Shown here piece after piece: positions 1-64,000 of a DNA stretch of 64,000 bases. Within the stretch, counting starts at the first letter, position 1. Each line of letters begins with the position of its first letter. Below the pieces are notes generated by a model that worked only from the letters and a program-made list of their open reading frames with translations, was not told the origin of the DNA and made no database searches. The position numbers were made by a program, and so were the translations under genes. Source of the DNA: Hydrogenophaga sp. (lineage in GTDB: Bacteria; Pseudomonadota; Gammaproteobacteria; Burkholderiales; Burkholderiaceae_C). Where the stretch lies: NCBI RefSeq assembly GCF_030656115.1, contig NZ_JAUSOO010000152.1, forward strand, positions 1 through 64,000, given 5' to 3'.

Positions 1-2
1 TC

Positions 3-626
3 ACCGACAACCGGGTGTTGTTCCACCGCGTGGCCAACACGCTGAACTACCTCGACATCAAGACCGTGGTGCTCAGCTGTGGCACCTGCTACGACCAGTT
101 GCAGGGCTACGAGTTTGACAAGATCTTCCCCGGCTGCCGCATCATCGACATCCACGAATACCTGCTCGAAAAAGGCATCACCCTGCCCAAGACCGACGGC
201 AGCTACCTGTTTCACGACCCCTGCCACAGCCCGATGAAGCTGCAAGAGCCGCTGCAAACCGTGAAGGCGCTGCTCGGGCCCAAAGTGCTCAAAACCGAGC
301 GCTGCTGCGGCGAGTCGGGCACGCTGGGCGTGACCCGGCCCGACATCTCCACGCAGATCCGTTTCCGCAAGGAAGAAGAGATCAAGAAGGGCGAAGCCGT
401 GCTGCGCGCCGCCGGCACCGTGGGCGCCAAGGACAACATCAAGATGCTGACCTCGTGCCCGAGCTGCCTGCAGGGCCTGACGCGTTATGGCGACGACCTG
501 AACAACGGCCTGCTGGAAGCCGACTACATCGTGGTCGAAATGGCCAACCAGATGTTGGGCAAGGACTGGTTGCCCGAATACGTGGCCAAGGCCAACCAAG
601 GCGGCATTGAACGCGTGCTGGTGTGA
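3..626 (+). CDS. C-terminal part of an FAD/Fe-S oxidoreductase (DUF3683/CCG-domain type), 5' end outside window
   Basis: The reading frame is open from base 3 and stops at 626, so only the last ~207 residues are present. They carry the cysteine-rich CCG-domain pattern found in heterodisulfide-reductase-like and glycolate-oxidase GlpC/GlcF-type subunits: a CGTCYD segment, an FHDPCHSPMK segment, a CCGESGTLG segment and a closing CPSC pair. In Burkholderiales this tail normally ends a very long protein that joins an FAD-linked oxidase (lactate/glycolate type) to ferredoxin clusters and CCG domains. The electron donor cannot be told from this fragment. DUF971 and ubiE follow downstream. Confidence 0.75.
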   Translation, partial: TDNRVLFHRVANTLNYLDIKTVVLSCGTCYDQLQGYEFDKIFPGCRIIDIHEYLLEKGITLPKTDGSYLFHDPCHSPMKLQEPLQTVKALLGPKVLKTERCCGESGTLGVTRPDISTQIRFRKEEEIKKGEAVLRAAGTVGAKDNIKMLTSCPSCLQGLTRYGDDLNNGLLEADYIVVEMANQMLGKDWLPEYVAKANQGGIERVLV

Positions 627-655
627 ATTTGAATCACTCCTGCACCGCTTTCAGC

Positions 656-716
656 GTCGCCCCCTCAAGGGGGCGGCACTGGCCGTCCAGCAAAGCTGGC
701 CCGGCGGTGCCCTGGG
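656..716. repeat. Dispersed GC-rich intergenic repeat, copy 1
   Basis: Between the oxidoreductase stop and the DUF971 start lies a block with a CCCCCTCAAGGGGG palindrome followed by a GGCCGTCC..AGCAAAGCTGGCCCGGC arm. Its reverse complement matches copies at 20585-20661, 29308-29382 and 35404-35496 in layout: a GGCC..CTTTG..GG arm followed by a run of C and G around a short spacer. It carries no ORF of its own. Confidence 0.6.
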
Positions 717-756
717 TACTGGCGCTTTCCCTCAATTCTTGAATCAGGAGCAACCC

Positions 757-1170
757 ATGGCCGGACTTGACAAAAACACCCCCACGCCGCAATCGATCAC
801 CTTGCACCAGCAGTCCAAGGTGCTGGAGATCGGGTTTTCTGATGGCAGCGAATTTCATGTGCCGTTTGAGCTGATGCGCGTGTACTCGCCGTCGGCCGAG
901 GTGCAGGGCCATGGCCCGGGCCAAGAGGTGTTGCAGACCGGCAAACGCGAGGTTGGCATCATTGCGCTGGAGCCGGTGGGCAACTACGCGGTGCAACCCA
1001 CGTTTTCCGACGGGCACGACAGCGGCATCTTTTCTTGGGACTACCTGTATTTCCTGGGTTCCAAGCAGGCCGAACTGTGGGCTGATTACAACGCGCGCCT
1101 GCAATCTGCCGGTATGGAGCGCGATGCGCCCATGGCACCGAAGGCCGGGAGCGCCTGCGGCAGCCATTAA
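757..1170 (+). CDS. DUF971 family protein
   Basis: The protein has 137 residues. The start at 757 is chosen because AGGAG lies seven bases upstream and because the open frame before it runs through a repeat. The fold family (DUF971, gamma-butyrobetaine hydroxylase N-terminal-like) is recognisable from LEIGFSDG, the PFELMRVYSPSAEVQGHGP stretch and the C-terminal HDSGIFSWDYLYFLG motif. In many betaproteobacteria this gene sits directly before ubiE, as here (18-base gap). The related Fe-S/zinc-binding modules suggest a metal-linked role, but the exact function is unknown. The tail after residue ~115 is poorly conserved and low in complexity. Confidence 0.85.
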   Translation: MAGLDKNTPTPQSITLHQQSKVLEIGFSDGSEFHVPFELMRVYSPSAEVQGHGPGQEVLQTGKREVGIIALEPVGNYAVQPTFSDGHDSGIFSWDYLYFLGSKQAELWADYNARLQSAGMERDAPMAPKAGSACGSH

Positions 1171-1188
1171 CCGCTTAGGATTCTTTTC

Positions 1189-1920
1189 ATGGCCTCTACA
1201 CACTTTGGTTTCAAGTCGGTTGACGAACGCGAAAAAGCGCAGCATGTGCGCAGCGTCTTCGACTCGGTGGCACCCAGCTACGACGTGATGAACGATCTCA
1301 TGTCGGCCGGTCTGCACCGCGTCTGGAAGCGGTACACCTTGACGGTCGCCAACCCGCAACCCGGCGACCAGGTTCTGGACATTGCCGGCGGCACGGGCGA
1401 TCTGTCGCTGGCTTTTGCCAAGAAGGTGGGGTCTACCGGGCGCGTGGTGCACACCGACATCAATGAGGCCATGTTGCGCGAAGGGCGCAACCGCTTGCTT
1501 GATCTGGGCGTGGTGTTGCCCACGCTGGTGTGCGACGCTGAGCAATTGCCGTTTGAAAGCAACGCGTTCGACTTTGTGTCGGTGGCGTTTGGTTTGCGCA
1601 ACATGACACACAAAGACCGCGCCTTGGCTGAGATGCAGCGGGTGCTGAAGCCGGGTGGGAAATTGCTGGTGCTGGAGTTTTCCCGGGTGGCCAAGCCGCT
1701 TGAAAAAGCTTATGACTGGTATTCGTTCAACATCCTGCCCAAACTGGGTAAGTGGGTGGCCAACGACGAGGACAGCTACCGCTACCTCGCCGAATCCATC
1801 CGCATGCACCCCGGGCAGGAAGAGCTGCGGCAGATGATGAAGACGGCCGGGTTTGGCCATGTGGACGTGCACAACCTGTCGGCCGGCGTGGTGGCCTTGC
1901 ACTTGGGGATCAAGTGTTGA
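1189..1920 (+). CDS. ubiE: Demethylmenaquinone/2-methoxy-6-polyprenyl-benzoquinol C-methyltransferase
   Basis: UbiE is an S-adenosylmethionine-dependent C-methyltransferase of ubiquinone (and, where present, menaquinone) synthesis. The 243 residues match the usual length. The SAM-binding motif I is DIAGGTGD (residues 64-71). The N-terminal family signature is [17 protein letters not shown], and FSRVAKPL with YRYLAESI are typical further on. The start at 1189 gives the standard N-terminus. ubiJ and ubiB follow on the same strand, separated only by a Tim44-like gene, so this is a small ubiquinone-biosynthesis block. No odd features were seen. Confidence 0.97.
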
Positions 1921-1953
1921 TCTGAGGGTGTTTTTGATTCGGGGGGACAAACA

Positions 1954-2961
1954 ATGATGAACAACAAATGGTGGTCGGCGGCGTTGGTTTGTGCCATGGT
2001 CTTGGGCTCGCAGGACATCTGGGCCCAGCGCCTCGGTGGCGGCCTGTCTTTTGGCAATCAGTCGGGCAACGTGATGCAGCGAACCGGTTCGCTGCATCAG
2101 CAAGCAGCGCCCCAGGCGCTCACACAAAGCGCAACAGCCCGTCCAGAACCATCCAACACAGCCGCAGCGGTGGCGCCCAAGCGCCCCTGGGGTGGCGTGC
2201 TCGGTGGTTTGGCCGCTGGCCTGGGGCTGGCTTGGCTGGCCTCAACCCTGGGTTTGGGTGACGGTTTCGCCCCATTGTTGTTGTTGGCTTTGCTCGCTGT
2301 GGCGCTTGCGCTTGTTGTGGGTAGGGTCTTGCGCCGCCGCACCAGCACTACACCTTCTGCCGGGCTCGCTTACCAGGCCGTGGCGGTTGGTGGGCATTCT
2401 CAAGCCGATTCAGTTGGTTCAGAGAGTCCAGGGGGGTACAGCCCGCAGAACGTGGGCAACGACGCATCAGCCCGGCCTTGGGAGCGCAACACCGGTTCGT
2501 TTGAGGCTGCACAGATTCAGGCTGCAGGGGGTGCGCGCACCGGTTTTGCCTTGTCTGGGGTGCAGGGTTTGAGCATTCCGGCGGGGTTTGATGCAGAGGG
2601 CTTCCTGAAAGCCTCCAAAGCCAACTTTCGCAGCCTGCAAGATGCTTGGGACCGCTCCGACATCCCCAGCCTGCGCGCCATGATGACCGACGGCATGCTG
2701 GAGCAGATTCAAAACCAACTGGCCGATCGTGAGCGCTCGGGCGGTGGCACGGCCAACAAGACCGAGGTGGTGATGTTGGACGCCCATTTGCTGGGCATCG
2801 AAGAAATGGACACCGGTTACATGGCCAGTGTTGAGTTCTCAGGGCTGATTCGCGAAGACGTCTCGGCGGGCCCCAACCCCTTCCGGGAGGTCTGGAACAT
2901 CACCCGACCCAAGAGCGGTTCGGGCGGTTGGCTGGTGGCCGGTGTGCAGGCACTGCAGTAA
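1954..2961 (+). CDS. Tim44-like domain membrane-associated protein
   Basis: This 335-residue protein starts with a probable signal/anchor (residues 5-24, ending near ADIWAQ), followed by a Gly/Ser/Ala-rich stretch. Two hydrophobic segments (about 70-90 and 92-110) end in a RVLRRR stop-transfer patch. After a variable linker, residues ~205-335 show the Tim44/TIM44-like fold with KANFRSLQDAWDRSD and REVWNITRP. Family members occur between ubiE and ubiJ/ubiB in betaproteobacteria. The role is unproven; an inner-membrane scaffold for the ubiquinone proteins is only an inference from gene order. ATG codons at 1954 and 1957 are both possible starts. Confidence 0.85.
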   Translation: MMNNKWWSAALVCAMVLGSQDIWAQRLGGGLSFGNQSGNVMQRTGSLHQQAAPQALTQSATARPEPSNTAAAVAPKRPWGGVLGGLAAGLGLAWLASTLGLGDGFAPLLLLALLAVALALVVGRVLRRRTSTTPSAGLAYQAVAVGGHSQADSVGSESPGGYSPQNVGNDASARPWERNTGSFEAAQIQAAGGARTGFALSGVQGLSIPAGFDAEGFLKASKANFRSLQDAWDRSDIPSLRAMMTDGMLEQIQNQLADRERSGGGTANKTEVVMLDAHLLGIEEMDTGYMASVEFSGLIREDVSAGPNPFREVWNITRPKSGSGGWLVAGVQALQ

Positions 2962-3029
2962 GCTGCCTGCTCAAACGAGAGCCCCGTACCGCCGTCTTGC
3001 CTGGCTTTATCCGTCAAAATCGGGTGGCC

Positions 3030-3677
3030 ATGAAAATTGAACCACCCGTTTTTTCGTCTGGACCGTCCAAGGACGGTTCTCCCCTGAGCTTTTTGCAGTC
3101 CCTGCTGGGTTCCATCAGGCCGCCTGAATGGGTGGTGGATGAGTTGCAGAACCGTATCGTTCTGTTTCTCAACCATGTCCTCATGCAGGAAAAAGCCGCA
3201 CAAGACCGCCTGCGGCGCCAAAAAGGCAAGCCGGTGAAGATGCAATGGGGTGAATTTCATCTCACGCTCACGCCCACCGCTGCGGGTCTGCTGGAGCGCG
3301 CGGCGCCCGATGCCCAGCCTGAACTGCGGGTCACCCTGATTCAAACCTCGCCCCTGGCCCTGGCGCAAACCGTGCTGGCCGGCGACAAGCCCGGGGTGGA
3401 TATTCAGGGCGACGTGCAACTGGCGGCCGAAGTGGCCTGGCTGGTGGACAACGTGCGCTGGGACCCGGAAGAAGACCTGTCCCGTTTCGTGGGCGATGCA
3501 CCGGCCCACACCCTGACCCGTTTCGCCCGCTCGGCGGCGCAGGCTGTCAAATCGTTCGTGGCGCGCAAGCCCGACGGTTTTTCCCGGCCACCTTTCGCTT
3601 CAGCAGGTGCTCCATCGGCGCCTGCCGATGCTTCTGCGGCTGCAACCGCCCCGGGTGCTGACGGAACCGCCGCATGA
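3030..3677 (+). CDS. ubiJ: Ubiquinone biosynthesis accessory factor UbiJ (SCP2 domain)
   Basis: UbiJ is an SCP2-like lipid-binding protein that works with UbiB and UbiK in the aerobic ubiquinone complex. The start at 3030 (MKIEPPVF) gives 215 residues; an open frame further upstream has no family resemblance. The SCP2 core lies at about residues 25-150, with [18 protein letters not shown] and [34 protein letters not shown], the latter a hallmark of UbiJ. The tail from ~185 is Ala/Pro-rich and probably disordered. Its stop overlaps the ubiB start by four bases (ATGA), which suggests translational coupling. Confidence 0.92.
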
Positions 3678-5239
3678 GCCGCTTGTTTCGCGGCGCGTTC
3701 ATTGTCTGGGTGGTCTTGCGCTATGGGCTGGACGAGCTCGTGCTCTCCAGCTTCCGGGGCCGGGGCATCCGGCTGCTGACGCGCCTGGTTTCCATCGGCC
3801 GCAACCTGGATGCACCGCGCGGTCAGCGCCTGCGCGAAGCGCTGGAGCGGCTGGGCCCCATTTTTGTCAAATTCGGACAGGTGCTGTCCACCCGGCGTGA
3901 CCTGCTGCCACCCGACATTGCCGACGAGCTCGCCCGGCTGCAAGACCGCGTGCCGCCGTTTCCCAGTGCGGTGGCGGTGGCCACCATTGAGCGCGCGTTT
4001 GGCAAGCCCCTGGACGCGGTGTTTTCACACTTCGAGCAGGTGCCCGTGGCCAGTGCGTCCATCGCCCAGGTGCACTTTGCCACCCTGCGCGATGGCCGCC
4101 ACAGCGGGCGCGAGGTGGCGGTGAAGGTGCTGCGGCCCAACATGCTGCCGGTGATCGACAAAGACCTGAGCCTCATGCGCATGATGGCCGGCTGGGTGGA
4201 CGCCTTGTCGGCCGACGGCAAGCGCCTGAAACCGCGCGAGGTGGTGGCCGAGTTCGACAAATACCTGCACGATGAGCTGGACCTGGTGCGCGAAGCCGCC
4301 AACGCGGCCCAGCTGCGCCGCAACATGCAGGGCCTGGACCTGGTGCTGATTCCCGAAATGTTCTGGGACTATTGCCACACCGAGGTGATGGTGATGGAGC
4401 GCATGCACGGTATGCCCATCAACAAGGTGGATGCGTTGCGCCGCCTGGGGGTGGACATTCCGAAGCTGGCGCGCGATGGCGTCACGATCTTTTTTACCCA
4501 GGTGTTCCGCGATGGCTTTTTCCATGCCGACATGCACCCGGGGAACATCCAGGTCAGCGTGGCCCCGGCGACCTTTGGGCGCTACATCTCGCTGGACTTC
4601 GGCATCGTGGGCACGCTCACCGAGTTCGACAAAGAGTACCTGGCTCAAAACTTCACCGCTTTTTTCCGGCGCGATTACAAGCGCGTGGCCGAGCTGCACA
4701 TTGAGTCGGGCTGGGTGCCCGGTGACACGCGGGTGGACGAACTGGAGTCGGCCATCCGCTCCGTGTGCGAGCCGTATTTCGATCGGCCCCTGAAAGAAAT
4801 TTCTCTGGGCATGGTGCTGATGCGCTTGTTCCAGACCTCGCGCCGGTTCCAGGTGGAAATCCAGCCGCAGCTGGTGTTGCTGCAGAAAACGCTGCTCAAT
4901 ATTGAAGGCCTGGGCCGCGACCTGGACCCCGAACTGGACCTGTGGAACACCGCCAAGCCGTTCCTGGAAACCTGGATGGTGGAGCAGGTGGGCCCGAAGA
5001 AACTGCTGGAGCAGCTCAAGGCCGAAGCGCCGCAATACGCCAAGCTCTTGCCCGCACTGCCGCGCCTGCTGCACGATTATTTGCAGCACAAACCCCACGA
5101 ACTGCGCCGCGAACTCGACAGCCTGTTGACCGAGCAGCGCCGCACCAACCGCCTGCTGCAGGCCATTTTGTATGGCGGGCTGGGCTTTTTGCTGGGCCTG
5201 CTGGTGATGCAGTTGCTGGTGCGCGTGCGCCTGTGGTGA
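3674..5239 (+). CDS. ubiB: Ubiquinone biosynthesis kinase-like ATPase UbiB
   Basis: UbiB belongs to the ABC1/ADCK atypical protein-kinase-like family and supports ubiquinone biosynthesis at the inner membrane. The 521 residues fit the family. Visible signatures are the KFGQ motif ([17 protein letters not shown]), the Ala-rich loop [12 protein letters not shown], the ATP-lysine segment VAVKVLRPN, the catalytic-loop region [10 protein letters not shown] and the metal-binding DFGIVG. A C-terminal transmembrane hairpin (about 490-518) anchors it. The start overlaps ubiJ. No truncation was seen. Confidence 0.97.
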
Positions 5240-5285
5240 GGGGTTGCAGCGGCTCGGCTGGTGGGCATGCAACACCGCACCCCAA

Positions 5286-5293
5286 TTTATAAT
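5286..5293 (+). promoter_or_regulatory. Candidate -10 element upstream of the fmdB-DUF502-aspS operon
   Basis: A perfect TATAAT (5288-5293) sits about 100 bases before the fmdB start, in the 156-base gap after ubiB. No good -35 box is visible 16-18 bases upstream, so the call rests on the -10 match alone. Confidence 0.35.
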
Positions 5294-5395
5294 GTCGGGT
5301 TTCGTTTCACTTCCCTCTGGGGCGGGTCTGTCGGGTCGCTGGCTCCAGCGTTCCGCAGATCGACCTCTCCCCAAGTCCACATACAGGTTCACGTC

Positions 5396-5731
5396 ATGCC
5401 CATCTATGCCTACAAGTGCGAGTCCTGCGGCCATGCCAAGGACGTGCTGCAAAAAATGTCCGATGACCCACTGAGCGTTTGCCCAGCCTGCGGTCAGCCC
5501 AGCTTTCGCAAGCAGGTGACCGCTGCCGGTTTCCAGCTCAAGGGTTCCGGCTGGTACGTCACCGATTTCCGCGGCGGCAACACCACAACCACCGCACCCG
5601 CGGTGGTGGCCGATGGTGCAGCTCCCACTGCCGAGAGTGCAGGCAAGCCTGCCGCTGAGTCGGTGCCCGCACCGGCGGCGGCTCCAGCCGCATCGCCTGC
5701 GCCATCCTCAGGCTCGACACCGTCCACCTGA
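5396..5731 (+). CDS. FmdB-family zinc-ribbon regulatory protein
   Basis: This is a short protein (111 residues) beginning MPIYAYKCESCGHA. It carries the FmdB zinc ribbon with two Cys pairs (CESC at ~8-11 and CPAC at ~32-35) and the FQLKGSGWYVTDF signature. The start at 5396 is fixed by this conserved N-terminus. The last ~45 residues are Ala/Pro/Ser-rich and probably disordered. FmdB proteins were named from an amide/formamidase operon but are widespread, with no settled function. Gene order fmdB-DUF502-aspS is conserved in betaproteobacteria and points to co-transcription. Confidence 0.88.
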   Translation: MPIYAYKCESCGHAKDVLQKMSDDPLSVCPACGQPSFRKQVTAAGFQLKGSGWYVTDFRGGNTTTTAPAVVADGAAPTAESAGKPAAESVPAPAAAPAASPAPSSGSTPST

Positions 5732-5741
5732 GAACGCCCGG

Positions 5742-6431
5742 ATGCCTTCTTTGCGCAAATGGCTGCTGGCCGGCCTGCTGGTGCTGGTGCCGCTGATCAT
5801 CACCTTGTGGGTGCTCGACTGGGTGGTCACCACGCTGGACCAGACGTTGCACATCTTGCCCGTCAACTGGCAGCCCGATCAGTTGTTGGGCATGCACGTG
5901 CCCGGTCTGGGCGTGGTGTTTGCGCTGGCGGTGGTGCTGTCCATTGGTGCGCTGGCTTCCAACATCATTGGCAACAAGCTGGTGCACTGGTGGCACGCAC
6001 TGCTGCACCGCATTCCGGTGGTGCGCTCCATTTATTCGGGCGTCAAGCAGATTTCCGACACCCTGTTTTCTGAAAAAGGCAACGCCTTTCGCAAGGCGTT
6101 GCTGGTGCAGTGGCCGCACGAAGGGATGTGGACCATTGCCTTCCTGACGGGCGCCCCCTCGGGCGATGTGCTGCGCCAATTGCAGGCCCAACCCGGCGGT
6201 GCCGGTGCGCAAGACGAGTTCCACAGCGTGTTCGTGCCCACCACGCCCAACCCCACCGGCGGCTATTTTGTGCTCGTGCGCAAAAGCGCCTGTGTGGAGT
6301 TGCAAATGAGCGTGGATGCCGCGCTGACCTACATCGTTTCCATGGGCGTGATCGTGCCCGGCGGGCCGAACAATGGCCACATCCAAGTGGCTCAAGCGGC
6401 TGCGGCCAGCACCACGAACACCCCGTCCTGA
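5742..6431 (+). CDS. DUF502 family inner-membrane protein
   Basis: The 229-residue protein has two N-terminal transmembrane helices: about 7-27 (LLAGLLVLVPLIITLWVLDW) and 55-78. A soluble domain follows, with the DUF502 signature IPVVRSIYSGVKQISDTLF and VFVPTTPNPTGGYFVLV. The start at 5742 lies ten bases after the fmdB stop, and aspS follows after 48 bases, so the three genes look like one operon. The function is unknown. Confidence 0.88.
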   Translation: MPSLRKWLLAGLLVLVPLIITLWVLDWVVTTLDQTLHILPVNWQPDQLLGMHVPGLGVVFALAVVLSIGALASNIIGNKLVHWWHALLHRIPVVRSIYSGVKQISDTLFSEKGNAFRKALLVQWPHEGMWTIAFLTGAPSGDVLRQLQAQPGGAGAQDEFHSVFVPTTPNPTGGYFVLVRKSACVELQMSVDAALTYIVSMGVIVPGGPNNGHIQVAQAAAASTTNTPS

Positions 6432-6479
6432 ATGTTCCCCAGCCACTTCGGTGGCGACACTGTTGAAAGAAAAATTGCC

Positions 6480-8282
6480 ATGGCTATGCGTTCCCACTAT
6501 TGCGGTCTTGTGACCGAAGCCCTGCTGGGCCAGACCGTGACGCTGTGCGGCTGGGTCAACCGCCGACGCGACCACGGCGGCGTCATTTTTGTCGACCTGC
6601 GCGACCGCGAAGGCTATGTGCAAGTGGTGTGCGACCCCGACCGCGCCGACATGTTCAAGGTGGCCGAAGACGTGCGCAACGAATACTGCGTGCAGATCAC
6701 CGGCCTGGTGCGTGCGCGCCCCGAAGGCACCACCAACGACAACCTCAAGAGCGGCAAGGTGGAACTGTTGTGCCACGAACTCAAGGTGCTGAACCCATCG
6801 GTCACGCCGCCGTTTCAGTTGGACGACGACAACCTGAGCGAAACCACCCGCCTCACGCACCGCGTGCTCGACCTGCGCCGCTCGTACATGCAAAACAACC
6901 TCATGCTGCGCTACCGCGTGGCCATGGAAGTGCGCAAGTTCCTCGACGCCAACGGCTTCATCGACATCGAAACCCCGATGTTGACCAAGAGCACACCCGA
7001 AGGCGCGCGCGACTACCTCGTGCCCAGCCGCGTGCACGACGGCCACTTCTTCGCCCTGCCGCAGTCGCCCCAGCTGTTCAAGCAGCTGCTGATGGTGGCC
7101 GGCTTTGACCGCTACTACCAGATCACCAAGTGCTTCCGGGACGAAGACCTGCGCGCCGACCGCCAGCCCGAGTTCACGCAGATCGATATCGAAACCTCGT
7201 TCCTGACCGAGGAAGACATCCGCGACATGTTCCAGGGCATGATCAAGACCGTGTTCCAGAACACCCTGGGCGTGGACCTGGGCGAGTTCCCGGTCATGGC
7301 CTACAGCGAAGCCATGCACCGCTTCGGCTCCGACAAGCCCGACCTGCGCGTCAAGCTTGAATTCACCGAGCTGACCGACGTGATGGCCGACGTGGACTTC
7401 AAGGTCTTCAGCGCGCCCGCCACCATGAAGAATGGCCGCGTGGTCGCCCTGTGCGTGCGCGGCGGCGCCGAAATCAGCCGCAGCGAGATCGACGCCTACA
7501 CCGACTTCGTCAAGATCTATGGCGCCAAGGGCCTGGCCTGGATCAAGGTCAACGAAGTGGCCAAGGGCCGAGACGGCCTGCAAAGCCCCATCGTGAAGAA
7601 CCTGCACGACGCGGCCGTGACCGAAATCCTGAAGCGCACGGGCGCGCAAGACGGCGACATCATCTTCTTCGGCGCCGACAAGGCCAAGGTGGTGAACGAC
7701 GCCATCGGTGCACTGCGCATCAAGATCGGTCACAGCGAGCTGGGCAAGAAAAACGGCCTGTTCGAAAGCCGCTGGGCGCCGATGTGGGTGGTGGACTTCC
7801 CCATGTTCGAACACGACGAAGAAGCCGACCGCTGGACCGCCGTGCACCACCCCTTCACGGCACCGAAAGACGGCCACGAAGACTGGATGGTCACCGCGCC
7901 CGAGAAGTGCATCGCCAAGGGCTATGACATGGTGCTGAACGGCTGGGAAATCGGTGGCGGTTCGGTGCGCATCCACACCGCTGCCGTGCAGCAGAAGGTG
8001 TTTGACGCGCTGAAGATCACGCCTGAAGAGGCCCAGCTCAAATTCGGCTTCCTGCTCGACGCGCTGCAATACGGCGCTCCGCCGCATGGCGGCCTGGCCT
8101 TCGGCCTGGACCGTATCGTCACGCTGATGACCGGCGCCGACTCGATCCGCGACGTGATCGCCTTCCCCAAGACCCAGCGTGCCCAGTGTCTGCTGACACA
8201 AGCGCCCAGCCTGGTGGACGAGAAGCAACTGCGCGAACTGCACATCCGGCTGCGCAATGTGGATTTGGCCAAGACGGCCTGA
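6480..8282 (+). CDS. aspS: Aspartyl-tRNA synthetase, probably non-discriminating (Asp/Asn) type
   Basis: AspRS is a class II synthetase that charges tRNA with aspartate. The 600 residues match bacterial AspRS, with an N-terminal OB-fold anticodon domain, class II motif 2 around [20 protein letters not shown], the GAD insertion domain and motif 3 [11 protein letters not shown]. The start at 6480 (an in-frame ATG also at 6486) gives the usual N-terminus; an open extension to 6432 has no resemblance. The anticodon domain reads RRRDHGG. The histidine here is the residue associated with relaxed tRNA recognition in Pseudomonas-type AspRS, so Asp-tRNA(Asn) formation followed by GatCAB amidation is likely. 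A strong terminator follows. Confidence 0.97.
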
Positions 8283-8303
8283 TCGCGGGCTTCGGCTAGG
8301 ATG

Positions 8304-8331
8304 AAAGGGCGCTGGTTCAGCGCCCTTTTTT
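8304..8331 (+). terminator. Rho-independent terminator after aspS
   Basis: A perfect 8-bp stem GGGCGCTG (8307-8314) / CAGCGCCC (8318-8325) with a three-base loop is followed by six T. Three A before the stem could pair with the T run for use in the other direction. It ends the aspS operon. The nudB ATG comes only 13 bases later, so any nudB promoter would have to overlap the terminator or aspS. Confidence 0.88.
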
Positions 8332-8343
8332 CGTTCCAATCCG

Positions 8344-8814
8344 ATGACGATCGACATCCGCACTTTCAAAATCCCACAATCCGTGCTGGTGGTCATCCAC
8401 ACCCCGGCGCTGGATGTGCTGTTGATTGAGCGGGCCGATGCCCCGGGTTTCTGGCAGTCGGTAACAGGTTCCAAAGATACCGAGGATGAGGCGTTTGCAA
8501 CCACCGCTGCGCGCGAGGTGTTCGAGGAAACCGGGCTGGATACCCGCGCACCGGGCCATGTGTTGACCGACTGGGGCCTGGAAAATGTGTACGAAATTTA
8601 CCCACAGTGGCGCCACCGCTATGCACCCGGTGTTGTCCGCAACACCGAGCGGCTGTTTGGTCTGTGTATTCCGCGGCCGCTGCCGGTCACGTTGAGTCCG
8701 AGGGAGCACCGGGCGCAGATCTGGCTGCCTTGGGTTGAGGCGGCTGAGCGGTGTTTTTCGCCGTCCAACGCCGAGGCTGTTCTGCAGCTGCCGCACCGGC
8801 AGTCGCCGCAATGA
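8344..8814 (+). CDS. nudB: Dihydroneopterin triphosphate diphosphatase (Nudix)
   Basis: NudB removes pyrophosphate from dihydroneopterin triphosphate early in folate synthesis. The 156-residue protein has an early IPQSVLVVIHTP strand and a Nudix box that starts at GSKDTEDEAF and ends REVFEETG; the glycine-to-first-glutamate spacing is one residue longer than the textbook box. Substrate-loop features WRHRYAPG and EHRAQIWLPW match NudB. folE, which makes the substrate from GTP, lies 2.2 kb downstream on the same strand. The start is 13 bases after the aspS terminator. Confidence 0.9.
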   Translation: MTIDIRTFKIPQSVLVVIHTPALDVLLIERADAPGFWQSVTGSKDTEDEAFATTAAREVFEETGLDTRAPGHVLTDWGLENVYEIYPQWRHRYAPGVVRNTERLFGLCIPRPLPVTLSPREHRAQIWLPWVEAAERCFSPSNAEAVLQLPHRQSPQ

Positions 8815-8854
8815 CCGTCCGGTAGACCGCTGCTATTGGTGGCATGATTTGCGC

Positions 8855-9583
8855 ATGAGCATCGTTCGTGTCGCTACCTACAACATCCACAAAGGCGTGC
8901 AAGGCCTGGGCCCTGCGCGTCGGCTGGAAATCCACAACCTGGCGCATGCGGTGGAGCAATTTGACGCCGACATTGTGTGCCTGCAAGAGGTGCGCAGCCA
9001 CAACCGCAAGCTGGAAAAGCAGTTCACCCGCTGGCCCGATCTGGACCAGGCGAATTACCTCACGCCCGACGGCTACGAGGCGGTTTACCGCACCAACGCG
9101 GTGACGCGCCACGGCGAGCACGGCAACGCGCTGCTGTCGCGCTGGCCGGTTCTGGAGAGCAAGCATTCAGATGTCTCCGACCACCGCTTCGAGCAGCGCG
9201 GGCTGCTGCATGTGCAGCTGCTGGTGGAGGGCGTGTCTGTGCATGTGGTGGTGGTGCACCTGGGGTTGATCCATGCCGGGCGCGAACGCCAGGTGCAGCG
9301 CCTGGGCCAGTACATTGCCACCGAGTTACCGGCCGATGCGCCGCTGATCGTGGCTGGCGATTTCAACGACTGGGGCGCGCAGCTGCTCAAGCCCATGGCC
9401 GATCTGGACTTGCGCACCTTTGACGGCATTCGTTTGCCCACCTACCCGTCGCGCTTGCCACTGCTGCACCTGGACCGCATCTTTGTGCGGGGGCTCCGGC
9501 CCGTGTCGGCCCATGTGCCCCATGGGCGCGCCTGGACGCGCATGTCCGATCATCTGCCGCTCATTGCCGAGCTGGAGTTGTGA
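8855..9583 (+). CDS. Endonuclease/exonuclease/phosphatase (EEP) family hydrolase
   Basis: This 242-residue protein has the EEP (DNase I-like) fold: TYNIHKG near the N-terminus, the metal-binding glutamate in VCLQEVR, VVHLGL for the catalytic His region, VAGDFNDW for the Asp/Asn pair, and the closing SDHLPLIAEL. The start at 8855 gives MSIVRVATYNIHKG, the usual beginning. Its stop overlaps the GTG start of the cardiolipin synthase by four bases, and EEP hydrolases are commonly paired with clsB. Substrate (lipid phosphate or nucleic acid) cannot be told from sequence. Confidence 0.9.
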   Translation: MSIVRVATYNIHKGVQGLGPARRLEIHNLAHAVEQFDADIVCLQEVRSHNRKLEKQFTRWPDLDQANYLTPDGYEAVYRTNAVTRHGEHGNALLSRWPVLESKHSDVSDHRFEQRGLLHVQLLVEGVSVHVVVVHLGLIHAGRERQVQRLGQYIATELPADAPLIVAGDFNDWGAQLLKPMADLDLRTFDGIRLPTYPSRLPLLHLDRIFVRGLRPVSAHVPHGRAWTRMSDHLPLIAELEL

Positions 9584-10902
9584 GCGAGGGCCCGCTGCAA
9601 GACACTGTTGTGCCCCTGCGGCGCGGTGCTGGCGCCATGAAGGGCGGACACCAGCTGGTTTTGCTGCAAAACGGCGCAGCGCTGTTCCCTGCTTTGGTGG
9701 CGGCCATGGACGCCGCGCGTTCGGTGGTGCACCTGGAAACCTATATTTTTGAGTTTGCCGGTTCGGCACTCAGCGTGGCCGAGGCGTTGGAGCGTGCGGC
9801 GCAGCGCGGCGTGGTGGTGCGGCTGGTGATTGACGGGGTAGGTACGCCGCGCATGCCTGTCGAGTGGGTGCAGCGTTTTGCCGTAGCGGGCGTGCGCTGG
9901 CGGGTGTATGCGCCGCTGGGTCGCCTGGGGCTGCTGTTGCCCAGCCGCTGGCGGCGTTTGCACCGCAAGCTGTGTGTGGTGGACGGCACGGTCGGATTTT
10001 GTGGCGGCATCAACATCATTGACGACCAGGACGATGTGGCGCTGGGGCGCTTGCTCGCGCCCCGGCTGGATTTTTCCTTGCGGGTGGCGGGGCCGCTGGT
10101 GGACGACATGGTCGAGACCATGGACCAGTTGTGGTGGCGTCTGCAGGCTGTTCGAAAGGCGCGCCAGCGCGAATTTGGTGCTGCCTGGCAGGCCTTGCGT
10201 TCCACCCGACCGGTGGGCGATTTTTCGCGCTTGTTGGCCACCTTTGAGGCGCGCACCGGTTTGGATTTGCCGGGTGTTGCGGCGTTTGATGCCGATGAAA
10301 CCGGGCCTGCCCCCCTGGGCGTGGACGGAGCGCGCGCGGCTTTGCTGTTGCGCGACAACGTGAGCCATCGCCACGACATTGAGCGTGCTTACCTGAAAGC
10401 CATTGGCGAGGCCCGGCACGACATCGTGATTGCCAACGCCTATTTCATTCCCGGGCGCAAGCTGCGGCGCGCGCTCATGCTGGCGGTGGGGCGTGGTGTG
10501 CGGGTGCGTTTGCTGTTGCAAGGCAAGTACGAGCATTTTTTCCAGTACCGTGCAGCGCGCCCGGTGTACCAGATCCTGCTGAACGCGGGCATTGAAATCC
10601 ATGAGTACGCGCCCAGCGCGCTGCATGCCAAGGTGGCGGTGCTGGACCGCCGCTGGGCCACGGTGGGTTCCACCAATCTGGACCCTTTGTCTTTGCTGCT
10701 GGCGCGTGAGGCCAACGTCATGACCACCGACCGCCGGTTTGCAGCGCTGCTGCACGATTGCCTGGACAGCCTCGTCACCCGCAGCGGACAACAGCTGCAT
10801 GCCCACACCCTGAGCCAGCGCCCGTGGCACCAGCGGGTGCTTGACCGCATCGCCTTTGGCACCATGCGCGTGGTGTTGTTCATCACGGGGCACCGTTACT
10901 GA
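9580..10902 (+). CDS. clsB: Cardiolipin synthase B (phospholipase D family)
   Basis: ClsB transfers phosphatidyl groups to form cardiolipin. The 440-residue protein carries two HKD catalytic motifs: HRKLCVVD at 128-135 and HAKVAVLD at 349-356, each followed by GS/GG-N segments (GGINI and GSTNLD). The annotated start is a GTG overlapping the stop of the EEP gene; an ATG at 9637 would remove 19 residues and is also possible. No N-terminal membrane helices are seen, which fits ClsB rather than ClsA. Confidence 0.92.
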   Translation: MSEGPLQDTVVPLRRGAGAMKGGHQLVLLQNGAALFPALVAAMDAARSVVHLETYIFEFAGSALSVAEALERAAQRGVVVRLVIDGVGTPRMPVEWVQRFAVAGVRWRVYAPLGRLGLLLPSRWRRLHRKLCVVDGTVGFCGGINIIDDQDDVALGRLLAPRLDFSLRVAGPLVDDMVETMDQLWWRLQAVRKARQREFGAAWQALRSTRPVGDFSRLLATFEARTGLDLPGVAAFDADETGPAPLGVDGARAALLLRDNVSHRHDIERAYLKAIGEARHDIVIANAYFIPGRKLRRALMLAVGRGVRVRLLLQGKYEHFFQYRAARPVYQILLNAGIEIHEYAPSALHAKVAVLDRRWATVGSTNLDPLSLLLAREANVMTTDRRFAALLHDCLDSLVTRSGQQLHAHTLSQRPWHQRVLDRIAFGTMRVVLFITGHRY

Positions 10903-10950
10903 GCGCAGGGGCGGTGCAGCGTGCTGGGCGGCGACAGCCCTGTGCGAAGC

Positions 10951-10967
10951 AAAACCCCAGGGTTTTT
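10951..10967 (+). terminator. Weak terminator-like hairpin after clsB
   Basis: AAAACCC and GGGTTTTT are separated by two bases in the 117-base gap between clsB and folE. The loop is too tight for the full stem, so only a shorter hairpin followed by T residues can form. Confidence 0.3.
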
Positions 10968-11019
10968 CGAGTTATTTGAGCCGGGCGGTGCGTGCCAGGG
11001 GGCGGTGTTAGCATGACCC

Positions 11020-11748
11020 ATGTTCATGAAAACCGAATCTGACATGACCCCAGCCCTCCCCGCCGATGACGACCAGGGCGTGCCTGTGTCGGTCAAGATC
11101 CGAGAGCGCGTCAAAGCCGCACGGCAGCGCTTTCATTCCAACGACAACATCGCCGACTTCATCCAGCCAGGCGAGTTGGAGAAATTGCTCGACGAGGTGG
11201 CCGACAAGATGCAGGGCGTGCTGGAGAGCCTGGTCATCGATCTGGACAACGACCACAACACCGGCGATACCGCGCGTCGCGTGGCCAAGATGTACATCAA
11301 AGAGGTGTTCAACGGCCGGTATGTGAAAGGTCCGGCGGTCACCGAATTTCCCAATGCCGAGCACCTGAACGAGCTCATGATCGTGGGTCCCATCACCGTG
11401 CGCAGTGCTTGCAGCCACCACTTTTGCCCGGTGATTGGTCGTATCTGGATCGGTGTCATGCCCAACGAACACACCAATGTGATCGGCTTGTCAAAGTACG
11501 CCCGTCTGGCCGAATGGATCATGGGCCGCCCGCAAATCCAGGAAGAGGCCGTGGTGCAGCTGGCCGATCTGATCCAGGAAAAAACCCAGCCCGATGGCTT
11601 GGCCCTGGTCATGGAAGCCAGCCACTATTGCATGGCCTGGCGTGGCGTGAAAGACATGGACAGCAAAATGATCAACTCGGTCATGCGCGGCGTGTTTCTC
11701 AAAGACCCGAACCTGCGGCGCGAATTCCTTTCGCTGATTCCCCGCTGA
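11020..11748 (+). CDS. folE: GTP cyclohydrolase I
   Basis: FolE converts GTP to dihydroneopterin triphosphate, the first step of folate synthesis, whose product is the substrate of NudB encoded upstream. The 242-residue protein contains the zinc and catalytic region CSHHFCPVIG, the signature GLSKYARLAEWIMGRPQIQE and the closing SHYCMAWRGVKD. ATG codons at 11020, 11029 and 11044 are all in frame. The first is kept here, but the conserved core begins much later, so the start is uncertain by a few residues. Confidence 0.96.
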   Translation: MFMKTESDMTPALPADDDQGVPVSVKIRERVKAARQRFHSNDNIADFIQPGELEKLLDEVADKMQGVLESLVIDLDNDHNTGDTARRVAKMYIKEVFNGRYVKGPAVTEFPNAEHLNELMIVGPITVRSACSHHFCPVIGRIWIGVMPNEHTNVIGLSKYARLAEWIMGRPQIQEEAVVQLADLIQEKTQPDGLALVMEASHYCMAWRGVKDMDSKMINSVMRGVFLKDPNLRREFLSLIPR

Positions 11749-11809
11749 ACCTCGCCATCAGCGCCGAGACCCGCCCTGCGTTGCCCACCCGTTTCATCAG
11801 AAGGCCCCT

Positions 11810-12235
11810 ATGCTCGTACGCCTGCTCTATGTCAGTCGCGCGGTCGATAAAGACAGCCCCCGCGTCATCGAATCCATTCTTGAGGCATCCCGCTCGCACA
11901 ACATCGGCAACGGCATCACCGGCGTGCTGTGCTATGGCGGCGGTGTGTTTTTGCAGGCCATTGAAGGTGGGCGCACCGCAGTGAACAACCTCTACAACCA
12001 CATCGTGGCCGACAAGCGCCACACCGATGCGGTGTTGCTGCATTACGAAGAAATCACCGAGCGCCGTTTTGGTGGCTGGACCATGGGGCAGGTCAACCTG
12101 TCCAAGCTCAACACCTCGATCGTGCTGAAGTACTCCGAGCGGCCTGAATTCGACCCGTACGCCGTGTCTGGCAAGGTGTCTCTGGCGCTGCTGGAAGAGC
12201 TGATGGCCACGGCCAGCATCATCGGTCGCGCTTGA
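11810..12235 (+). CDS. BLUF-domain blue-light sensor (stand-alone), paralog 1
   Basis: BLUF proteins bind FAD and sense blue light. This 141-residue protein is essentially one BLUF domain plus a short helical tail and has no enzymatic output domain. The key residues are present: Tyr7 (LLYVSR), Asn31 and Gln49 (FLQAIEG), Trp90 and Met92 (GGWTMG), plus the GITGVL strand and the DKRHTD turn. Such short BLUF proteins act through partner proteins. A second BLUF gene at 37157 has every one of these residues at the same position. The neighbours (folE, DUF429) give no clue to the partner. Confidence 0.92.
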   Translation: MLVRLLYVSRAVDKDSPRVIESILEASRSHNIGNGITGVLCYGGGVFLQAIEGGRTAVNNLYNHIVADKRHTDAVLLHYEEITERRFGGWTMGQVNLSKLNTSIVLKYSERPEFDPYAVSGKVSLALLEELMATASIIGRA

Positions 12236-12250
12236 TGAACGGGGTTCATC
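12234..12250. other. Hairpin at the end of the first BLUF gene
   Basis: A perfect 7-bp inverted repeat GATGAAC (12234-12240) / GTTCATC (12244-12250) with a GGG loop overlaps the stop codon of the BLUF gene. There is no T-run after it, so termination is uncertain. Confidence 0.4.
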
Positions 12251-12288
12251 GCGTGCCTGCCCGACCGGTGTTCATGGGCTGACAGGGC

Positions 12289-13122
12289 GTGACGACCACC
12301 CTGCTGGGTTGCGACTTCACCAGCGCACCCAGCCGCCGCAAACCCATCACCCTCGCGGTCGGCCACGTTGACCGGGGGCGTGTGGTGTTGAATGGTATGG
12401 AGCGCTGGGAGACCTTGGCAGCCTGGAGCGACCGCCTGGGCCGGGCCGAAGCTTGGGTCGGCGGTTTTGACCTGCCTTTTGGATTGCCCCGCGAACTGGT
12501 GACCACGCTGGGCTGGCCCACCGACTGGCGTGCCTGTATGGCCCACTACGCCAGCCTGGAACGCGCCACCATCCGCGATACCTTTGTGGCCTTCTGCGAT
12601 GCGCGCCCGGCGGGTGGCAAGTTCGCCCACCGCGCCACCGACGGCCCGGCAGGTTCCAGTCCCAGCATGAAATGGGTCAACCCACCGGTGGCGTTCATGT
12701 TGCACGCGGGTGTGCCACGCCTGATCGATGCCGGCGTCACGTTGCCGGGCCTGCACGCTGGCGATCCGAACCGGGTCGCCCTGGAAGCCTATCCCGGTCT
12801 GCTGGCGCGCAGCGTGCTGGGCAACACCTCCTACAAAAGCGACGACAAGGCGCGGCAAACGCCCGAGCGCCTGATTGCCCGCAAGACGCTCATCAACGCA
12901 CTGGAAAGTGGCTTGGTGCCGCTGCTGCATGCTTCACAACTGCGTCTCAAGCTCAGCCATGCGCAGCGCGATGCGCTGGCCGACGACGCCAGCGGCGACA
13001 GCCTGGACGCGGTGCTCTGCCTGCTGCAGGCAGCCTGGGCTCAGGCCCAGCACCGTGCCGGGCACCCGTGCTGGGGTCTGCCCCCATTCGATTCCCTGGA
13101 AGGCTGGATCGTTACAGCCTGA
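12289..13122 (+). CDS. DUF429 family protein (RNase H-like predicted nuclease)
   Basis: This 277-residue protein starts at a GTG (12289) giving MTTTLLGCDFTSAPSRRKPITLA. The early acidic LGCDFTSAP strand, the GFDLPFGLPREL motif and the later DSLDAVLCLLQAAW segment match DUF429, a family predicted to have an RNase H-like nuclease fold with conserved acidic residues. The substrate is unknown. It stands alone between the BLUF gene and a small membrane protein, with no clear operon partner. Confidence 0.82.
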   Translation: MTTTLLGCDFTSAPSRRKPITLAVGHVDRGRVVLNGMERWETLAAWSDRLGRAEAWVGGFDLPFGLPRELVTTLGWPTDWRACMAHYASLERATIRDTFVAFCDARPAGGKFAHRATDGPAGSSPSMKWVNPPVAFMLHAGVPRLIDAGVTLPGLHAGDPNRVALEAYPGLLARSVLGNTSYKSDDKARQTPERLIARKTLINALESGLVPLLHASQLRLKLSHAQRDALADDASGDSLDAVLCLLQAAWAQAQHRAGHPCWGLPPFDSLEGWIVTA

Positions 13123-13200
13123 TCGGCTGCTTTGGTGCATCATGGGCCACGGTAGGGCGTCCGGGTCTTTTCGGGCTCGGGTTGCACTGCCAATGATGGA

Positions 13201-13434
13201 ATGGACAATCTCATGAATGCAATCAAACTGGCCGGCATCCTGTGCATCGCGGCCGGTGTGGCCGGGCTGCTGTATGGCAGCTTCAGCTACACCAAAGACA
13301 CCGAGGTGATCAAGCTCGGGCCGGTGGAGCTGTCCGTGAAAGAAAAGGAAACGGTCAACGTGCCCATGTGGGTGGGCGTGGGCGCGATCGTGGTGGGTGG
13401 CGCTTTGCTGCTCGCCGGCGCAAAAAAAAGCTGA
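13201..13434 (+). CDS. DUF3185 small inner-membrane protein
   Basis: This 77-residue protein has two transmembrane helices: about 9-26 (LAGILCIAAGVAGLLYGSF) and 55-73 (MWVGVGAIVVGGALLLAG). Between them is a short periplasmic-type loop with the family phrase KLGPVELSVKEKETVNVP. ATG at 13201 or at 13213 could start translation. DUF3185 proteins have no known role. Confidence 0.82.
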   Translation: MDNLMNAIKLAGILCIAAGVAGLLYGSFSYTKDTEVIKLGPVELSVKEKETVNVPMWVGVGAIVVGGALLLAGAKKS

Positions 13435-13567
13435 GCGGAAAGACTGGCCGACAACCGCTGGTCGCGTGCAGGTCTGACCTGCATCAAGCACGCAACCACC
13501 GCTATCAGCGACACTGCGGCGCTGTGGCCGCGCTGCGTTGGCCCATTTTTTGATTCGGTGCCCGCCT

Positions 13568-14227
13568 GTGTCCACTTGGTTGTCTCGTTTTCGATCCGTT
13601 CCTGTTCCCATGGCGGGCCAGGCCGCTGTGCCGTCCAGCCGCCACAAACCGCACGAAGACATACAGGCCCTGCTCACGGGCACGTTGTTTGTGGCGCTGG
13701 GGGTGGTCATGTTTCGCCACACCGGCCTGATCACCGGCGGCACGGCGGGGCTGGCATTTCTGCTGCACTACGCCACGGGTTGGAACTTCAGCCTGGTGTT
13801 TTTCGCCATCAACCTGCCGTTTTACGGCTTGGCTTTCCAGCGCATGGGCTGGGTGTTTACGCTCAAGACCTTTGCCGCTGTGGCGCTGCTGGCGCTCTTT
13901 GTGCAGTGGGTGCCGCAAGGCATCACCTTTGGAGCGCTGTCCACCGGTTTTGCCGCCGTGACGGGCGGCCTGCTCATGGGCGCTGGCATGTTGATGCTGT
14001 TTCGCCACCGCGCCAGCCTGGGGGGCTTCAACGTGTTGGTGCTGTACCTGCAAGAGCGTTTTGGCTGGCGCGCTGGCCACGTGCAAATGGCGTTCGATTG
14101 CGCCATTGTGCTGGCCGCCACGGCCGTGGTGGACTGGACGCAGATTCTCTGGTCGGTGCTGGGCGCTGTGGTGCTCAACATGACGCTGGCGATCAACCAC
14201 CGCCCGGGGCGTTACATGGCGGTGTGA
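13568..14227 (+). CDS. YitT-family membrane protein
   Basis: This is a polytopic membrane protein of about 220 residues with five to six predicted helices. The YitT signature GLITGGTAGLAFLLHYATGW is present, and GASLGGFNVLVLYLQ-like glycine-rich turns (here ASLGGFNVLVLYLQ) follow the central helices. GTG at 13568 is taken as start; ATG at 13610 would remove 14 residues. It lacks the C-terminal DUF2179 domain of Bacillus YitT. No transport substrate is known for this family. Confidence 0.82.
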   Translation: MSTWLSRFRSVPVPMAGQAAVPSSRHKPHEDIQALLTGTLFVALGVVMFRHTGLITGGTAGLAFLLHYATGWNFSLVFFAINLPFYGLAFQRMGWVFTLKTFAAVALLALFVQWVPQGITFGALSTGFAAVTGGLLMGAGMLMLFRHRASLGGFNVLVLYLQERFGWRAGHVQMAFDCAIVLAATAVVDWTQILWSVLGAVVLNMTLAINHRPGRYMAV

Positions 14228-14297
14228 GTGGTGTGACGGGGTGCCTGTGTTGAATGGGGCAACCGTTGGCGCAAGCCGGAACTGGCAGACTCCCGGT

Positions 14298-14888
14298 ATG
14301 TTGTTTTTCAAATCTGCCGACAGCGGGTGCCTGCATCACGGGGTTGTGCTGCTTGGGTTGGCCTGTGTGCTGGCCGGGCCTGCCACAGCCTGGGCACAGC
14401 CCGACGCGCAGGCACAGAGCCAGAGCGTGCCGTTGTCTGCTGAACACGCATCACTGCCGCTGACCTACACCGCCCGCGTCACCCGCGTGTCTGATGGCGA
14501 CACGTTGTGGGTCAAGCCGTTGGCGGGTGGCCGTTACCAGAAGTTGCGGTTGGACGGCGTGGATGCGCCCGAGATATGCCAGAGCGGCGGCCCAGCCGCC
14601 CGCGAGGCACTGGCTTCGCGCGTGCTGGACCAGGTGGTGACAGTGCGCGTGCGCGCCTTGGACAGCTATGACCGGGGCTTGGCGAAGGTCAGCGTCGGTG
14701 GTGAAGACCTGGCGGCAGCCTTGGTGCGTGGGGGCCATGCCTGGTCATCGCGTTGGCGGCGCAGCCAGGGGCCTTACGCGGCCGAAGAGGCACAGGCACG
14801 CGCTGAGCGCAAAGGCATTTTTGGGTTGGACGGCGCAGAGATGCCGCACGAATTTAGGCGCCGGCATGGACCATGCCCCATGCCTTGA
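14298..14888 (+). CDS. Secreted thermonuclease (SNase)-like protein
   Basis: This 196-residue protein has a signal peptide (hydrophobic about 14-32, ending TAWAQ). Its SNase domain shows RVTRVSDGDTLWV, the KLRLDGVDAPE segment with the catalytic Asp/Glu region, and YDRGLAKVSVGGEDLAAALVRGGHAW near the end. The usual EKGLWA-like finish is here RKGIFG. The start at 14298 is chosen because it opens directly onto the signal peptide; an upstream open frame to 14241 does not. It probably cleaves extracellular or periplasmic nucleic acid, which is inferred from the family. Confidence 0.87.
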   Translation: MLFFKSADSGCLHHGVVLLGLACVLAGPATAWAQPDAQAQSQSVPLSAEHASLPLTYTARVTRVSDGDTLWVKPLAGGRYQKLRLDGVDAPEICQSGGPAAREALASRVLDQVVTVRVRALDSYDRGLAKVSVGGEDLAAALVRGGHAWSSRWRRSQGPYAAEEAQARAERKGIFGLDGAEMPHEFRRRHGPCPMP

Positions 14889-14925
14889 AGCGCATCGCTT
14901 GCGGCTTGGGTTTCAGGCGCGCGGC

Positions 14926-15705
14926 TTACCGCACACCGCACACCGCACAGTGCGGGTTTTGGGGCAGGGCGATTTCGTTGAACGCCATGTCGCGCCCGTC
15001 CAGCATGAGCAGGCGCCCGGTCAGGCGCGAGCCCAGGCCGGTCAGCAGCTTCAGCGCTTCGGCGGCCTGCAGGGTGCCCACTATGCCCACCAGCGGCGCA
15101 AACACACCCATGGTGGCGCAGCGGGTTTCTTCCACGCCGCTGTCTTCGGGGAACACGCAGGCGTAGCACGGGTTACCGGGCACCCGGGCATCAAACACGC
15201 TGAGCTGGCCGTCCATGCGAATGGCCGCGCCCGACACCAGGGGTTTGCTGTGTTGGACGCAAGCGCGGTTGATGGCGTGGCGGGTGGCGAAGTTGTCGGT
15301 GCAGTCCAGCACCACGTCGGCTTGTTCCACCAGTGCGTTCAGCAAGGTTGCGTCGGCACGTTGCACCACTGGTGTCACCACCACGTCGGGGTTGATGGCG
15401 GCAATGGCCTGCTGTATCGAGAGCGCCTTGGCCATGCCCACCCGGGCCAGGTTGTGGGCAATCTGGCGCTGCAGGTTGGTTTCGTCCACCACATCGTGGT
15501 CCACCACCGTGATGCGGCCCACGCCCGCGCTGCCCAAATACAAGGCCACCGGTGAGCCCAGCCCGCCCGCGCCAATGACCAGTGCGTGCGATGCCAGCAA
15601 CTGTTCCTGCCCTTCAACGCCAAGTTCGTTGAGCAGGATGTGGCGCGAATAGCGCAAGAGCTGGGCGTCGTTCACGGTCGGTGGCTGGTGCGGCAGGGCC
15701 GCCAC
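14926..15705 (-). CDS. moeB: MoeB/ThiF-type adenylyltransferase (sulfur-carrier protein activation)
   Basis: This enzyme activates a MoaD or ThiS-like sulfur carrier by adenylating its C-terminal glycine. The 259 residues show RYSRHILLNELGVEGQ, the nucleotide loop GAGGLGS (45-51), DNF in VVLDCTDNFATRHAIN, and two zinc CxxC pairs (CYAC near 180 and CAVC near the C-terminus). MoeB and ThiF cannot be separated safely; the absence of thi genes nearby and the length favour MoeB. Four bases separate it from the S41 protease stop, so the two are co-transcribed, an arrangement common in betaproteobacteria. Confidence 0.88.
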   Translation of the reverse strand: MAALPHQPPTVNDAQLLRYSRHILLNELGVEGQEQLLASHALVIGAGGLGSPVALYLGSAGVGRITVVDHDVVDETNLQRQIAHNLARVGMAKALSIQQAIAAINPDVVVTPVVQRADATLLNALVEQADVVLDCTDNFATRHAINRACVQHSKPLVSGAAIRMDGQLSVFDARVPGNPCYACVFPEDSGVEETRCATMGVFAPLVGIVGTLQAAEALKLLTGLGSRLTGRLLMLDGRDMAFNEIALPQNPHCAVCGVR

Positions 15706-15709
15706 CAGA

Positions 15710-17197
15710 TCAGTTGTCTTTTTTCTCTTCAGCGGTGCGCACGGTCAGGGTCTTGCTGACCACCACCGGCTGGCCTTTGAGCTGGTTGAGAGCTTGTTGC
15801 AGCTGGAAGTCTTTGTCGCTGCCAAATTCAGGCACCAGGCGCTGGCCCGGGTTCTTTTTGGCTTCTTCTTCCAGCCGCTTGCGGGCTTGCTCACGGGCTT
15901 CTTCGCGCTGCTGTTCTTCGACGCGGCGCGCATCGGTCATGGGCGGTTCGGCTTCTTTGCCATTGCCCAGGTGCTTTTGCAAATCGGCCTCGCGGGTGCG
16001 CAGGGCAGCAAACACATTGCCTTCCAGGGTTTCGTCCACCATCACGTCGGGCACGATGCCTTTGGCCTGAATGGAGTTGCCTGAGGGCGTGTAGTAGCGT
16101 GCGGTGGTCAGTTTCAGACCGGTGTCGGGCCCCAATGGGCGCACGGTTTGCACCGAACCCTTGCCAAACGTCTGGCTGCCCATGATGGTGGCGCGCTTGT
16201 GGTCTTGCAGAGCGCCGGCCACGATTTCGCTCGCCGATGCCGAGCCTTCGTTGACCAGCACCACCAGCGGCACTTTTTTCAGTGCGCCCTGGGTCGCGTC
16301 GGTCAGGCGCTTGATCGGGTCGGTGCCGCTGCGGCGCAGGTAGTGCTGCGGAATCGCTTTGTAGACAAATTTGCTGTCTTCCAGCTGGCCGTTGGTGGAT
16401 ACGACCGTGACGTTTTCAGGCAGGAAAGCCGCAGACAGCGCAACCGCCGCATCCAGCAAGCCGCCTGGATCGTTGCGCAAATCGAGCACCAGGCCTTTCA
16501 GCTTGGGGTCGGCCTTGTAAATGTCCTCCACTTTGCGGGCAAAGTCTTCAATGGTGCGCTCCTGGAACTGCGACACCCGAACCCAGGCATAACCCGGTTC
16601 AACCACCTTGGTTTTCACGCTCTGGGTTTTGATCTCTTCGCGCGTGATCGTCACCGGGAAGCTGCGGTTTTCGTCTTTGCGGAAAATGGTGAGCAACACC
16701 TTGGTGCGTGGCTCACCGCGCATGAGCTTGACGGCCTCGTTGATGCTCAAACCTTTGACGGCGGTGTCGTCGATCTTGGTGATCAGGTCGCCGGTTTTGA
16801 GTCCGGCCCGGAAGGCGGGTGAGTCTTCAATGGGCGACACCACCTTGACCAAGCCGTCTTCCATGGTGATTTCAATGCCCACACCCACGAAACGCCCGCT
16901 GGTGCCTTCGCGGAATTCCTTGAACGACTTCTTGTCGAAATACTGGGAGTGCGGGTCCAGGCTGGCGACCATGCCCGTGATGGCCTCGGAGATGAGTTTT
17001 TTCTCATCCACCGGCTCCACGTAGTCGCTCTTGACCATGCCGAACACTGCGGCGAGCTGTTGCAGTTCTTCCAGAGGCAGCGGTGCCAGCGTGCCCCGGG
17101 CCACCGCCTGCAGTTGCACGGTGGTGAGTGCGCCCGCCACAGCGCCAATAGCAACCCAGCCTGCAATTTTCAGCTTTTGACCCACAAATTTACCCAT
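15710..17197 (-). CDS. C-terminal processing peptidase (S41 family, CtpA/Prc-like)
   Basis: This is a periplasmic tail-specific protease anchored by an N-terminal helix (about 12-33). The 495 residues carry a PDZ domain (about 105-175, with GVGIEI and GLKTGDLITKIDD) and the S41 catalytic core. Ser321 in GSASASEI and Lys346 in FGKGSVQ have the 25-residue spacing of the Prc Ser-Lys dyad. The C-terminal ~110 residues are charged and probably helical. gpmA lies upstream on the same strand. Substrates cannot be read from the sequence. Confidence 0.94.
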   Translation of the reverse strand: MGKFVGQKLKIAGWVAIGAVAGALTTVQLQAVARGTLAPLPLEELQQLAAVFGMVKSDYVEPVDEKKLISEAITGMVASLDPHSQYFDKKSFKEFREGTSGRFVGVGIEITMEDGLVKVVSPIEDSPAFRAGLKTGDLITKIDDTAVKGLSINEAVKLMRGEPRTKVLLTIFRKDENRSFPVTITREEIKTQSVKTKVVEPGYAWVRVSQFQERTIEDFARKVEDIYKADPKLKGLVLDLRNDPGGLLDAAVALSAAFLPENVTVVSTNGQLEDSKFVYKAIPQHYLRRSGTDPIKRLTDATQGALKKVPLVVLVNEGSASASEIVAGALQDHKRATIMGSQTFGKGSVQTVRPLGPDTGLKLTTARYYTPSGNSIQAKGIVPDVMVDETLEGNVFAALRTREADLQKHLGNGKEAEPPMTDARRVEEQQREEAREQARKRLEEEAKKNPGQRLVPEFGSDKDFQLQQALNQLKGQPVVVSKTLTVRTAEEKKDN

Positions 17198-17371
17198 GGA
17201 AATACCTTAAAACAAACCTGGACGGGGCCGAAGGCCCCTGCCGCAAAGCAATATACACCTTGGAGCAAGGCCGGGTATTTCAGTTCCACAAAGCCTTTGG
17301 TGCCACGGCAGACCGCTTCAAACGGCAGTCTTGGCTGGTGAACAGGGCATGAGCGGAAGATGCGTGGCTTC

Positions 17372-18115
17372 TCAACCCTTGCCTTGTGCGGCCACAGCGG
17401 CCGCCGCCGCAGCAGCGGCCTCGGCGTCGCCCAGGTAGTAACGCTTGATGAGCTTGAGATCGGCGTCCAGTTCGTAGACCAGCGGAATGCCGTTGGGAAT
17501 GTTCACACCCACGATGTCGGCCTCGCTGATGCCTTCCAGGTACATCACCAGCGCCCGGATGCTGTTGCCGTGGGCAGCCACCACGATCCGTTTGCCGGCC
17601 TTGATGGCGGGCGCCAGGGCCTCGTTCCAGAACGGCATGACGCGCGCCACCGTGTCTTTCAGGCACTCGGTCAGGGGCACCTGGTCGGGTTGCAGCAGGG
17701 CATAGCGGCGGTCGCTGCGCTCGCAGCGGGGGTCGGTGGCCTCCAGCGCGGGCGGCGGCGTGTCGTAGCTGCGGCGCCAGATCAGCACCTGTTCGTCGCC
17801 GTATTGCTTGGCCATGTCGGCCTTGTTCAGACCTTGCAGCGCACCGTAGTGGCGCTCGTTCAGGCGCCAGCTTTTCACCACGGGCAGCCAGGTGCGGTCC
17901 ATCTCGTCCAGCGTGTACCACAGGGTGTGAATGGCCCGCTTGAGCACGCTGGTGTAGGCGATGTCGAAGTCGTAGCCTTCGGCCTTGAGCAATTTACCGG
18001 CCGACATGGCCTGGGACACGCCGGTGGGCGTCAGGTCCACATCGGTCCAGCCGGTGAAGCGGTTTTCAAGGTTCCAGGTGGATTCACCGTGGCGGATCAG
18101 AACGAGTTTGTACAT
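17372..18115 (-). CDS. gpmA: 2,3-bisphosphoglycerate-dependent phosphoglycerate mutase
   Basis: GpmA interconverts 3- and 2-phosphoglycerate in glycolysis and gluconeogenesis. The start at 18115 ([13 protein letters not shown]) gives 247 residues, the usual size. The phospho-histidine motif RHGES, the [19 protein letters not shown] signature and the second histidine in VAAHGNS are all present. The last ~15 residues are an Ala-rich tail. gpmA-S41 protease-moeB are in the same direction with gaps of 174 and 4 bases. The rhodanese gene starts divergently 141 bases away. Confidence 0.96.
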
Positions 18116-18256
18116 GGGTAGAGAAGGGCGTTGGTGCGCGCAAAACCAGGGTGACAGCACTGCGCAAGGCGGGACCGGGCTGACGTGTGGCGCAGCAAGG
18201 CCCACACAGTCCAGCCAGACATTCTAAAATCGCAGGCTTAACTGAAAGGTGTCCCC

Positions 18257-18667
18257 GTGAGTTTTTTTATTGAAAACTGGATTTTGATTGCCGTGGCGTT
18301 CAGCGCGGGTGCCATGTTGATGTTCCCGGCCCTGACCGCCGGGGGCGGTGCCGACTCGCTCAATCCGGCGCAGGCGGTGCAGTTGATGAACCGTGAAAAG
18401 GCGGCGGTGATCGATGTGTGTGGTGCCGACGAGTTTGCGTCCGGGCATGTGGTGGGTGCCAAAAACATCCCGCTGGCCGACCTGGAAGCCAAGTTGGCGG
18501 GTGCGGTGAAAAACAAGGCCACGCCGGTCATTCTGGTGTGTGCTTCGGGCATGCGTTCCAAGCGCGCGGTGGCCATTGCGAAGAAACTGGGCTACGAGAA
18601 CAGCCATTCCCTGTCGGGTGGCATGGGTGCCTGGCGCTCGGCCAGCCTGCCGGTCGAAAAAGCCTGA
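18257..18667 (+). CDS. Membrane-anchored rhodanese-like sulfurtransferase
   Basis: This 136-residue protein starts at GTG 18257. It has an N-terminal transmembrane segment (about 6-26) and a single rhodanese domain with the active-site loop CASGMRS, where the cysteine carries persulfide sulfur. It begins the conserved order rhodanese-grxC-secB-gpsA, typical for Burkholderiales and many gammaproteobacteria. The role there (redox or thiol supply near protein export) is inferred from context only. Confidence 0.9.
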   Translation: MSFFIENWILIAVAFSAGAMLMFPALTAGGGADSLNPAQAVQLMNREKAAVIDVCGADEFASGHVVGAKNIPLADLEAKLAGAVKNKATPVILVCASGMRSKRAVAIAKKLGYENSHSLSGGMGAWRSASLPVEKA

Positions 18668-18712
18668 TCATCCCAGCCCACTTTTTCCCGCAACCCTTTT
18701 CCAGGATTCCGC

Positions 18713-18970
18713 ATGACCCCCGTGAAGATGTACACCAGCGCTTATTGCCCTTTTTGCAGCCGCGCCAAGGCCTTGCTGCAGGCCCGTGGCGTGACCCAGC
18801 TTGAAGAGCTGTTTGTGGACGGACAGCCCGAGCTGCGTGCCCACATGAAAACGCTCACCGGGCGCACCAGCGTGCCGCAAATCTTCATTGGTGAAACCCA
18901 TGTGGGCGGTTGCGACGATCTGCATGCGCTGGACGCCCAGGGCGGCCTGGTGCCCATGCTGCAGGGCTGA
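18713..18970 (+). CDS. grxC: Glutaredoxin 3
   Basis: This is a small (85 residues) dithiol glutaredoxin with the CPFC active site at residues 12-15, the cis-proline segment TSVPQIFIG and the glutathione-binding GGCDDLHAL. It reduces disulfides using glutathione in the cytoplasm. It lies 45 bases after the rhodanese gene and 109 bases before secB on the same strand. Confidence 0.95.
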   Translation: MTPVKMYTSAYCPFCSRAKALLQARGVTQLEELFVDGQPELRAHMKTLTGRTSVPQIFIGETHVGGCDDLHALDAQGGLVPMLQG

Positions 18971-19079
18971 GCCCGCTCAGCCCTGGGTGACGGGGCTGAC
19001 ATAATCACCATCGGTGCCCGCTGTGGGAACGCTATTCCCCGGCGGGTTTCGTTTTTCAAGACTATTTCGAGACTCCAAC

Positions 19080-19538
19080 ATGGCCGATACCCAAGACCCC
19101 GTTTTCCAGATCCAGCGCGTCTACCTGAAAGAAGCGTCACTGGAGCAGCCCAATTCGCCGGCCATCCTGCTGGAGCAGGAACAGCCTTCGGTGGACATCC
19201 AGCTTGGCGTGGAAGCCAACCCGGTGGCCGACGGCGTGTTCGAGATTTGTGTCACCGCCACCGTGCAGACCAAGATCAAGGACAAGACCGTGTTTCTGGT
19301 CGAAGCCAAGCAGGCCGGTATTTTTGAAATTCGCAACCTGCCGCAAGAGCAAATGGGCCCCATCATGGGCATCGCTTGCCCGCAGATCGTGTACCCCTAC
19401 CTGCGCAGCAACGTGGCCGACCTGATCCAGCGTGGCGGCTTCCCGCCCGTGCACCTGGCCGAGATCAATTTCCAGGCCATGTACGAGCAGCAGCAGGCGC
19501 AGGCCGCCGAAGACGCGCCCCGCATCGTCACGCAATAA
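19080..19538 (+). CDS. secB: Protein-export chaperone SecB
   Basis: SecB is the homotetrameric cytosolic chaperone that delivers unfolded precursors to SecA. The start at 19080 gives 152 residues beginning [22 protein letters not shown]. The family signatures [41 protein letters not shown] and [14 protein letters not shown] are all present. The gpsA GTG start follows the stop by a single base, so coupling is likely. Confidence 0.97.
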
Positions 19539-19539
19539 C

Positions 19540-20586
19540 GTGGTTGTGGGCGCAGCCGCACCGCTGAGCATCGCCGTGCTCGGTGCCGGTGCCTGGGGCA
19601 CGGCGCTGGCCATCAGCGCGGCCCGAGCTTCTGGGCCCTCGCATCGCGTCACGCTGTGGGCCCGCGATGCGGCGCAAGCCGCCGACTTGCAGGCGCAACG
19701 TGAAAACCGGCGCTACCTGCGCGGCTTTGCGTTGCCAGACGGCTTGCAGGTTTCACACGCCGCGTTGGGCAGCGCAGAGTCGCCCGCTCAGGGTGCCGAC
19801 CTGGTGATCGTGGCCACGCCCATGGCGGGGCTGCGTGGCATGCTGGAGCGCTTGCGCGACCACCCGGCCCCGGTGGCCTGGTTGTGCAAAGGGTTCGAGG
19901 CGCCCCAAGGCGGTACCGGCACCACGGGACTCATGGGCCACGAGATTCGGGCCGATGTGGCGCCCCACCTGCAAGCCGGTGTGCTCAGCGGCCCCAGCTT
20001 TGCGCAAGAGGTGGCGCGCGGCCAGCCCACCGCCCTGGTGGCGGCCAGCGAACACGCCAGCGTGCGTGCCGCCTTGGTGGCGGCTTTTCACAGCCCCACG
20101 CTGCGTGTGTACGCCAACGAAGACATCGTGGGTGTGGAGGTGGGCGGTGCGGTCAAAAACGTGTTGGCCATTGCCACCGGCCTGTGTGATGGCTTGAATC
20201 TGGGCCTGAACGCCCGCGCGGCGCTGATCACCCGGGGGCTCTCCGAGATGACCCGCCTGGGCCTGGCGCTCGGTGCGCGGGCCGATACGTTCATGGGGCT
20301 TTCGGGGCTGGGCGACCTGGTGCTCACCGCCACCGGCGATCTGTCTCGCAACCGCAAGGTGGGCCAGCTGCTGGCGCAGGGCCTGAGCTTGCAACAGGCG
20401 GTGGATTCGCTGGGCCATGTGGCCGAAGGCGTGTACAGCGCCCGCACGGTGGTGCAGCGCGCCCGCAGGCTGGGTGTGGACATGCCCATCAGCGAAGCGG
20501 TGGTGGCCTTGCTCGACGGCCAGCTGAAACCCGCACAAGCGGTGGCCGCGCTGATGGGGCGCGATCCCAAAGACGAGACGGTGTAG
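19540..20586 (+). CDS. gpsA: Glycerol-3-phosphate dehydrogenase (NAD(P)+)
   Basis: GpsA makes sn-glycerol 3-phosphate for phospholipid synthesis. GTG at 19540 (or 19546) opens onto the N-terminal Rossmann motif [15 protein letters not shown]. Further signatures are [19 protein letters not shown], the catalytic lysine in [27 protein letters not shown] and [11 protein letters not shown]. The product is about 348 residues, slightly longer than typical because of a variable loop near 100. It is the last gene of the rhodanese-grxC-secB-gpsA run, and a dispersed repeat copy follows at once. Confidence 0.96.
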
Positions 20587-20661
20587 CCTCCTCGGAACCG
20601 GCTTCGCCGGGCCGCCAGCATCTGCCCCTTTGGGGGTGACGCCGCAGGCGGCGCGGGGGGA
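20585..20661. repeat. Dispersed GC-rich intergenic repeat, copy 2
   Basis: This block follows the gpsA stop. It has the arm GAACCGGCTTCGCCGGGCC, a spacer, CCCCTTTGGGGG, then TGACGCCGCAGGCGGCGCGG. The last segment is identical to that in copy 4 at 29308-29382. Several nested inverted repeats (CCGGC/GCCGG, CCCC/GGGG, GCCGC/GCGGC) can form stacked hairpins. Confidence 0.7.
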
Positions 20662-20673
20662 TTTCTCAGCCTC

Positions 20674-21540
20674 TCAGACCTCGAAGTTGTCGATCAACCG
20701 CGTATGGCCCAGGCGCGCAGCGCCCAGCACCACCAGCGACTGCGCGGTGGTGGCGTCGGCTGCGGTGGGCGGCTGCAGGTCAACCCGGCGGCGCACCGTC
20801 AGGTAGTCGGGTTTCCAGCCACGGCCTGCCAGCGCCTGCATGGCCCGCTCTTCCAGGCCCGCGCGGTGTGCGGGCAGGCCCTCGGCTGCGGCCAGCGCGT
20901 CGCGGGCCAGCGCACGCAGCGCCAGCGACAACTGCACCGCTTCAGCCCGCTCAGCTTCGCTCAGGTAGCTGTTGCGCGAACTCAGTGCCAGGCCGTCGGG
21001 CGCCCGCTGGGTTTCAGCGCCCACCACGGTGATGGGCAGGGCAAACTGCTGCACCATGCGGCGAATCACCATTTGTTGCTGGTAGTCTTTTTTGCCAAAC
21101 ACGGCGTAGCGCGGCCCCTTGGCTTGGGCAAACACGCATTGAAAGAGCTTCATCACCACGGTGCTGACACCCACAAAAAAGCCGGGCCTGAAGTGGCCCT
21201 CCAGAATGTCGGCGAGTTCGGTGGGGGGTTGCACCTTGAAGCCCTGGGGTTCGGGGTACAGCTCTTTTTCCGACGGGGCAAACACCACGTCACAGCCTTC
21301 TGCGGCCAGCTTGTCGCAATCGGCCTGCAGGGTGCGTGGGTAGGTGTCAAAGTCCTCGTGCGGGGCAAACTGCAAGCGGTTCACAAAGATGCTGGCCACC
21401 GTCACATCGCCCAGCGGCTTGGCGGTGCGCACCAAGTCCAGGTGGCCGTTGTGCAGGCTGCCCATGGTGGGCACAAAAGCAGGGGCGTCGAACGGTTGCA
21501 GGGCCGCGCGCAGGTCGTTGAGGGTGTGAACGATGTGCAT
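20674..21540 (-). CDS. panC: Pantothenate synthetase
   Basis: PanC ligates pantoate and beta-alanine with ATP to form pantothenate. The 288 residues include the nucleotide-binding [30 protein letters not shown] (the usual NPxQF is here NRLQF), [22 protein letters not shown] and the LSSRNSYL loop. It is downstream of panB on the minus strand with a 108-base gap holding a repeat copy, so the two probably form an operon for coenzyme A supply. Confidence 0.96.
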
Positions 21541-21570
21541 GAGGGGAGATGAACGAAGTGGTCAGGGAGC

Positions 21571-21643
21571 CGCGCCGGGTTGGCTGTGCCAGGCGGCGGG
21601 TGTTGCTCCCTTGAAGGGGTCGCGCGGAGCGCGGGTGGGGTGG
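21571..21643. repeat. Dispersed GC-rich intergenic repeat, copy 3 (diverged)
   Basis: In the panB-panC gap a GCCGGGTTGGCTGTGCCAGGC arm is followed by CTCCCTTGAAGGGG and GCGCGGAGCGCGGG. The layout is the same as copies 2 and 4, but many positions differ. Confidence 0.5.
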
Positions 21644-21648
21644 TTCAG

Positions 21649-22536
21649 CTACCAGGCGTGGAGCTGGTCGTCGGGGAAGTTGCCGTTTTTGACGGCGGCC
21701 ACATAAGCGGCCATCGCCTCGCGCACGCTGCTGGCACCGTCCATGAAGTTGCGCACAAACTTGGGGTTCTTGCCCAGGTTGATGCCCAGCATGTCGTGCA
21801 TCACCAGCACCTGGCCGGCCGTGCCTTTGCCCGCACCAATGCCGATGGTGTGGCAGGTCTTGAGTTCGGCGGTGATCTCGGTGGCCACCGTGGCCGGCAC
21901 CATTTCCAGCACCAGCATGGTGGCGCCCGCGTCCTGCAGTTCCAACGCGTGGCGCCGCAGGGTGAGCGCTGCCGAATCGCCGCGCCCTTGCACCCGGTAG
22001 CCACCCAGCGCGTGCACGGTTTGTGGGGTGAGACCCAGGTGGGCGCACACCGGAATGCCGCGTTCCACCAGAAACTGCACCGTCGGCGCCGTCCAGCCGC
22101 CACCTTCCAGCTTCACCATGTGGGCGCCCGCCCGCATCAGTTCGGCGGCGCTGCGCAGCGCCTGTTCTTTGCTCTCGTGGTAGCTGCCAAAGGGCAGGTC
22201 GGCAATGACCCAGGCCGTGGCCTGCACGCGCTGCAGGCCGCGCACCACGCTTTCGGTGTGGTAGCGCATGGTCTCCAGCGTCACGCCCACCGTGCTCGAC
22301 AAGCCCTGGCACACCATGCCCAGCGAATCGCCTACCAGAATGCATTCCACCCCCGCCGCATCGGCCACCGCCGCGAAGGTGGCGTCGTAGGCGGTGAGCA
22401 TGGTGATTTTTTCACCACGCTCGCGCATTTCCATCAGCCGGGGCAGGCTGACCGGTTTGCGCTGCGGCAGCGGCGAAGCGGCCGGCAAGGTGCCGTAAGG
22501 CGTGGCCATGGGGGCGGCGGATTGGGGGGTGCTCAT
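21649..22536 (-). CDS. panB: 3-methyl-2-oxobutanoate hydroxymethyltransferase
   Basis: PanB makes ketopantoate from 3-methyl-2-oxobutanoate and methylene-tetrahydrofolate, the first committed step of pantothenate synthesis. The 295 residues contain [56 protein letters not shown] and [20 protein letters not shown], all standard. The N-terminal ~28 residues are a non-conserved extension. panC follows. nadC starts divergently 75 bases from the start codon. Confidence 0.96.
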
Positions 22537-22611
22537 GTCGGTGTCCCTCGGGTTGGTGGCATGGCTTTCAGAATGGGGGCACTATATTCGATCCCGTTAT
22601 GCTTGCGTCCC

Positions 22612-23475
22612 ATGAAACACCTGTCTGAATTTACTCCCTCCGATCTGGCGGTACTGGCCAGCGCCGATGTGGCCCGCGCGTTGGCCGAAGACGTGGGCAC
22701 CGGTGACCTCACCGCAGCCTTGGTCGATGCGACCCGGCGCACCCGGGCGCGCATTTTGGCGCGCGAAGAGGCCGTGATATGCGGCACGCCCTGGGTCGAG
22801 GCTGCCGTGCGGGCACTCGATCCCCGGGCGCAACTCACCTGGCATGTGGCCGAGGGCCAGCGCTGCAGCGCAGACCAGGTGGTGCTGGAGATCGAAGGCA
22901 TGGCCCAGCCGCTGCTGACGGCCGAGCGCACCGCGCTGAACTTTTTGCAACTGCTGTCGGCCGTGGCCACCAAAACCGCCACCTATGTGGCTGCGGTGGC
23001 GGGCACCCGGGCGCAGATTGTGGACACGCGCAAAACCTTGCCCGGTCTGCGGCTGGCGCAAAAATACGCGGTCACCACCGGCGGCGGTGTGAACCACCGC
23101 ATTGGCCTGTACGACGCCGTGCTGATCAAGGAAAACCACATTGCCGCCGCCGGTGGCGTGGCTGCCGTGCTGCAGCGGGTGAAAGACACCGCGCCCCAGG
23201 CACGGTTTGTGGAAATTGAAGTGGAAACCGTGCCCCAACTCAACGAGGCGCTGGCTTGTGGCGCCACCATGGTGCTGCTGGACAACATGGACATTCCCAC
23301 CCTGCAGGCCGCGGTGCTCAGCAACGCAGGCCGTGCCGTGCTCGAAATTTCGGGCGGTGTGAACTTGCAGACCGTGCGCGCGCTTGCAGAAACCGGGGTG
23401 GACCGCATCTCCATTGGCGCCTTGACCAAAGACGTGAAGGCCGTTGACTTCTCCATGCGCTTTGAAGCCCTCTAA
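22612..23475 (+). CDS. nadC: Nicotinate-nucleotide pyrophosphorylase (quinolinate phosphoribosyltransferase)
   Basis: NadC converts quinolinate and PRPP to nicotinate mononucleotide in de novo NAD synthesis. The start at 22612 gives 287 residues with EDVGTGDLTAALV, the TRKTLPGLRLAQKYAVTTGGG signature, HRIGLYDAVLIKENHI, EIEVETVPQLNEAL and EISGGVNLQTVRALAETGVDRISIGALTK. An open frame upstream into panB is unrelated. nadA follows after 42 bases and nadB faces it, so three NAD genes are grouped. Confidence 0.96.
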   Translation: MKHLSEFTPSDLAVLASADVARALAEDVGTGDLTAALVDATRRTRARILAREEAVICGTPWVEAAVRALDPRAQLTWHVAEGQRCSADQVVLEIEGMAQPLLTAERTALNFLQLLSAVATKTATYVAAVAGTRAQIVDTRKTLPGLRLAQKYAVTTGGGVNHRIGLYDAVLIKENHIAAAGGVAAVLQRVKDTAPQARFVEIEVETVPQLNEALACGATMVLLDNMDIPTLQAAVLSNAGRAVLEISGGVNLQTVRALAETGVDRISIGALTKDVKAVDFSMRFEAL

Positions 23476-23517
23476 AACCCCAGCCAGGCGCCCGCTGCCG
23501 TTTTGAAACCCACCGCC

Positions 23518-24645
23518 ATGAACACCCCAGACACCACCGCAGACACCCGAGCCCCCGTGATCGACGTCGAATACGAACAGCCCGCCTGCCCGACCCAACA
23601 CGCCTGGGCGCGCGTGCCGGTGGAGCCCGGCCCCAAGCAACGCGCCGAGCTGAAAGAGCGCATCAGGCGGCTGCTGAAAGAGCGCAACGCGGTGATGGTG
23701 TCGCACTACTACGTGCACCCCGACCTGCAAGACCTGGCCGTGGAAACCGGTGGCATCGTCAGCGATTCGCTGGAAATGGCCCGCTTTGGCCGCGACCACG
23801 CCGCACAAACCCTGGTCGTCTCCGGCGTGCGTTTCATGGGCGAGACCGCGAAAATTTTGAGCCCGGAAAAAACCGTGCTCATGCCCGACTTGGACGCCAA
23901 CTGCTCGCTCGACCTGGGCTGCCCCATTGACGGGTTCAGCGCGTTTTGCGATGCCCACCCCGACCGCACCGTGGTGGTGTACGCCAACACCAGCGCGGCT
24001 GTGAAGGCGCGGTCCGACTGGCTCGTTACCAGCAGCTGTGCGCTGGACATCGTGCGTGCGCTCAAAGACAAAGGCCACAAGATTTTGTGGGCCCCCGACA
24101 AGCACCTGGGTGGCTACATCCAGCGCGAAACCGGTGCCGACATGGTGATGTGGACCGGCTCCTGCATCGTGCACGACGAGTTCAAAGCCTTTGAGCTGCA
24201 AGCCCTGAAAAAGCAGCACCCCCTGGCCAAGGTGCTGGTGCACCCGGAAAGCCCGGCCGACGTGGTGGCCCTGGCCGATGCCGTGGGCTCCACCTCGGCC
24301 ATTTTGAAGGCTGCACGCGAGTTGGACGCGCCCGAATTCATTGTGGCCACCGACAACGGCATGATGCACATGCTGCGCCAGCAAAACCCCGGCAAGGTGT
24401 TCATAGAAGCCCCCACCGCCGGCAACAGCGCCACCTGCAAAAGCTGCGCCCACTGCCCCTGGATGGCCATGAACGGCCTGGCCGGTGTGGCCCAGGTGCT
24501 CGAACACGGTTTGAATGAAATCCACGTGGAGCCGGCGCTGATTCCCCGCGCCCGCCAGCCGATTGACCGCATGCTGACCTTCACCGCCGCGCAGCGCGGG
24601 GGGCAGGATGCGGGGACGTTGGTGCCGAACATTGGCGCGGCTTGA
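23518..24645 (+). CDS. nadA: Quinolinate synthase
   Basis: NadA condenses iminoaspartate with dihydroxyacetone phosphate to quinolinate using a 4Fe-4S cluster. From ATG 23518 the protein has 375 residues. The cysteines typical of the cluster lie in [16 protein letters not shown] and [33 protein letters not shown] and [11 protein letters not shown] are family signatures. An upstream TTG (23503) could extend it by five residues but is less likely than the ATG. Confidence 0.96.
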
Positions 24646-24685
24646 GTGCAACAGCCGCACCGCTGCTGATGGGATGCTGAAGTGG

Positions 24686-24704
24686 CTGGAGCTTCCCGCT
24701 CCAG
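24686..24704. other. Hairpin between convergent nadA and nadB
   Basis: A perfect 7-bp inverted repeat CTGGAGC/GCTCCAG with a five-base loop lies in the 92-base convergent gap. A second GGAGC about 10 bases later offers an alternative pairing. No T-run follows on either strand, so it is only a possible bidirectional terminator. Confidence 0.35.
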
Positions 24705-24737
24705 AGGAAACCGGAGCTGGAAGCGCCGGCTACTGGC

Positions 24738-26342
24738 TCACCGCACCGGTGGCACCAACACCGTTGGTTTGGCTTCGGGCAGCAAATCGGGGTAGTCGCG
24801 GCTGAAGTGCAGGCCCCGGCTTTCGTGGCGCATCATGGCGCTCATCACAATCAGGTCGGCCACCTGCACCAGATTGCGCAATTCCAGCAGGTCGCGGGTG
24901 ACGTGGAATTGTGAATAGAACTCGTGGATTTCGCGTTGCAGCAGGGTGATGCGGTGGGCGGCGCGTTCCAGCCGTTTGTTGGTGCGCACAATGCCCACGT
25001 AATCCCACATAAAGCGGCGCAGTTCGTCCCAGTTGTGCGAGATCACCACCTGTTCGTCGGCGTCGGTCACGCGGCTTTCGTCCCACTGCGGCATGGTGGG
25101 TTTCTGCCCGGGTTGGGCGTTGCGAATGGCGGCCACCGCGCCTTGGGCAAACACCATGCATTCCACCAGCGAATTGCTGGCCAGCCGGTTGGCACCGTGC
25201 AGGCCGGTGCAGGTGGTTTCGCCCACGGCGTACAGGCCTTGCAGGTCGGTGTGTCCGGCCAGGTCGGTGACGACGCCACCGCAGGTGTAGTGCGCGGCGG
25301 GCACCACAGGGATCGGCTCTTGGGTGATGTCGATGCCCAGTTCGGCGCAGCGGGCCAGGATGTTGGGAAAGTGCTCGTGCAGAAACGCGGGGCTTTGGTG
25401 CGAGATGTCGAGGTGCACGCAGTCCAGGCCGTGTTTTTTCATTTCGAAGTCGATGGCTCGGGCCACCACGTCGCGCGGGGCCAGTTCGGCGCGCGGGTCG
25501 TGGTCGGGCATGAAGCGGTGGCTGCCCAGGTGCGGGGGCAAGAGCAGGCGCCCGCCTTCGCCGCGCACAGCTTCGGTGATGAGGAAGCTTTTGGCGTGCG
25601 GGTGGTAGAGGCAGGTGGGGTGGAACTGGATGAATTCCATGTTGCCCACGCGGCAACCGGCGCGCCAGGCGGCGGCGATGCCGTCGCCGGTGGCGGTGTC
25701 GGGGTTGGTGGTGTAGAGGTACACCTTGCCCGCGCCGCCGGTGGCCAGCACGGTGTGGGCGGCGCTGAAGGTAAGCACTTCGCCGCGTTCTTCGTCCAGG
25801 ATGTAGGCGCCGTGGCAGCGGGTGGATGCTGCGGTCTTGCTGTGGCCGGGCAGTTTGCGGTCGGTGATCAGGTCCACCAGCATGTGGTGCTCGAACACCG
25901 CAATGCTGGGCGTGTTTTTCAACCGCTGCAGCAGGGTGGCTTGCACGGCGGCGCCGGTGGCGTCGGTGGCGTGCACGATGCGGCGGTGGCTGTGGCCGCC
26001 TTCGCGGGTCAGGTGCAGTTCGCCGTGTTCGGTGGAAAACGGCACGCCCAGCTCTTGCAGCCAGGCCACGGCGGCGGGGGCGTGTTCCACCGTGAAGCGG
26101 GTGGCGTCCAGGTCGCACAGGCCGGCACCGGCCACCAGCGTGTCGTCCACATGCGACTGAAAGCTGTCGCCCTCGGCCAGCACGGCGGCAATGCCGCCCT
26201 GGGCCCACATGCTGGAGCCGTCGCTGAGCCCGCGTTTGGTGACCACGGCCACCCGGTGGGTGGCGCAGAGGTTCAGCGCAGCCGTCAGGCCGGCGAGACC
26301 ACTGCCAATGATGAGAACGTCAAATTCGAGGATGCTGGTCAT
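24738..26342 (-). CDS. nadB: L-aspartate oxidase
   Basis: NadB oxidises L-aspartate to iminoaspartate, the substrate of NadA, with FAD. The 534 residues have the FAD dinucleotide motif [11 protein letters not shown] near the N-terminus, the family phrase [43 protein letters not shown], the [13 protein letters not shown] stretch and [22 protein letters not shown]. It is convergent with nadC-nadA, so it is not in their operon even though it acts directly upstream of NadA. Confidence 0.97.
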
Positions 26343-26391
26343 GTGGGTGTGGCTTGTAAATACGCTGCGGGGCGCAGCGTGGTGGCAACTG

Positions 26392-27249
26392 TCACGAGCT
26401 TACCGGGGTGTAGGCCAGTCGCACGTAGATGGGGGCAAAGGCCTCGGCCTGGGTCAGTTCGATGAGGGTTTCTTTGGCCAGCTCCAGCATGGCGATGAAG
26501 GTCACCACCAGGACCGGTTGGCCTTTGGCCGGGTCGAACAGTTCGCCAAATTCGACGAACTTGCGGCCCCGCAGGTGGCGCAGCACGATGCCCATGTGCT
26601 CGCGCACCGAGAGTTCTTCGCGGCTGATTTTGTGGTGTTGCACCAGCCGGGCGCGTTTCAGAATGTCGCGCCAGGCAGACTGCAGGTCCAGCGGCGTCAC
26701 GTCTGGAAAGCGGGGCACGAGGGCCTGTTCTATGTGCACCTGCGCACGCAGAAAGTCACGCCCAAATTGGGGTTGATCGGCCAGCCGCTGGGCCGCCCGT
26801 TTCATTTGTTCGTATTCGAGCAAGCGGCGCACCAGCTCGGCGCGGGGGTCTTCGGCTTCTTCGCCTTCGGCCACTTTTTTGGGTGGCAGCAGCATGCGCG
26901 ACTTGATCTCGATCAGCATGGCCGCCATGAGCAGGTATTCGGCGGTCAGCTCCAGGTTGCTGGCGCGAATTTCATCCACGTAGCCCATGTACTGCCGCGT
27001 GACGGCGGCCATCGGGATGTCGAGGATGTTGAAGTTTTGCTTGCGGATCAGGTAGAGCAACAGGTCGAGCGGGCCTTCAAACGCTTCCAGAAAGACCCGC
27101 AGCGCGTCGGGCGGAATGTACAGGTCGCGCGGCATGGTGAACAGCGGTTCGCCGTACAGCCGGGCCAGGGCAACGTGGTCCACCACATGGGGCAGCACAT
27201 CGTCCAGCCCCGGTGGTGCCGCATCGAGGACCGGGGTCTCTGGGCTCAT
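26392..27249 (-). CDS. scpA: Segregation and condensation protein A
   Basis: ScpA is the kleisin subunit of the SMC-ScpAB condensin. The start at 27249 (MSPETPVLD) is preferred over an upstream TTG. The 285 residues contain [35 protein letters not shown] near residue 60, typical for the N-terminal SMC-binding helix bundle, then [15 protein letters not shown] and the C-terminal winged-helix segment [17 protein letters not shown]. scpB is not in the window. A small DUF3460 gene precedes it by 23 bases. Confidence 0.94.
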
Positions 27250-27272
27250 GTGCGGTGCGCGCGGCAACCGGT

Positions 27273-27485
27273 TCAGGCGTGGTCAGAACCGGTTTGGTAC
27301 ACGTAGGGTTGCTGGGCAACCTTGGCCGATTCGGCGGCGGCTTGAAAGCTGCGGTCAATCTGCTTGTCCCACAGCAACGAACGGCCCTGGCGCTGCTCCT
27401 GTTCCAGGGTGGGGTGGTCCACCTTGAGCTTGTTGATGAAGTCGGTGGTGTCGGAGGAATAGTGCGGGCGGGCGAAGAAGGACAT
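27273..27485 (-). CDS. DUF3460 family small protein
   Basis: This 70-residue protein begins MSFFARPHYSSDTTDFINKLK and contains LEQEQRQGRSLLWDK, the DUF3460 signature found in betaproteobacteria, typically just upstream of scpA or panBC. It is soluble, with no known function. The 23-base gap to scpA suggests co-transcription. Confidence 0.83.
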   Translation of the reverse strand: MSFFARPHYSSDTTDFINKLKVDHPTLEQEQRQGRSLLWDKQIDRSFQAAAESAKVAQQPYVYQTGSDHA

Positions 27486-27654
27486 GGTCGGTGCTCAGAA
27501 GAAGGAGGTTCATTTTAGCGATCCCCCCGCGCCGGACGCTTGGGCTGCGTGCGGCTGCAGAGGGTCTCATCTGGGCGCTCAATGCGTGGGGACGTGAACA
27601 TGGGTCGCAACGGCTGGCACGCGCCTGCCCCCACACCCGCCTTTTCAGCTTCTT

Positions 27655-29232
27655 TCAGCGCTCGAACCGCCGCTGCGTTTCCAGATCGCGCAGCTTGAAG
27701 CGTTGGATTTTGCCGGTGGCGGTTTTGGGCAGCTCGGCCATGAACTCGATGAAGCGCGGGTACTTGTAGGGCGCGAGCTTCTCCTTCACGAAGGCCTGCA
27801 GCTCGGCTTCGGTGGCCTGGGCGCCGGTTTTGAGCACCACGTAGGCCTTGGTTTTGGTCAGGCCGTCGTCGTCGGTCTTGCCGATCACGGCGGCTTCCAG
27901 CACGGCGGGGTGCTGTACCAGCGTGGCCTCCACTTCAAACGGGCTGACGTAAATGCCGCTGACCTTGAGCATGTCGTCGTTGCGCCCGGCGTAGGTGTAG
28001 TAGCCGTCGGGGTCGCGGGTGTACTTGTCGCCGCTCTTGGTCCAGGCGCCTTGAAAGGTGTCGCGCGACTTGGCCCGGTTGTTCCAGTACATCAGCGCCG
28101 CGCTCGGCCCCTGGATGTAGAGGTCGCCAATCTGGTTGTGGCCGGTGATCACGCTGCCGTCTTCGTTGCGCAGTTGCACCTCGTAGCCGGGCACCGCCTT
28201 GCCGGTGGTGCCGTAGCGCACATCGCCCGGGCGGTTGGACAAGAAGATGTGCAGCATTTCGGTGGAGCCGATGCCGTCGATGATCTCGCAGCCGAAATGG
28301 GCCGTCCAGCGCTCACCAATGTCGCGCGGCAGGGCCTCGCCGGCCGACGAGCACAGGCGCAGCGCCACCTGGTTTTGGGCCGGCAGGTCGGGCGAGGCCA
28401 GCATGCCACCGTAGCCGGTGGGGGCGCCGTAAAACACGGTGGGCTGGTGGTCCACCATGCGCTTGAAGGTGGCCTGTGGCGTGGGCCGCTCGGCCATCAG
28501 CACCACGCTGGCGCCCACGCTCAGCGGAAAGCTCAGGCCGTTGCCCAGGCCGTAGGCAAAGAACAGCTTGGCGGCGGAAAACACCACGTCGCTTTCTTTC
28601 AGACCCAGCACCGCTTTGCCGTACAGCTCGGCCGTCCAGTACAGGTTGGCCTGGGTGTGCACCGTGCCTTTGGGGCTGCCGGTGGAACCGGACGAATACA
28701 GCCAGAAGGCGGGCTCGTCGCCGTGGGTGTCGGCCCCGCTGCCGGGTGGGTGGGCGGCGGTGAGTGCGGCGAAGTCGTGCGCGTCCGCAGGCAGGGGCGC
28801 TTGGGCGCGCGACACCACGAGGTGCTTCACCTCGTGGCCGCCGCTCTCCAGCGCTGTCTGCAACGTGGGCAGCAGCGCGGCCGACACCAAAGCCGCTTGT
28901 GCCCGGCTGTTGGCCAGCATGTAACCGTAGTCTTTGGCGGTCAGCAGCGTGTTCACCGCCACCGGCACCACGCCCGCGTGCAGCGCCCCCAGAAAAGCCA
29001 CCACCCAGTCGCTGCTGTCGTGCATGAGCAGCAACACGCGCGCTTCGCGCTGCAGGCCCAGCGCCTGCAAGGCGGCTGAGAAGCGCTGCACCTGGTCGGC
29101 GAGCTGGCCGTAGGTGAGCGAGCCGGCGTCGTCGATCAGCGCGGTTTTGTTTTCTCGGCCAGCGTTGAGCGCGATCAGGTGGCGGGCGAAGTTGAAGCGC
29201 TCGGGCGGGGCGCTGGGTTCGGTGGTGTTCAT
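27655..29232 (-). CDS. bclA: Benzoate-CoA ligase
   Basis: BclA activates benzoate to benzoyl-CoA, the entry step of the box pathway. It is a 525-residue ANL-family ligase with the AMP-binding loop YSSGSTGSPKGTVH, the GIGSTEMLHIFLSN motif typical of benzoate/aryl-CoA ligases, the GRNDDMLKVSGIYVSPFEVE hinge region and the catalytic lysine in PKTATGKIQRF. It is encoded on the minus strand behind boxD. The 163-base gap between them holds a dispersed repeat copy, so the two may or may not share a transcript. Substrates such as 2-aminobenzoate cannot be excluded, but the context favours benzoate. Confidence 0.93.
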   Translation of the reverse strand: MNTTEPSAPPERFNFARHLIALNAGRENKTALIDDAGSLTYGQLADQVQRFSAALQALGLQREARVLLLMHDSSDWVVAFLGALHAGVVPVAVNTLLTAKDYGYMLANSRAQAALVSAALLPTLQTALESGGHEVKHLVVSRAQAPLPADAHDFAALTAAHPPGSGADTHGDEPAFWLYSSGSTGSPKGTVHTQANLYWTAELYGKAVLGLKESDVVFSAAKLFFAYGLGNGLSFPLSVGASVVLMAERPTPQATFKRMVDHQPTVFYGAPTGYGGMLASPDLPAQNQVALRLCSSAGEALPRDIGERWTAHFGCEIIDGIGSTEMLHIFLSNRPGDVRYGTTGKAVPGYEVQLRNEDGSVITGHNQIGDLYIQGPSAALMYWNNRAKSRDTFQGAWTKSGDKYTRDPDGYYTYAGRNDDMLKVSGIYVSPFEVEATLVQHPAVLEAAVIGKTDDDGLTKTKAYVVLKTGAQATEAELQAFVKEKLAPYKYPRFIEFMAELPKTATGKIQRFKLRDLETQRRFER

Positions 29233-29307
29233 GGTGTGTCTCCTGTTTTTTCTGGGTGGGGCTGGCGGGTGCGGGGGGATGTCCGGTGAGAAGGGCCGAA
29301 GCCCAGG

Positions 29308-29382
29308 ATGCGGTGGAACCGGCTTGGCCGGGCCACTCGCATCGCCACCTGGGGGTGACGCCGCAGGCGGCGCGGGGGGTGT
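29308..29382. repeat. Dispersed GC-rich intergenic repeat, copy 4
   Basis: Located in the boxD-bclA gap. It has GGATGCGGTGGAACCGGCTT, GGCCGGGCC, then CCACCTGGGGG and TGACGCCGCAGGCGGCGCGG. The last 20-base segment is identical to copy 2 at 20585-20661. Confidence 0.7.
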
Positions 29383-29395
29383 TCCGTCCGGGGGG

Positions 29396-30973
29396 TCAAT
29401 ACTTCAACGGTGTGCCTGAAGCCGCCAGCACATCCAGCGCAACGCTGCTGGCCTGCACCGCGCTGCGGCGGTGGTAAAAGCCCAGGGCGCGCAGGCCGCC
29501 CAGCTCTTCGCCGCCACCGGCGCGGCCGGGGCCGCCGTGCAGGCTCATGGGCATCACGTTGCCGTGGCCGGTCTGGCTGGTGGCCACGTCGGGGCTGATC
29601 ATGTGCACCCGGCCGTGGCTGTCGGCCAGGGCCAGTGCGGCGCGGGCCATGAAGGCGGGGTCGGCGCTGTAGACCGAGGCCACCAGCGAACCTTCGCCGC
29701 GGCGGATCAGCGCGTAGGCCTGTTCCTCATCGTCATAGGCCATGAGCGTGGCCACCGGGCCGAACACCTCCACCTCGTGCAGCACCTGGGCTTGCGCGGG
29801 CTGGCGGTGGCCCAGCAGCACCGGGGCCACGCAGGCAGCGACCGCGCGGTCGGCGTCCACCAGCGCAGCGCCGTTGCCGTCAAACAGCACCTCGGCTTCG
29901 GTTTTCAGGTGGGCTATGCCGGCCAGCACGCTGTCAAACTGCTCGCGGCTCACCAGCGAGCCCATGCGCGTGGATTCGTTGCGCGGGTTGCCCACGGTGG
30001 TTTTCGCCAGCCTGGCGCCAATGGCCTGGGCCGTGGCGTCAAACAGCGCGCGTGGCACCAAAATGCGGCGGATGGCGGTGCATTTCTGGCCGCTTTTGCC
30101 TGTCATTTCGCGGGCCACTTCGGCCACCAGCAGGTTGAAGGCTTCGCTGCCTTCGGTGGCGGCGGGGTCGAGCAGGGCGCTGTTCAGGCTGTCGGCTTCG
30201 ATGTTGCAGCGCACCGAACGCTGGGCCACGGCGGGGTGGCTGCGGATGATGCGCGCCGTCTCGGCCGAGCCGGTGAAGCTCACCACGTCAAACGGTTGCA
30301 GCTGGTCCATGAGCCCGGCCGACGAGCCGCAGATGACCGACAACGCGCCCGCCGGCAAGATGCCGGCGTCCACCACGTCCTGCACCATGCGCTGGGTCAG
30401 CCAGGCGGTGGCGGTGGCGGGTTTCACGATCACCGGAACGCCCGAGAGCAGCGCTGGCGCGGCTTTTTCCCACAGGCCCCAGCTCGGGAAGTTGAAGGCG
30501 TTGATGAACAGCGCCACGCCGCGCGTGGGGTTCAGCACGTGCTGGGTCTGGAACAGCGGGTCTTTGCCCATGCGGATGCGCTCACCGTCGAGCAGGCAGG
30601 TGGCGGTGCCCAGGGCCTCGCCCTGTTTGGCGTAGTAACCCAGGGTGAAGATGCCGCCGTCGATGTCGACCGCCGAATCTTTGGTCACGGTGCCGCAGTT
30701 GGCGGTGGCCATTTCATAGTAAGCGTCGCGGTTGGCTTGCAGCACCTTCACCATGGCGCTGAGCAAGCCGGCGCGTTGTTGGTAAGACAGTGCGCGCAGG
30801 GCTTGGCCGCCTTGTTCGCGGGCAAAGGCAAAGCCCTCGGCCAGGTCCAGGCCGGTGTTGCTCACGCGCACCAAGGGCGTGCCCAGCACCGGGTCGAGCA
30901 GGGTGGTGCCGTTGCCGGCGCCGGTTTGCCAGCGGCCAGCGAAAAAGTTGGGGAGCAGGGGCGTGGTATTCAT
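29396..30973 (-). CDS. boxD: 3,4-dehydroadipyl-CoA semialdehyde dehydrogenase
   Basis: BoxD oxidises the ring-opened semialdehyde product of the box pathway to 3,4-dehydroadipyl-CoA with NADP+. The 525 residues form an aldehyde dehydrogenase of the PaaZ-like branch: FINAFNFPSWGLWEKAAPALLSG, KPATATAWLTQRMVQDVV, VSFTGSAETARIIR and the catalytic cysteine in GQKCTAIRRILVP, with EADSLNSALL for the conserved glutamate region. It is divergent from boxR across a 146-base region rich in TGCA boxes, so BoxR control of this gene too is probable. Confidence 0.93.
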   Translation of the reverse strand: MNTTPLLPNFFAGRWQTGAGNGTTLLDPVLGTPLVRVSNTGLDLAEGFAFAREQGGQALRALSYQQRAGLLSAMVKVLQANRDAYYEMATANCGTVTKDSAVDIDGGIFTLGYYAKQGEALGTATCLLDGERIRMGKDPLFQTQHVLNPTRGVALFINAFNFPSWGLWEKAAPALLSGVPVIVKPATATAWLTQRMVQDVVDAGILPAGALSVICGSSAGLMDQLQPFDVVSFTGSAETARIIRSHPAVAQRSVRCNIEADSLNSALLDPAATEGSEAFNLLVAEVAREMTGKSGQKCTAIRRILVPRALFDATAQAIGARLAKTTVGNPRNESTRMGSLVSREQFDSVLAGIAHLKTEAEVLFDGNGAALVDADRAVAACVAPVLLGHRQPAQAQVLHEVEVFGPVATLMAYDDEEQAYALIRRGEGSLVASVYSADPAFMARAALALADSHGRVHMISPDVATSQTGHGNVMPMSLHGGPGRAGGGEELGGLRALGFYHRRSAVQASSVALDVLAASGTPLKY

Positions 30974-31035
30974 GGGGTTTCGCAGGGTAGGGGTATCGAA
31001 GAGGGCTGGTCGCCGCCCGGGATTGGCGCTATAAA

Positions 31036-31075
31036 TGCATTATCTTGCGCCTCATGCATCATGCATTAAAGTGCA
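31036..31075. promoter_or_regulatory. TGCA-box cluster (predicted BoxR operator) between boxD and boxR
   Basis: Four TGCA tetramers occur at 31036, 31055, 31062 and 31072. The last two form a TGCA-N6-TGCA pair. BzdR/BoxR regulators of Azoarcus recognise repeated TGCA sequences, so this is the expected operator type. A possible boxR promoter (TTGCGC at 31045, TAAAGT at 31067, spacer 16) would be covered by the sites, which suggests autoregulation. Confidence 0.75.
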
Positions 31076-31119
31076 TGTTTTGCCGGATGGCAAGTCTAAC
31101 AAGGGTTTTCCCTGAACCG

Positions 31120-32079
31120 ATGAACACCTCTATGAACCAACTGGCCACGGTAGAAGAACCGGTGGTGGGCGTTGTGGCCCCCGCTGCGCCCGGTGCTGAC
31201 GAAGCGCAGCGACACCCATTTCTGGTGGCGCTGGGCGAACGCGTGCGCACCCTGCGCTCGCGCCGGGGCATGACGCGCAAGGCCGTGGCGGTGGCGGCCG
31301 ACGTGTCCGAGCGCCACCTGGCCAACCTGGAATACGGCACCGGCAACGCCTCGGTGCTGGTGCTGCTGCAGGTGGCGCAGGCGCTGCAGTGCTCGCTCAC
31401 CGAGCTGCTGGGCGACGTGACCACCAGCTCGCCCGAGTGGTTGCTGATTCGCGAACTGCTGGAGCACCGCAACGAGGCCGATTTGCGCCGCGCCCGCGTG
31501 GCCATTGGCAGCCTGCTGGGCGGCGGCGCGGCGGCGGGTGGCGATGCGGGGCGCAGCGCGCGCATCGCCCTCATTGGCCTGCGCGGTGCGGGCAAGTCCA
31601 CGCTGGGCCAGCGCCTGGCCGACGACCTGGGCTACGCCTTCATTGAACTCAGCCGCGAAATTGAAAAATTTGCCGGCTGCAGCATCAACGAAATCCACGC
31701 GCTGTACGGCACTCCGGCCTACCGCCGCTACGAGCGCCGCGCCCTGGAAGAGGCCATACAAATCTACCCCGAGGTGGTGATTGCCACGCCCGGTGGCCTG
31801 GTGTCGGACGCGGCCAACTTCAACCTGTTGCTGAGCCACTGCACCACCATCTGGCTGCAGGCCGACCCGGCCGACCACATGGGCCGCGTGGCGGCCCAGG
31901 GCGATATGCGCCCCATGGCCGCCAGCCGCGAGGCCATGGAAGATTTGAAGCGCATTCTGGCGGGGCGTTCGGCCTTTTATTCCAAGGCCGACCTGCACTT
32001 CAATACCAGTGCCTACCGCCTCGACGACGCTTTTGATGCCCTGCGTACCCAGGTGAGGGAGGTGTTGGGTATTTCGTAA
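31120..32079 (+). CDS. boxR: BoxR/BzdR-type repressor (XRE HTH plus shikimate-kinase-like domain)
   Basis: This 319-residue regulator has an N-terminal XRE helix-turn-helix (about 38-98, with LRSRRGMTRKAVAVAADVSERHLANLE) and a C-terminal shikimate-kinase-like domain with Walker A GLRGAGKST (153-161). The architecture is diagnostic of BzdR and BoxR, in which the kinase-like domain binds benzoyl-CoA to release repression. The start at 31120 (or 31132) places the protein after the TGCA cluster. It lies between boxD (divergent) and boxC, with TGCA boxes on both sides, so it probably represses both transcripts and itself. Confidence 0.94.
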   Translation: MNTSMNQLATVEEPVVGVVAPAAPGADEAQRHPFLVALGERVRTLRSRRGMTRKAVAVAADVSERHLANLEYGTGNASVLVLLQVAQALQCSLTELLGDVTTSSPEWLLIRELLEHRNEADLRRARVAIGSLLGGGAAAGGDAGRSARIALIGLRGAGKSTLGQRLADDLGYAFIELSREIEKFAGCSINEIHALYGTPAYRRYERRALEEAIQIYPEVVIATPGGLVSDAANFNLLLSHCTTIWLQADPADHMGRVAAQGDMRPMAASREAMEDLKRILAGRSAFYSKADLHFNTSAYRLDDAFDALRTQVREVLGIS

Positions 32080-32081
32080 CA

Positions 32082-32158
32082 TGCACAAAAATGCATTGAC
32101 GGTTTTGAAAAGATGCAATATTATTCACATCACTCGGTGCCCCCGGTGATGCAATGCA
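32082..32158 (+). promoter_or_regulatory. boxC promoter with overlapping TGCA boxes
   Basis: A near-consensus sigma70 promoter is visible: -35 TTGACG (32096-32101), a 17-base spacer and -10 TATTAT (32119-32124). TGCA tetramers occur at 32082 and 32092 (a TGCA-N6-TGCA pair abutting the -35), at 32114 inside the spacer, and at 32150 and 32155 downstream. A repressor bound here would block polymerase, and benzoyl-CoA should relieve it by analogy with BzdR. Confidence 0.82.
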
Positions 32159-32208
32159 GGTCGGCACCCTTTTGTTACCCCGCGCAGCCCAACAAACAGG
32201 AGACCTCC

Positions 32209-33864
<1,656 letters not shown>

Positions 33865-33969
33865 TTGCCCGTCTGATCTCTTGAGTCTTGTTGTGCGGTG
33901 GGTTTCCCGGTGGAGCCAGCCGCAACCGAACGACAGTCCACCGTACGAAAAACCCGCAGGAGCACAAAC

Positions 33970-35397
<1,428 letters not shown>

Positions 35398-35403
35398 ACT
35401 GTT

Positions 35404-35496
35404 GACCCCCCGCGCCGCGCCTAAGGGCGCGTCACCCCCCCCAGGGGGCGATGCCTGCGGCCTGGCAAAGCCAGTTCTACGGCATCCTGGGCTGGG
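35404..35496. repeat. Dispersed GC-rich intergenic repeat, copy 5 (inverted)
   Basis: This lies directly after boxB. The reverse complement reads GGATGCCGTAGAACTGGCTT, TGCCAGGCC, a spacer, GCCCCCTGGGGGG and a GTGACGCGCC..GCGGCGCGGGGGG end, the same design as copies 2 and 4 in the opposite orientation. Confidence 0.7.
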
Positions 35497-35503
35497 TCCC
35501 TTA

Positions 35504-35533
35504 CGCCCCGGAAACCCCGGGGCGTTCCTTTTT
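35504..35533 (+). terminator. Rho-independent terminator between boxB and boxA
   Basis: A perfect 8-bp stem CGCCCCGG (35504-35511) / CCGGGGCG (35517-35524) with a five-base loop is followed by TTCCTTTTT. The remaining 192 bases to boxA hold no ORF and no convincing promoter: a TTGACG at 35616 has no matching -10. Together with the repeat this fills the 328-base boxB-boxA gap. Confidence 0.75.
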
Positions 35534-35725
35534 CCGCACGGCTGAGCACGGATCGGGGTGGCCGGCGCAGTGAGGTAAAGGAGGAGCCGGTCGCCCCGAC
35601 CCGTGCGGTGCCACGTTGACGTCACACGAGACACAATTGCAGACCTTGGCCCCCGCCCACGCATTGGCACCACGAAGTCACGACAATCCAGACCAAAGCA
35701 TCCCCACGAGAAGCCGGAGACCCCC

Positions 35726-37024
35726 ATGAACGCACCCGCCGAACTGGTATTCATCAAGCAACACCTGATCGACCCCGAAATCTGCATCCGCTGCAACACC
35801 TGCGAGGCCATCTGCCCGGTGCAGGCCATCACCCACGACTCGCGCAACTACGTGGTGGACGCCGAAAAATGCAACTGGTGCAACGACTGCATCTCGCCGT
35901 GCCCCACCGGTTCGATCGACAACTACCGGACCATGCCGCGCATCAAGGCCTATTCGCTGGCCGAGCAGCTCACCTGGGACGAACTGCCCGCAGAACTCTC
36001 GGCCGCAGAACGCCAAGCCCTCGCTGGTGACAGCGCTGGCGAACCCACGCCAGAACCGGCCGCCGAGCCCGTGGCCCAGGCCGACACCACCGGCCAGACC
36101 GCGTTCAACTCCGCCGCCTTCGGCGCCACCGTGCCACCCTGGAGCGCAGCCCACGCCTACACCAACCTCTACGGCCCCAAGGCCGCCCAGAAAACCGTCA
36201 CCGCCACCGTGGTCGGCAACGTGCGCGTGACCGAAGTCGGCAAACAAGCCGGCCACGACTACGACACGCACCACATCGTGCTCGACTTCGGCAGCATGCC
36301 GTTCCCGGTGCTCGAAGGCCAGTCCATCGGCATCATTCCGCCCGGCGCCGACGACAAGGGCCGGCCGCACCACGCCCGCCAATACTCCATTGCCAGCCCG
36401 CGCAACGGCGAGCGCCCCGGCTACAACAACCTCTCACTCACCATCAAGCGCGTGCTCGAAGACCACCAGGGCCAGCCGGTGCGCGGCGTGGCCAGCAACT
36501 TCATGTGCGACCTGCAGGTGGGCGACAAGGTCGACGTCATCGGCCCGTTCGGCAGCAGCTTCCTGATGCCCAACCACCCCAAGTCCAGCATCGTCATGAT
36601 CTGCACCGGCACCGGCAGCGCCCCCATGCGCGCCATGACCGAATGGCGCCGCCGCCAGCGCGCCTCGGGCAAGTTCGAAGGCGGCAAGCTCATGCTGTTC
36701 TTCGGTGCCCGCACACAGGAAGAACTGCCGTACTTCGGCCCGCTGCAGAACCTGCCCAAAGACTTCATCGACATCAATTTCGCCTTCAGCCGCACCCCGG
36801 GAAGCCCCAAGCGCTACGTGCAAGACGCCATGCGCGAGCGCGCCGCCGATCTGGTGCCCCTGCTGCAAGACCCCAACGCGTACTTCTACGTCTGCGGCCT
36901 CAAAAGCATGGAAGAGGGCGTGGTGCTGGCCCTGCGCGACGCGGCGCAAAACGCCGGGCTGGACTGGGACATCCTGGGCGCCGCGCTCAAGCGCGAAGGC
37001 CGCTTGCACCTGGAAACCTACTGA
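35726..37024 (+). CDS. boxA: Benzoyl-CoA 2,3-epoxidase, reductase subunit
   Basis: BoxA is the iron-sulfur flavoprotein that passes electrons from NADPH to BoxB. The start at 35726 ([16 protein letters not shown]) gives 432 residues. Two N-terminal 4Fe-4S motifs are visible ([14 protein letters not shown] and [14 protein letters not shown]), then an Ala/Pro linker, then a ferredoxin-NADP-reductase-like module with the FAD motif RQYSIASP and the NADP-binding [10 protein letters not shown]. The C-terminus ends in the FNR-style LHLETY. A terminator separates it from boxB. Confidence 0.95.
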
Positions 37025-37156
37025 CAGAACGGGGCCGGGTCCAAGCCCCTGTCGGCCTCAAATGTCCCTGCGAGATGGGCGGTTTCTGGGTTCAAGCGAT
37101 CGACGGTGTGGGCACCGGTTTCTAATTCAGCGCTTTCTTATGCACAGGAACCCACC

Positions 37157-37576
37157 ATGCTGATTCAATTGACCTACGCCAGCCGCACCGCCCACATTCT
37201 TGGCCCTGGCGATGTCAAAGACATCCTGCGCAGCTCGCAGCGCAACAACACCGCCGCGGGCGTGACGGGCGCGCTGTGCCTCACCAACGGTATTTTTCTG
37301 CAGCAACTCGAAGGCGATCGGGCGGCGGTGAACAAGCTCTACCACCATATTGAAAAAGACCCTCGGCACACCGACACGCAGATCCTGGACTTCAGCGAAA
37401 TCGCCTCGCGCCGCTTTGGCGACTGGTCCATGGGCTTGGTGGCCGCCACCGCCGAAAACCGCCAGCTGTTTCTCAAATACTCCAGCAAGGCCGATTTCGA
37501 CCCCTACAGCATGAGCACCGCCACCCTGCGTGCCTTCTTTGACGAAGTGATGCTCAACGTGCGCTGGCTCAGCTGA
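37157..37576 (+). CDS. BLUF-domain blue-light sensor (stand-alone), paralog 2
   Basis: This 139-residue BLUF protein aligns without gaps over its first ~93 residues with the one at 11810: Tyr7, Asn31, Gln49, Trp90 and Met92 fall at identical positions, as do GVTGAL, FLQQLEG, DPRHTD and SRRFGDWSMG. There is no output domain beyond a helical tail. The start at 37157 follows CAGGAACCCACC. It sits between boxA and the formate-dehydrogenase accessory block in the same direction. Whether it shares the boxA transcript is unknown; no terminator with a T-run was seen in the 132-base gap. Confidence 0.92.
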   Translation: MLIQLTYASRTAHILGPGDVKDILRSSQRNNTAAGVTGALCLTNGIFLQQLEGDRAAVNKLYHHIEKDPRHTDTQILDFSEIASRRFGDWSMGLVAATAENRQLFLKYSSKADFDPYSMSTATLRAFFDEVMLNVRWLS

Positions 37577-37624
37577 GCCCGGGCGTCTGTGGGCGCTCCC
37601 GGTCAGATCGCCCGCACGTTCTCA

Positions 37625-37689
37625 GGGTTTCCCCTCTGAAAGCATGGTTGTCAGCGGGGAAACCCACGGCGGACAGACCCCACGGTCTG
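37625..37689. promoter_or_regulatory. Two inverted repeats upstream of DUF3305 gene
   Basis: In the 164-base gap before the formate-dehydrogenase accessory block, a perfect 10-bp inverted repeat GGGTTTCCCC (37625-37634) / GGGGAAACCC (37656-37665) encloses 21 bases. It is followed by a second hairpin CAGACC (37674-37679) / GGTCTG (37684-37689). These could form RNA stems in the leader or be an operator. No known element is recognised. Confidence 0.5.
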
Positions 37690-37740
37690 CGATGGCTTAC
37701 ATTGCGGTCTTTCTGCCACGACCCGACATCCCCACAACCC

Positions 37741-38340
37741 ATGACCCAGAACCGTCCCGCCATTGAGGTTGATGTGGTCATGCGCCGCGAACCGGTCAGC
37801 GGCCCCATGAGCCGCTGGCAAGCCTGGCGCTGGGTGCTGGCCGACGTGTTGTTGCGCCACACCCCCGAAGAAACCACCGCCCTGGCACCCGACGAGCAGC
37901 ACACGCCGCAAGCGGTAGAACCCATCGACGGCCCCAGCCCCGACGGCTCCACCCACTGGCTGTTCCCGCGTTTTCGCGTGGCGCTGTTCCGCGACGACGC
38001 GGAAGGCTATTTTTTGAACCTGAGCAGCCCCAGCCCCTGCTTTTGGGTGGTGTGGCGCCCCGACGAAGCCCTGCTGGTGGAAGGCGAACCGCTGGCCGTA
38101 CCGCAAACCGTGACGCTGAGCTACCACGATGCCGGGCGCTGGCTCGACGCCCAAGAGCGTGTGGAGCAGGTGGCGGCGCCAGAAGAAGCGGTGGACTGGC
38201 TGCGCACCTTTGTGGACGCCACCTACCAGCCCGAACCCAAACGCCGCAAGCGCCCCGACAGCTTCAAACCCCTCACCGACCGCTTTGGCCAACCGGTGCG
38301 CATTTCCACTGAAAAACACGGCACAGGCCCCAAAAAATGA
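37741..38340 (+). CDS. DUF3305 protein, formate-dehydrogenase-associated
   Basis: The start at 37741 (MTQNRPAIEVDVVMRREPV) gives 199 residues. The DUF3305 core is seen in MSRWQAWRWVLADV, LFPRFRVALFRDDAEGYFLNLSSPSPCFWVVWR and LSYHDAGRWLDAQERVEQV. These proteins are encoded with DUF3306, a ferredoxin and TorD beside molybdenum formate dehydrogenases in alpha- and betaproteobacteria. The biochemical role is unknown. Its stop overlaps the next start by four bases (ATGA). Confidence 0.87.
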   Translation: MTQNRPAIEVDVVMRREPVSGPMSRWQAWRWVLADVLLRHTPEETTALAPDEQHTPQAVEPIDGPSPDGSTHWLFPRFRVALFRDDAEGYFLNLSSPSPCFWVVWRPDEALLVEGEPLAVPQTVTLSYHDAGRWLDAQERVEQVAAPEEAVDWLRTFVDATYQPEPKRRKRPDSFKPLTDRFGQPVRISTEKHGTGPKK

Positions 38341-39179
38341 CGCTTCGCATTGGCATCAGCGCCCGCCTGTTGCACCACCCGCCCAACGGGCTGGGTCTGC
38401 CGCAAAAGCGGCTGCAGTTTCTGGAAAGCACCATGGCGCACTGGATCATGGCCCACCGGGCCATTGCGCTGATGGTGCCCTTCATCGACGAGGAAAGTCC
38501 CTTGTCGGCCAACCGGGCGCCCATGACCGAGATCGTCGATTTGCTCGACGGCCTGGTGCTGCAAGGCGGTATCGACATCTGCCCCGAAGCCTACGGTGAC
38601 ACCTTGCGCGACCCGGCCTGGGCGGGCGATGCCATCCGCGACCGCTACGAACTGTCCCTGCTGAATGGCTTTATCCAGGCCGGCAAGCCGGTGTTGGGCG
38701 TGTGCCGCGGTGCCCAGCTCATCAACGTGTACTTCGGGGGCAGTCTGGTGCAAGACATTCCTTCGATGCGCCCGGGTGCTGTGCCGCACCAAGACACCGT
38801 CCACTACGACCGCCTGCTGCACGACGTGCATTTTGAAGAAGGCTCCAGCTTGCACCGGCTCTATGGCTGCACTGCGCACCGCGTCACCAGCATCCACCAC
38901 CAGTGCGTGGACCGGCTCGGTGAGGGCCTGCGGGTGGAAGCCCGCTGCCCGCAAGACGGCATCATCGAAGCCATTCGCCACGACGGGCCGGGCTATGTGC
39001 TGGGCGTGCAGTGGCACCCCGAATTCCACCTGTCGCCCGTGGATGAAACCCAGGGCTTGCTCGACAGCGGCCCCATGATGATGGATTTTCTGCGCGCGGC
39101 GCGTGCGCGTGCCGACCGCCACCAAAGCGGCGCGTCCGTGGTGCACGCCGGTGTGCCGTTGCCCCCAAGAACCCGATGA
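38337..39179 (+). CDS. Class I glutamine-amidotransferase-like hydrolase (peptidase C26, PuuD-like)
   Basis: This 280-residue protein resembles gamma-glutamyl-GABA hydrolases. The nucleophile elbow is GVCRGAQ (Cys ~122), the oxyanion region is LVLQGGIDICPEAY, and the His-Glu pair is in GVQWHPEF. It overlaps DUF3305 upstream and DUF3306 downstream by four bases each, so it is translated with them. PuuD normally hydrolyses gamma-glutamyl-gamma-aminobutyrate, but no putrescine genes are nearby; a role linked to the formate-dehydrogenase block, perhaps on a glutamylated cofactor, is speculation. Confidence 0.86.
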   Translation: MTLRIGISARLLHHPPNGLGLPQKRLQFLESTMAHWIMAHRAIALMVPFIDEESPLSANRAPMTEIVDLLDGLVLQGGIDICPEAYGDTLRDPAWAGDAIRDRYELSLLNGFIQAGKPVLGVCRGAQLINVYFGGSLVQDIPSMRPGAVPHQDTVHYDRLLHDVHFEEGSSLHRLYGCTAHRVTSIHHQCVDRLGEGLRVEARCPQDGIIEAIRHDGPGYVLGVQWHPEFHLSPVDETQGLLDSGPMMMDFLRAARARADRHQSGASVVHAGVPLPPRTR

Positions 39180-39859
39180 CCGACGACAACAACTTCTTCT
39201 CGCGCTGGTCGCGCCGCAAGGCGCAGGTGCGCACCGGGCAAGCCCTGCCCGCTGAGCCGCCCGTGCCCGCGCCGCCGGTGGCGGTGACCGGCGCGCCGTC
39301 GCCGCTGCTCACGTCCGCAGCCCCCCAGCCCGCCCCCAACCCGGCCCCCCCCGAGCCTGAAAAGCCGCCCGTGCTCACGCTCGACGACGTGGCCCAGCTC
39401 ACCCGCGAAGCCGACTTCAGCCCCTTCGTGGGCCGCCAGGTGCCCGCCGAGGTGCGCAACGCCGCCATGAAAAAGCTGTTCACCGATCCACACTACAACG
39501 TGATGGACGGGCTCGACATCTACATCGACGACTACTCCCAGCCCAGCCCCTTGTCGGCCGCCATGATGGCCAAAATGGTGGGCGCGCAGTTTTTGAAACT
39601 GGTGGACGACCCCAACGAAGCCAAACCCGCCGCAGTGCCCACCGCCGGGGTGGCCGAAGCCACCGAAGCACCCCAGACCGACCCCGCCGCTGTGGCACCG
39701 CCTGCGCATGCCGAAGCCGCCGACGACACCGCACCCGACCCCACCACCGGCGCAGCCACCGCGCCGGCACAACCCCAACACCACGATGACCACGCTGATC
39801 TGCAACTGCAACCAGACCATGCCCCTGAATCCGAAAGCCCTGGGCGAGGCGCTGGATGA
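39176..39859 (+). CDS. DUF3306 protein, formate-dehydrogenase-associated
   Basis: This 227-residue protein begins MTDDNNFFSRWSRRKAQV, the DUF3306 hallmark. A Pro-rich linker (about 25-60) precedes the conserved core LTLDDVAQLTREADFSPFVGRQVPAEVRNAAMKKLFTDP and FNVMDGLDIYIDDYS-like text (here YNVMDGLDIYIDDYSQP). The C-terminal ~60 residues are Ala/Pro/Glu-rich and disordered. Its last 74 bases overlap the start of the ferredoxin gene in another frame, an unusually long overlap. Function unknown. Confidence 0.88.
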   Translation: MTDDNNFFSRWSRRKAQVRTGQALPAEPPVPAPPVAVTGAPSPLLTSAAPQPAPNPAPPEPEKPPVLTLDDVAQLTREADFSPFVGRQVPAEVRNAAMKKLFTDPHYNVMDGLDIYIDDYSQPSPLSAAMMAKMVGAQFLKLVDDPNEAKPAAVPTAGVAEATEAPQTDPAAVAPPAHAEAADDTAPDPTTGAATAPAQPQHHDDHADLQLQPDHAPESESPGRGAG

Positions 39860-41978
39860 AGACCTGACGCTGCACACCACGCTGTGCCGCCGCGACGCGC
39901 CGGCCTTTCAAAAGGCCTGCCGCAGCAGCGACGACCTGGTCGTGGCCTGCACGCAAGAAAGCCGGTTGTTCACCGAACTGTCCGAACAAACCGAGGGCGC
40001 CGTGTCGCTCGACGTGCGGCCCATCCGGTTTGTCAACATCCGCGAAACCGGCGGCTGGGGCCGCGAAGCCGCCCAGGCCACGCCCAAAATGGCCGCCCTG
40101 CTGGCCGCAGCCCGCCTGCCCGACGCCGAGCCCGTGCCCACCGTCACGTACAAGAGCGCCGGGCGCCTGCTCATCATCGGCGCGCTGGAAGACGCCGAGC
40201 GCGCCGCCGCCCTGGTGGCCGACGTGCTCGACGTGACCCTGTTCGCCACCGGCGGCGCCGGCATGCAGGCCCGGCGTTTTCCGGTCATTGCGGGCGACTT
40301 GCCCCAGGTGCGCGGCTGGCTCGGCGCGTTTGACGTGCAATGGACCACCCGCAACCCGATCGACCTGGACCTGTGCACCCGCTGCAACGCCTGCGTGGCC
40401 GCCTGCCCCGAAGACGCGATCGGTCTGGACTACCAGATCGACATGGGCCGTTGCCAGTCGCACCGCGCCTGTGTGAAAGCCTGCGAAGCCGTGGGCGCCA
40501 TCAACTTCCAGCGCGCGCCCCAAAGCCACAGCGAAAAATTCGACCTGGTGCTGGACCTGCGTCCGTCGGTCGCCGGGCCGCCCCAAGACCGACGGCACCC
40601 CCTCGGGGGGCCTGGCGCAGCCAGGGTTGGGGGCCAATACGGGCCGGCTTTCAGCCAGCACGCGCACCCGCAAGGCTACGTGCACCTGCCCGGCGGCCTG
40701 ACCGACGCGGCCGCCATGCAGGTGCTCATCCAACTGCGCGACCTGGTGGGCGAGTTCGAAAAGCCCAAGTTTTTCACCTACAAACAAAAAATCTGCGCCC
40801 ACAGCCGCAACGAAACCGTGGGCTGCAACGCCTGTGTCGAGATTTGCTCGGCGCTGGCCATCAGCAGCGACGTGAAGCGCAACCAGATTGCCGTCAACCC
40901 CAACCTGTGCGTGGGCTGCGGCGCCTGCACCACCGTGTGCCCCACTGGCGCGCTCAGCTACGCCTACCCCCGCGCCAGCGAGCAGGGCGTGAAACTGCGC
41001 ACCCTGCTCGCCACCTACGCCAAAGCCGGCGGCCACAACGCCGCGTTGCTGCTGCACAGCCAGGAAGCCGGCGCCGCCCTCATCAGCGACCTGGGCCGCG
41101 CCGCCGCGCTGGACAAAACCGTGCGCGGCGTGCCCGCCCGCGTCATCCCGCTGCCGCTGTGGCACACCGCCTCGGTCGGGCTCGATGTGTGGCTCACCGC
41201 CTTCGCCTACGGCGCCTCGCAAGTGTGGGTGCTCATGACCGGCGACGAAGCGCCGCAATACCGCGACGCCGTGGTTGAGCACATGGCGGTGGCCCAAGCC
41301 ATCGTCAGCGGCCTGGGCTACAGCGGCCAGCACTTCCAGCTCATCGAAGCCCGCGACGCCCGCGACCTCATGGCGCTCGACGCTGCCCTGGGCCAAGCCC
41401 CGGCACAAGGCGTGAAACGCCGCGCCAGCTTTGCCGTGCAAGCCGAAAAACGCGCCACCGTCGAACTCGCCATTGACCACCTGCTGCAAGACAGCGCCAC
41501 CCATCCGCAGCGCGCCCAGGCCGGCGAAGCGCTGGCGCTGCCCGCCGCCTCGCTCTTGGGCACCATCGCTGTCAACCCAGACACCTGCACGCTCTGCCTG
41601 AGCTGCGTCAGCGCCTGCCCGGCCAGCGCCCTGCAAGACAACACCGAACGCCCCCAGCTGCGCTTCATCGAGAAAAACTGCGTGCAGTGCGGCCTGTGCG
41701 CCAGCACCTGCCCCGAAAACGCCATCACGCTCACGCCGCGCCTGCTGCTGAGCGAGCAGCGCAAACAACTGCGCGTGCTCAACGAAGCCCAGCCCTACCA
41801 GTGCATCCGCTGCAGCAAACCCTTTGGCACGCTCAAAGGCATTGAAGTGATGCTGGGCAAGCTCGCCGGCCACGCCATGTTCAAAGGCGAAGCGCTGGAG
41901 CGCCTGAAAATGTGCGGCGACTGCCGCGTGGTGGACATCTATTCCAATCCGGGCGAAACCCGCATCAGCGATCTGTGA
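39786..41978 (+). CDS. Multi-cluster 4Fe-4S ferredoxin protein of the formate-dehydrogenase accessory block
   Basis: This is a 730-residue iron-sulfur protein beginning MTTLICNCNQTMPL. Cysteine groups typical of 4Fe-4S clusters start near residues 197 (CTRCNACVAACP), 337-350 (C-x10-CNACVEIC), 375 (CVGCGACTTVCP), 601 (CTLCLSCVSACP) and 632 (CVQCGLCASTCP). A further Cys pair at ~685 and CGDC near the end may bind metal. It probably passes electrons around a molybdenum formate dehydrogenase. Residues ~260-287 are Pro/Gly/Arg-rich, coded by a block with three inverted repeats (40563-40637), and look like an in-frame insertion of an intergenic repeat. TorD follows two bases later. Confidence 0.9.
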   Translation: MTTLICNCNQTMPLNPKALGEALDEDLTLHTTLCRRDAPAFQKACRSSDDLVVACTQESRLFTELSEQTEGAVSLDVRPIRFVNIRETGGWGREAAQATPKMAALLAAARLPDAEPVPTVTYKSAGRLLIIGALEDAERAAALVADVLDVTLFATGGAGMQARRFPVIAGDLPQVRGWLGAFDVQWTTRNPIDLDLCTRCNACVAACPEDAIGLDYQIDMGRCQSHRACVKACEAVGAINFQRAPQSHSEKFDLVLDLRPSVAGPPQDRRHPLGGPGAARVGGQYGPAFSQHAHPQGYVHLPGGLTDAAAMQVLIQLRDLVGEFEKPKFFTYKQKICAHSRNETVGCNACVEICSALAISSDVKRNQIAVNPNLCVGCGACTTVCPTGALSYAYPRASEQGVKLRTLLATYAKAGGHNAALLLHSQEAGAALISDLGRAAALDKTVRGVPARVIPLPLWHTASVGLDVWLTAFAYGASQVWVLMTGDEAPQYRDAVVEHMAVAQAIVSGLGYSGQHFQLIEARDARDLMALDAALGQAPAQGVKRRASFAVQAEKRATVELAIDHLLQDSATHPQRAQAGEALALPAASLLGTIAVNPDTCTLCLSCVSACPASALQDNTERPQLRFIEKNCVQCGLCASTCPENAITLTPRLLLSEQRKQLRVLNEAQPYQCIRCSKPFGTLKGIEVMLGKLAGHAMFKGEALERLKMCGDCRVVDIYSNPGETRISDL
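40563..40637. repeat. REP-like palindromic insertion inside the ferredoxin CDS, copy 6
   Basis: Three inverted repeats lie in a row: CCGTCGGTC (40563-40571) / GACCGACGG (40587-40595); CCCCC (40598-40602) around TC with GGGGG; and CCTGGC / GCCAGG around GCA (40611-40625). This composition matches the dispersed intergenic repeats of the window and not the flanking coding sequence. The block keeps the reading frame. Confidence 0.6.
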
Positions 41979-41980
41979 CC

Positions 41981-42598
41981 ATGAACGACTCCATCCCCGT
42001 CTCTTCCGCCCTCGACGAAGAAACCGCCCGCGCCGAGGTCTACGGCCTGCTGGCCGCGCTGTATTACGCGCCACCCACGCCCGAACTCATGGCGCAGCTG
42101 CGCGTGGCCGTCACCGAAGCGCCTACCGCCGGCGGCTTTCTGGAAGAACCCTGGCGCGAGGTGGTGGCCGCCGCCCGCGCCGTGAGCGACGCTGCCGTGG
42201 CTGCGGAATTCGACGCCCTGTTTGGTGGCGTCGGCAAGCCCGAGATTTACCTGTTCGGCTCGCACTACCTCAGCGGCTTCCTGAACGAAAAACCCCTGGC
42301 CGCCCTGCGCACCGACCTGGCCGCCCTTGGCCTGGGCCGCGACGACACCATGTCAGAAACCGAAGACCATTTCGCCTACCTGTGCGAAGTCATGCGCTAC
42401 CTCATTGCAGGCGAAGACGTCGAAGTGGCCAACCTCAGCCAACAACAAAAATTCTTTACCGTGCACATGCAACCCTGGGTCAGCGCCATGTGCGACACCG
42501 TGGCCGCTCATCCCAAAGCCAGGTTTTACGCCGCACTCGCGGGGTTCACGCGGGCGTTTCTGGCGGTGGAAACGCAGGGGTTTGATATGTTGGGGTGA
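41981..42598 (+). CDS. TorD/DmsD-family molybdoenzyme chaperone
   Basis: This 205-residue all-helical chaperone has the family stretches ARAEVYGLLAALYYAPPTPEL, AEFDALFGGVGKPEIYLFGSHYLSGFLNEKPL and the E-x-x-D-H-F-A-Y segment SETEDHFAYLCEVMRYLI. TorD-like proteins bind Tat signal peptides and mature apo-molybdoenzymes. Here the expected client is a formate dehydrogenase, but no such gene follows. The type I restriction system starts 140 bases later. Confidence 0.9.
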   Translation: MNDSIPVSSALDEETARAEVYGLLAALYYAPPTPELMAQLRVAVTEAPTAGGFLEEPWREVVAAARAVSDAAVAAEFDALFGGVGKPEIYLFGSHYLSGFLNEKPLAALRTDLAALGLGRDDTMSETEDHFAYLCEVMRYLIAGEDVEVANLSQQQKFFTVHMQPWVSAMCDTVAAHPKARFYAALAGFTRAFLAVETQGFDMLG

Positions 42599-42738
42599 GG
42601 GGGAGGGTGCGCTCAGGTCGGCACAATCCGGCCTGAACGCCGTGTCTTTTTGTGTGCCCAAAAGGGCGTCGGGTGCTCTGCTATCGTCAAGCGTCAGCAA
42701 AATTTTGCCCAACACGCCTGCGCTACCGAGCTTTTCCA

Positions 42739-45156
42739 ATGGCCATCAAAAAGTCAGATCTTTATTCCTCCCTGTGGGCCAGTTGCGACGAACTGCGCGG
42801 CGGCATGGATGCCAGCCAGTACAAGGACTACGTCCTGTTCATGCTGTTCATCAAATACATCAGCGACAAATACGCCAACTCCGACGACTTCGCGCCGCCG
42901 GTCATCATCCCCCAGGGCGCCAGCTTCCAGGACATGGTGACCCTCAAAGGCAAGGGCGACATCGGCGACAAGATCAACACCCAGATCATCCAGCCGCTGA
43001 TCGACGCCAACGCCCGACTGGCGCGCAGCGATTTCCCCGATTTCAACGACCCCAACAAGCTCGGCCAGGGCAAGGAGATGGTGGACCGGCTCACCAATCT
43101 GGTGGCCATCTTCCAGAAACCCGAGCTGGACTTTTCAGACAACCGCGCTGAGCACGACGACATCTTGGGCGATGCGTATGAGTACCTCATGCGCCACTTC
43201 GCCACCGAAAGCGGCAAGAGCAAGGGACAGTTCTACACACCCAGCGAAGTGAGCCGCGTGATCGCCAAGGTGATCGGCATTGGCCCCCGCAACACCAAGG
43301 CCAGCACCACCGCCTACGACCCCACCTGCGGCTCGGGCTCGCTGCTGCTCAAAGTGGCCGCTGAGGCCGGCAACAAGATCACGCTGGAAGGGCAGGAAAA
43401 GGACGTGACCACCGCTGGCCTGGCGCGAATGAACATGATCCTGCACGACTTCCCCACCGCCAACATCCTCAGCGGCAACACGCTGAGCAACCCGAAGTTT
43501 CTGGACGGCCAACACCTGCGTGCCTACGACTACGTGGTGGCCAACCCCCCGTTTTCCGACAAAGCCTGGAGCACCGGCCTCACCCCCGCCGCTGACCCGT
43601 TTCAGCGCTTCACCTGGGGCGAGCCGCCCGCCAAACAGGGCGACTATGCCTACCTGCTGCACATCGTGCGCAGCATGAAAGCCAATGGCAAAGCCGCCTG
43701 CATCCTGCCGCACGGCGTGCTGTTTCGCGGCAATGCCGAGGCCGTCATCCGCAGGCAGCTGGTGAGCAGCGGCATCTTGAAAGGCATCATCGGCCTGCCC
43801 GCCAACCTGTTCTATGGCACCGGCATTCCCGCCTGCATCCTGGTGCTGGACAAAGACAACGCCGCCGCCCGCAAGGGCGTGATGATGATCGACGCCAGCA
43901 AAGGCTTCATCAAAGACGGCAACAAAAACCGCCTGCGCGAGCAAGACATCCACCGCATGGTGGACGCGTTCCGCAAAGGCGAAGACGTGCCCGGCTATGC
44001 CCGCCTCGTGCCGCTGGACGAGATGGCCAGCGACAAAAACGACTTCAACCTCAACCTGCCGCGCTACATCGACAGCAGCGAGCCCGAAGACATTCAAGAC
44101 CTGACGGCCCACCTGCAAGGCGGCATCCCCACCCGCGACCTGGACGCGCTGGCCGCCTACTGGCAGGTCATGCCCAGCGTGCGCGCCACGCTCTTCAAAC
44201 CCCTGCGCCCCGGCTACAGCCAACTGCAGCAACCCATAACCGAGGTGAAGGCAGCCATCCTGGGCCATGCCGAATTCACCGCCTTCCACGCCCAAGCCAC
44301 CAGCCTGTTTGACGACTGGCGCACCCGCCACACCCCGCGCCTCATGGCCTTCAAAAAAGGCGACCACCCCAAGGCCTTGGTGGAAGCCCTGGCCGAAGAC
44401 CTGCTGGCCAGCTTCAAGGCCGCGCCGCTGGTGGACGAATACGCCGTGTACCAGCAGCTCATGGACTACTGGGCCGAGGCCATGCAGGACGACGCCTACC
44501 TGATCGCCCTGGACGGCTGGGTGGCCAAACCCCAGCGCGTGGTGGAAACCGACAAGAAAGGCAAACAGAAAGATAAGGGCTGGGCCTGCGACCTGCTGCC
44601 CAAGTCCTACGTGGTGGCGCGCTACTTTGCCGCCGAGCAGGCCGCACTGGAAGCCCAACAGGCCGCGCTGGACGTGGTGAGCAGCCAACTGGCCGAGCTG
44701 GAAGAAGAGCACACCGGCGACGAAGGCGCATTCGCCAGCCTGGACAAAGTGAACGCCGCCAGCGTGAAAGAGCGCATCAAAGAAGTTGCCGCCGACCCGG
44801 AAGCCGCCGACGAGCTGAAGGTGTTGAAGCAATGGCTCAAGCTCAGCGCCGATGAAGCCGCCCTGAAGAAAGCCGTGAAAGAACTCGATGCACAGCTGGA
44901 CCGCCAAGCCTTTGAGCAGTACGCCCGCCTCAGCCTGGTGGAAATCCAAGTCTTGACGATCCACGACAAATGGCTGGCCCGGCTGGGGCAAGATTTGCAA
45001 GCCGAGCTGGACCGCGTGAGCCAGACGCTGACGCGGCGGATTCGGGAGCTGGCTGAGCGGTATGCCGCGCCGCTGCCGCAACTGGCCAGCGAGGTGGAAG
45101 CCCTGTCGGCCCGGGTGGAAGAACACCTCAAGCGCATGGGGGTGGTATGGCACTGA
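42739..45156 (+). CDS. hsdM: Type I restriction-modification methyltransferase subunit
   Basis: HsdM methylates adenine N6 in the site chosen by HsdS and is needed for restriction by HsdR. The start at 42739 (MAIKKSDLYSSLWASCDEL) gives 805 residues, long for HsdM because of an extended C-terminal region (~from 480). SAM motif I is DPTCGSGSL (194-202), the catalytic motif IV is NPPF (269-272), and GQFYTPSEV is typical. The C-terminal coiled-coil-like end is duplicated at 46524-46684. Its last ten bases overlap the fic start. Confidence 0.95.
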   Translation: MAIKKSDLYSSLWASCDELRGGMDASQYKDYVLFMLFIKYISDKYANSDDFAPPVIIPQGASFQDMVTLKGKGDIGDKINTQIIQPLIDANARLARSDFPDFNDPNKLGQGKEMVDRLTNLVAIFQKPELDFSDNRAEHDDILGDAYEYLMRHFATESGKSKGQFYTPSEVSRVIAKVIGIGPRNTKASTTAYDPTCGSGSLLLKVAAEAGNKITLEGQEKDVTTAGLARMNMILHDFPTANILSGNTLSNPKFLDGQHLRAYDYVVANPPFSDKAWSTGLTPAADPFQRFTWGEPPAKQGDYAYLLHIVRSMKANGKAACILPHGVLFRGNAEAVIRRQLVSSGILKGIIGLPANLFYGTGIPACILVLDKDNAAARKGVMMIDASKGFIKDGNKNRLREQDIHRMVDAFRKGEDVPGYARLVPLDEMASDKNDFNLNLPRYIDSSEPEDIQDLTAHLQGGIPTRDLDALAAYWQVMPSVRATLFKPLRPGYSQLQQPITEVKAAILGHAEFTAFHAQATSLFDDWRTRHTPRLMAFKKGDHPKALVEALAEDLLASFKAAPLVDEYAVYQQLMDYWAEAMQDDAYLIALDGWVAKPQRVVETDKKGKQKDKGWACDLLPKSYVVARYFAAEQAALEAQQAALDVVSSQLAELEEEHTGDEGAFASLDKVNAASVKERIKEVAADPEAADELKVLKQWLKLSADEAALKKAVKELDAQLDRQAFEQYARLSLVEIQVLTIHDKWLARLGQDLQAELDRVSQTLTRRIRELAERYAAPLPQLASEVEALSARVEEHLKRMGVVWH
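44996..45156 (+). repeat. Direct repeat, left copy (3' end of intact hsdM)
   Basis: This 161-base block pairs with 46524-46684 without gaps. By hand I count about 22 mismatches (around 86 percent identity). Both copies code for the same hsdM C-terminus in the same frame (LDRVSQTLTRRIRELAERY) and both end at the stop codon. Confidence 0.9.
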
Positions 45157-46274
45157 ACACCAGCAGCAACAGCAGGGCTGGCCTGCCCCTGTTGCCGCAC
45201 GCCTTGGGCGATGTGGAAACCCGCGCCGTTTTGAAGCTCTTACCCAAAGCGCATGCCGCTTTGGCCGAACTCAAAGGTGTTGCTGCTTCCATGCCCAATC
45301 AAGGCATTTTGGTGGGTACGCTGTCATTGCAAGAGGCCAAAGACAGCTCCGAAATTGAAAACATCGTCACCACCCACGACGAGCTGTACCGCAGCGACTT
45401 TGCCAAACAGCAATTTGCCACCTACGCCGCCAAAGAAGTGCACAACTATGCCGCCGCATTGCGTGACGGGTTTGAGCAAGTCAAACGCACCGGCTTGCTC
45501 ACCCTCAACGATGTGCTCAACATCCAGGCAGGCATCGAGCACAACCGCGCTGGCCTGCGCAAATTGCCGGGCACTGCGCTCAAAAATGACCACACCGGCG
45601 AAACCATTTACACCCCACCGCAACACCCCGAAGACATTGCCGCGCTGATGGGCAATTTGGAAGTTTTCATCAACCAGCCCGAGCAGTGCGACTGGGACCC
45701 ATTGGTCAAAATGGCCGTCATTCATCACCAGTTTGAAAGCATCCATCCGTTTTATGACGGCAACGGACGCACAGGCCGCATCATCAACATCTTGTATTTG
45801 GTGCAACAAGGCCTGCAAGACACGCCCGTGCTCTACCTGTCGCGCTACATCAACCGCCACAAAGCCGACTATTACCGGCTGCTGCAAAGCGTACGCGAAA
45901 CCGGTGATTGGGAGCCTTGGTTGTTGTGGATGCTCGAAGGCGTCGTCCAAACCTCCCAACAAACCACCCTGTTGATCACACAAATCAAAGCCCAGATGCA
46001 AAGCACCAAACTGCGCATCCGCAGTGAACTGCCCAAAATCTACAGCCAAGACTTGGTCAACAACCTGTTCAAGCACCCCTACACCAAGATTGAGTTTGTC
46101 GAACAAGACCTTTTGGTGCATCGCAGCACCGCCATACGCTATCTAGAGGCCTTGGTGGGAATCGGATTGCTCAGCAAGCACAAGCTGGGCAAAGACAACT
46201 ATTACTTCAACGTGCAGTTGTACGAACTGCTCGACGGTGCAGGCGAGCGCTTGATGCGAGGTGAAGCGCCATGA
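45147..46274 (+). CDS. Fic-family AMP transferase (class II, self-inhibited)
   Basis: Fic enzymes transfer AMP to hydroxyl side chains of target proteins. The 375-residue protein has the complete active-site loop HPFYDGNGRTGR (200-211). An N-terminal inhibitory helix matches [S/T]xxxE[G/N] as SSEIEN (Ser67, Glu71, Asn72), which places it in class II. The C-terminal ~90 residues form a winged-helix-like domain (LVHRSTAIRYLEALVGIGLL) often seen in Fic proteins. Its start lies inside hsdM and its stop overlaps the next ORF (ATGA). It sits between two copies of the hsdM 3' end. Confidence 0.93.
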   Translation: MALNTSSNSRAGLPLLPHALGDVETRAVLKLLPKAHAALAELKGVAASMPNQGILVGTLSLQEAKDSSEIENIVTTHDELYRSDFAKQQFATYAAKEVHNYAAALRDGFEQVKRTGLLTLNDVLNIQAGIEHNRAGLRKLPGTALKNDHTGETIYTPPQHPEDIAALMGNLEVFINQPEQCDWDPLVKMAVIHHQFESIHPFYDGNGRTGRIINILYLVQQGLQDTPVLYLSRYINRHKADYYRLLQSVRETGDWEPWLLWMLEGVVQTSQQTTLLITQIKAQMQSTKLRIRSELPKIYSQDLVNNLFKHPYTKIEFVEQDLLVHRSTAIRYLEALVGIGLLSKHKLGKDNYYFNVQLYELLDGAGERLMRGEAP

Positions 46275-46294
46275 ACACACACCAAAAACAAGGT

Positions 46295-46329
46295 TTTTTG
46301 ATGTGCGTTGCGGTGACGTGCATCAAAAA
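46295..46329. repeat. Inverted repeat in the fic-hsdS junction
   Basis: TTTTTGATG (46295-46303) and CATCAAAAA (46321-46329) form a perfect 9-bp inverted repeat around 17 bases, just after the fic stop. Confidence 0.55.
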
Positions 46330-46443
46330 TGGTGGTTTTCTCAACATGTTGGGCCTGTACGCGGCACCCCTGCGCCACGTCGGAGCATCACACAGCGCAG
46401 ACCCTCGCATGGGGGCGCGCAAGCTGGTGCCTCAGCCAGCGGC

Positions 46444-46500
46444 AATTTGTGCGAAGGCTTCGCACAAATTTAAATCGTGCAAAGCTGCGTTGCACTTTTG
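46444..46500. repeat. Long perfect palindrome and second hairpin before the duplicated hsdM end
   Basis: AATTTGTGCGAAG (46444-46456) and CTTCGCACAAATT (46458-46470) form a perfect 13-bp inverted repeat around one base. GTGCAA (46477-46482) and TTGCAC (46490-46495), followed by TTTTG, form a second hairpin. The duplicated hsdM segment begins immediately after, so these may mark the join or act as a terminator. Confidence 0.65.
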
Positions 46501-46523
46501 GCTGCATGCCCTGAACGCCAGCC

Positions 46524-46684
46524 TGCAAGCCGATCTGGACCGCGTGAGCCAGACCCTGACGCGGCGGATTCGGGAGCTGGCTGAGCGCTACGTCGCGCCG
46601 CTGCCGCAGTTAGCGGACGAGGTGGAGGCCCTGTCGGGCCGGGTGGAAGCGCACTTGCAGCGCATGGGGGTGGCGTGGCGATGA
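46524..46684 (+). repeat. Direct repeat, right copy (duplicated hsdM 3' end)
   Basis: This is the same length (161 bases) as 44996-45156 and keeps the frame. Several third-base and a few amino-acid changes have accumulated, so the duplication is not very recent or the two copies came from different hsdM alleles. Confidence 0.9.
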
Positions 46685-47970
46685 ATACGGATGTTCGCGA
46701 GCCGTCGGCGAAGTATTTGCTGCAGATGGATTTCCAACCCTCCGAGATCGGACCAATCCCTCGCGATTGGACCCTGTCCACAGTTGGCGCCGAATTCAAT
46801 GTCCAGTTGGGAAAAATGTTGGACGCTGAGCGGAATGTGGGGATAGAAAAGCCGTATCTTGGAAACAAGGCCGTGCAATGGGGCCGCGTGGAGGTCTCCG
46901 AGACACAGACCATGCGCATGTCCAGAGCCGATTTGGAGAAATTCCGCCTTCAGTCTGGCGACTTGCTGGTCTGCGAAGGCGGGGAAGTTGGTAGAGCCGC
47001 TATTTGGGATGCCCCACTCATCGAGTGCTACTACCAGAAGGCATTACACCGTCTGAGACCGATTCGCGGATACGAACCGCGGCTGATGCTTGCCGTTCTA
47101 CAGCTATGGGCAAGCCGTGGGGTACTTGCAAACTATGTCACTCAAACCAGCATTGCGCACCTCCCCAAAGAGAAGTTTGTTGCGGTTCCTATCCCACGTC
47201 CTACACCTGACGAACAACGCGCCATCGCCACCGCCCTCTCCGACGTCGATGCCCTGATCGCCGGGCTGGAGCGGCTGTTCGCCAAGAAGCGCAACATCAA
47301 ACAGGCCGCGATGCAGCAACTCCTGACCGGCCAAACCCGCCTGCCGGGGTTCAGTGGGGCTTGGACAGTAAAGCGGCTAGGTGATGTCGGCCATTGCCTG
47401 CGCGGCGTTGCCTATCGTGGTGATGCAGACTTGTTTCCGCATGACACTGAGCAGACCAAACGCTTGCTTCGGTCAAACAACGTCCAAGACGCAATGGTCG
47501 TCGCAACAGATGTCCAGTTCGTGAATGCCGCTTGTGTCAGTGAACACCAAATTCTCCGCGCGGGGGATGTGCTCATCTGCATGGCCAATGGCAGCAAGTC
47601 CTTGGTAGGCAAGGCTGGTTACTTTGACCGCGAGGATGGTTTTGAATACACCTTCGGGGCGTTCATGGGCGTGTTCAGGCGCGCAGATGTCGCTGAGCGC
47701 CGGTTTGTCTTCTACCTTTTTCAAACCGGTCGCTACCGTGACTACATCAACAATTTGCTGGCAGGTTCAAGCATCAACAACTTGTCGCCTGCAAGTGTCA
47801 TGTCGCTTGAGTTCAGCTTCCCTGCGAAAGAAGAACAAACCGCCATCGCCACCGTTCTATTCGACATGGACACCGACCTCTCCGCCCTAGAAGCCCGCCT
47901 CGCCAAAACCCGCGCCATCAAGCAGGGCATGATGCAGGAATTGTTGACGGGAAGGACTCGTTTGGTGTGA
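46681..47970 (+). CDS. hsdS: Type I restriction-modification specificity subunit
   Basis: HsdS recognises the bipartite target. The 429 residues show two target-recognition domains (about 20-170 and 228-375) and two conserved spacer helices: PTPDEQRAIATALSDVDALIAGLERLFAKKRNIKQAAMQQLLTGQTRLPGF and, at the C-terminus, the copy KEEQTAIATVLFDMDTDLSALEARLAKTRAIKQGMMQELLTGRTRL. Both recognition domains are complete. Codon use inside them is more AT-rich than the flanking hsdM, as is usual for exchanged domains. The start overlaps the stop of the preceding chimeric ORF. Confidence 0.95.
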   Translation: MNTDVREPSAKYLLQMDFQPSEIGPIPRDWTLSTVGAEFNVQLGKMLDAERNVGIEKPYLGNKAVQWGRVEVSETQTMRMSRADLEKFRLQSGDLLVCEGGEVGRAAIWDAPLIECYYQKALHRLRPIRGYEPRLMLAVLQLWASRGVLANYVTQTSIAHLPKEKFVAVPIPRPTPDEQRAIATALSDVDALIAGLERLFAKKRNIKQAAMQQLLTGQTRLPGFSGAWTVKRLGDVGHCLRGVAYRGDADLFPHDTEQTKRLLRSNNVQDAMVVATDVQFVNAACVSEHQILRAGDVLICMANGSKSLVGKAGYFDREDGFEYTFGAFMGVFRRADVAERRFVFYLFQTGRYRDYINNLLAGSSINNLSPASVMSLEFSFPAKEEQTAIATVLFDMDTDLSALEARLAKTRAIKQGMMQELLTGRTRLV

Positions 47971-48027
47971 AGTCAATCAAAGGTTGGGTATTTCGCTGAT
48001 ATTTAAGGGGTTTTGATATCGTTAATT

Positions 48028-48055
48028 TTGACAATTTCTAAGCTGGCACTACATT
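48028..48055 (+). promoter_or_regulatory. Candidate sigma70 promoter in the AT-rich gap after hsdS
   Basis: TTGACA (48028-48033), a 16-base spacer and TACATT (48050-48055) occur in the AT-rich 407-base gap between hsdS and the AlbA_2 gene. It could drive the small ORF at 48176 and the second half of the island. The rest of 47971-48175 holds nothing else I can identify. Confidence 0.5.
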
Positions 48056-48175
48056 TTTGCTAGCACAAAAGGCTTGGAGGTACGGGTACACATTGAAGTA
48101 AACGTCGTTTTCTTGTTTGGGTTGGAAGTCTCCGCTTCTGTCTTTGGCTTTATTGCAATCGTTATGGAGGTGTTT

Positions 48176-48259
48176 ATGAAAAATTCATTCGCTGTATTTA
48201 CTTCGGTAATGGCATGTGTTTGGTGCGGAATTGGTGCATTCCTGCGGAGTCTCTGGTGA
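48176..48259 (+). CDS. Putative 27-residue hydrophobic peptide
   Basis: An ATG at 48176 is preceded by a perfect GGAGG (48166-48170) at five bases and opens a 27-residue frame, mostly hydrophobic, with one Lys and one Arg near the ends (MKNSFAVFTSVMACVWCGIG then AFLRSLW). It could form a single membrane helix. The same frame is open back to 48074 (TTG), with another hydrophobic stretch. Its end overlaps the GCGGAG that pairs with the tRNA-like 3' end. Translation is plausible because of the ribosome-binding site; function is unknown. Confidence 0.35.
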   Translation: MKNSFAVFTSVMACVWCGIGAFLRSLW

Positions 48260-48300
48260 GAAAATTCCAACCCAAACGAGGGATTAGCGTTTATGTATTT

Positions 48301-48353
48301 GTGTGTCCGTCCAAGAGTGAATGCAGGGGGTTCGATTCCCCCTCTCCGCACCA
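48301..48353 (+). other. tRNA-3'-end-like sequence (T-arm, acceptor and CCA), possible attachment-site scar
   Basis: A T-arm GGGGG-TTCGATT-CCCCC (48326-48342) with perfect GTTCRANYC consensus is followed by TCTCCGC, A and CCA (48343-48353), as at the end of a tRNA gene. A GCGGAG that could pair with CTCCGC lies at 48244, 110 bases away, too far for a normal tRNA, and no D-arm or anticodon arm folds convincingly between. It may be the 3' part of a tRNA left by site-specific integration, or a degenerate tRNA. Confidence 0.45.
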
Positions 48354-48377
48354 AATTTTGTATATGCGGTTTTTTTA

Positions 48378-49829
48378 ATGACTGAAACCGAACTCCTCCA
48401 ACTGCTCGCCTGTGGCGAAGACAGCCGCCACCAGTTCAAGCGCGATGCCAGCAACGCCGACAGCCTGGCCGCCGAGTTGGCGGCGCTGGCCAACAGCGGG
48501 GGTGGTTGTGTGTTGCTGGGCGTGGCGGACGATGGTTCGGTGCTGGGGCTGGACGCCGCAGCCGTGCGGCGGCTGAACCAGTTGCTCAGCAACGCGGCCA
48601 GCCAGCATGTGCGCCCGCCGCTCTCCCCAGTGAGCCACAACGTGCAGACGGCGCAGGGCTTGGTGATGGTGGTGCAGGTGCCGGACGGGCTGAACAAGCC
48701 TTACATGGACCTGCAAGGCCGCGTGTGGGTGAAGAGCGGGGCCGACAAGCGGCATGTGACGGCGCGCGAGGAAATGCAGCGCATGTTCCAGCGCGCGGGG
48801 CTGTTGCAGGCCGACCAGGTGCCGGTGCACAACGCCACGGCGGCGGACATTGACGAGCGGGCTTTTGGCCGCTACTTCGAGCGCCGCTACGGGCAGAGCC
48901 TGGACGCTGCGGGCTTGCCGGTGGTGCAGCTGATGGAGAACCTGCAACTGGCGCAGGACGGCGTGCCCAACCTGGCGGGGCTGCTGCTGTTTGGCAAGCA
49001 ACCGCAGCGGCTGCTGCAGGTGTGCCAGATCGGCGCGGTGTGGTTCCCGGGCACGTTTCTGGGCGACACGCGCTACCTGGACAGCGAGAACATCGACGGC
49101 ACGCTGGAAGAGCAGTTTCAGCGCGGCATGGCCTTCATCAAGCGCAGCCTGCACCATGTGCAAGCCGGCAGGGGCTTCAACACGCTGGGGCAGCTGGAGG
49201 TGCCGGAAGAAGCGTTTGTGGAGCTGCTGGTGAATGCGCTGGTACACCGGGACTTTTTTGTCAGCGCCACGATTCGCCTGTTTGTGTTCACCGACCGGGT
49301 TGAGATCATCAGCCCCGGCCATTTGCCCGACAGCCTGACGCCGGAGCAGATTCGCACCGGCGTTTCCAACCGGCGCAACAAGGTGCTGGCCGAGCACGCG
49401 GCGCACATCCTGCCGTACCGGGGGCTGGGCACCGGGGTGCCGCGCGCGCTGGGAGCCTGGCCGAAGATCGATCTGGTGGACGAGCGTGAAGCGAACCAGT
49501 TCCGGGCGGTGGTGTGGCGGGTGGCGCAGCCTTCGGCGGCGACTTCGGTAGACACCCCGCAAGTCACCGGGCAAGTCACCGGGCAAGTCACCGGGCAAGT
49601 TCGGCGCTTGCTCGCCGTCATGGTGGCCGAGCACAGCCGCAGCGAACTGCAAGCGCTGCTGGGCCTCAAGCACCGCGACAGTTTTATGGCCAGCTATCTG
49701 CTGCCTGCGCTGGCGGCGGGCTGGGTGGAGATGACCATTCCCGATAAGCCGCAAAGCAGCAAGCAAAGATATCGGCTGACGCCAGTAGGCAAAATCACCC
49801 TCACCAGCTTCAATAAGGACACACCATGA
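48378..49829 (+). CDS. AlbA_2 (Schlafen-type) ATP-binding protein of the restriction island
   Basis: The start at 48378 gives 483 residues. The N-terminal AlbA_2 domain shows EDSRHQFKRDASNADSLAAELAALANSGGG and VLLGVADDGSVLGL (to ~130). A middle helical part and an HATPase-like segment follow (LVNALVHRDFFVSATIRLFVFTDRVEIISPG, near 290), then GLGTGVPRAL. A VTGQ tandem repeat (396-~408) links to a C-terminal winged-helix region. Proteins of this kind are frequent passengers in type I restriction loci and are annotated as transcriptional regulators or helicase-like. The stop overlaps the next start by four bases. Confidence 0.85.
   Translation: MTETELLQLLACGEDSRHQFKRDASNADSLAAELAALANSGGGCVLLGVADDGSVLGLDAAAVRRLNQLLSNAASQHVRPPLSPVSHNVQTAQGLVMVVQVPDGLNKPYMDLQGRVWVKSGADKRHVTAREEMQRMFQRAGLLQADQVPVHNATAADIDERAFGRYFERRYGQSLDAAGLPVVQLMENLQLAQDGVPNLAGLLLFGKQPQRLLQVCQIGAVWFPGTFLGDTRYLDSENIDGTLEEQFQRGMAFIKRSLHHVQAGRGFNTLGQLEVPEEAFVELLVNALVHRDFFVSATIRLFVFTDRVEIISPGHLPDSLTPEQIRTGVSNRRNKVLAEHAAHILPYRGLGTGVPRALGAWPKIDLVDEREANQFRAVVWRVAQPSAATSVDTPQVTGQVTGQVTGQVRRLLAVMVAEHSRSELQALLGLKHRDSFMASYLLPALAAGWVEMTIPDKPQSSKQRYRLTPVGKITLTSFNKDTP
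49561..49600 (+). repeat. 12-bp tandem repeat coding VTGQ
   Basis: The unit AAGTCACCGGGC is repeated three times exactly, then AAGT begins a fourth. Twelve bases equal four codons, so copy-number change by slippage keeps the frame and alters the linker length of the AlbA_2 protein. Confidence 0.9.
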
Positions 49830-50077
49830 AGCCCAAAAAACAGTTTTCTGAAAAGGCCCTGGAGTCTCTGGAATCCCGCATTCCACAGATGGCGCAGGCG
49901 GCGTTTTCGCAAGCGCATTTAAAGGCACTGGCCGTGAGCGGCAAGGTGTTGCAGGTGTCTGAGGGGTGCTTGGTGGAGCTCAGCGCTGAAGGCACGGTGC
50001 GTGTGATCAAGTCGGTTGAGCCATCGTTTCGGGTGCAGGCAGGCGTCAAGCGGGTTCGCAAGGTGACACGCGCATGA
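49826..50077 (+). CDS. Small protein paired with a Zeta-like toxin, putative antitoxin
   Basis: This 83-residue basic protein has a helical first half (LESLESRIPQMAQAAFSQAHLKALA), then a beta-rich part with VLQVSEGCLVELSAEGTVRVIKSVEP, and a basic tail (KRVRKVTRA). Its start overlaps the AlbA_2 stop and its stop overlaps the Zeta-like gene, each by four bases. Small proteins with an LVEV-x-DGT-x-RVIK-like core commonly precede Zeta-family kinases in proteobacteria. The antitoxin role is inferred from this pairing; it does not resemble the classical epsilon antitoxin. Confidence 0.65.
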   Translation: MKPKKQFSEKALESLESRIPQMAQAAFSQAHLKALAVSGKVLQVSEGCLVELSAEGTVRVIKSVEPSFRVQAGVKRVRKVTRA

Positions 50078-50823
50078 GCGTCAGCCAACCCAGACTGCGT
50101 GTGTTTGCTGGCCCCAACGGTTCTGGCAAAAGCACGCTCAAAGATGTATTGCCTGAGAGCTTGTTGGGCGTTTATGTCAATGCCGATGACATTGAAAAAC
50201 TCATCCGCGCCGATGGCTATCTCTCGCTGGGTGAGTTTTCGATTAAAGCCACGGCAGCAGAATTGAGCGACTTTTTGGCGCAGTCCACGTTGCTGCGGTC
50301 TCAGGGTTTGCTGGCGGATGCCGACCGCATGGTGCTGCAAGGTGGGCGCGTGCTGTTTCAAGCCTTGGCTGTCAATTCTTACCACGCCTCGGTCTTGGCT
50401 GACTTTATTCGCCACAAGCTGCTGAGTGATGGGACTTCGTTCACTTTCGAGACGGTGATGTCGTCGCAGGACAAGGTGGACTTTTTGTGCAAGGCGCAGA
50501 AGTCAGGCTTTCGCACCTATCTGTATTTCGTGGCCACAGAGGACCCCGACATCAATGTGTCACGGGTGCAGCACCGCGTGGCGACGGGTGGGCACCCGGT
50601 GCCGAAAGACAAAATCATCAGCCGTTATCACCGCTCCCTGGCCTTGCTCAGTCAGGCTGTGGCCTGCACAGACCGAGCCTACGTGTTTGACAACTCGGGC
50701 GAAGACAAGGTGTGGCTGGCCGAGGTGACGGATGGCTGTGAGCTGGAAATGAAAACCGATGAAGCGCCACATTGGTTTAAGGCCGCGTTGTGGGATGCTT
50801 TTGAAGGCGACGATGTTGACTGA
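50074..50823 (+). CDS. Zeta-toxin-like P-loop kinase
   Basis: This 249-residue protein opens with LRVFAGPNGSGKSTLKDVLPE, a Walker A motif at 13-21, followed by VYVNADDIEKLIR, typical of Zeta toxins, where Asp in NADDI sits at the substrate site. FTFETVMSS and GFRTYLYFVATEDPDINVSRVQHRVATGGHPVP correspond to the later kinase motifs, with the RVQHRVATGGHPVP segment diagnostic for this branch. Zeta toxins phosphorylate UDP-N-acetylglucosamine; that activity is assumed, not shown. It lies within the restriction operon, 31 bases before the hsdR frame. Confidence 0.82.
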   Translation: MSVSQPRLRVFAGPNGSGKSTLKDVLPESLLGVYVNADDIEKLIRADGYLSLGEFSIKATAAELSDFLAQSTLLRSQGLLADADRMVLQGGRVLFQALAVNSYHASVLADFIRHKLLSDGTSFTFETVMSSQDKVDFLCKAQKSGFRTYLYFVATEDPDINVSRVQHRVATGGHPVPKDKIISRYHRSLALLSQAVACTDRAYVFDNSGEDKVWLAEVTDGCELEMKTDEAPHWFKAALWDAFEGDDVD

Positions 50824-50828
50824 CAAAC

Positions 50829-50844
50829 AAGGGGTTTGCGCGTG
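50829..50844 (+). promoter_or_regulatory. Ribosome-binding site and GTG that are out of frame with hsdR
   Basis: AAGGGG (50829-50834) lies seven bases before GTG (50842-50844). That GTG codes MSAIIAP and then leaves the hsdR frame. It is the best translation signal near hsdR, but continuing into the hsdR frame would need the loss of one base near 50863. Confidence 0.5.
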
Positions 50845-50854
50845 AGCGCAATCA

Positions 50855-53800
50855 TTGCGCCCAGAGCGCGCCACCCAAAACCGTGTGGTTGCCCGCCTGA
50901 CCGCCACTGCGGCCGAAGGCGGCTTGGGCTATGCCTACATGGGAGACTGGAGCCAGCGCGAGGGCAACCGCTGCATTGAGCCCGAGCTGTTGCGCGCCCA
51001 CCTGCAGCAGCGCGGCTACAGCCCGGCCCACATCGCCCAGGCGCTGCAAAAGCTGATGGCGGTGGCAGACGCGACCGGCATCACGCTCTACCAGGCCAAC
51101 CTGCGCACCTACCAGCTGCTGCGCTATGGCGTGCCGGTGCAGGTGGCGGCGGGTGCGCCGCACGAGACGGTGCACCTGATCGACTGGGACACGCCAACGA
51201 ACAACCACTTTGCGCTGGCCGAAGAGGTGACGCTGAAACACGGCAACTCGGGCGGCACATCGGGCGGGCATGAGCGGCGGCCCGACATCGTGCTGTACAT
51301 CAACGGCATGGCGGTGGTGGTGATGGAGCTCAAGCGCAGCTCGGTGGACGTGGCCAACGGCATCCGCCAGCTCATCAGCAACCAGGAAGCGATCTTCAAC
51401 CAGGGCTTTTTCAGCACGGTGCAGCTGGTGCTGGCGGGCAGCGACAGCCAGGGCCTGCGCTACGGCACCACGGGCACGCCCGAAAAGTTCTTCGTGGAAT
51501 GGAAGCACCACAAACCAGGCAGTGCCGATGAAACCTTGGCCGTGGGCGAGCTGCTGGACGGGCCTCTGACGCAGATGCTGGCGCCCGCGCGGCTGCTGGA
51601 CCTGGTGCGCAACTTCGTGATCTTTGATGCCGGCCAGAAGAAGGTGCCGCGCCTGCACCAGTTTGAGGGTGTGAAGGCCGCGCAGGAGCGCATTCAGCGC
51701 CATGAGGGCGGCGTGATCTGGCACACCCAGGGCAGCGGCAAGAGCATCCTGATGGTGCTGATTGCCAAGTGGTTGCTGGAGCACGACCCGGAGGCGCGCA
51801 TCCTGGTGGTGACCGACCGGGATGAGCTGGACAAGCAGATCGTGGGCGTGATGAAAAACGCGGGGGTGATTGGCGCCGATGCGCCATCGCCACGCATCAC
51901 CTCTCGCAAGGATCTGGTGGAGAAGCTGGGCCAGGCGTCGCCGCGCCTGATGTGTGCGTTGATCCACAAGATCGACGTGGCCGACCTGAAGGGCGAACCG
52001 CCCAAGATCGCCGGCCGCTTCTATGTGTTTGTGGACGAATGCCACCGCACCCAGGGTGGTGACATGAACAAGCAGATGAAGCGCTGGCTGGCCAGCGCCA
52101 TCTTCATCGGCTTCACTGGCACGCCGCTGCTGCGCCGCGACAAGCAGACCACGCGCGACGTGTTTGGCACCTTTATTCACACCTACAAGTTCAACGAGGC
52201 GGTGGCTGACAAGGTGGTGCTGGATTTGAAGTACGAGGCGCGCGATGTGCCGCAGCGCCTGACCTCGCGCCAGGCCATTGACGACTGGTTCGAAACCAAG
52301 ACCCAGGGCCTGAACAACTTTCAGAAGTCGGTGCTGCGCAAGCGCTGGGCGACGATGGAAGAGCTGATGAGTTCGGGCGAGCGCAAGCAACGCATCATCG
52401 CCAACATCAACCACGATTTCGGCGTATTGCCCCGGCTGAACAACGGGCGCGGCACGGCCCTTCTGGTGGCGGCGAGCATTTACGACGCTTGCCACTACTT
52501 TCGGCTGTTCCAGCACACGCCGCTGGGCGTGCACTGCGGGCTGATCACGTCTTACGAACCCAACCACAACGCGATTTCGCAAGAGCCACCCCACAGCGAC
52601 GAGCGCTACAAGTTCGACACCTACACCCAGCACGTACTGGCCAAAGACCAGACCACCACACAGTACGAAACCGAGATGAAGCGCCGCTTCATTGAAGAGC
52701 CTGCCAACCTGAAACTGCTGATTGTGGTGAGCAAGTTGCTGACGGGTTTTGACGCGCCGAGCTGCACCTACATTTACCTGGACAACGCGCTGCGCGACCA
52801 CAACCTGTTCCAGGCCATTTGCCGCACCAACCGGCTGGACGGTGACGACAAGGACTACGGCCATGTGGTGGACTACAAGGAGCTGTTCAGCAAGGTGCAG
52901 GACGCGATCGCGGTCTACACCTCGGACGAGCTGGACACCGAGACCGTGGGCGACGATGGCAATGTGATCGTCAAGGACTGGCGCGAAGAGGGGAAAGCCC
53001 AATTGGACGCAGCACGCGAGGCGCTGATGTATTTGTGTGCGCCGGTGATGCAGCCGCAGGGCATGGAGCAACACATTCGGTATTTCTGCGGTGATGTTGC
53101 CAACCCCACGGCGCTGAACGACACGGAGCCGCTGCGCATCTCGTTTTACAAGGCGGTGGCGGCTTTTGTGCGCGCCTATGCCGACTTGGCGGCCCATCTT
53201 GAAGAGGCGGGCTACAGCGCTGCTCAGGTGAAAGTCTTTGAGCAAGAAACGCAGTTTTACGTCGAGGTGCGCGCGGCCATCAAGAACCACGCGGGCGAAG
53301 AGCTGGACATCAAGCCGTTTGAGGCGGACATGCGCCACCTCATCAACACCTACATCCAGGCCGATCCGGCGGACTTGCTGGGTGACCTGAGCGAGCTGTC
53401 GCTGACCGAGTTGATCATCCACACGGGCATCCACGATGCGATCGCGAAGAAGCTGAACGAGAAGGGCAAGCTGTCAAAGAATGCCATCGCCGAGACCATC
53501 ATCAACAACGTGCGTAAGACCATCATCCGCGACCAGCTCACGGACCCGATGTTTTACGCGGAGATGTCCCAGCTGCTGGAAGACCTGATTCAGCAGAAAC
53601 GTGGCGACACCGCCTCTTACGAGCAGTTCTTGAAGGACGCGGAAGCGCTTGCCAAACAGCTGGGCCAAGGCCGGGGGGAAAACAACGTGCCCGCCGAGCT
53701 GCACGGCAACAAAGAGGCCACGGTGCTCTACAACAACCTGCCCACGGTCCTGGCTGCTGCAGCGCCGAACGTGCCCGAACACATGGCTGCCGAGCCGATC

Positions 53801-53995
53801 CCAAGCTGGGGCAACGAATGTCTGGGCCTGGCCTTGAAGCTGGACAAAGCGATTCGCGCACACGCGCCCGCAGGCTGGAAGGGCGACCCGGCGCGTGAGG
53901 CGCAGGTGCTGAACGCGATTGCACCCATTCTGGGCAAAAACAAAGCGGTCGTATTGGCCGTTTTCGAGATCGTCAAAAACCAGCCAGGTTACTGA
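50855..53995 (+). CDS. hsdR: Type I restriction endonuclease subunit R
   Basis: HsdR is the DNA translocase and nuclease of the type I complex. From TTG 50855 the frame gives 1046 residues. The nuclease motif is PD (143-144) with ELK (158-160). Helicase motifs follow: QGSGKS (292-297), VDECHRTQ (393-), [20 protein letters not shown] and QAICRTNR. The helical C-terminal domain contacts HsdM. The start is doubtful: a GTG with a strong ribosome-binding site at 50842 gives MSAIIAP in another frame and joins this frame perfectly if the A at 50863 is removed. Otherwise the gene is intact. ygjP overlaps its stop by one base. Confidence 0.94.
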
Positions 53996-54696
53996 TGAGC
54001 GAAGTGTTCGAACTGGGCGACATCACCATCAGCCTCACACGCAAGTGGGTGAAGAACGTGCACCTGACGGTGCATCCGCCCGATGGCCGGGTGACCTTGG
54101 TGGCGCCGCTGACGACGCGCACGGAGGTGGCCAGGGCTTACGCGATTTCTCGCCTGCATTGGATTCGGCAACAGCAGAAGCTGTTTTTCGAGCAGCAGCG
54201 TGAGCAGCCACGCCAGTTTGTGACCCGGGAAAGCCACCATGTCTGGGGTCGTCGTTACCTGCTGACCGTGGCCGAGGCCGATGTGAAACCCTACGTGAAG
54301 CTGGACCACCGCCGCATCCACCTGTTTGTTCGGCCGGGGGCAGATCAGGCCAAGAAAGCGGAGGTTATGCACGAATGGCACAAGGCGATATTGCACGCCG
54401 AATTGCCGGGCCTGATCAGCAAGTGGGAGCACAAGCTCGGCGTGAAAGTCAACGGCTACTACCTACAGCGCATGAAAACCAAGTGGGGCAGTTGCAACCA
54501 CCGGGCCGGCAACATCCGGCTGAACACGGAACTGGTGAAGAAGCCCAAGGATTTGCTGGAATACGTGGTGGTGCACGAGATGCTGCACCTGTTGGTACCG
54601 ACGCACAGCGGCCGTTTTGTGGAACTGCTTGACCAGCACTACCCGGGGTGGATGGAGGCACGGCGGGAATTGAACGAGCTGGCTTTGTCCGCCTGA
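53995..54696 (+). CDS. YgjP-like M48-family metallopeptidase (DUF45)
   Basis: This 233-residue protein has the zinc motif HEMLH (194-198) with a downstream HYPGW histidine region, plus the DUF45 phrases KWVKNVHLTVHPPDGRV, RMKTKWGSCN and LVKKPKDLLEYVVVHE. Such proteins are very often encoded directly after hsdR in type I systems. A link to restriction, perhaps turnover of a subunit as with other proteolytic control of HsdR, is inferred from position only. It ends the island; the next gene is convergent. Confidence 0.88.
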   Translation: MSEVFELGDITISLTRKWVKNVHLTVHPPDGRVTLVAPLTTRTEVARAYAISRLHWIRQQQKLFFEQQREQPRQFVTRESHHVWGRRYLLTVAEADVKPYVKLDHRRIHLFVRPGADQAKKAEVMHEWHKAILHAELPGLISKWEHKLGVKVNGYYLQRMKTKWGSCNHRAGNIRLNTELVKKPKDLLEYVVVHEMLHLLVPTHSGRFVELLDQHYPGWMEARRELNELALSA

Positions 54697-54773
54697 ACCT
54701 CCGCAGCCCCAAGCCATTCATGCTGTCTGTTTGGGATCGTGGAGAGAGGGGCCGAACAGGCCTTGTCGCCACC

Positions 54774-55901
54774 TCAATGCCGAACCCGCCCAGTGGCGCT
54801 GAGGATGGTCATGTCCACGAAGCGTGAGCCTTGGTGCTGGCCGTTGCGGTAGCCGATGCGGTAGCCGCCGAGGTCGTAAGCGTCGATGCTGTCCAGCGCG
54901 GTCACAAAGGCTTCGCGGCTGGCCTGGGCGCCCATGCGGCGGGCGGCCTCGGCAATGACCTTGCCGGCGATGTAGCCTTCCATCATGGCGTAGCTGACCA
55001 TGGGCTCCAGCTCTTTGTTCGCCCCCACGGCGTCGGACAGCTCCTTGGCCAGCCGGCCCACCAGGCGGTAGGGGCTGGGTGTGACTTGCGCAATGGCCAC
55101 ACCGCGCAGCGTGTCCTCGCCCAGTCGGCGCGCGAGTTGTTCCACATCGGCGCCGGACTGGGCAAACAGTTGCGCCGCTCCGCCGGAAATGCGGTATTCC
55201 TCAATGAAGGCGGCGGTGGCTGCGCCCGATGCCAGGATGAGGATGGCCTGCGGGGGCTTGGCCAGGAACGTATCCACTGCCGAGGTGACGCGTGTGGTGC
55301 CGGCCGCGTAGGTGGCGCGCAGTTGCACCTGCTGGCCAGCGGCGCGCGCGATGCCTTCGACGGTGGTGGCCAGCGCTTCGGCGCCGGGGCCGTCTTCGTG
55401 CAGCACGCCCAGGCGGGTGATGCCGATGGTGGCCAGGTGCTGGGCCATTTTCTGGACCTCGTCGCGCAGGTTGGCGCGCACGTTGTAGAGCCAGGGAGAA
55501 GGGATGTCCAACTCGGTGATGCGGTAGCCCACCAGCGCGAGTTTTTCGCGCTCCAGCAGGCCGCTGGCCACCAGATCGCCGATGTTGCGGCTGCCAAAGA
55601 AACCGGCCAGCACCAGCGGCTTGTGTTCGGTGACCAGCCGGGTGGTCAGGGCGGTGGTTTCCTCGGGCCGGCCGCCGTCGTTTTCGCTGACCAGGGTGAA
55701 GCGGTGGCCGCCCACCCCAGCTTTGTTGGCCTGGTCGAGCGCGAGCTTGAGCCCGGCGGCGTAGGCCCGGCCTTGCACCGCCTCCCGCCCCGACAGCGGG
55801 GCGACCTGCCCCACGGTGATGGCCGCGGCCATTGCCTGCACCCCGCCCAGGCAGGCCAAGGCCAATGTTGCGGCGCGCAAGCTGTGTCGCCAAGTTTTCA
55901 T
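54774..55901 (-). CDS. ABC transporter periplasmic binding protein (Leu/Ile/Val type)
   Basis: The start at 55901 follows an AGGAGACA ribosome-binding site and opens a signal peptide (residues 1-~26, ending QAMAA). The 375-residue protein is a Peripla_BP_6 type: ITVGQVAPLSGREAVQGRAYAAGLKLALDQAN, then SENDGGRPEETTALTTRLVTE and GYIAGKVIAEAARRMG. It would bind an amino acid or an aromatic/organic acid. No permease or ATPase genes are beside it, so it is an orphan here. Confidence 0.87.
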   Translation of the reverse strand: MKTWRHSLRAATLALACLGGVQAMAAAITVGQVAPLSGREAVQGRAYAAGLKLALDQANKAGVGGHRFTLVSENDGGRPEETTALTTRLVTEHKPLVLAGFFGSRNIGDLVASGLLEREKLALVGYRITELDIPSPWLYNVRANLRDEVQKMAQHLATIGITRLGVLHEDGPGAEALATTVEGIARAAGQQVQLRATYAAGTTRVTSAVDTFLAKPPQAILILASGAATAAFIEEYRISGGAAQLFAQSGADVEQLARRLGEDTLRGVAIAQVTPSPYRLVGRLAKELSDAVGANKELEPMVSYAMMEGYIAGKVIAEAARRMGAQASREAFVTALDSIDAYDLGGYRIGYRNGQHQGSRFVDMTILSATGRVRH

Positions 55902-56207
55902 GTGTGTCTCCTGTTTTGAAAAAGCGCAACTGTTCATTGTTCAACCTCAGAGTGTTTATGTCGCCTGTGGATTCCACTTACGCCGTGCTGACGGTGGTCG
56001 CTGTTCAAACGGGTAGGGCGCCCTATGGTATTGGCTGGGCGTGTCCAAATGAATCGCCATACCCGGCGTGCCCGGTGGTCTGGGGGACAACAACGGCTCG
56101 AATTCCGAGGCCCACAACGCTGTCTGCAAACGGGTGGGCTGCAGCACCCGTGCCTGTTTGAGGGCGTTGGAGAACAGCACTCAGCCTCTCGGTGTGAGGG
56201 CGGCACG
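55902..56207. other. 306-base gap without a supportable gene
   Basis: Between the binding-protein start and the IclR stop there are only short open frames without family resemblance. The first ~20 bases upstream of the binding-protein start hold its ribosome-binding site. No promoter with good -35 and -10 boxes was found. Confidence 0.5.
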
Positions 56208-56948
56208 CTACAAGCTGGTCCCGATCAGTAGCGTTGCCTCACGCAACAAAGCGTACAAAGTCTCGCTGTTTTCTGTATCGATGCGGGAGCTGCTGCCCAC
56301 CAAGGCCAGCGTTCCAACACAGTCTTGCTCCCCGTTGAGCACGGGGACAGCCATGGCTCCGACGCCTGCTTGCAACTCACCCGTGGAGCGGTAGTACCCT
56401 GTTTGCCTGATGTGAGTGAGTTTGGCTCTGAACTGTGCCCAACTGTCACCCATCCCGTTGGCCGCAATCTCTTCTTTGTGCGCCTCGAAAATCTTCAGGA
56501 GCGGACCCCGCGCTAGCCACGCCAGCAACACTTTGGGTGCGCCTGCACGAAACATGGGGCGGGGACGACCTCGGCCATACAAAAGCTCCAGTCCTTTTTC
56601 ACCGCTCACCCGGTGGATGTCGATCACCTTGGGACCCGCGTACAACACACTCAGTACCGCGTCATAGCCCGTTCGTGCCGCCAGATCCTTCATGACGGGG
56701 ACCGATGCGCTCAACACCGGGTCTGTCTGGCGCAGCTGGAAATCGAGTTCAATGATGCGCCCACCCAGCGCATAGCGACCGGCCGAGATCTTTTGCAGCA
56801 TGCCGGCTTCCACGAGTTCTTTCACGTAGCGGTAGCCCGTTGGCCTTGTGTAGCCCAGTGTTTCGTTGATCTCGTCTGGCTGCCATACAGGCCGCTCGCC
56901 GGTGAAGAGGTCAAGGATTGCAAATACTTTTGTAGAACTGCTGCTCAT
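56208..56948 (-). CDS. IclR-family transcriptional regulator
   Basis: The start at 56948 (MSSSSTKVFAILDLF) gives 246 residues. An N-terminal winged helix (about 5-70: FAILDLFTGERPVWQPDEINETLGYTRPTGYRYVKELVEAGML) is followed by the IclR ligand-binding domain with GAPKVLLAWLARG, TGYYRSTGELQAGVGAMAVPVLNG and LALVGSSSRID. It lies 28 bases behind the VOC gene on the same strand and is the obvious candidate regulator of the divergent catabolic genes. Activator or repressor cannot be decided. Confidence 0.92.
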   Translation of the reverse strand: MSSSSTKVFAILDLFTGERPVWQPDEINETLGYTRPTGYRYVKELVEAGMLQKISAGRYALGGRIIELDFQLRQTDPVLSASVPVMKDLAARTGYDAVLSVLYAGPKVIDIHRVSGEKGLELLYGRGRPRPMFRAGAPKVLLAWLARGPLLKIFEAHKEEIAANGMGDSWAQFRAKLTHIRQTGYYRSTGELQAGVGAMAVPVLNGEQDCVGTLALVGSSSRIDTENSETLYALLREATLLIGTSL

Positions 56949-56976
56949 GTTGCGTGGAGGCCTGTGGCGGGCCATT

Positions 56977-57537
56977 CTAGCTTTGGCTATCCAGCCCCAT
57001 GCGTTTGGCCATTTTTGCGGTCCATGCGGATCGTGGCATGAAGTTGGGCAGTGAGCGTGCATGCTCTTCCAGCCGTTTCATGAGCGCCCAGTCGTCGCCG
57101 GCCAGGTCGACAGGAAGCCGCATGGGTTGCGATACGTACCAGGGCAGGTCGAAGTAAAGCTCCAGCCGGTTTCCTTCTGGATCGCGAACGTAGATGGACA
57201 CGGCATTCCCGTGGGTGACTGGCGTGATGTCATCGGCCCCCTCTTTGACCAGCAAGGCATGCATCTGGCGCAGCGTTCCCAAGCTGTCGGCTTTGAGGGA
57301 AATCTGGTTGATCGGATTGAAGGACGGTTCGCTCGGTCTCCCGCTGATGAGCACGATCTGGTGGTGTTCTTCCGGATCCCTGCTCAGAAACACAAGATGC
57401 ATGGGGCCGTTCGGCCCAGAGAGATCTCCCTGATCTGTCACGGTGAAGTCCAGGATTCTTGTGTAGAAGTCCTCCATCTTTTTTATGTCAGTGACGTACA
57501 TACCGAAGTGGCTGAAGCTGAAGCCGGGTCGATGCAT
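56977..57537 (-). CDS. VOC-superfamily protein (one-domain extradiol-dioxygenase/glyoxalase type)
   Basis: The start at 57537 (MHRPGFSFSHFGMYV) gives 186 residues with one vicinal-oxygen-chelate repeat pair: the ligand-like His10 in FSHFGMYVTDIKKMEDFY, His58/His59 in EEHHQIVL and Glu126 in GNRLELYFD. These fit a metal-binding VOC enzyme, possibly a ring-cleavage dioxygenase or an isomerase. The C-terminal ~55 residues (LPWYVSQPMRLPVDL and on) are an extension typical of this branch. It is divergent from the FAH-type hydrolase, so both probably act in one pathway. Confidence 0.86.
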   Translation of the reverse strand: MHRPGFSFSHFGMYVTDIKKMEDFYTRILDFTVTDQGDLSGPNGPMHLVFLSRDPEEHHQIVLISGRPSEPSFNPINQISLKADSLGTLRQMHALLVKEGADDITPVTHGNAVSIYVRDPEGNRLELYFDLPWYVSQPMRLPVDLAGDDWALMKRLEEHARSLPNFMPRSAWTAKMAKRMGLDSQS

Positions 57538-57559
57538 GGTTTTTCCTCGTAAGTTGCGG

Positions 57560-57605
57560 TTGACAAAATCTTGATATGTGATTAAATCTCGATATACAAG
57601 ATTTT
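57560..57605. promoter_or_regulatory. Divergent promoter/operator of the catabolic regulon
   Basis: A perfect 9-bp inverted repeat AAAATCTTG (57565-57573) / CAAGATTTT (57597-57605) spans two direct repeats, AAATCTTGATAT (57566) and AAATCTCGATAT (57584), spaced 18 bases. Rightward promoter candidates inside it are TTGACA (57560) with TAAATC (57583, spacer 17), or TTGATA (57571) with TATACA (57593, spacer 16). It is the likely binding site of the IclR-type regulator encoded nearby. Confidence 0.72.
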
Positions 57606-57633
57606 GCAACAGCCATTTTGATGTGAGGAATCC

Positions 57634-58485
57634 ATGAAACTGATCAGTTATGTGCACAACGGGCGTGAGGGTTTTGGCGCCGTCACCGCGTCTGGCGTGG
57701 TTGACTTGAACCTGGCGTTGAACAACGCCTTCCCCGACTTGAAGGCGCTGCTTGCAGGAAACGCGCTCTCGCAGGCGCAGGAAGCGGTCAACGCCCGTGC
57801 GGCGGACTACCGCCTGGAGGATCTGGCGTTGTTGCCTGTCATCCCCAACCCGGGAAAGATTTGGTGTTGCGGCTTGAATTACGGCGAGCACGTCAAGGAA
57901 ACCAACCGCGAGGTCACCGAGCAGCCGACATTCTTTTTGCGCGTGGCGGACTCCCAAGTGGGACATGGCCAACCCATGGTCCGTCCTCCGGAGTCAACGC
58001 AGTTCGACTATGAAGCTGAAATCGCCGTCGTTATCGGCAAGTCGGGTCGCAGGATTGCTGAAAGCGAGGTCGCTCAATACATCGCTGGCTACGCTTGCTA
58101 CAACGACGGAACGTTGCGCGATTGGCAGCGGCACACCTCTCAATGGGTGCCAGGCAAGAACTTCTGGAAGACCGGGGGGTTCGGCCCATGGCTGGTCACG
58201 GCTGATGAAATCCCTTTCGGGACGCTGATGACGCTGACCACCCGGCTCAATGGTGTGGAGCTTCAGCGGGCAACGACAGCAATGATGATTCACAGCATTG
58301 CGCGGCAAATTGCCTACGTCTCAACCATCGCGCCGTTGGAGCCAGGGGACGTCATCGTGACGGGAACCCCTGGTGGTGTGGGTGCCCGTCGAACCCCTCC
58401 CGTCTGGATGAAGCACGGCGATGTTTGCGAAATTGAGGTCGACCGCATTGGTGTTCTCAGCAATCCGATTGCTGACGAAAACTGA
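57634..58485 (+). CDS. Fumarylacetoacetate-hydrolase (FAH) family protein
   Basis: FAH-family enzymes hydrolyse C-C bonds in acylpyruvates or decarboxylate/isomerise related diacids. The 283-residue protein has the metal and substrate core: KIWCCGLNYGEHVKETN, FDYEAEIAVVIGKSGR (acidic ligands), GYACYNDGTLRDWQ, WVPGKNFWKTGGFGPWLVT and PGDVIVTGTPGGVGARRTPP. It leads the rightward catabolic operon and is followed after 30 bases by a TRAP transporter. The exact substrate is unknown; an acylpyruvate from ring cleavage is likely by context. Confidence 0.9.
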   Translation: MKLISYVHNGREGFGAVTASGVVDLNLALNNAFPDLKALLAGNALSQAQEAVNARAADYRLEDLALLPVIPNPGKIWCCGLNYGEHVKETNREVTEQPTFFLRVADSQVGHGQPMVRPPESTQFDYEAEIAVVIGKSGRRIAESEVAQYIAGYACYNDGTLRDWQRHTSQWVPGKNFWKTGGFGPWLVTADEIPFGTLMTLTTRLNGVELQRATTAMMIHSIARQIAYVSTIAPLEPGDVIVTGTPGGVGARRTPPVWMKHGDVCEIEVDRIGVLSNPIADEN

Positions 58486-58515
58486 TATTTCCTTTTCCAC
58501 CCTTAGGAGACAAAA

Positions 58516-59544
58516 ATGAAAAGAACGATTTTCAACCGTCGTCAAGCCATCCGTATGCTTGCCAGCACCTGTTGTGTTGCGCCATGGGCTGCCCATGCCA
58601 CAGAGGTCGCCAAGCTGAAGTTCACCAGCTTTGAGCCACCCATGGCCAACATCACGGGCAATGTGTTGATGCCTTTTGCACGCGAAGTCAGCGCTGCGTC
58701 GCAGGGAACGTTGCAAATTGATATGTTTCCTGGAGGGACGTTGGGGCGCAATCCGTTGCAGCAACTCAAGTTGGTGACCGACGGAATCGCAGACATTGGT
58801 TGGATCGTTCTTCCCTACACGCCGGGGCGGTTTGATGACACGGAGGTGGTCGGGCTTCCATTCGTCTCCACCAATGCCACGGAGGCCAGTATTGCGTTGC
58901 ACCGTTTGTACGCCTCGGGTGCCTTGGTCGGATTTGAGGGTTTGAAGATGCTGGCCGTAGGCGCAACGCCTCCGGTGGGCATACACGGTAAGCAACCCGT
59001 CCGGATGCCTGCGGATCTGCGCGGAAAACGTGTGCGCGTGTCTGGCGACCATTTGACGCGCATGGTGGAAGCGTTGGGTGGCGCTCCCGTCTCATTGGGA
59101 GCCGGACAGATTGCGGAGTCGTTATCGAGGGGCGTCGTTGACATGACGTTGAACAATTGGGGCTTCGTCGGTGACTTCAAAGTCAATGAGGTCAGCTCCG
59201 AACATTTTGAGATTGGGCTGGGTGCTGTTGCGGTTGGCGTCGTGATGCGCAAAGACCGTTTCGATGCGTTGCCTGCAGCGGCCAAGTCCGCCATAGAGAA
59301 ATACAGTGGCGAGGTGCTGGCGAGAAAAATTGGCGAAGCGTTTGATCGCCAGGAAAAAGAAGTGCGGGAGCGTGTCTCTAAGTCGGGCAAGAACCAGGTT
59401 GTCCAACCCAGCCCCGCAGACACAGATGCGTGGAAGAAAGCGACGGAGCCCCTCAACGAAAGCTGGCGCATGGCCAAGCCTAGAAACCAGCGAACCTACA
59501 ACGCATTCGTTGAGCAATTGAAGCGCATTCGCGCGGCGTCCTGA
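58516..59544 (+). CDS. dctP: TRAP transporter substrate-binding protein (DctP family)
   Basis: This 342-residue periplasmic binding protein has an N-terminal export signal with a twin-arginine-like start (NRRQAIRML, then ASTCCVAPWAAHA), and the DctP-type fold with PFAREVSAASQGTLQIDMFPGGTLG, IADIGWIVLPYTPGRF and LRGKRVRVSG including the conserved carboxylate-binding Arg. An AGGAGA ribosome-binding site precedes ATG 58516. DctQ and DctM follow. TRAP systems import organic acids, so the pathway's substrate is probably an acid. Confidence 0.92.
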   Translation: MKRTIFNRRQAIRMLASTCCVAPWAAHATEVAKLKFTSFEPPMANITGNVLMPFAREVSAASQGTLQIDMFPGGTLGRNPLQQLKLVTDGIADIGWIVLPYTPGRFDDTEVVGLPFVSTNATEASIALHRLYASGALVGFEGLKMLAVGATPPVGIHGKQPVRMPADLRGKRVRVSGDHLTRMVEALGGAPVSLGAGQIAESLSRGVVDMTLNNWGFVGDFKVNEVSSEHFEIGLGAVAVGVVMRKDRFDALPAAAKSAIEKYSGEVLARKIGEAFDRQEKEVRERVSKSGKNQVVQPSPADTDAWKKATEPLNESWRMAKPRNQRTYNAFVEQLKRIRAAS

Positions 59545-59545
59545 C

Positions 59546-60040
59546 ATGTTCAAGGTCGATGCCACTGCGCGCATGGAGCGCGCAGCGTCCTGGCTCGCCC
59601 AAATGGCGGTGATGGGCCTGCTGCTGCTCGCGGCCATCACCACCGTTGATGTCCTGATGCGCTATGCGTTCGCAAAACCCCTGCAGGGTTATGTCGATGT
59701 CGCCGCATTGGCCGCAGCGGTGCTGCTGGCGGCCTGCATACCGCACGTCCTGGTGAGCCGGGGCAATATTGCCGTCAACGCCGTGGGCGCCTTGCTGGGC
59801 GCACGGGTGCATCGGGTGTTAGACCGGTTCGCTGCTGTTGTCACGGCCACCTTTGTCGGCGTCTTGGCGTGGCAGTACATCTACTTCACGATCGATTTGA
59901 AAAACACATCGCAGGTTATGCCGGTCTTGCGCTGGGTGGTCTGGCCTTGGTGGGCCGCAGTGGGGGTGTTTGTCGGGTTTGCCGCACTTGCCGCATTCGT
60001 GACGGCCTGGAACACGAGCGAAGGAGACCGTCATGGATGA
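59546..60040 (+). CDS. dctQ: TRAP transporter small permease (DctQ family)
   Basis: This 164-residue membrane protein has four predicted helices, starting with MAVMGLLLLAAITTVDVLMRYAFAKPLQGYVDVAAL, which is a typical DctQ pattern. It starts one base after the dctP stop and overlaps dctM by eight bases. Confidence 0.92.
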   Translation: MFKVDATARMERAASWLAQMAVMGLLLLAAITTVDVLMRYAFAKPLQGYVDVAALAAAVLLAACIPHVLVSRGNIAVNAVGALLGARVHRVLDRFAAVVTATFVGVLAWQYIYFTIDLKNTSQVMPVLRWVVWPWWAAVGVFVGFAALAAFVTAWNTSEGDRHG

Positions 60041-61340
60041 CGCCATCCAATTGGCCGGTTTCGGGTTGCTGGCAACGTTCGTCCTGATCGCTTTGCATGT
60101 CCCGGTCGGTATCGCGATGGGCATTGCAGGCGTGGTGGGCTTTGGATTGCTCTCCGGGTTTCATCCGGCATTGGCCATGATGGCCTCGGAAACCTCCAAC
60201 GCACTGACATCGTTGGACCTTTTGACCATTCCCTTGTTTGTGTTGATGGGAGCGTTCGCGAGTATTGCCGGGCTATCGGAGGATTTGTACCGCTTGGCAT
60301 ATGCGCTGGTTGGGCATCGGCGAGGCGGACTGGCCATGGCCACCATCGGGGGGTGTGCGGGGTTCGGTGCGGTGTGCGGGAGTTCTGTGGCCACGGCAGC
60401 GACCTTTGGCAAGGTGTCCCTGCCATCCATGATTCGGCGTGGTTATGAGCCAGGATTCGCCGCAGGAACGGTGGCCGCGGGCGGAACGCTTGGGATTCTC
60501 ATACCACCGTCTTCGATCATGGTGATCTATGCGGTTCTGGCCCAAGAATTGATTATCACGCTGTACATCGCGGCATTGGTTCCCGCCCTGATTGCAATCG
60601 TGTTCCATTTTTTTGCCATCCTGGCGTACACCCAGATTCGACCGCGGGATGCACCGTTGGGCCCCAGGGTTGGCGCTGCCGAACGGTGGGGTGCGGTGCG
60701 TGCGAGTTGGCCCGTGCTGGTGCTGACCTGCACGGTGGTTGGCGGTATGGCACTGGGCGTATTCACTGCCACAGAGAGTGCCGCGGTTGGTGCTGTTATG
60801 GCCTTCGGATTCGCAGGAATGCGGGGCGCCTTGCGTTCGTCCCAGTTGCGATCTGCCCTGTTGAGCACAGCTTCGACAAGCGCAATGATTTATGTATTGA
60901 TCATTGGTGCATCCCTTTTTGGGTATTTTTCTGCAGTGACCCAGGCGCCTCAGGTTCTGGTGGGTTGGGTCGGTGAGGCGAATGTGCCGGTTTGGGTTGC
61001 GATGCTTGCATTGATGGTTCTGTTCGTGATCGCCGGTGCCATATTTGATGAGGTGGCGACCATGGTGATTTCCATGCCGTTCGTTTTGCCATTGGTACAG
61101 AGTTGGGGTTTCGATCCCATATGGTGGGGCGTTATCAATGTCGTCATTATTGAAATTGGAATGCTTACACCCCCATTGGGCATGAATGTGTTTGTTGTCA
61201 AGGGCATTGCACCCCAGATACCGCTGCCTTCAATTTACAGGGGTGTGATGCCCTACATATTGTCGAATCTGTGCCGCTTGGGTCTTCTCCTGGTATTTCC
61301 ACCGCTGGTGCTTTGGCTTCCCCATTTGTTGAAAGGATGA
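60033..61340 (+). CDS. dctM: TRAP transporter large permease (DctM family)
   Basis: The 435-residue polytopic protein has about 12 helices and the DctM phrases ALTSLDLLTIPLFVLMGAFASIAG, GCAGFGAVCGSSVATAATFGKVSLPSMIRRGYEPGFAAGTVAAGGTLGILIPPSSIMVIYAV and TPPLGMNVFVVKGIA. It translocates the bound acid with sodium. Its stop overlaps the hydroxylase start (ATGA at 61337). Confidence 0.95.
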   Translation: MDDAIQLAGFGLLATFVLIALHVPVGIAMGIAGVVGFGLLSGFHPALAMMASETSNALTSLDLLTIPLFVLMGAFASIAGLSEDLYRLAYALVGHRRGGLAMATIGGCAGFGAVCGSSVATAATFGKVSLPSMIRRGYEPGFAAGTVAAGGTLGILIPPSSIMVIYAVLAQELIITLYIAALVPALIAIVFHFFAILAYTQIRPRDAPLGPRVGAAERWGAVRASWPVLVLTCTVVGGMALGVFTATESAAVGAVMAFGFAGMRGALRSSQLRSALLSTASTSAMIYVLIIGASLFGYFSAVTQAPQVLVGWVGEANVPVWVAMLALMVLFVIAGAIFDEVATMVISMPFVLPLVQSWGFDPIWWGVINVVIIEIGMLTPPLGMNVFVVKGIAPQIPLPSIYRGVMPYILSNLCRLGLLLVFPPLVLWLPHLLKG

Positions 61341-62845
61341 GCATGAGCTCGAACATTGACCCCGCTTTTCAAGCGCACATCCAACACGATGTCGCCATTG
61401 TGGGTTTTGGGCCCGCTGGGGCCGTGCTCGCCAATTTGCTGGCCATAAAGGGGCTGAGCGTTCTGGTACTGGATCGGGAAGCCGATGTGTACCGGTTGCC
61501 CAGGGCGATCCACTTTGACGGTGAGTGCATGCGGGTGTTTCAAACACTGGGGATTTCCGACGAACTCATGGCGCAACTCTTTGTCTCGCCTGGCATGAAG
61601 TTTGTCAATGCCGAGGGGAAGGTTTTGATCGACTACACCCGCTCTGTTGAGCTGGGTGGGCAAGCTTGGCACCCAGGCTATCGGTTTCATCAGCCCGACT
61701 TTGAGGACGTTTTGCGCAAAAAGCTGGAGCAATACCCACAGGTTGAAGTTCGGCTGCGACACGACGTTTTTGCCATCACCGAACATGAGGATGGCGTGGA
61801 GCTTCGGGTAGAAGACACGTCTTGCGGACGACTTTTGAAAGCCCATGCGCGGTATGTGGTCGGGTGCGATGGTGCGCGTTCCACGGTCCGTCGGATGATG
61901 GGCACCGAGCTGGATGACTTGAATTCACACGAGCGGTGGCTGGTGGTTGATGTTCTTCTGCAGCGAGAGCGTTCCGACCTGGGTGACCACAGCATTCAAT
62001 ATTGCGACCCACGCCGTCCTGCTACATACGTGAGGGGCGTCGGCGAGCGCAGACGCTGGGAGTTCATGCTGATGCCCGTCGATGATCCGACAACGATTAC
62101 CCGACCGGAGTCGGTCTGGTCGTTGTTGGCGCCATGGGTAACGCCTGCGGATGCTGTGCTGGAGAGGCCCGCTGTCTATACCTTTCATTCGGTGGTGGCC
62201 AAAGGCTGGCGCAATGGCCGTTTGTTGATTGCCGGAGACGCCGCGCATCAGACACCGCCTTTCATGGGGCAGGGCATGTGCGCGGGTGTGAGGGATGTGT
62301 ACAACCTCGCGTGGAAGCTGGCAGACGTTGTACAAGGGCATGCGTCCGAAACGCTGCTCGACACCTACGAGTCGGAGCGGTCTCCGCATGTGCGTGAGTT
62401 CATTGAAACAGCGGTCCGCTTTGGCAAGGTGATTCAAGCCACGGATCATGAGGTCGTCAAAAAGCGGGATGCCAGCATGCTGGCCAACACGGAAGTTTTT
62501 CACACGCCGCAACCGGCGTTGGGTTCCGGGGCGCATGAGGGGGGGCGCATTGCCGGCACAGTATCTGTTCAGCCTGTTCTGAAGGATGGGACGCGGCTGG
62601 ACGATGTCGTGGGGTATCGGTTTGTTCTGGTTGCGAACCCTGACATATGCAGCGACCTGAACGTCACCCCTGATGAGCGCGTTGCGGTCATCCCTGCCCA
62701 TGATCCCTCGCTGAAAAATTGGCTTGAGTCCTTGTCGGCGCAGGCGGTGTTGGTTCGTCCAGACCGCTATATCGCAGGCGCAGCAAGCGATGTGGGCAAA
62801 GTGCAAGACCTCATTCAGGTATTTGTGGGGAGCGCGGTGCTGTGA
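61337..62845 (+). CDS. FAD-dependent aromatic hydroxylase (MhpA-like)
   Basis: This 502-residue class A flavoprotein monooxygenase resembles 3-(3-hydroxyphenyl)propionate hydroxylase. FAD motifs are GFGPAGAVLANLLA near the N-terminus, VVGCDGARSTVRR in the middle and RLLIAGDAAHQTPPFMGQGMCAGVRDVYNLAWKL (GD motif). The C-terminal thioredoxin-like domain is present but short. ATG at 61337 overlaps the dctM stop; ATG 61343 is also possible. It probably adds a hydroxyl to an aromatic acid taken up by the TRAP system. The ring substituent cannot be predicted. Confidence 0.9.
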   Translation: MSMSSNIDPAFQAHIQHDVAIVGFGPAGAVLANLLAIKGLSVLVLDREADVYRLPRAIHFDGECMRVFQTLGISDELMAQLFVSPGMKFVNAEGKVLIDYTRSVELGGQAWHPGYRFHQPDFEDVLRKKLEQYPQVEVRLRHDVFAITEHEDGVELRVEDTSCGRLLKAHARYVVGCDGARSTVRRMMGTELDDLNSHERWLVVDVLLQRERSDLGDHSIQYCDPRRPATYVRGVGERRRWEFMLMPVDDPTTITRPESVWSLLAPWVTPADAVLERPAVYTFHSVVAKGWRNGRLLIAGDAAHQTPPFMGQGMCAGVRDVYNLAWKLADVVQGHASETLLDTYESERSPHVREFIETAVRFGKVIQATDHEVVKKRDASMLANTEVFHTPQPALGSGAHEGGRIAGTVSVQPVLKDGTRLDDVVGYRFVLVANPDICSDLNVTPDERVAVIPAHDPSLKNWLESLSAQAVLVRPDRYIAGAASDVGKVQDLIQVFVGSAVL

Positions 62846-63228
62846 TGGATACGCTGCTGCAGGCCGAACAGTTGCGCGCCGATTGTTTGATTCGCAGGGA
62901 CCTGGAGGCTCTGCGCGACATGCTGTGTGACGACTTGTTCTACATACATGCCACGGGTATCAGGCACAACAAATCGCAACTTTTGAGCTTTTTGGAGAAT
63001 GGGCCGCAGTTTTTGACTGTGGGCGTAACCGATCCGGTGAGCTGTTTGTCCGGTGAGTATGGCGTGGTCACGGGTGGACTTCAGATGTCGATCCTTCGTC
63101 GCGGAGAGGCGATGCCCTCTTTGGTGTCTTCGTGGATGAGTCAGATATGGATTCGATCCGCCGAATCGACCTGCGGTTGGCGGCTGAAGGTTTTTCAATC
63201 AACGCGCCAGGTATTTCAAGATGCATGA
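62845..63228 (+). CDS. NTF2-like (SnoaL/DUF4440-type) protein
   Basis: This 127-residue protein begins MDTLLQAEQLRADCLIRRDLEALRDMLCDDLFYIHATGI, the pattern of a DUF4440/SnoaL cone fold, with HATG placing a histidine in the pocket. The ATG at 62845 shares its A with the hydroxylase stop; a GTG one codon earlier is possible. Such proteins act as small isomerases, hydratases or binding modules in aromatic and polyketide pathways. The role here is unknown. Confidence 0.78.
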   Translation: MDTLLQAEQLRADCLIRRDLEALRDMLCDDLFYIHATGIRHNKSQLLSFLENGPQFLTVGVTDPVSCLSGEYGVVTGGLQMSILRRGEAMPSLVSSWMSQIWIRSAESTCGWRLKVFQSTRQVFQDA

Positions 63229-63661
63229 CCTTCCCGACACACCGTTTCGACAGATGTTGCGAGGCGCAATTCCACCCCCACCGGTCGCCGTTTTGCTGGG
63301 CCAGACGATACAGCGCGTGGACGTCGCTGCTGGAGAGTTGGAGGCAGATTTTGATGCGCTGCCTTCATTCGCGAATCCTGCCGGAAAAGTGCAGGGTGGA
63401 ATGTTGGCGGCCATGCTCGATGCGCTGACCGCAGGATTGGTGGATGCAACACTGTCAATTGGTGAGGGTGTGACCACCCTCAATTTGAACGTGTCGTACC
63501 TATCCCCGGCTGACGTAGGGGCCATCCATGGTGTTGCAAAGCTAAACCGCAGGGGCCGCGCTATTTCAAACGTATCCGCACAACTGACGCAAGGCGGAAA
63601 GGTGGTTGCAACAGCGTCGGCTGTTTGCATGGTTCTCAATACAGATCGGGGACGCCAATGA
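63221..63661 (+). CDS. PaaI-type hotdog acyl-CoA thioesterase
   Basis: The 146 residues show the PaaI-like hotdog core: ANPAGKVQGGMLAAMLDALTAGLVDATL (the usual N-P-x-G-x-x-H-G is here NPAGKVQGG, with Gln in place of His), TTLNLNVSYLSPADVGAIHGVAKLNRRGRAISNVSAQL and KVVATASAVCMVL. The substitution may alter catalysis. It overlaps the upstream gene by eight bases and precedes a CoA-transferase, which fits release or recycling of acyl-CoA intermediates. Confidence 0.87.
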   Translation: MHDLPDTPFRQMLRGAIPPPPVAVLLGQTIQRVDVAAGELEADFDALPSFANPAGKVQGGMLAAMLDALTAGLVDATLSIGEGVTTLNLNVSYLSPADVGAIHGVAKLNRRGRAISNVSAQLTQGGKVVATASAVCMVLNTDRGRQ

Positions 63662-63707
63662 GCATTGAGAACTGCATATGGCGTGTTGTGTTGTGAAGGG
63701 GTATTAG

Positions 63708-64000
63708 ATGATTGACAAAGTGGCATTGTCTGCAGCAGAGGCACTTGGGCCTGTGCAGGATGGGAGCACCATCCTGATTGGCGGATTCGGTACAGCCGGT
63801 ATCCCGAATGAGCTGATTGACGCGTTGATCCAATGTGGTGCTGGCGGTCTGACCGTGGTGAACAACAATGCGGGTAGCGGGGATACCGGGCTTGCCGCAT
63901 TGCTCCAGAGTGGCCAGGTAAAAAAGGTCATTTGCAGTTTCCCAAGAACGGGCGATTCGTGGGTGTTTGAGTCGCTCTACCGCAGCGGCAAGATCGAGCT
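63708..64000 (+). CDS. 3-oxoacid/3-oxoadipate CoA-transferase subunit A, truncated by window end
   Basis: The first ~97 residues are visible: MIDKVALSAAEALGPVQDGS, then TILIGGFGTAGIPNELIDAL and LTVVNNNAGSGDTGLAALL, the signature of the alpha subunit of family I CoA-transferases (PcaI/ScoA-like). The subunit B gene is presumably beyond the window. It moves CoA onto a 3-oxoacid, consistent with late steps of aromatic degradation. Confidence 0.9.
   Translation, partial: MIDKVALSAAEALGPVQDGSTILIGGFGTAGIPNELIDALIQCGAGGLTVVNNNAGSGDTGLAALLQSGQVKKVICSFPRTGDSWVFESLYRSGKIE

Follow-up and report, generated by a model that had tools for sequence, protein, structure and literature searches.

A putative IclR-controlled gene cluster for a resorcinol-type aromatic acid in Hydrogenophaga sp. 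and its possible exit through 3-oxoadipate

Which compound might be taken up and degraded by a Hydrogenophaga sp. gene cluster that combines an IclR-family regulator, a VOC protein, an FAH-family hydrolase, a TRAP importer (DctPQM), an MhpA-like hydroxylase, an NTF2-like protein, a PaaI-like thioesterase and a CoA-transferase, and what would leave the route? This set was proposed from a 64,000-nucleotide stretch of DNA (hereafter the window; G000:C147:1-64000), on a contig that ends at position 65735, 1.7 kb past the window. Gene calling and a Pfam scan of the translations recovered all ten cluster genes at 56208-64000 in the order given by the original prediction, each of the ten proteins having a Pfam match above the gathering cut-off.

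Gene content and conserved core

The features of the locus are as follows.

56208-56948, minus strand: IclR-family regulator, 246 aa (Pfam IclR_C 70.5 bits, HTH_IclR 33.3 bits)
56977-57537, minus strand: single-domain VOC protein, 186 aa, 21.2 kDa, putative extradiol dioxygenase (Pfam Glyoxalase 49.5 bits)
57564-57606, no strand: 10-bp perfect inverted repeat with a 23-bp spacer in the divergent VOC/FAH gap, candidate operator
57634-58485, plus strand: FAH-family hydrolase, 283 aa, 30.8 kDa (PF01557 223 bits)
58516-59544, plus strand: DctP, TRAP solute-binding protein (PF03480 136 bits)
59546-60040, plus strand: DctQ, TRAP small permease (PF04290 59.8 bits)
60033-61340, plus strand: DctM, TRAP large permease (TIGR00786 291.7 bits, cut-off 268)
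61343-62845, plus strand: FAD monooxygenase (FMO) of the MhpA-like subfamily, 500 aa (NF004829 619 bits, cut-off 390, scored from 61271)
62842-63228, plus strand: NTF2-like DUF4440 protein (PF14534 34 bits, cut-off 25)
63221-63661, plus strand: hotdog-fold (PaaI-like) thioesterase (TIGR00369 41 bits, cut-off 36.6)
63708-64442, plus strand, the window stopping at 64000: CoA-transferase subunit A, PcaI class (TIGR02429 349 bits)
64439-65083, beyond the window: CoA-transferase subunit B (PcaJ/ScoB match)
From about 65117, cut by the contig end: PcaF-type (3-oxoadipyl-CoA) thiolase, 5' part only (PcaF match)

On our reading the FMO likely starts at 61343 (ATG) rather than at 61271 (GTG), and the IclR protein likely at 56948 rather than at 57062. 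Compared with a 95% identical copy on contig C151, the thiolase gene here has one 7-base gap, which breaks its reading frame.

The best VOC relatives from named genomes, 78 in all, were used to assess conservation, counting neighbours within 5 kb of the VOC gene. An IclR gene was present in 58 loci, an FAH gene in 53, and FMO and FAH together in 45; of the 48 loci whose flanks extend for 5 kb on either side, 32 had both, against a rough chance expectation of about 4% for an FMO alone, calculated from the 18 above-cut-off PF01494 matches in the 4.8 Mb genome of the window. IclR, VOC, FAH and FMO are a conserved core, beyond chance neighbourhood, that was found in Burkholderiales, Pseudomonas and Acinetobacter. 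Two loci were not counted as core, L129, in which the transferase lies 7.5 kb off and FMO or FAH had no match, and L215, in which a 40% identical transferase lies 1.7 kb from a VOC gene without FMO or FAH. Among the relative sets, 13 of the 41 places besides that of the window, and three of the 23 genomes besides the central one, were dropped or not fetched, whilst the gene content of L066, L131 and L139, where the gene caller misplaced genes, was read from tblastn and ORF lists. The original proposal of one coherent import-hydroxylate-cleave-CoA module is supported. The inclusion of DctPQM in that module holds for the window, where DctP, DctQ and DctM form a full TRAP set, but not for the core, since transporters vary among loci and a DctM match of any sort was found in only three of the 78.

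The IclR-family protein is the probable regulator of the cluster, and the DUF4440 protein is perhaps a tautomerase. A DUF4440 gene also lies between the FMO and hotdog genes of Rubrivivax albus (L066), and a hotdog thioesterase gene occurs in L066, L045 and L052. When the 96-bp VOC/FAH gap was put through 20000 mononucleotide shuffles, 75 of the products reached an inverted repeat of 10 bp. An operator shared among relatives was rejected, since 11 of 17 relatives' VOC/FAH gaps, with edges taken from tblastn hits, had no perfect inverted repeat of at least 8 bp and the other six differ in sequence. No match to a sigma-70-type promoter was found at 57400-57700, nor any Rfam match above the gathering score in the window.

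The VOC protein as candidate ring-cleavage enzyme

The suggestion that the single-domain VOC protein opens the ring gained ground, and it is the best candidate of the cluster for this step. Its closest solved sequence relatives, in a profile search against PDB sequences, are the extradiol enzymes catechol 2,3-dioxygenase (1mpy, 4e-12) and homoprotocatechuate 2,3-dioxygenase (1f1r, 5e-11), whilst a fold search with the predicted model (pLDDT 93.4) matched VOC proteins in general. We compared the protein with XylE, whose metal ligands we take to be H153, H214 and E265 (2-His-1-carboxylate). In the alignment H10 and E126 are kept and Gln78 stands at the position of H214, so that the canonical site is incomplete by one iron-ligand histidine, the other compared catechol-dioxygenase active-site positions being kept. 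Position 78 is glutamine in 131 of 135 VOC sequences and histidine in four, a set that includes near-duplicates (L125/L039, L127/L038 and the Ottowia copies L069, L073 and L074). The top fold match, 9u42 (Z 12.4, 148 aligned residues, rmsd 5.2), was in a tie with 2rk0 and 3e5d; it is a VOC protein deposited as homogentisate 1,2-dioxygenase of Acinetobacter, with a profile E value of 1.5e-10 and 19% identity in the fold alignment. Homogentisate dioxygenase identity by this fold likeness was judged improbable and set aside, 9u42 being a distant relative with histidine at position 78.

The CoA-transferase, the thiolase and the predicted route

Looking beyond 64 kb, as the original prediction had advised, proved informative, since the contig adds a PcaJ-type subunit and the start of a PcaF-type thiolase, and these limit the likely products and, in turn, the likely substrates. 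Sequence places the CoA-transferase in the PcaI (3-oxoadipate) class and the thiolase in the PcaF class. Subunit A shares 69.5% identity with one adjoining pcaHG and 64% with one adjoining cat genes, the nearest being a pca-operon transferase, and in a class tree a branch with support 97/96 puts it with the PcaI sequences and a paralogue from its own genome (C47) on the opposite side. The thiolase fragment reached 287 bits with 3-oxoadipyl-CoA thiolase and 135 with the general family. The class of the CoA-transferase falls short of proof of its substrate, and the broken frame of the thiolase is a further point against the 3-oxoadipate reading.

A subunit A gene lies within 5 kb of the VOC gene in six of the 78 loci (Rubrivivax albus and five Acinetobacter), all 57-67% identical to that of the window and all on the PcaI side, whilst no CoA-transferase was found within 5 kb in the other 72, some of which are cut by contig ends. 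The pairing of core and transferase in these six loci and the window needs at least four label changes on a tree that omitted eight rows of the class tree (five identical copies, L129, L215 and L222), so that it arose or was lost several times. On the IclR side, Acinetobacter L139 and L138 carry a 3-oxoadipyl-CoA thiolase (TIGR02430 731 against an equivalog cut-off of 597, and NF006001 725 against 622, respectively). A PcaF match was absent in Rubrivivax L066 and in Acinetobacter L131 and L137, and L142 had a 48-residue piece only; L131 also has an other-class transferase 8.6 kb from its VOC gene. Separately, L072, a locus with no transferase match, has a thiolase with 59% identity over 165 residues at 1.4 kb from its VOC gene.

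Gene content, homology, core conservation and the class of transferase and thiolase are established, and from these the reactions are predicted. DctPQM would import an aromatic acid, and the FMO would hydroxylate the ring beside an existing hydroxyl group, giving a 2,3,5-trihydroxyphenyl acid. To judge from homologues, ring opening by the VOC protein, an extradiol cleavage, would then yield a 2,4,6-trioxo acid, a beta-diketone from which the FAH protein would release pyruvate and a 3-oxo acid. The PcaI/J-type transferase and PcaF-type thiolase would convert this 3-oxo acid to an acyl-CoA and acetyl-CoA. Since both of these enzymes belong to the 3-oxoadipate class, 3-oxoadipate is the most likely identity of the 3-oxo acid, which implies a propionate side chain, and the substrate is thus probably a dihydroxyphenylpropionate, either 3-(3,5-dihydroxyphenyl)propionate via simple ortho-hydroxylation or 3-(2,4-dihydroxyphenyl)propionate via the HcdA ipso route. 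In 7-hydroxycoumarin catabolism by Pseudomonas mandelii 7HK4, an FMO, a 20-kDa VOC protein and a 31-kDa FAH protein are encoded by hcdABC (PMC6222606, PMC7913881), of which HcdA and HcdB make 3-(2,3,5-trihydroxyphenyl)propionate and 2,4-dihydroxy-6-oxonona-2,4-dienedioate; the FAH protein of the window probably yields pyruvate and 3-oxoadipate, a step for which the hcd work did not identify the products of HcdC (PMC6222606). We give about an even chance to the reading as a whole, namely that the cluster serves the catabolism of a resorcinol-type aromatic acid under IclR control, with dihydroxyphenylpropionate entering and 3-oxoadipate leaving.

The PcaIJF genes might instead be neighbours from a beta-ketoadipate operon that runs on beyond the end of the contig. 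In that case the core would end in succinate and acetylpyruvate, an ending put forward by the hcd authors. This we consider rather unlikely. The contig does end inside pcaF, the window transferase is nearest to a pca-operon one, the 72 loci without a nearby transferase fit such an ending, and a PcaB-like gene lies on contig C11 (TIGR02426 358.5 against a cut-off of 355.75), although a pca operon there was rejected, its neighbours being the tricarballylate genes TcuA and TcuB and a 4-oxalomesaconate tautomerase-like gene. Against this, no standard intradiol dioxygenase was found in the genome, a 190-contig draft, 97% complete, in whose gaps pca genes could sit: the single PF00775 match (75 bits, Pfam cut-off 27) reached 78, 69 and 59 bits against PcaH, PcaG and CatA cut-offs of 296, 126 and 392. 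PcaIJF is therefore not explained by a standard ortho-cleavage route found in the draft. The pairing also recurs in six other loci (Sphaerotilaceae, Moraxellaceae), where it was recruited more than once and in two cases comes with a 3-oxoadipyl-CoA thiolase. Slightly better placed, and still doubtful, is the same three-step opening acting on another 5-substituted resorcinol (orcinol, 3,5-dihydroxyphenylacetate or an alkylresorcinol), with a transferase that takes acetoacetate or another 3-oxo acid. By our own derivation such chemistry would turn a 5-R-resorcinol into R-CO-CH2-COOH and pyruvate, acyl-CoA dehydrogenase and long-chain acyl-CoA ligase genes lie past the CoA-transferase of L066, and the 72 loci count here too; the PcaI class of subunit A and PcaF class of the thiolase, in the window and in Acinetobacter, speak against it.

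Degradation of a flavonoid or isoflavone A-ring, with C8-hydroxylation followed by VOC cleavage as in fde (Herbaspirillum) or ifc (Variovorax), appears improbable. TRAP systems usually carry acids, which does not favour such a substrate. A Herbaspirillum lusitanum locus (L134) has FAH, FMO and a VOC protein 56% identical to that of the window, along with an alpha/beta hydrolase that, among PDB entries, matches 2,6-dihydroxypseudooxynicotine hydrolase best, a similarity also reported for an ifc-cluster gene (PMC11069340). The window cluster has neither such a hydrolase nor a cupin, but in the ifc work the hydrolase gene was not needed for daidzein loss (PMC11069340) and its absence is thus weak evidence. 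The L134 FMO sits on a separate long branch and its VOC protein in a separate clade from that of the window; on the missing genes and these separate branches a plain flavonoid cluster was set aside. Least probable is a homogentisate-type route, in which the FMO would give a 2,5-dihydroxyphenyl acid, the VOC protein would cleave it and the FAH protein would release fumarate and acetoacetate. The top fold match 9u42 and membership of the FAH family point that way, whereas the distance and His78 of 9u42, and a CoA-transferase and thiolase of the 3-oxoadipate class, do not.

Returning to the 3-oxoadipate reading, a broader proposal, offered tentatively, is a second, extradiol route to 3-oxoadipate, in which a subfamily of one-domain dioxygenases with iron bound by His-Gln-Glu would open dihydroxyphenylpropionates (e.g. 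3-(3,5-dihydroxyphenyl)propionate from alkylresorcinols) and FAH would yield pyruvate and feed 3-oxoadipate to PcaIJF, giving beta-ketoadipate end steps without ortho cleavage. If the reading is true, hydroxycoumarin and probably naringenin and isoflavone breakdown would use one enzyme family for resorcinol-type plant phenolics, products would be proposed for the HcdC-type hydrolase, and there would be a natural extradiol dioxygenase with a conserved glutamine at a canonical histidine ligand position. Given the recurrence of the core, a single series of assays would be informative for many genomes in which the FMO now bears the MhpA name. Searches on orcinol/trihydroxytoluene and alkylresorcinol catabolism, on one-domain dioxygenases with glutamine, and on 3-oxoadipate with trihydroxyphenyl or FAH returned no title or abstract describing the cluster, most subscription journals lying outside the search.

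Relation to known systems

The view that the combination matches no known operon stood in part. The mhp, gentisate and protocatechuate operons were set aside on gene content, but hcdABC has the same FMO/VOC/FAH set (PMC6222606) and the VOC relative in L134 lies amid ifc-like content; what is new here is the proposed 3-oxoadipate exit. The window FMO shares the MhpA-named NCBIfam subfamily, whilst a LigB-type MhpB, the MhpC hydrolase and MhpDEF were absent among the ten cluster proteins scanned. With the beta-ketoadipate pathway (pca/cat) the window shares the PcaI/J/F-type last two steps but has no intradiol enzyme in the cluster, and its 3-oxoadipate would come via extradiol cleavage and FAH hydrolysis.

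The hcd system has in common an FMO, a 20-kDa single-domain type I extradiol dioxygenase and a 31-kDa FAH protein, and the ring-cleavage chemistry is probably shared; it differs in its FCD-type regulator, where the window has IclR, and the window adds the TRAP importer and PcaIJF. FAH, VOC and FMO occurred together in 15 of the 20 fetched Pseudomonas-genus loci (hcd-like). The coumarin-opening gene types published as hcdDEFG (AA_synth, zinc ADH, cupin and FMN reductase) are present in L200 and were absent among the proteins of 56.2-65.7 kb. The window FMO shares 33-38% identity with the FMOs of the 15 hcd-like loci and in a quick tree fell in a 35-row clade (SH-aLRT 99), with hcd-type rows, assigned by gene context, in a separate 13-row clade (99), so that its substrate may differ from that of hcd. 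Orthology to HcdA/B/C, FdeC and IfcB likewise rests on gene context.

The cluster enzymes resemble those of hcdABC and, probably, for the VOC protein, those of fde and ifc, all of which act on resorcinol-type rings. The fde (naringenin, Herbaspirillum seropedicae) and ifc (isoflavones, Variovorax; PMC11069340) systems share an FMO and a small glyoxalase-type dioxygenase acting on a resorcinol-type A-ring, whereas PcaIJF is found in the window and the 2,6-dihydroxypseudooxynicotine-hydrolase-like enzyme and cupins are not. Other single-VOC-domain ring-cleavage enzymes share with the window protein the one-domain build and, probably, the cleavage of a ring; glutamine at the second histidine ligand position is a feature of the window family.

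Gene order and the contig past the window

The genes that the original prediction listed for this cluster, from 56208 onwards, were found in place by gene calls and profile matches. Those for an IclR regulator and the single-domain VOC protein (56977-57537, - strand) run leftward, and those for an FAH-family hydrolase (FAH), DctP, DctQ, DctM, an MhpA-like FAD monooxygenase (FMO), a DUF4440 protein, a hotdog thioesterase and CoA-transferase subunit A run rightward, with overlapping reading frames at DctQ/DctM, FMO/DUF4440 and DUF4440/hotdog that make the arrangement operon-like. The source genome is a draft of 190 contigs (97% complete), and the contig carrying the window, C147, extends past it to 65735:

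end at 64442 (past the window), + strand, CoA-transferase subunit A
64439-65083, + strand, CoA-transferase subunit B, on the contig beyond the window
start about 65117, + strand, thiolase, incomplete at the contig end, beyond the window

The thiolase fragment scored 287 bits with NF006551 (3-oxoadipyl-CoA thiolase), 268 with TIGR02430 (pcaF) and 135 with the general acetyl-CoA acyltransferase model. A copy on contig C151 is 95% identical, and the alignment to it shows one 7-base gap that breaks the fragment's frame, perhaps through misassembly or because this copy has decayed. The divergent VOC/FAH gap contains a 10-bp inverted repeat (57564-57573 / 57597-57606; reached in 75 of 20000 shuffles) that is a candidate IclR site, but no perfect inverted repeat of 8 bp or more was found in this gap in 11 of 17 relatives.

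Conservation of the core

The cluster is a real, conserved catabolic module. VOC matches occurred in 35 of the 299 genomes of the window's family, its own included (E <= 1e-20), and in 18 plasmid records (E <= 1e-15), and a Pseudomonas relative used as query matched in 24 of 348 genomes of its genus. A scan of named genomes, from which the best 80 matches of a longer list were taken, gave 78 loci at 56-74% identity. Within 5 kb of VOC at these best loci lay an FMO (at least 40% identity) in 52, FAH in 53, IclR in 58 and both FMO and FAH in 45, and FMO, FAH and IclR were all present at 32 of the 48 loci whose sequence reaches at least 5 kb to either side of VOC.

Transporter genes differ between core loci: complete DctP/DctQ/DctM matches were found at L071 and L041 and pieces at L135 and L140, an MFS transporter adjoins the core at L030 and L142, and Variovorax core loci carry tripartite tricarboxylate transporter receptors. 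The fullest relative seen (L066, Rubrivivax albus) has IclR and VOC divergent from FAH, FMO, DUF4440, hotdog and CoA-transferase A and B genes, with no TRAP match over 20.5 kb. Past its CoA-transferase genes (L066 238-4762) lie phosphotransferase-family (APH), acyl-CoA dehydrogenase and long-chain acyl-CoA ligase genes, a content that could fit alkylresorcinol side-chain oxidation.

In Ottowia beijingensis (L073, L074) VOC and FAH are found as a pair in near-identical copies on three contigs, with two such pairs inside the fetched stretch of two of these contigs, and part of the FAH matches are fragmented. In Janthinobacterium sp. 344 (L082 6500-19032) the core is followed by two further FMOs, an alpha/beta hydrolase, an IclR regulator and a two-domain VOC protein, an arrangement that looks like a junction with a further aromatic pathway.

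The putative dioxygenase and the proposed 3-oxoadipate exit

A profile of 13 VOC relatives matched catechol 2,3-dioxygenase (1mpy, E 4e-12), homoprotocatechuate 2,3-dioxygenase (1f1r, 5e-11) and a glyoxalase deposited as homogentisate dioxygenase (9u42, 1.5e-10). H10, H59, H109, Y116 and E126 aligned with H153, H199, H246, Y255 and E265 of XylE (1mpy), and Q78 aligned with H214; the metal site of XylE consists of H153, H214 and E265. Across 135 VOC sequences, some near-duplicate, H10, H58, H59, H109, Y116 and E126 were invariant and position 78 was Gln in 131 and His in four. These four form one clade (SH-aLRT 99), come from the Pseudomonas-genus search (L214, L216, L217, L218) and have no FAH or FMO matches nearby; the L218 neighbourhood holds a FixG-like ferredoxin protein and a putative cyclase. 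The AlphaFold2 model was confident (pLDDT 93.4), and its fold matches spread over VOC proteins at large, the best at Z 12.4 with several others within 1 of it.

By our own derivation, ring opening and splitting would convert R-trihydroxybenzene via R-CO-CH2-CO-CH2-CO-COOH to pyruvate and R-CO-CH2-COOH, the latter being 3-oxoadipate where R = CH2CH2COOH. MhpA catalyses a simple ortho-hydroxylation, and a reaction of that kind would imply 3-(3,5-dihydroxyphenyl)propionate, an alkylresorcinol metabolite, as substrate.

A subunit A gene is found within 5 kb of the core VOC, or in its operon, in the window and in six of the best 78 loci (Rubrivivax albus and five Acinetobacter). In a tree these seven genes all belong to the larger, PcaI side of a branch with 97/96 support. 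This side also holds subunit A genes adjoining pcaHG (L219, 69.5% identical to that of the window) and cat genes (L220, 64%), as well as L221 and L222 from other contexts, which lie outside a 23-row inner group (91/94). PcaF was found within 1.5 kb of transferases of at least 60% identity at 5 of the 13 places examined in six relatives' genomes (two being identical copies), and at none of the seven loci examined at 48-53% identity. On a tree of 27 different rows a position beside the core needs at least four changes, and the association of PcaI-type transferases with the core was therefore gained or lost more than once. Complete 3-oxoadipyl-CoA thiolases lie beyond IclR in two Acinetobacter loci and pass two different models (L139, TIGR02430, 731 against an equivalog cut-off of 597; L138, NF006001, 725 against 622); at L142 the match is no more than a 48-residue piece, and none was obtained at L066, L131 or L137. 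At L142 (12458-13450) a BenC-like reductase adjoins the core, and the thiolase piece overlaps the same side, where L138 and L139 have their complete thiolases.

In the draft source genome the single other such transferase, on contig C47, is of the other class and neighbours a TctC receptor and succinate-semialdehyde dehydrogenase, and the sole PF00775 match is over the Pfam cut-off but far under those of PcaH, PcaG and CatA. Against the 3-oxoadipate argument, a PcaB-like gene on contig C11 exceeds TIGR02426 by 3 bits, but it falls short of NF006554 and adjoins tricarballylate genes. Its surroundings (L229, C11 19000-38500) include TcuA, TcuB and a 4-oxalomesaconate tautomerase-like gene, and the lyase is therefore probably misnamed by the PcaB model.

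In Acinetobacter sp. S54 (L131 1-2133 and 4687-11299) the core has a PcaI/J-type transferase, and 8.6 kb from VOC a second FMO (36%) accompanies a transferase of the other class; these two may belong to a sister pathway with a different 3-oxo acid as its end product. The source genome has a second MhpA-like FMO (L198, C64 58000-77500; NF004829, 551 bits) beside an FAH hydrolase (37% to that of the window), a GST, an enoyl-CoA hydratase, a 3-oxoadipyl-CoA thiolase and a relative of beta-keto acid cleavage enzymes, a putative parallel module with another exit.

Relation to the hcd, fde and ifc systems

Pseudomonas mandelii 7HK4 is reported to carry hcdABC for 7-hydroxycoumarin, in which the FMO HcdA converts 3-(2,4-dihydroxyphenyl)propionate to 3-(2,3,5-trihydroxyphenyl)propionate, HcdB, a type I extradiol dioxygenase of about 20 kDa on gel, cleaves the ring, which gives 2,4-dihydroxy-6-oxonona-2,4-dienedioate, and HcdC (FAH, 31.2 kDa) consumes this product, its own products being left unidentified by the authors and suggested to be succinate and 2-hydroxy-4-oxopent-2-enoate (Krikstaponis and Meskys, PMC6222606); hcdDEFG encode a DUF1185 protein, an MDR reductase, a cupin and an FMN reductase (PMC7913881). 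FAH, VOC and FMO occur together in 15 of 20 fetched Pseudomonas-genus loci, called hcd-type by gene content, and one (L200) neighbours AA_synth (DUF1185), zinc ADH, cupin, FMN reductase and FCD/GntR regulator genes. All 15 have Gln78, which, given the published HcdB activity, would be no bar to cleavage if HcdB belongs to this family. The window differs from these loci (identity 33-38% for FMO, 37-42% for VOC, 45-48% for FAH), and in a quick FMO tree it falls in a 35-row clade (SH-aLRT 99) separate from the 13-row hcd-type clade (99).

One-domain type I dioxygenases are already published (PMC4250580). FdeE, of naringenin catabolism, is a confirmed flavonoid C8-hydroxylase (PMC11303751), and the isoflavone (ifc) system has an FMO (IfcA) and a 'glyoxalase' (IfcB) that shares 66% identity with FdeC, together with an alpha/beta hydrolase that resembles 2,6-dihydroxypseudooxynicotine hydrolase and is dispensable for daidzein loss (PMC11069340). 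A Herbaspirillum lusitanum contig (L134) carries FAH, FMO and a 2,6-dihydroxypseudooxynicotine-hydrolase-like enzyme (2jbw being its top PDB hit at E 1.7e-15), and the VOC of the contig is 56% identical to that of the window; judged from this similarity and ifc-like content, the enzymes published for A-ring cleavage are probably members of this VOC family, although FMO and VOC of the window lie on other tree branches than those of L134. Titles and abstracts on related catabolism, mainly of papers outside the subscription journals, yielded no description of this cluster or of such a 3-oxoadipate exit. The cluster is a variant of a published kind of module, with the proposed exit to 3-oxoadipate as its new element.
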